Assembly (NCBI GenBank): GCA_003141795.1
Contig: PLNO01000188.1
Coordinates: 1 to 14,168, forward strand
DNA from: Spirochaetaceae bacterium
GTDB lineage: Bacteria > Spirochaetota > Spirochaetia > SZUA-6 > Fen-1364
Length of the DNA: 14,168 nt
Direction: 5' to 3'
The translations under genes were made by a program, and so were the position numbers. Of the stretch, positions 1-14,168 are shown in pieces; the stretch's first letter is position 1, and each line of letters starts with the position of its first letter. A model generated the notes under the pieces. That model ran no database searches and had not been told where the DNA came from. It saw only the letters and a program-made list of their open reading frames with translations.

Positions 1-647
1 GCGATGATGTCCATGCGCGAGCCGCTGCCCACGAGGATCTGGCGGATCTCCAGGATGTCCTCGGGCTTGCGCACGAAGGAGGCCGCGACGATGTCCATGT
101 CCTGCTCGATGGCGAAGCGCAGGTTGTCCACGTCCTTCTCCGTAACGGCGGGGAGGTCGTTCTTGATGCCGATGATGTTCACGTTCTTGTGCGAGCCGAT
201 CGTCCCCCCCGTGCGCACGACGCACCGCGTCTCCCGCCCCCGGACGTCGATCACCTCGAGGTCGATAAGCCCGTCGGCGATGAGGATGTGGTTGCCCGGC
301 GCTGCCTGGTCGGGGAGGCTCTTGTAGGAGACGGTGATGCGGCTCTCCGTGCACGGTGCATCATCCACGCCGACCACGATCTCCCGGCCGGCGCGCAGCT
401 CCACGGACGCTCCTGCGACGTTGCCCGTGCGCACCTCGGGGCCCTTGACGTCGATGAGCAGGGCAACCGGGATGCCGGTCTGCCGGCTGGCCTCCCTGAC
501 CCGCGCGATCATGGCGGCATGGTAGGCGTGGTCCCCGTGGGCCATGTTGAACCGGGCGACGTTCATGCCGGCACGCAGGAGCGCGGCGAGGACCGCGACG
601 TCCTCCGTGGCGGGGCCCAGCGTGCATACGATCTTCGTCTTGCGCAT
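1..647 (-). CDS. pyk: Pyruvate kinase, N-terminal 215 residues (3' end beyond window)
   Basis: Pyruvate kinase converts phosphoenolpyruvate and ADP to pyruvate and ATP in the last step of glycolysis, in the cytoplasm. The reading frame opens with the family signature MRKTKIVCTLGP. It continues with the active-site segment RFNMAHGDH (residues 32-40), DVKGPEVRTG (66-75), a B domain at roughly 75-165, and the start of the next barrel strands (AASFVR, 188-193). The ATG at 645-647 fits the usual protein start. No Shine-Dalgarno sequence precedes it; instead a promoter -10 element ends 6 bases upstream, suggesting a leaderless mRNA. Two positions near the potassium site differ from the textbook enzyme: Ala36 stands where Ser is usual (NFSHG becomes NMAHG), and Val67 where Thr is usual. 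Glu71, the residue typical of potassium-dependent enzymes, is kept. The gene runs off the window; bases 3-647 are whole codons. The family assignment is very secure. Confidence 0.95.
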   Translation of the reverse strand, partial: MRKTKIVCTLGPATEDVAVLAALLRAGMNVARFNMAHGDHAYHAAMIARVREASRQTGIPVALLIDVKGPEVRTGNVAGASVELRAGREIVVGVDDAPCTESRITVSYKSLPDQAAPGNHILIADGLIDLEVIDVRGRETRCVVRTGGTIGSHKNVNIIGIKNDLPAVTEKDVDNLRFAIEQDMDIVAASFVRKPEDILEIRQILVGSGSRMDII

Positions 648-653
648 GAGGGG

Positions 654-682
654 ATAGTAGGAGCGGGGTGCCCCCCGGTCAA
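654..682 (-). promoter_or_regulatory. Sigma70-type promoter of pyruvate kinase, probably leaderless
   Basis: On the minus strand, TTGACC (682-677) is followed by a 17-base spacer and TACTAT (659-654). Each hexamer is close to consensus. Only six bases separate the -10 from the ATG at 647, so transcription starting seven bases past the -10 would begin on the A of the start codon. There is no Shine-Dalgarno sequence. The start point is inferred from spacing, not observed. Confidence 0.65.
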
Positions 683-694
683 GGCAGCGCAGGC

Positions 695-723
695 TTGATC
701 ACCGTGTCGGCACCCCGTAGAGT
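695..723 (+). promoter_or_regulatory. Sigma70-type promoter of the MutS-like gene, probably leaderless
   Basis: TTGATC (695-700), a 17-base spacer and TAGAGT (718-723) precede the ATG at 730 by exactly six bases. This is the same geometry as the divergent pyruvate kinase promoter, whose -35 lies only 12 bases away. No Shine-Dalgarno sequence is present. The TAG inside the -10 is an in-frame stop, so translation cannot begin further upstream. The -10 is a weaker match than its partner. Confidence 0.5.
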
Positions 724-729
724 CGTTCC

Positions 730-2244
730 ATGAAGAGCGAGCAACGAGACGCGCGGCTCCTGGAGGCGTACTTCCGCGGCCGCTGGGATGCCCCGGACCT
801 CCCCGTGATCGACGACAGGACCTGGGGAGACCTCGACATGGATGCGGTGTTCGGCACCGTGGATCGGACCTGCTCCTCCGTGGGCCAGTCCTGCCTGTAC
901 GACATGATGCGCCGCCCGCTCTTCGATCCGGCCGAGATCCGCGGCCGCGCGGGGCGGATCGAGACGCTTGCCGCCGACCTCCCGACGCAGAACCGGCTCG
1001 GAAAGATCCTCCGCCGTCTCGGAGTCCAGACGAAATCCGAGGTGTTTCGGTTCCTCTCCGCGGAGCGGGACTCGATCGAGGACCGCCGCCGCTACCTCTA
1101 CATCGGCCTGAGTGCACTCGCCGTGATCGCGATCCCCCTGGCGATCCTGCTGGGCGCGAAAGGACTCCTCCTCCTCGGCGCGGTGACCGTCGTGAACCTC
1201 GTGATCCACTACCGGTTCAAGGTGGTGGTGGCCGCGGAGTCTCCCTCCTACGAATACCTTCACAGGCTCCTCGTGGCAGCCGACAGGCTGTCCGCGCTCG
1301 AAGTCCCCGCGGTTGCACGGGAGCTCGCCGAGCTGCGCGTGGTAAGCGCATCGTTTCGAAAGCTGCGCCGACGCACGGCGCTTCTCATCACCCCCAGCGG
1401 CGTCTCGGGTGACATCTTTGCTCTGTTCATGGAGTACATCCGGCAGTACTTCCTGCAAGAGGTGACGACGTACTTCCTCGTCCACAATGAGATCGCACTC
1501 CGGCGCGCGGAGCTCGCCCGGATCTACGCCCTGGTGGGCGGCATCGATGCCCTTCGCTCGGCCGCCGTGCTCCGCGCGGAAACGCGCGGCCTCTGCGTGC
1601 CTGAGATCGTGCCCGGCCGCCTCTTCGAGGCGGCGGAGGCGGTCCACCCGCTACTAGAGGAGCCCGTAGCCAACACGCTCCGCATGGACGGCAGGGGCGT
1701 GATCGTCACGGGATCCAACATGTCGGGAAAGTCGACGTTCCTGCGGACGCTCGGCGTGAACCAGGTCCTCGCCACGACGCTCGGTCTGGCCTACGCGCGG
1801 CGCATGCGTGTGGGGGCGATGCTCACGGTGACCTCCATCACGAACAGGGACAACATCATGGCCTCCGAGAGCCATTACCTCGTCGAGGCCAAGCGGCTCC
1901 TGGACATCCTGGCAGCGGCGCGCTCGGAACGCCCGGCGCTCGTGATCATCGACGAGATCCTCTCCGGCACCAATTCCGAGGAGCGCATTGCCGCCTCCGT
2001 GGCCATTCTTCGTCACCTGGCGGGCCTCAACTGCATCGTCGTCGCGGCGACACACGACAGGGCCATCGCGTCAGACCTTGCCGATACGTTCGATACCCGG
2101 CACTTCACCCATAAGGTCGAGGAGGAGGGGCTGCAGTTCGACTACACGCTCCACGAGGGGATCGTCGAGGCGGGAAACGCGATCAAGCTCCTCAGGCTCC
2201 TGGGATATCCGGCGGAGATCATGGAGGGCCTGGGGAAGCCCTGA
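730..2244 (+). CDS. MutS-family ATPase with two transmembrane segments
   Basis: This 504-residue protein has a MutS-type ATPase at its C-terminus: Walker A GSNMSGKST (residues 328-336), Walker B ALVIIDE (403-409), a following SGTNSEER segment, and a late ATHDRAIA segment. The N-terminal part matches the MutS core (DLDMDAVFGTVDRT and LYDMMRRPL). Two adjacent hydrophobic stretches at about 123-142 and 146-163 look like a membrane hairpin, which true mismatch-repair MutS lacks. The mismatch-recognition domain I is absent, and at 504 residues it is far shorter than MutS (about 850). It therefore belongs to the small membrane-associated MutS-related group whose role is unknown, and should not be called a mismatch-repair enzyme. 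The ATG at 730 is the only plausible start, because a TAG lies four codons upstream in frame. It ends one base from the convergent dehydrogenase gene. Confidence 0.88.
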   Translation: MKSEQRDARLLEAYFRGRWDAPDLPVIDDRTWGDLDMDAVFGTVDRTCSSVGQSCLYDMMRRPLFDPAEIRGRAGRIETLAADLPTQNRLGKILRRLGVQTKSEVFRFLSAERDSIEDRRRYLYIGLSALAVIAIPLAILLGAKGLLLLGAVTVVNLVIHYRFKVVVAAESPSYEYLHRLLVAADRLSALEVPAVARELAELRVVSASFRKLRRRTALLITPSGVSGDIFALFMEYIRQYFLQEVTTYFLVHNEIALRRAELARIYALVGGIDALRSAAVLRAETRGLCVPEIVPGRLFEAAEAVHPLLEEPVANTLRMDGRGVIVTGSNMSGKSTFLRTLGVNQVLATTLGLAYARRMRVGAMLTVTSITNRDNIMASESHYLVEAKRLLDILAAARSERPALVIIDEILSGTNSEERIAASVAILRHLAGLNCIVVAATHDRAIASDLADTFDTRHFTHKVEEEGLQFDYTLHEGIVEAGNAIKLLRLLGYPAEIMEGLGKP

Positions 2245-2257
2245 CTCAGGGCTTCCC
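2233..2257. terminator. Perfect 12-bp palindrome containing both convergent stop codons
   Basis: The arms at 2233-2244 and 2246-2257 pair perfectly around C2245, so a strong hairpin (about 10 bp with a 5-base loop) would form in either transcript. The TGA stops of both genes (2242-2244 plus, 2248-2246 minus) lie inside it. Neither side has a clear T-run, so it would be a bidirectional terminator or 3'-end stabiliser of unconventional form. Confidence 0.6.
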
Positions 2258-3466
2258 AGCGGACAGCCGCGGCAGGGCTTCCTCCACCATGCGGAGACAT
2301 GTCTCTCGTGCTGCCCCGGATGCCTCTGCGCCCCAGAGCGCATCGAGGTACTGTCGGGGGGAGCTCGAGCTTTTCTCCTCTTTCAAGGCGTAGTCGACCG
2401 CCGCGGCGGCGCCCATGGCCATGATACGCGGGCTGATGCCCTGCTCCAGCGCCACGCGCATCGTGCCGAAAAGGCGGTCGTTCCACGCGAGCTTCCGTTT
2501 CGGATCGCGGATGATCCGGTCCACCCTGTCCAGGAGGAACGGGTTGACCATGCGCTGCAGCAGATCCTCCGCGTAGGAAGCGTATCCGTCTGTCGTGAAC
2601 AGGGGATCCCCCGTGTGCGCGTGTTTCTTGATGAGCGCCGCGCCCGATTCCCGGAGGAACGCCTGGCGGCCGAGGTCCAGGAGCTCCGTGTCCGACCCGA
2701 TCCTGCTCATCACCTCGTATCCCCGCAGGCGGGCAAGATAGCCCAGCAGGGCGTGGATGGCGTTGTGGCCGTAGAGCTTGGCCTCCTCGAAGGGAAGCAG
2801 GTCGTCCTTTTCCTGGAAGACGGCAATCCCTCTTTTGAACCCGGCGAGCGTGATGCGGGAGATGAGGATTCGGTTGAACTCCTCCACGAGGACGCATTTC
2901 TCGTACCCGGGGACGAGCGGCGCGAGCCCCAGGCGGCGCATCTCATCCGCGGACGACACCACTCCGCTCATCTTGCCCACCACGGTATTGAGGATCTGCA
3001 GGGAGGCCAGACGGTCGGCGGTGGCCCGTTTGCGGACCTCCGCATCGAGTGCTTCCGCGGCGAAGTTGTTGTTCTCAGCGGTATAGACGATGCGTTGTTT
3101 GTCGGGGGTGACCCCTGAAGCGATCAGGCTGGCGATGGATGCGTCGCCTCCCGCAGCGTACAGGTTGATGCTCGGGATCGCCGTGGCGAGCTCGGAGGCC
3201 TCCGCAACGGCCGATACGATTTTTGAGCGGTCCTCGGGGACGCGCGGATTGAAAAGCTCGATACCGGACATCCTCTTGGCCGTAATGCCCTTCATTCCAG
3301 CGATGTTGATCGTAATGGAATTGCCGGCAGTCCGTACCGCATCGACGAGGCCCTGATCCACCTCGGCAACGACGAACCGATCGAAGGCGCCGGCGTCGAA
3401 CGCCTCATAGAGCATGAGGCCGGTCTGGATCGGCCCGAACCCGAATCCAACATATGTTCGTGACAT
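2246..3466 (-). CDS. Mannitol-dehydrogenase-family polyol (phosphate) dehydrogenase
   Basis: This 406-residue protein fits the polyol-specific long-chain dehydrogenase family, which interconverts polyols or polyol phosphates with ketoses using NAD(P). A Rossmann start (GFGFGPIQTG, residues 7-16) is followed by an acidic residue, Glu35, at the end of the second strand, which favours NAD over NADP. The catalytic motif KLYGHNAIH supplies Lys230, Asn235 and His238, the same pattern as KLYxHNxxH in mannitol-1-phosphate 5-dehydrogenase. Length is close to that of MtlD (about 380). The substrate could be mannitol 1-phosphate, but no mannitol transport gene is in view, so I give no symbol. The ATG at 3466 is preceded by GAGGGGG six bases away, overlapping one arm of a perfect dyad. 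The protein ends in Gly-Lys-Pro, as does the convergent MutS-like protein, because both ends are coded by one palindrome. Confidence 0.8.
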   Translation of the reverse strand: MSRTYVGFGFGPIQTGLMLYEAFDAGAFDRFVVAEVDQGLVDAVRTAGNSITINIAGMKGITAKRMSGIELFNPRVPEDRSKIVSAVAEASELATAIPSINLYAAGGDASIASLIASGVTPDKQRIVYTAENNNFAAEALDAEVRKRATADRLASLQILNTVVGKMSGVVSSADEMRRLGLAPLVPGYEKCVLVEEFNRILISRITLAGFKRGIAVFQEKDDLLPFEEAKLYGHNAIHALLGYLARLRGYEVMSRIGSDTELLDLGRQAFLRESGAALIKKHAHTGDPLFTTDGYASYAEDLLQRMVNPFLLDRVDRIIRDPKRKLAWNDRLFGTMRVALEQGISPRIMAMGAAAAVDYALKEEKSSSSPRQYLDALWGAEASGAARETCLRMVEEALPRLSAGKP

Positions 3467-3475
3467 TCACATCCC

Positions 3476-3501
3476 CCTCGATGCGCGCGGGCGCATCGAG
3501 G
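3476..3501 (-). promoter_or_regulatory. Perfect 11-bp inverted repeat between promoter and start of the polyol dehydrogenase gene
   Basis: The arms CCTCGATGCGC (3476-3486) and GCGCATCGAGG (3491-3501) are exact reverse complements separated by GCGG. The dyad lies just downstream of a candidate -10 and overlaps the ribosome binding site (3473-3479). It could be a repressor operator at the transcription start, or an RNA hairpin that hides the binding site in longer transcripts. No T-run follows on either strand, which argues against an ordinary terminator. Confidence 0.6.
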
Positions 3502-3502
3502 C

Positions 3503-3531
3503 AAAATAGCACGGCAGGCGAAGCGTGGAAA
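3503..3531 (-). promoter_or_regulatory. Candidate promoter for the polyol dehydrogenase gene
   Basis: On the minus strand, TTTCCA (3531-3526) is followed by a 17-base spacer and TATTTT (3508-3503). The predicted start near 3496 would fall inside the adjacent 11-bp dyad, as expected for a repressed promoter. The -35 is only a moderate match. Confidence 0.45.
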
Positions 3532-3543
3532 GAGACGTGGCGG

Positions 3544-4125
3544 TTACCACCCGATGGAGACGCCCGCGCTCAGGGTGACCTGGACGAGCCCGAGGTTCGT
3601 GGTGTCGAAGGGGGTCACGGGCACTGCGCTCTTGTACGGAGTGTAGGCGGCCTTCGCGGAGAGCAGGAGCCCGTCGAGGTTCAGCGCGAGCCCCGCGGCG
3701 ACGAAGGGAAAGAGCGACATGTACAGGTCCTGGCTGGCCGGGCGGGACCACTGATCGAGCAGGACCCGTCCCGAGCAGCCCACGCCCACCTGGACGAAGG
3801 GATCGAGCAGCCAGTTGGCGCCCAGGGGATGGAAGCTCATGAACAGGGCGGGTGCGTACCAGTCCAACCACCAGGTCGAGCCGCTGTCGCGGAAGAAGTC
3901 CACCATATAGTCCCCGCCGAACCCGATCCGATCGAGGATGACCTCCCAGCCGAAACCGCAGGAAAGCGGCTGGCCTCCGACGGAGAATGTGGATATAATT
4001 TGTTCCGCGGAAACTGCACCAAGAAAGTCGGCTGAGAGATCCCCCGTGAGGTGCACGGCGCTCGCGAAACAGGGAACGCTCGAGCCTGCAAGCACCAGCA
4101 CGAGGACGAGATACTTGGTCTTCAT
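3544..4125 (-). CDS. Small predicted outer-membrane beta-barrel protein
   Basis: I do not recognise a named family. The 193-residue product starts with a clear signal peptide: Lys near the N-terminus, a run of Leu and Val at residues 6-13, and probable cleavage after FASA at 20-23. The rest is rich in aromatic and Gly residues, with alternating hydrophobic stretches. It ends in a strand-like LSAGVSIGW with a terminal Trp, as many outer-membrane barrels end in an aromatic residue. An outer-membrane or surface location is therefore inferred. The start is firm: AAAGGAGG lies seven bases before the ATG. A TTGACG sits upstream at 4174-4169, but its -10 partner (TACGAC, 15-base spacing) is poor. 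The gene is divergent from the sigma-factor operon and 77 bases upstream of the polyol dehydrogenase gene. Confidence 0.75.
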   Translation of the reverse strand: MKTKYLVLVLVLAGSSVPCFASAVHLTGDLSADFLGAVSAEQIISTFSVGGQPLSCGFGWEVILDRIGFGGDYMVDFFRDSGSTWWLDWYAPALFMSFHPLGANWLLDPFVQVGVGCSGRVLLDQWSRPASQDLYMSLFPFVAAGLALNLDGLLLSAKAAYTPYKSAVPVTPFDTTNLGLVQVTLSAGVSIGW

Positions 4126-4202
4126 CGGATCGCCTCCTTTGTCCGTTGTCGTACACGTTGAACACCATCGTCAAGGCGGGGCGTTACTCTGGAGGTTTCG
4201 CG

Positions 4203-4243
4203 ACACGGGGTGACATCCCGTCGGGATATCCGTGTTGTATAGT
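4203..4243 (+). promoter_or_regulatory. Nested dyad and -10 element upstream of the sigma-factor operon
   Basis: TATAGT (4238-4243) is a good -10, but nothing resembling a -35 lies 16-18 bases upstream. That place is taken by an inverted repeat ATCCCG-T-CGGGAT (4215-4227), nested in an outer repeat ACACGG / CCGTGT (4203-4208 and 4230-4235). This arrangement suggests a promoter that depends on a regulator bound at the dyad. I saw no typical ECF promoter (GGAAC with CGTC) that would indicate autoregulation. Confidence 0.4.
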
Positions 4244-4257
4244 CTGATGAGTGGGAG

Positions 4258-4743
4258 ATGCGAGTGGCGCTGGATGTCGATGCCCTCTACAGGAAGTACG
4301 GACCCATGGTCCTCCGCCGGTGCCGCAGGCTGCTCATCGACGAGGAGCTCGCCATGGACGCGATGCAGGAGACCTTCGTGAAGCTCATCCGCTACCAGGG
4401 CTCCCTGGATGACAAGGCCCCCTCCAGCATGCTCTACACAATCGCAACGAACATCTGCCTGAACATGATCCGCACGTCCCAGCGCAGGCCGCGCTCCGCG
4501 GGGGACGAAAGACTCGATTTCATCGCTTCCGTGGAGGACGTGGAGAGCCGTGCCGTTGACCGCACTCTCCTCGACGGGATTTTTCGACGGGAGCGCGCCT
4601 CCACCCGCGTCATGGCCGTCATGCATTACGTGGACGGAATGACCCTGGAGGAGGTGGCAGGCCACGTCGGGCTGTCCGTGTCCGGCGTGCGCAAGAGACT
4701 TCGCCAGCTCAGGGAGCGCACGCGCGCCCTGGAGGAGGCATAG
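4258..4743 (+). CDS. ECF-type RNA polymerase sigma factor
   Basis: This 161-residue protein has the two-domain layout of extracytoplasmic-function sigma factors. Region 2 (about residues 10-75) includes LAMDAMQETFVKLIR and a Trp-poor version of the DNA-melting helix ending TNICLNMIR. Region 4 (about 105-158) carries the helix-turn-helix MTLEEVAGHVGLSVSGVRKR. It would direct RNA polymerase to its own promoter set. The next gene encodes a single-pass membrane protein of the kind that holds such sigma factors inactive. Two starts are possible: ATG 4258, or GTG 4264 in the same frame. The GGGAG at 4253-4257 is abutted to the ATG but six bases from the GTG, so GTG 4264 may be the true start. The stop is two bases from the next gene, indicating one operon. 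Confidence 0.88.
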   Translation: MRVALDVDALYRKYGPMVLRRCRRLLIDEELAMDAMQETFVKLIRYQGSLDDKAPSSMLYTIATNICLNMIRTSQRRPRSAGDERLDFIASVEDVESRAVDRTLLDGIFRRERASTRVMAVMHYVDGMTLEEVAGHVGLSVSGVRKRLRQLRERTRALEEA

Positions 4744-4745
4744 GC

Positions 4746-5519
4746 ATGACGCAGAAGCAGAGAGTGTCAGACCTGATGCTCGAACAGTACCGCCTCGGGG
4801 AGCTCTCCACGCATGACAGCACCCTTGTTCGCGAATCCCTCGCGGAGGACGCCGAGCTTCGCGCCCGTCTGTCGGCGCTCGACGAGTCCGACCAGGAGAT
4901 CCGCGCGTCCCATCCGGCGGAAAGCATCGTCCCGGAGATCCGTGAGAGGATGCTCCGTCAGGGGACATCCCGGAGGCGACGCACCGTGCAGCCCGTTGCC
5001 TGGGGCATCGCCGTCGCGGCAATGGCGCTGGTGGTCTTTTCCGTCGTCGTCGCGCGGCAATCCTTCGCGGGGGACGGGACGCGCCTGAAAGGGCTCACCC
5101 CGCATCTCAGCGTGTTCAGAAAGACGCTGGCCGGGGCCGAGGAGCTGCGCGCCGGCTCACTTGCCCGCAGCGGCGACGTCCTGCAGCTCAGCTATGCAGC
5201 AGGGGAGGCCCGCTACGGGGTGATCTTCTCCGTCGACGGCCGCGGCTCGGTCACCTGGCACCTGCCGTCGGGGGCGTCGGGCAGCGCGCCCGAGCTTGAC
5301 CGGCAGGGGCTGGTCGTCCTGGCCTCCGCGTACGAGCTGGACGATGCGCCCGGCTTCGAACGGTTCTTCCTCGTCTACGGCTCGTCCCCCTTCTCCGTGG
5401 AAGATGTCGCCCGCATGGTCCAGGCCCTGGCGTCGCGCCCCACGAGGGCGGAGCGTGAGACCCTCCCGCTCCCCCATGACCTCGGACAGTACTCTCTGCT
5501 CGTGAAGAAACAGGGATAG
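4746..5519 (+). CDS. Single-pass membrane protein, probable anti-sigma factor with DUF4384/ActD-like outer domain
   Basis: The 257-residue product has a short cytoplasmic part (1-83) beginning MLEQYRLGELS, like the N-termini of anti-sigma factors. A basic RRRR cluster just precedes one transmembrane helix (84-102), which places the rest outside the cytoplasm. The outer part (about 115-250) contains GDVLQLSYAAGEARYGVIF and VDGRGSVTWHLP, a pattern resembling DUF4384 and ActD-like domains often found beside caspase-like proteases. No HxxxCxxC zinc motif is present, so any sigma binding would be zinc-independent. GGAGGAGG is well placed before the ATG. It is two bases from the sigma gene and four from the caspase gene. 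The anti-sigma role rests on position and topology and is an inference. Confidence 0.68.
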   Translation: MTQKQRVSDLMLEQYRLGELSTHDSTLVRESLAEDAELRARLSALDESDQEIRASHPAESIVPEIRERMLRQGTSRRRRTVQPVAWGIAVAAMALVVFSVVVARQSFAGDGTRLKGLTPHLSVFRKTLAGAEELRAGSLARSGDVLQLSYAAGEARYGVIFSVDGRGSVTWHLPSGASGSAPELDRQGLVVLASAYELDDAPGFERFFLVYGSSPFSVEDVARMVQALASRPTRAERETLPLPHDLGQYSLLVKKQG

Positions 5520-5523
5520 GGAA

Positions 5524-7893
5524 ATGAAAGTGAAAAAGCTCCTGGTCGTCGCGCTTTTCGCCGCAATCGCATGGGGCGCGGCCGCGGAGACACCCGTTGC
5601 GATGCGGAGGTTCGCCTTCGTCGCCGGCTCCAACGACGGCGGAGAGTCGCTCGTGAAGCTGCGCTACGCGGAGAGCGACGCACGCTCGTTCGCCTCGGTG
5701 TTGCAGGACCTTGGCGGTGTGCGGCCCCAGGACATGGTCCTCGTCACCGGGCCGACCGTGCAGCGCTTCCGCGACGCGCTTTCGAGAGTCCGACAGATGA
5801 TCGGCACCCCTCGGGAGCTGGACGAGCGCAGGGAGCTCGTCTTCTACTATTCAGGTCATTCGGATGACGACGGGTTCCTCCTGGGAAAGGACCGCGTGTC
5901 GTGGGATGACCTGCGGGCGGATTTGAACGGCATCCCCGCCGATATCAAAGTGGCGATCGTCGACTCCTGCTCTTCGGGCTCCCTCACACGGGCGAAGGGC
6001 GGCATGAGTCGGCCCGCCTTCCTCTTCGACGCCTCTTCCGACATGACCGGTCACGCCTACCTCACCTCGGCTTCCGCTGAGGAGGCGGCGCAGGAATCGG
6101 ACAGGATCGGAAGCTCGTTCTTCACGCATTTCCTCATCTCGGGTCTGCGCGGCGCCGCCGATGCCGCGGGAGACGGCGTCGTTACCCTCGAGGAGGCCTA
6201 CGCGTATGCCTACAAGGAAACGCTCGCCTCGACGGAGAAGACCCAGTACGGGCCGCAGCACCCCGCGCGGGAGATGGACATCGCAGGTTCGGGCAACATC
6301 GTGCTCACCGATCTGCGCTCCTCCGCGGCGGGGGTTACGGTCTCCGAAGACATCGCCGGAAGGCTGTACTTCCGCGACAGTCAGGGAGACCTCGCCGTGG
6401 AGCTCAACAAGACCTACGGCGACAAGGTGGAGCTCGGCCTGGAGCCCGACACCTACTCGGTGGTGCTGGACAGCACGAAGGGTGCCCGCCTCGGCGGTGA
6501 AATCAAGGTTACAACGAGGCAGAGGACCGTCCTCGTCCTGTCGCAGCTTCGCCCGGTGACTCTGGATCAGGCCACGGCGCGGGGCGACCAGAGCGGATCC
6601 ACCGATCAAGCCGCGGCCCAGCCTGCCGTACAGCCCGCCCAGACCGCGGCAGCGCCCGGAGCGGGCGACGTGATCGGTGCCGCGGTGGGCGCCGCAGTCG
6701 GCTCGGCCCTGGGCAGGGCCGTCGGCACGGCCGTGGGCTCCGCGGTGACCGCCGCGATCACCGCCGCATCGGCGGTCCAGTCGGCAACAGCCCCTGCCGC
6801 AGCCCCGGCACCCGATCCCCGTCCTCCGGAGCCCGAGCCGCTTTCCTCCGCGGACAAGAGTCCGCGGCCGGCAGTGTTCCATTTCTCCTTCTTTCCCGAC
6901 CTCGGCCGCGGGTTCTTCGCGTCACAGGACGACCACATCATCTCGGTCAATCTCCTGGCCGGGACTTCAGGCTCGTCGCGCGGCTTCGAGGTGGGCGGTC
7001 TGGCCAATCTCGAGTCGGGGGACGTGATCGGTTTCCAGGCCGCGGGGCTGGCAAACCTTGCGCTGGGCACTCTCACCGGCTTCCAGGCCGCGGGGCTCTT
7101 CAATTACCTCGGCGGCGAAGCCCGGTTCTTCCAGACCGCAGGTCTCGTGAACGTGAGCGCGGGTGTCGCCGGCGCCCAGGTGGCCGGGTGGGGCAATGTA
7201 TCGCTGGGTGCGGTGCGCGGCGCGCAGATCGCCGGCCTCTTCAACTGGGCGGACAGCTCGCTTGCCGGCGTGCAGATCGCGGGGGTCGCGAACTGGGGCG
7301 CGGCCGTGAAGGGCCCGCAGATCAGCGTCATCAACGTCGCGGACTCCGTCACCGGCGCGCAGATCGGTGTCGTCAACATCGCCCGTCACGTCACCGGCAC
7401 GCAGATCGGCGTGCTGAACTTCAGCGACACCATGGACGGCCTTCCCATCGGCGTGCTCTCTCTCGAGCTGCAGGGCAGGCACGACGTGGCGCTGTGGATC
7501 GACATGGACGGGACCGCCTACACGAGCGTGAGCCTCGGCACGAAGAGGCTGTACACGGTGCTGAGCGCGGGCTGGATGCCCAGCGCGAGCCCCGTCTCCT
7601 GGTCGCTGGGATTCGGCGTCGGGGGGCGGTCGGACCTGGGCCCGCTCTACCTCGACTACGACCTGTCCATGGTGACCGCCATGGAGAGCCTGGCGAGCTC
7701 GGAGTACACGACCCTCGGCTATCAGTACCCGCGGATCAGGCTCGTTGCCGGCCTCCCGCTGTTCGGCGGAGTGTCGGTGGAGGCAGGGGCCACGCTGCGC
7801 ATCCTGTTGCCCTACCTGTCGACCTACATCACGGGGGCGGACCCGTCCGGAACGGTCTTCCAGCCCGGCTTCATCGTGGGAGTGAAACTGTGA
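5524..7893 (+). CDS. Exported caspase-like protease (peptidase C14) fused to glycine zipper and surface repeats
   Basis: This 789-residue protein opens with a signal peptide (residues 1-21, ending WGAAA). A caspase-like domain (about 27-265) follows, with the catalytic His112 in YYSGHSD and Cys149 in DSCSSG. An EF-hand-like loop DAAGDGVVTLEE (213-224) is similar to calcium sites in other bacterial caspase homologues, though the third ligand position is Ala. A beta-type region (about 275-345) and a Gln/Ala/Pro linker lead to a GxxxG zipper (385-412). A Pro-rich linker then leads to ten repeats with Asn every 14-16 residues (495-632), like the LA_2272-type surface repeats. A barrel-like tail (about 640-789) ends the protein. 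It should act in the periplasm or at the cell surface and cut after a specific residue; the substrate is unknown. AGGGA at 5512-5516 is the ribosome binding site. Both catalytic residues are intact, so activity is plausible. Confidence 0.87.
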   Translation: MKVKKLLVVALFAAIAWGAAAETPVAMRRFAFVAGSNDGGESLVKLRYAESDARSFASVLQDLGGVRPQDMVLVTGPTVQRFRDALSRVRQMIGTPRELDERRELVFYYSGHSDDDGFLLGKDRVSWDDLRADLNGIPADIKVAIVDSCSSGSLTRAKGGMSRPAFLFDASSDMTGHAYLTSASAEEAAQESDRIGSSFFTHFLISGLRGAADAAGDGVVTLEEAYAYAYKETLASTEKTQYGPQHPAREMDIAGSGNIVLTDLRSSAAGVTVSEDIAGRLYFRDSQGDLAVELNKTYGDKVELGLEPDTYSVVLDSTKGARLGGEIKVTTRQRTVLVLSQLRPVTLDQATARGDQSGSTDQAAAQPAVQPAQTAAAPGAGDVIGAAVGAAVGSALGRAVGTAVGSAVTAAITAASAVQSATAPAAAPAPDPRPPEPEPLSSADKSPRPAVFHFSFFPDLGRGFFASQDDHIISVNLLAGTSGSSRGFEVGGLANLESGDVIGFQAAGLANLALGTLTGFQAAGLFNYLGGEARFFQTAGLVNVSAGVAGAQVAGWGNVSLGAVRGAQIAGLFNWADSSLAGVQIAGVANWGAAVKGPQISVINVADSVTGAQIGVVNIARHVTGTQIGVLNFSDTMDGLPIGVLSLELQGRHDVALWIDMDGTAYTSVSLGTKRLYTVLSAGWMPSASPVSWSLGFGVGGRSDLGPLYLDYDLSMVTAMESLASSEYTTLGYQYPRIRLVAGLPLFGGVSVEAGATLRILLPYLSTYITGADPSGTVFQPGFIVGVKL
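6676..6759 (+). repeat. Coding repeat: GxxxG glycine zipper in the caspase-like protein
   Basis: Residues 385-412 repeat the tetrad Gly-[AST/R]-Ala-[Val/Leu] six times, with Gly at 385, 389, 393, 397, 401 and 405. Such zippers are known in membrane-inserting and oligomerising helices. Here the helix could anchor or multimerise the protease between its catalytic and surface parts; that role is inferred. Confidence 0.75.
6994..7425 (+). repeat. Ten-unit surface repeat with Gln/Asn ladder in the caspase-like protein
   Basis: Units follow the pattern GxQxAGLxNxxxGxxxG. Asn recurs at residues 495, 511, 527, 543, 558, 574, 590, 604, 618 and 632. Gln recurs at 505, 521, 537, 552, 568, 584, 599, 613 and 627. 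The step is mostly 16 residues at first and 14 in the last three units. Regular spacing of polar residues suggests a stacked beta solenoid. The pattern resembles the LA_2272 surface-repeat family. Confidence 0.8.
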
Positions 7894-8408
7894 AAAAAAG
7901 ATTCATCATCGCCATGGGGGTGCTTCTTGCCACAGCCCCCTTCGCGATGGCGGGAGGCGCGGGCGGGTGCGGGTTCGCCATGCAGAACCCGACGCTCGGA
8001 CCTTCGAACACCGTCATGGGCATGAGCTCCATCATGGGCTACGGGTACGGAGTATCGGAGCACGGCGAGCGCTTCGGCGGCTTCGGCGCGGCCCTGTTGT
8101 CGGCGGACGGGGAGACTGACGGCGGGGTCGGCGGAGTGATGATCGGCCAGGAGCTGCGGGCAGGCCCCTTTGTCGTCGCGGTCACCCTGTGGGGCGGAGT
8201 GGGCGGCGCGGCCTACAGGGAGGCGGGCTACATGCTCCTGTTCGGCGAGGCCGATGCCGAAGTGGGCGTCAGGCTTCTCCCCTGGGTCCAGCTCACTTTC
8301 TACGCAGGCTACCAGGCCTTCGGGAACATGGTTCCCGGCGTGCCGATGAGCTCCATGTACATCTACTCGCCCGTGATGGGTGTTCGGCTGGGCTGGGGAT
8401 CGTTTTAA
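7890..8408 (+). CDS. Small exported protein, probably outer-membrane
   Basis: I do not recognise a named family. The 172-residue product starts at GTG 7890, overlapping the caspase-like gene's stop by four bases (GTGA), so the two are translationally coupled. GGGAG lies upstream. The GTG start is favoured because it yields a full signal peptide (KKRFIIAMGVLLATAPFAMA); the next ATG would remove its charged end. The mature part is rich in Gly and Met and ends LGWGSF, consistent with beta-barrel strands and an aromatic last residue. Cys27 in AGGC could instead be a relaxed lipoprotein site, as spirochaetes tolerate non-standard ones. Being last in the operon, it may be an envelope partner of the caspase-like protein. 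Confidence 0.72.
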   Translation: MKKRFIIAMGVLLATAPFAMAGGAGGCGFAMQNPTLGPSNTVMGMSSIMGYGYGVSEHGERFGGFGAALLSADGETDGGVGGVMIGQELRAGPFVVAVTLWGGVGGAAYREAGYMLLFGEADAEVGVRLLPWVQLTFYAGYQAFGNMVPGVPMSSMYIYSPVMGVRLGWGSF

Positions 8409-8435
8409 CGCTGCACATCCCGTTCCAAAGCGGAA

Positions 8436-8457
8436 GGGCTGCCATATCCGGCAGCCC
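8436..8457. terminator. Hairpin between the caspase operon and the convergent DUF4097 gene
   Basis: GGGCTGCC (8436-8443) and GGCAGCCC (8450-8457) form a perfect 8-bp stem with a six-base loop. It lies 28 bases after the operon's last stop and 25 before the convergent gene's stop. The downstream sequence is only weakly T-rich (CTCCTT), so it is a likely but not classical bidirectional terminator. Confidence 0.6.
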
Positions 8458-8481
8458 CTCCTTGGCTCGAGCTCACCGCCC

Positions 8482-9420
8482 TTAGTTCTTCGAGAGGTCG
8501 ATGCTCCCGCTCATGGTCCCGATGTCGACGACCGCCGCGCCCGTCCCGACCCTTCCCTCCAGCCTGTTGTTCTTCTGTTCGCTGATCGTGACGGGAAATC
8601 CGCACGACACCCGGCCGCTCAGGGAGTGCAGCGTCAGCCGCGCGTCCAGGCCGGAAAACGCCCCTACGGATACGGATCCCGAGATGGTGTTGAGCTGCGC
8701 GGAGCCCGCTTGCGGCAAGGCTGCGATGGTCCCGTTGATCGATCCCGACACCGAATGGGCGTTCAGCGCGCCCTCCGATACGAAGCGTATTCCTCCGCTC
8801 GTGGTGGAAACGTCGAGGTTGCGCGCCCTGGTCGTGGCAACGGATCCCGAAATCGTCCCAAGGGTCTGGTCGATGCCGGCCGGCACGTCGTGCACGGCGA
8901 GGCTGCCGCTCACCGAGTGCGCCTCCACGACCTTCACCCCCGCCGGAATGGAGATGCGGAACGATACGGTGGCCGCGTGTCCCATGAAGCGCGAATCGTG
9001 CTGCTCCTGGACGATGAGGCGGCTGCCCTGTTTCTCGATATCCACGCGGACCCCGTCCATCGCGGCGGGGAAGGGCGCAGTCTTCACCGAGTGTACCGCT
9101 GCACTCCCGCCCGCCGGGGCTCCTGCGATGTCGATGGAGCCGGCAATCGTCCTCACCTCGACCTCCGTGATGTCCCCGGACGGCACCTGCTCGTCCTTCT
9201 CCTCGCGCACGGAGTTCCCATGTCGAGCGTCGTCGCGGTCGTTGCCGAACCAGGGAGCTCTGCCCATGTCCCAGAACATGCGGCCCTGCGGGAAGTGGAA
9301 TCCGCCGGTGAACATCCGGCCCTGCACGATGCCGATGAAGCTGCCGATCGCCATGAGGATCACGAGCACCCCCAGCGAGATGCCGAGGACGTCGGTGGGG
9401 CTATGGCTTGTCCGACTCAT
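8482..9420 (-). CDS. Membrane-anchored DUF4097-type beta-repeat protein
   Basis: The 312-residue product has one N-terminal transmembrane segment (about 12-32), a charged linker, then a repetitive beta region. The motif [S/T]-x-S-G-[S/G/R]-hydrophobic recurs at about residues 169, 189, 206, 223, 245, 266 and 302, with a related TIAGSI at 91. This SGS ladder is characteristic of DUF4097, a family of putative adhesin or beta-helix domains, often found beside small membrane regulators. A beta-helix exposed outside the cytoplasm is likely; the ligand is unknown. The ATG at 9420 has GGAG seven bases upstream. The first 20 bases overlap the end of the 2TM gene, so the two are translated together. 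Confidence 0.82.
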   Translation of the reverse strand: MSRTSHSPTDVLGISLGVLVILMAIGSFIGIVQGRMFTGGFHFPQGRMFWDMGRAPWFGNDRDDARHGNSVREEKDEQVPSGDITEVEVRTIAGSIDIAGAPAGGSAAVHSVKTAPFPAAMDGVRVDIEKQGSRLIVQEQHDSRFMGHAATVSFRISIPAGVKVVEAHSVSGSLAVHDVPAGIDQTLGTISGSVATTRARNLDVSTTSGGIRFVSEGALNAHSVSGSINGTIAALPQAGSAQLNTISGSVSVGAFSGLDARLTLHSLSGRVSCGFPVTISEQKNNRLEGRVGTGAAVVDIGTMSGSIDLSKN

Positions 9421-9682
9421 TCATCTTCTCCAGCTCTTTGCGGGCGAGCCTGTCCACCATGTTTCCCGACTGGTAGAGATAGGCCGAAAGGAAGTGCGAT
9501 ACCACCCCGATCCCCCATCCCAGAGCCGCCCAGAGCCACCACTGGTAGCCGCCCCAGGTGAGGTTGTTGATGAGCGCCAGGGCCACCATCACCACGACAT
9601 ACGTGATCGCATGTCGGATGAATCCGACCTTCTTCTCCGCGATTTTGCGGGCAAGCGCGAGCTTGTCATTGACGTCAGACAT
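9401..9682 (-). CDS. Small 2TM-domain membrane protein
   Basis: This 93-residue protein has two transmembrane helices at about 25-42 and 47-69, flanked by charged ends. The segments LINNLTWGGYQWWLW and GWGIGVVSHF are typical of the 2TM domain, a small membrane module found alone or fused to signalling proteins. The start is set by GAGGAGG seven bases before ATG 9682. The frame stays open for another 39 codons upstream, but that stretch crosses a promoter-like region and lacks a ribosome site. It overlaps the DUF4097 gene by 20 bases, and the two probably act together in the membrane. The molecular role is unknown. Confidence 0.82.
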   Translation of the reverse strand: MSDVNDKLALARKIAEKKVGFIRHAITYVVVMVALALINNLTWGGYQWWLWAALGWGIGVVSHFLSAYLYQSGNMVDRLARKELEKMNESDKP

Positions 9683-9713
9683 TTCCGTCCTCCTCTTTCC
9701 ATTGTCTGTTCTG

Positions 9714-9722
9714 GATATAACA
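9714..9722 (-). promoter_or_regulatory. Candidate extended -10 for the 2TM-DUF4097 pair
   Basis: On the minus strand, TGTTATATC (9722-9714) resembles an extended -10 (TGn plus TATATC), about 30 bases before the 2TM start. I found no clear -35. It is the only promoter-like element on that strand in this gap. Confidence 0.35.
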
Positions 9723-9767
9723 CCAAGAATACCCCCGCGTGTCGGTAATGAGAAGGGCCGCCGCGGC

Positions 9768-9796
9768 TTCACAGGCCCGAGCCGCTCGGGTATAAC
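9768..9796 (+). promoter_or_regulatory. Strong promoter with a dyad operator in its spacer (xylulokinase gene)
   Basis: TTCACA (9768-9773), a 17-base spacer and TATAAC (9791-9796) each match five of six consensus bases. The spacer contains the perfect dyad CCCGAGC-C-GCTCGGG (9776-9790), directly abutting the -10. A dimeric repressor bound there would block RNA polymerase, consistent with substrate-induced expression of a sugar kinase. The regulator is not in the window. Confidence 0.7.
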
Positions 9797-9816
9797 CATG
9801 CCAAGAGGAGAACATT

Positions 9817-11316
9817 ATGGCCGGGTACCTGCTTGGTTTCGACCTGGGAAGCTCATCGATCAAGGCGGCGCTGATCGACTCGGAATCGGGAAAAAGCGCG
9901 GGAAGTGCCTCCAGCCCCCGCAAGGAGCTCTCCATAGAGGCCCCGCGTCCGGGGTGGGCGGAGCAGGACCCCGAGGTGTGGTGGGAGAACGCCGTTGCAG
10001 CCGCCCTCCAGCTCAAGGCGGCACAACCGGCCGCGTTCGCCGCCGTCAAGGCCATCGGGATCTCCTATCAGATGCACGGGCTCGTTCTCCTGGACAAGGG
10101 GGGAGCCGTCCTGCGCCCGTCGATCATCTGGTGCGACAGCCGCGCCGTGCAGACGGGAGAAAAAGCGTTCAAGGGGATCGGGGAAAAAGTCTGTCTCTCC
10201 CGCCTGCTGAACTCCCCCGGTAATTTCACCGCGTCGAAGCTCGCGTGGGTGAAGGAGAACGAGCCGGAGGTGTTCAGCCGCGCGGCGACGTTCCTCCTCC
10301 CGGGAGACTGGCTGGCGCTGCGCATGACGGGAGAGGCGCGAACGACGAGCTCTGGTCTCTCCGAGGGCATTCTCTGGGATTTCCTCGAGGGGAAACGCGC
10401 GGATCTCGTCCTGGACTGGTTCGGCATCCCCGCCGCTCTCGTGGCGAAACCCGTCGACACTTTCTCCGTACAGGGCGGGCTCACCGCCGCGGCCGCTACT
10501 GCCCTCGGCCTCAAGCAGGGAACGCCCGTTTGCTACCGCGCCGGCGATCAGCCCAACAACGCATTTTCCCTCAACGTTCTGGATCCCGGGGAGGCTGCCA
10601 CCACGGCCGGTACCTCGGGGGTCGTCTACGGCATCATCGATACGCCGCGGTACGATCCGGCATCGCGCGTGAATACGTTCGTTCACGTCAACCACTCCGC
10701 CCGTGCCCCGCGCTACGGCGTGCTCCTCTGCGTCAACGGCACGGGGATCCTGTACAGCTGGCTGCGGCGCATGCTGGTCGGAGATTCGGGGGTTGTTCCC
10801 TACGACGAGCTCAACCGGGTCGCCGCCGAGGCGCCCATTGGCGCAGACGGCCTCTGCATTCTGCCCTTCGGGAACGGCGCCGAGCGAACGCTTGAAAACA
10901 GGAACCCCGGCGCGTCGTTCCACGGGCTTGATTTCAACAGGCACGGCATCCCCCAGCTCCTGCGCGCCGCGCAGGAGGGCATCGTGTTCGCTCTGAACTA
11001 CGGCCTGGGGATCATGAAGGGAATGGGTCTGGACGCGAAGACCGTCAGGGCAGGCAACGCCAACATGTTCCTGAGCCCGCTGTTCAGGGAGGCGTTCGCC
11101 ACGGTCACGGGAGCGCGCGTGGAGCTGTACGACACTGACGGAGCGCAGGGCGCCGCGCGCGGGGCGGGGGTCGGCGCGGGCATCTATCGAAGTACGCGTG
11201 AAGCGTTCGTCGGCCTGCGCGCGGTGCAGACCGCCGAGCCCGACCTTTCCAAGCAGGGGGCATATCAGGACGCGTACGGCCGGTGGGAAGCGGAGCTCAG
11301 GAAATCGGCGCTCTGA
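9817..11316 (+). CDS. xylB: Xylulokinase-type FGGY carbohydrate kinase
   Basis: The 499-residue length and motifs fit xylulokinase, which phosphorylates D-xylulose to xylulose 5-phosphate for the pentose phosphate pathway. The nucleotide-binding start is GFDLGSSSIK (7-16, with Asp9). The substrate-site motif is SYQMHGLVLLD (83-93), and IIWCDSRA follows. The catalytic Asp244 lies in AGDQPNN, and the second phosphate motif TTAGTSGVVYG follows. MHGLVLLD is more typical of xylulokinase than of glycerol or gluconate kinases, though substrates in this family vary and no xylose isomerase is in view. AGAGGAG lies six bases before ATG 9817. A strong promoter with a dyad operator precedes it, and a long hairpin follows the stop. 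It is monocistronic and convergent with the amidohydrolase gene three bases away. Confidence 0.87.
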   Translation: MAGYLLGFDLGSSSIKAALIDSESGKSAGSASSPRKELSIEAPRPGWAEQDPEVWWENAVAAALQLKAAQPAAFAAVKAIGISYQMHGLVLLDKGGAVLRPSIIWCDSRAVQTGEKAFKGIGEKVCLSRLLNSPGNFTASKLAWVKENEPEVFSRAATFLLPGDWLALRMTGEARTTSSGLSEGILWDFLEGKRADLVLDWFGIPAALVAKPVDTFSVQGGLTAAAATALGLKQGTPVCYRAGDQPNNAFSLNVLDPGEAATTAGTSGVVYGIIDTPRYDPASRVNTFVHVNHSARAPRYGVLLCVNGTGILYSWLRRMLVGDSGVVPYDELNRVAAEAPIGADGLCILPFGNGAERTLENRNPGASFHGLDFNRHGIPQLLRAAQEGIVFALNYGLGIMKGMGLDAKTVRAGNANMFLSPLFREAFATVTGARVELYDTDGAQGAARGAGVGAGIYRSTREAFVGLRAVQTAEPDLSKQGAYQDAYGRWEAELRKSAL

Positions 11317-11319
11317 TCC

Positions 11320-12951
11320 TCAGGGAAGGGGAACGCCCGCGTTCAGCGGGTTCTCCTTCCTGCCGGAACCGATGATCTTCGTGCCGTTCACGAACACGTA
11401 GTCGATGCCGACAGGCGCGGAGTCGTTCTCCGTGGGAGAGGTCGTGTCGCCGACCTGGTCCCCGTCGAAGACCGTGATGTCCGCCGCCATCCCTTCCTTG
11501 AGCAGCCCGCGCTCCGTGAGCCCGAAACGCTCCGCGGTGGCGCCGCTCATCTTGCGCACCGTCTCCTCCACCGTCATCAGCCGTTGATCCCGCGCGATCT
11601 GGAGCAGCCGGGGGAATGCCCCGTAGGCGCAGGGGTTCTGCACGCCTTTGGGCTCCACCCACGCATCCGTCCCGAAGAGGCAGGCCGGATGGCGCATCAG
11701 GGTCTCCGTGATCCTGTCATTGCCGAACCTCTGGCAGAGCAGCTTCGCGCGGCCTTCGCTGCGCCGCGCTATGTCCACCAGGGTGTCCACGGGGCTCATC
11801 CTGCGCAGCCGCGCGATCTCCGTGAGGTTCTTTCCGCTGTATTCGGTAAGGTCCTCGTCCAGGATGTCGGTCACCTGGATGTCCGAAGGTCCGAACCCCA
11901 GGAGACGGTAGGAGCGGCGCAGCTCCCGCTTCACCCGCCGCATCGCGGAGGCATCGGCGTAAGCGGCCGCCCCCAGCGCGCGCAGCCAGGCCGGCATCAA
12001 GGCGCTCACGACGGAGGCGCTGTACGGCATGGGGTGCATGTCGAAGCGCACGTCGACGCCGTCGGCCTGCGCGGCCTCGATGAGCGCCAGCGCCTCGTTC
12101 ACCGTGCGCCACGTGCGCGAGCCGATGAAGGAAAGGTGGGAGACCTGCAGGCGCACGCCGGTTTTCCGCGCGAGGTCGAGCACCTCACGGAGCGCGGCGA
12201 GGTTGTGCGGCTCGCCGAAGGGCCGCACAGGCCGGTCCGGTGTCACCGCGGCCGAGGTCCGCATGTGCACGGCCAGGATTTTGTTCTTCGATTTTACCAG
12301 GCGCGCGACCTCCACAAGCTCTTCGGGCCGGGCATAGATGCCGGGTTCGTTATGCAGGCCGATGGAGACGCCGTGCGCGCCTTCGTTCAAGGCATTGGAG
12401 AGGAGCCAGAGCAGCTCCTTCGTCTCATACGGGTGAAGGGGGGAGGGATTGCCCGCTCTGATGGAGAGGCGCGTCGAGCCGTGCCCCGCAAGGAGCGCGA
12501 TGTTGTGACTCGTTCCCGATGCTGAGAGGCGCTCGTAGAGCTCGGCAACGCTGCTCCACTCCACGTCGAGGAGACGGGAGCCGACCTGGGCTGCCTCGAG
12601 CTGGGACTTCCAGATCGTGTCGGGTCGGAACGCCGCGGCGGCGATGCCGCAGTTGCCGGCGATCACGGTGGTGATGCCCTGCGCGAGGAAGGGGTATTTC
12701 AGATCGTCATGTCCCTTGAGGGGGATCTGCCAGTCCAGATGGGAGTGCGCGTCGATGAAGCCCGGCGCCACGATCCGTCCGGCGCAATCGATGACGACGC
12801 CGGTGGAGCGCAGCGGCTTGGGGGAGATGCGATGGATCTTCCCCGCACGGATGAGGAGGTTGGCGGTGAGGGGAGGCCCGCCTAAGCCGTCCACGATGAG
12901 CCCGCCCTTGAGGATGATATCCTGGTCCTTGCCTTTGGTGTCGTGGGTCAT
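11320..12951 (-). CDS. Zinc amidohydrolase of the D-aminoacylase (N-acyl-D-amino-acid deacylase) type
   Basis: The 543-residue protein has the amidohydrolase-superfamily layout: a beta start (ILKGGLIVDGLG), PGFIDAHSHLDW, a TIM-barrel body and a closing beta segment (ADITVFD, then VNGTKI). The metal ligands expected for D-aminoacylase are all present: His69 and His71, Cys101 in GNCG, His229 in VHMR, His272 in VSHL and Asp429 in FGTDAW. Family members hydrolyse N-acyl-D-amino acids, and relatives act on other amides, so the substrate is uncertain. It is somewhat longer than characterised D-aminoacylases (about 480). It is divergent from psuK with a 63-base gap; a role beside pseudouridine breakdown is possible but unproven. 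GAGG lies seven bases before ATG 12951. Confidence 0.83.
   Translation of the reverse strand: MTHDTKGKDQDIILKGGLIVDGLGGPPLTANLLIRAGKIHRISPKPLRSTGVVIDCAGRIVAPGFIDAHSHLDWQIPLKGHDDLKYPFLAQGITTVIAGNCGIAAAAFRPDTIWKSQLEAAQVGSRLLDVEWSSVAELYERLSASGTSHNIALLAGHGSTRLSIRAGNPSPLHPYETKELLWLLSNALNEGAHGVSIGLHNEPGIYARPEELVEVARLVKSKNKILAVHMRTSAAVTPDRPVRPFGEPHNLAALREVLDLARKTGVRLQVSHLSFIGSRTWRTVNEALALIEAAQADGVDVRFDMHPMPYSASVVSALMPAWLRALGAAAYADASAMRRVKRELRRSYRLLGFGPSDIQVTDILDEDLTEYSGKNLTEIARLRRMSPVDTLVDIARRSEGRAKLLCQRFGNDRITETLMRHPACLFGTDAWVEPKGVQNPCAYGAFPRLLQIARDQRLMTVEETVRKMSGATAERFGLTERGLLKEGMAADITVFDGDQVGDTTSPTENDSAPVGIDYVFVNGTKIIGSGRKENPLNAGVPLP
11324..11360 (+). terminator. Long hairpin just after the xylulokinase gene
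   Basis: Starting eight bases after the stop, bases 11324-11340 pair with 11346-11360. The stem has 15 pairs including one G-U, a two-base bulge and the loop GTTCA. It lies wholly within the 3' end of the convergent amidohydrolase gene. No T-run follows. In the amidohydrolase transcript the G-U pair becomes a mismatch, so the hairpin is stronger in the xylulokinase transcript. Confidence 0.5.
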
Positions 12952-12963
12952 TGATTTTCCTCA

Positions 12964-12992
12964 GTGATAGCACACACAACGGAGAATTGACA
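12964..12992. promoter_or_regulatory. Shared control region of the amidohydrolase and psuK genes
   Basis: On the plus strand, a perfect -35 TTGACA (12987-12992) faces psuK, but 17-18 bases on lies only GCATCG/CATCGT, a poor -10. On the minus strand, TGCTATCAC (12972-12964) resembles an extended -10 for the amidohydrolase gene, without a matching -35. Both readings are tentative. The 63-base gap leaves little room for separate control sites. Confidence 0.35.
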
Positions 12993-13014
12993 GAGACCCG
13001 ACCTGTGGAGCATC

Positions 13015-13851
13015 GTGGCCACCATGATCAAGGTCGTGGGGGCAGTTGCCGTGGACATGGTCGCCGTGCGGGATCGCTTTCTCGACGGCACGAGCAATCC
13101 ATCGGACATCCGTTTCGGGCTGGGCGGGGTGGGCTACCGGATATTCAGCAACCTGGAGACGCCGAAGCTCTTCATAACGGCGCTCGCCGATGACCCCATT
13201 TCCCGCTGGGCCCGGGAGGCACTGGAAACGGACGGGGACGTCGCGTTGCAGTTGGTGAGATCCAAGGATGCCCGTCCTCCGCTGTACCTCGCGCTCATGG
13301 AGAGCGGCAGCCTGAAGGTCGCGGCCTCGGATTTCCGCATCGTCGAGCAATCCCTGTCGATCGACTTCGTGACGAAGAGCATCGGCGAACCCGGGCCCGA
13401 TGACTACCTCGTGCTCGATGCGAACCTCTCCCCGGCGCTGCTTTCGCGCCTCATCGAGCTTTACGCGGGGCACACACGGCTGGTGTTCGAGCCGGTGTCC
13501 GTGGAAAAGGCGGCACGGCATGGCGACGCTTTGCGCGACATCTTTCTGATGACGCCGACGGGGGAGGAGCTGGCATCCCTCTGCCACGGTGATGTCGGGA
13601 GCTACATGAAATCCCGGCGGATCGGGGCCATCCTCGAAACGCGCGGCCATGAGGGCGCCGTCCTCTACAGCGGTGGAAGCCGTCAGGAGTTTCCGCCGGC
13701 CACCGTCGTGAAGGCCGCCGATACCACGGGTGCAGGCGACCTGCTCCTGTCTCAAATCCTCACGCTGCTGCACGGAGGAACGGATCTGGCGGATGCCGTG
13801 CGCGGGGGAATGCGCGCCGTGGAGGAACGCCTCCAGAAGGGGGACGTGTGA
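13015..13851 (+). CDS. psuK: PfkB-family kinase, probable pseudouridine kinase
   Basis: The 278-residue protein fits the PfkB/ribokinase family: an N-terminal strand VVGAVAVD, an early GGVGYRIFSNL substrate segment, and the C-terminal signature DTTGAGD with catalytic Asp242. The following residues are LLLS, where AF or similar is usual. Its stop overlaps the psuG start by four bases. That coupling makes pseudouridine the likely substrate: the kinase forms pseudouridine 5'-phosphate for PsuG. Two starts are possible: GTG 13015 with GGAG four bases upstream, or ATG 13024 in the same frame, which would be near-leaderless from the TTGACA at 12987. Without the neighbour, another nucleoside or sugar kinase would be an equal call. 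Confidence 0.82.
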   Translation: MATMIKVVGAVAVDMVAVRDRFLDGTSNPSDIRFGLGGVGYRIFSNLETPKLFITALADDPISRWAREALETDGDVALQLVRSKDARPPLYLALMESGSLKVAASDFRIVEQSLSIDFVTKSIGEPGPDDYLVLDANLSPALLSRLIELYAGHTRLVFEPVSVEKAARHGDALRDIFLMTPTGEELASLCHGDVGSYMKSRRIGAILETRGHEGAVLYSGGSRQEFPPATVVKAADTTGAGDLLLSQILTLLHGGTDLADAVRGGMRAVEERLQKGDV

Positions 13852-14168
13852 ACGATCGTCTGCGTGTGTCTACTGAGGTTTCCGAAGCCCTGGCCGCGGG
13901 ACGGCCCGTGGTGGCGTTCGAATCGACGATCATCAGCCACGGCATGCCGTACCCGCGCAACGTGGAGACGGCGATGACCGCCGAAGCCATCGCCCGTGAG
14001 AAAGGCGCCGTGCCCGCAACGATCGCGCTCCTGGACGGACGGATCGCCGTGGGCTTGAGCCGTGATGAGGTCGAGCGGCTGGCCCACGAAACCGACGTGC
14101 TCAAGGTGTCCCGACGGGATCTCTCCTGGGCACTCGCGACGGGGCGCACCGGCGCGACCACGGTGAGC
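13848..14168 (+). CDS. psuG: Pseudouridine-5'-phosphate glycosidase, first 107 residues (3' end beyond window)
   Basis: PsuG reversibly splits pseudouridine 5'-phosphate into uracil and ribose 5-phosphate, breaking a C-C glycosidic bond. The start GTG 13848 overlaps the psuK stop (GTGA). The visible part carries family-diagnostic segments: VVAFESTIISHGMPYPRNVET (its Glu25 is the conserved one), GAVPATIALLDGRIAVGL, KVSRRDL and TGRTGATTV. The lysine that forms the covalent intermediate lies beyond the window. Together psuK and psuG recycle pseudouridine from RNA turnover, giving uracil and ribose 5-phosphate. Recognition is secure despite truncation. Confidence 0.95.
   Translation, partial: MNDRLRVSTEVSEALAAGRPVVAFESTIISHGMPYPRNVETAMTAEAIAREKGAVPATIALLDGRIAVGLSRDEVERLAHETDVLKVSRRDLSWALATGRTGATTVS

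What the first reader, a model, noticed from the sequence alone, without database searches (positions are those of the whole stretch)
4258..8408. Four-gene operon joining an ECF sigma factor, a membrane regulator, an exported caspase-like protease and an envelope protein
Spacings of +2, +4 and -4 bases and a terminal hairpin show a single transcription unit. The parts suggest an envelope signalling circuit in which a caspase-like enzyme outside the cytoplasm works with a sigma/anti-sigma pair. Possibilities are cutting the outer domain of the membrane protein to release the sigma factor, or being the output of that sigma factor during stress or cell death. Sigma/ActD-like/caspase neighbours are known to me from other diderms, but this complete set with a surface-repeat protease seems little described.
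Basis: partly seen in the sequence, partly recalled or inferred. Interest (0 to 1): 0.78.

Follow-up and report, generated by a model that had tools for sequence, protein, structure and literature searches.

The report
Caspase-linked envelope sigma-factor operon
Bacteria labelled as many different phyla carry the same three genes in a row: a gene switch, the membrane protein that probably holds it off, and a caspase predicted to hang from the outer membrane, and matching sequence signatures suggest that the caspase cuts the holder to turn the switch on.

Summary
The four genes, their spacings (+2, +4, -4) and a terminal hairpin are there. The conserved unit is the first three: ECF sigma, membrane anti-sigma, exported caspase, in that order in 64 of 80 related loci labelled as nine or more phyla. 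Gene 4 belongs to close relatives.

New evidence points to a mechanism. (1) The modelled caspase protein is caspase fold, beta-solenoid, 8-stranded outer-membrane-type barrel, so the protease should face the periplasm. (2) The flexible linker just outside the anti-sigma's membrane helix carries a nearly invariant T-R-x-K-G; the caspase carries the same motif 6-10 residues after its catalytic Cys. Lys-Gly stands in both partners in 142 of 166 pairs. (3) GTRACA-N16-GTGTT precedes the sigma gene in 45 of 64 sets (shuffles 0-2), and a near copy faces the divergent exported gene.

Best reading: the tethered caspase is the site-1 protease of this anti-sigma; sigma autoregulates and drives envelope genes. 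The cut is inferred, not shown; motif covariation is not significant once kinship is allowed for, and caspases without an adjacent anti-sigma keep the motif. Sigma factors in metacaspase operons were noted in 2012 (PMC3501461).

The parts
4210..4236 (+). sigma-operon promoter GTRACA-N16-GTGTT, ending 21 nt before the sigma ATG
   Evidence: same motif and spacing in 45 of 64 sets
4161..4187 (-). near copy of the promoter (GTAACG-N16-GTGTT), facing the divergent gene
3544..4125 (-). small exported, by eye barrel-like protein (193 aa), predicted regulon member
   Evidence: homologues in 6 loci; GTRACR-N16-GTGTT before 6 of the 7 genes
4258..4743 (+). ECF sigma factor (161 aa)
4746..5519 (+). membrane anti-sigma factor (257 aa)
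5007..5066 (+). membrane helix of the anti-sigma (residues 88-107)
5079..5093 (+). TRLKG motif (residues 112-116) in the juxtamembrane linker: proposed caspase cut site
5094..5516 (+). outer beta domain, DUF4384-like by weak matches
5524..7893 (+). exported caspase with solenoid and barrel (789 aa)
5593..6324 (+). caspase fold (residues 24-267); catalytic His112 at 5857-5859, Cys149 at 5968-5970
5986..6000 (+). TRAKG (residues 155-159) after the catalytic Cys: proposed self-processing site
6865..7470 (+). beta-solenoid with LA_2272 repeats (about residues 448-649)
7471..7890 (+). C-terminal 8-stranded outer-membrane-type barrel (residues 650-789)
7890..8408 (+). gene 4: exported-looking 172-aa protein, lineage-restricted accessory
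8436..8457 (+). hairpin after the operon, between convergent genes, no T-run

Best explanation
A self-contained outer-membrane-to-nucleoid signalling module. The caspase is exported and anchored by its C-terminal barrel in the outer membrane, its protease domain in the periplasm (predicted). The anti-sigma spans the inner membrane, holds sigma on the inside and shows its Ig-like outer domain to the periplasm (predicted). On an envelope signal the caspase is freed or activated, cuts itself in the loop behind its catalytic Cys at T-R-x-K|G, and cuts the anti-sigma at the same motif in the juxtamembrane linker (inferred). The stub is then presumably cleared by further proteases (inferred from DegS-RseA), releasing sigma, which fires GTRACA-N16-GTGTT promoters: its own operon and a few envelope genes (inferred from conserved promoters). 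What frees the caspase is unknown; failure of its own barrel to assemble in the outer membrane would be the simplest trigger (speculation).
Against: No cleavage, binding or location was measured. On the tree, independent pairs go the right way (3.5 same, 0.5 opposite, 4.1 no difference of 8; the other way round 3.1, 0.3, 6.6 of 10) but p is about 0.25. The loop motif is a trait of the caspase family rather than of linkage: all 23 nearer-family distinct loops without an anti-sigma hit keep K[GSA], and of 12 of these looked at, 11 have upstream sequence without any sigma or anti-sigma hit. The genome of L077 has such a caspase (TRFKGG) and no anti-sigma match at all (150 of 173 candidates scored). 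Three anti-sigmas have Met for the Lys (L153, L209, L215). Of five caspases with RG in the loop two face RG, three face KS, MG or KA; two of these five (L097, L118) have a weak membrane-helix call. In 11 pairs the loop has KS while the linker has KG. In divergent pairs the motif was picked near the aligned column with a preference for basic-small dipeptides, so something is nearly always found; the figure against shifted columns is the fair one. Caspase loop 150-197 has pLDDT under 50. Foldseek alone ranks the barrel match PagL at E 0.005. The tree was quick and without mixture model.
Confidence: 0.65

Rival explanations
1. The caspase is only an output of the sigma factor: a stress-induced envelope protease or death effector. 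The anti-sigma is cut by another protease, and the shared motif marks docking or chance likeness of two short conserved sequences.
For: The sigma-type promoter precedes the operon, so the caspase should be made when sigma is active. Several regulon candidates are envelope proteins. Caspases without an adjacent anti-sigma keep the loop motif, and one such genome has no anti-sigma match.
Against: The Lys-Gly motif sits in the exposed linker and in the caspase loop and is kept while linkers otherwise diverge. Of the 15 lowest-scoring, anti-sigma-less loops 12 lack K[GSA] (the score cut is mine and was set afterwards).
Confidence: 0.19
2. The motif is a pseudosubstrate: the anti-sigma linker holds the caspase inactive at the inner membrane, and the regulation runs from anti-sigma to caspase rather than the reverse.
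For: The linker resembles the caspase's own loop, as inhibitors can do.
Against: The caspase is predicted to be tied to the outer membrane, and a Lys-Gly in a flexible linker is an easy substrate (inference).
Confidence: 0.1
3. The caspase is exposed on the cell surface, like an autotransporter passenger carried on a solenoid, and acts on outside targets; its link with sigma is only co-regulation.
For: Solenoid followed by a C-terminal barrel recalls autotransporters; NCBIfam calls the repeats surface repeats.
Against: The modelled barrel has 8 strands, not the 12 of classical autotransporters (recalled), and 10 complete short forms have no solenoid hit.
Confidence: 0.06

Closest known systems
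DegS-RseA-sigma E regulated proteolysis (E. coli)
   Same: Membrane anti-sigma, periplasmic site-1 cut, release of an ECF sigma after further proteolysis (passages on DegS and RseA seen in PMC10028731; envelope regulon and autoregulation recalled)
   Different: The protease is a caspase, not an HtrA serine protease; it is encoded in the operon and predicted to be tied to an outer-membrane barrel
Csx29-Csx30-CASP-sigma (Craspase, type III-E CRISPR)
   Same: A caspase-like (TPR-CHAT) protease cuts an inhibitor of an ECF sigma (passages of PMC10028731)
   Different: RNA-guided and CRISPR-associated; here the protease is exported, and no PADLOC model matches the four proteins
Metacaspase operons with sigma-70 genes in Myxococcus xanthus, Anaeromyxobacter, Haliangium, Sorangium, Ralstonia, Fibrobacter (PMC3501461; section 13 and passages read)
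   Same: The neighbourhood of sigma factor and caspase homologue is the same observation; probably members of this family
   Different: No anti-sigma, cut site, outer-membrane anchor or promoter in what I read of that paper
EACC2-caspase systems with an ECF sigma factor and DUF1822 (PMC8195603, passages read)
   Same: Caspase beside an ECF sigma
   Different: The second partner there is a TPR protein (DUF1822), and the caspase has an EACC2 domain and another architecture
ECF54 sigma factors with CHAT and other protease genes nearby (PMC8999054, passages read)
   Same: Caspase-type protease in the context of an ECF sigma, proteolysis proposed as control
   Different: Proposed there to work without an anti-sigma factor

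Membership tests
ECF sigma factor | regions 2 and 4 of sigma-70 | tested here: met
   PF04542 51.3 bits, PF08281 28.2 bits, both over cut-off; TIGR02937 77.8 over 42.9
Membrane anti-sigma factor | N-terminal helical domain, one membrane helix, outer domain, encoded right after sigma | tested here: met
   by model: helices 9-74, helix 88-107, beta domain from 120; adjacent in 64 of 80 loci
Membrane anti-sigma factor | match to a curated anti-sigma family over its cut-off | tested here: not met
   NF010501 33.5 bits (cut-off 225), NF052375 31.7 (cut-off 100); at E up to 0.01, 34 and 28 of 58 members match NF052375 and NF010501
Membrane anti-sigma factor | binds and inhibits its sigma | not testable with these tools
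   needs a binding assay
Caspase family C14 | Peptidase_C14 profile and His/Cys dyad | tested here: met
Caspase family C14 | proteolytic activity | not testable with these tools
   no assay
EACC1-associated caspases (NF047832) | score over the curated cut-off | tested here: not met
   58.4 bits against 140
Craspase | proteins of the CRISPR effector in the locus | tested here: not met
   no PADLOC match for the four proteins; none of the 8 other window proteins scanned hits a cas family
LA_2272 surface-repeat proteins (NF047436) | repeat domain over cut-off | tested here: met
   39.8 bits over 25
Outer-membrane beta-barrel protein | TM barrel at the C-terminus | tested here: met
Classical autotransporter | 12-stranded translocating barrel | tested here: inconclusive
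   model shows eight strands after residue 650; no autotransporter profile among the Pfam hits
DUF4384 (PF14326) | profile match of the outer domain | tested here: inconclusive
   24 of 58 members match at E up to 0.1, best 4.2e-06; window 14.1 bits against cut-off 27

The most novel reading that the evidence does not exclude
Caspases have a widespread, ancient bacterial role as dedicated site-1 proteases of envelope signalling: an outer-membrane-barrel caspase that self-processes at T-R-x-K|G and cuts its anti-sigma at a copy of the same motif, so that protease loop and substrate evolve together, in eight or more phyla, with one conserved promoter type.
Probability: 0.52. Interest if true: 0.92.

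Novelty: new variant of a known kind. Interest (0 to 1): 0.81.

Why it matters
Functions of bacterial caspase homologues outside phage defence are little known (my view of the field). A pathway with a named substrate, a predicted scissile bond and a predicted promoter can be tested directly, and would show a caspase acting as a signalling protease between two membranes, without a link to death. It would also give many diderm phyla an equivalent of DegS-RseA.

Tried and rejected

Literature: ten searches of open PMC papers. PMC3501461: section 13 and passages; PMC8195603, PMC8999054, PMC10028731: passages; all others seen as search listings only. Nothing I saw describes the barrel anchor, the shared motif or the promoter; subscription papers and preprints are not covered.
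Full report
What is there. The window (GC 63-69%) belongs to a record for which no whole genome is held. Named relatives of its caspase are Spirochaetia and Rectinemataceae proteins, and the loci found by its caspase are led by a Spirochaetaceae assembly. The caspase family is large: 599 homologues at E up to 0.001 among the 7993 candidates scored, and 153 relatives among species genomes, of which the best 80 became loci.

The conserved unit has three genes. I called ORFs in the 80 loci and searched them with profiles grown from the window proteins. In 64 of 80 loci sigma, anti-sigma and caspase follow each other on one strand; with script-chosen starts, 34 of 64 sigma/anti-sigma junctions overlap by 4 bases, 61 of 64 gaps are 20 nt or less, and 54 of 64 anti-sigma/caspase gaps are 60 nt or less. 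By record title these are 25 Spirochaetota, 17 Myxococcota, 4 Fibrobacterota, 4 labelled Pseudomonadota, 3 Latescibacterota, 3 Gemmatimonadota, 2 Aminicenantes, one each of Bdellovibrionota, Goldiibacteriota and FCPU426, and 3 without a phylum label (labels of such assemblies can be wrong). The 16 misses: 5 loci end close upstream (L014, with part of a sigma gene, L020, L053, L076, L077), 10 are Myxococcaceae, and L070. Five genomes of such misses were searched with the anti-sigma alignment: 4 have matches, the genome of L077 none. In the genome of L031 the caspase stands alone (L031/L096) and a sigma/anti-sigma pair with the linker TRIKG stands alone elsewhere (L098), beside a short gene that looks by eye like signal peptide plus barrel; L099 in the genome of L055 also has sigma and anti-sigma without a caspase called. 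Gene 4 has no relative in the 80 loci and 21 homologues; equal contig lengths suggest that two of them lie on the contigs of caspases P0002 and P0024.

The shared motif. In 66 anti-sigmas (two partial ones left out) the linker is variable except for residues 112-116: T/I/V in 59, R in 61, K in 66, G in 65. In 81 caspases the loop after the catalytic Cys reads T/V/I-R-x-K-G with T/V/I 81, R 80, K 81, G 81. In metazoan caspases the self-processing site lies about 12 residues after that Cys (recalled); here the Lys is at +9 in 135 of 166 pairs. To see whether the two move together I searched Myxococcota genomes for PF00656 (43 of 58 genomes have a match), fetched 80 regions, and found 225 caspase ORFs in all loci, 163 with a sigma gene upstream and 180 with an anti-sigma hit. 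Among 166 distinct pairs the dipeptides (linker, loop) are KG/KG 142, KG/KS 11, RG/RG 2, KS/KG 2, MG/KG 2, and one each of RG/KG, MG/RG, KG/KA, KA/KA, KA/KS, KS/RG, KA/RG. The control at nine shifted columns finds KG in 1-9 of 166, at the motif column in 154 of 166. Arg at -2 is present in both partners in 113, in neither in 30, only in the linker in 13, only in the loop in 10 (Fisher 1e-14, kinship ignored). On a caspase tree without the loop columns, independent changes agree in 3.5 and disagree in 0.5 of 8 pairs, too few for significance. RG stands in both partners in 2 pairs, in the loop alone in 3, in the linker alone in 1 (p 0.002, kinship ignored).

Results against. The loop motif goes with the caspase family, not strictly with the neighbour. 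Of 38 distinct loops without an anti-sigma hit, the 15 lowest-scoring ones have KG in 1, K[SA] in 2 and neither in 12, while all 23 nearer ones have K[GSA]. Seven of these 23 are Myxococcaceae with the lone caspase; of the 12 others that I looked at, one lies at a contig end and 11 show no sigma or anti-sigma hit upstream. They may work in trans or by themselves; not tested. Three anti-sigmas with Met at the Lys position speak against a strict Lys cut. The linkage contrast is therefore mostly ancestry, and the case for a cut rests on the linker motif, its place and its likeness to the loop.

Promoter and regulon. A dyad search upstream of the sigma genes found GTGA/TGAC and TGTT at fixed distance (top dyads in 28 of 64, shuffles 4-6). 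The form G[TA]RAC-N-N16-GTGTT, in practice GTRACA with two exceptions at its last base, occurs in 45 of 64 sets (63 loci and the window), always with 16 nt between, against 0-2 in 20 shuffles; 8 of the other 19 show near variants. In the window GTRACR-N16-GTGTT occurs twice, none expected: before the sigma gene, and on the other strand before the divergent 193-aa exported gene. Homologues of that gene lie in 6 loci, and 6 of the 7 genes, the window's included, have the motif in front. Other sites precede a TonB-dependent receptor with a TonB domain (L006), ExbB/TolQ proteins (L011, L074) and a HlyD/CusB protein (L012); further sites precede exported or other proteins that I did not scan. This fits an outer-membrane stress or maintenance regulon. 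In 16 genomes there were 43 sites, operon promoters included, against 13 of the reversed pattern, so the regulon is small and some sites are chance.

How it most likely works. Shown by computation: conserved order, export-type segment, intact dyad, modelled barrel, conserved motif in both partners, conserved promoter. Inferred: the cut at K115|G116 and self-processing at K158|G159, release of sigma after further proteolysis, autoregulation. Unknown: the trigger. Because the protease domain is fused to an outer-membrane-type barrel, failed assembly of that barrel would leave the protease loose in the periplasm, next to the anti-sigma; this is speculation with a clear test.

What is known. PMC3501461 (2012; section 13 read) reported that the four metacaspase operons of Myxococcus xanthus contain sigma-70 genes and that this structure appears in five other genera; the neighbourhood is therefore partly known. 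Protease-released ECF sigma factors are known from DegS-RseA and from CRISPR Craspase (PMC10028731, passages). I file this as a new variant of the regulated-proteolysis kind. In my ten literature searches I saw no description of the outer-membrane anchor, the motif shared by protease and anti-sigma, or the promoter; the main ECF classification paper was not held.

Noticed in passing
window 8482-9799 (-): A DUF4097 protein with a sub-cut-off LiaG match and a 2TM-domain protein face the operon from the other side; LiaG-like proteins are known from envelope stress loci (recalled).
   Followed up: no
L081, L085, L087-L097 (G002): One Myxococcus genome holds 13 Peptidase_C14 places, several in diverged sigma/anti-sigma/caspase operons, some with a Cys-rich, by eye zinc-finger-like anti-sigma N-terminus (L090, L091, L092, L094) but a similar linker motif.
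   Followed up: partly
L098 about 911-1498 (-): Beside the lone sigma/anti-sigma pair lies a short exported gene that reads by eye like a barrel without protease, perhaps a remnant.
   Followed up: no
L097 and L197: Both partners have Arg-Gly for Lys-Gly: SRG in linker and loop of L097, ARG in linker and loop of L197; the membrane helix of the L097 partner was called weakly.
   Followed up: partly
L089, L137, L152, L155, L178, L190, L221: A caspase subclass (CHSGSGKSLLP) has the Lys 21 residues after the Cys, followed by Ser, and lacks Arg at -2, as its linkers do; in sister loci (L149, L150, L158, L208) the linker has the Arg and the loop does not.
   Followed up: partly
L025 8043, L027 8148, L073 7716, L074 8038; further off L012 8898, L067 8426: A second copy of the promoter stands within 180 nt behind the caspase gene in four loci, and further behind in two, facing the next gene.
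   Followed up: partly
L040, L044: The lone Myxococcaceae caspase follows an exported protein with a by eye TonB-like N-terminal part and a lipoprotein; a TonB-like receptor is a regulon candidate elsewhere (L006).
   Followed up: no
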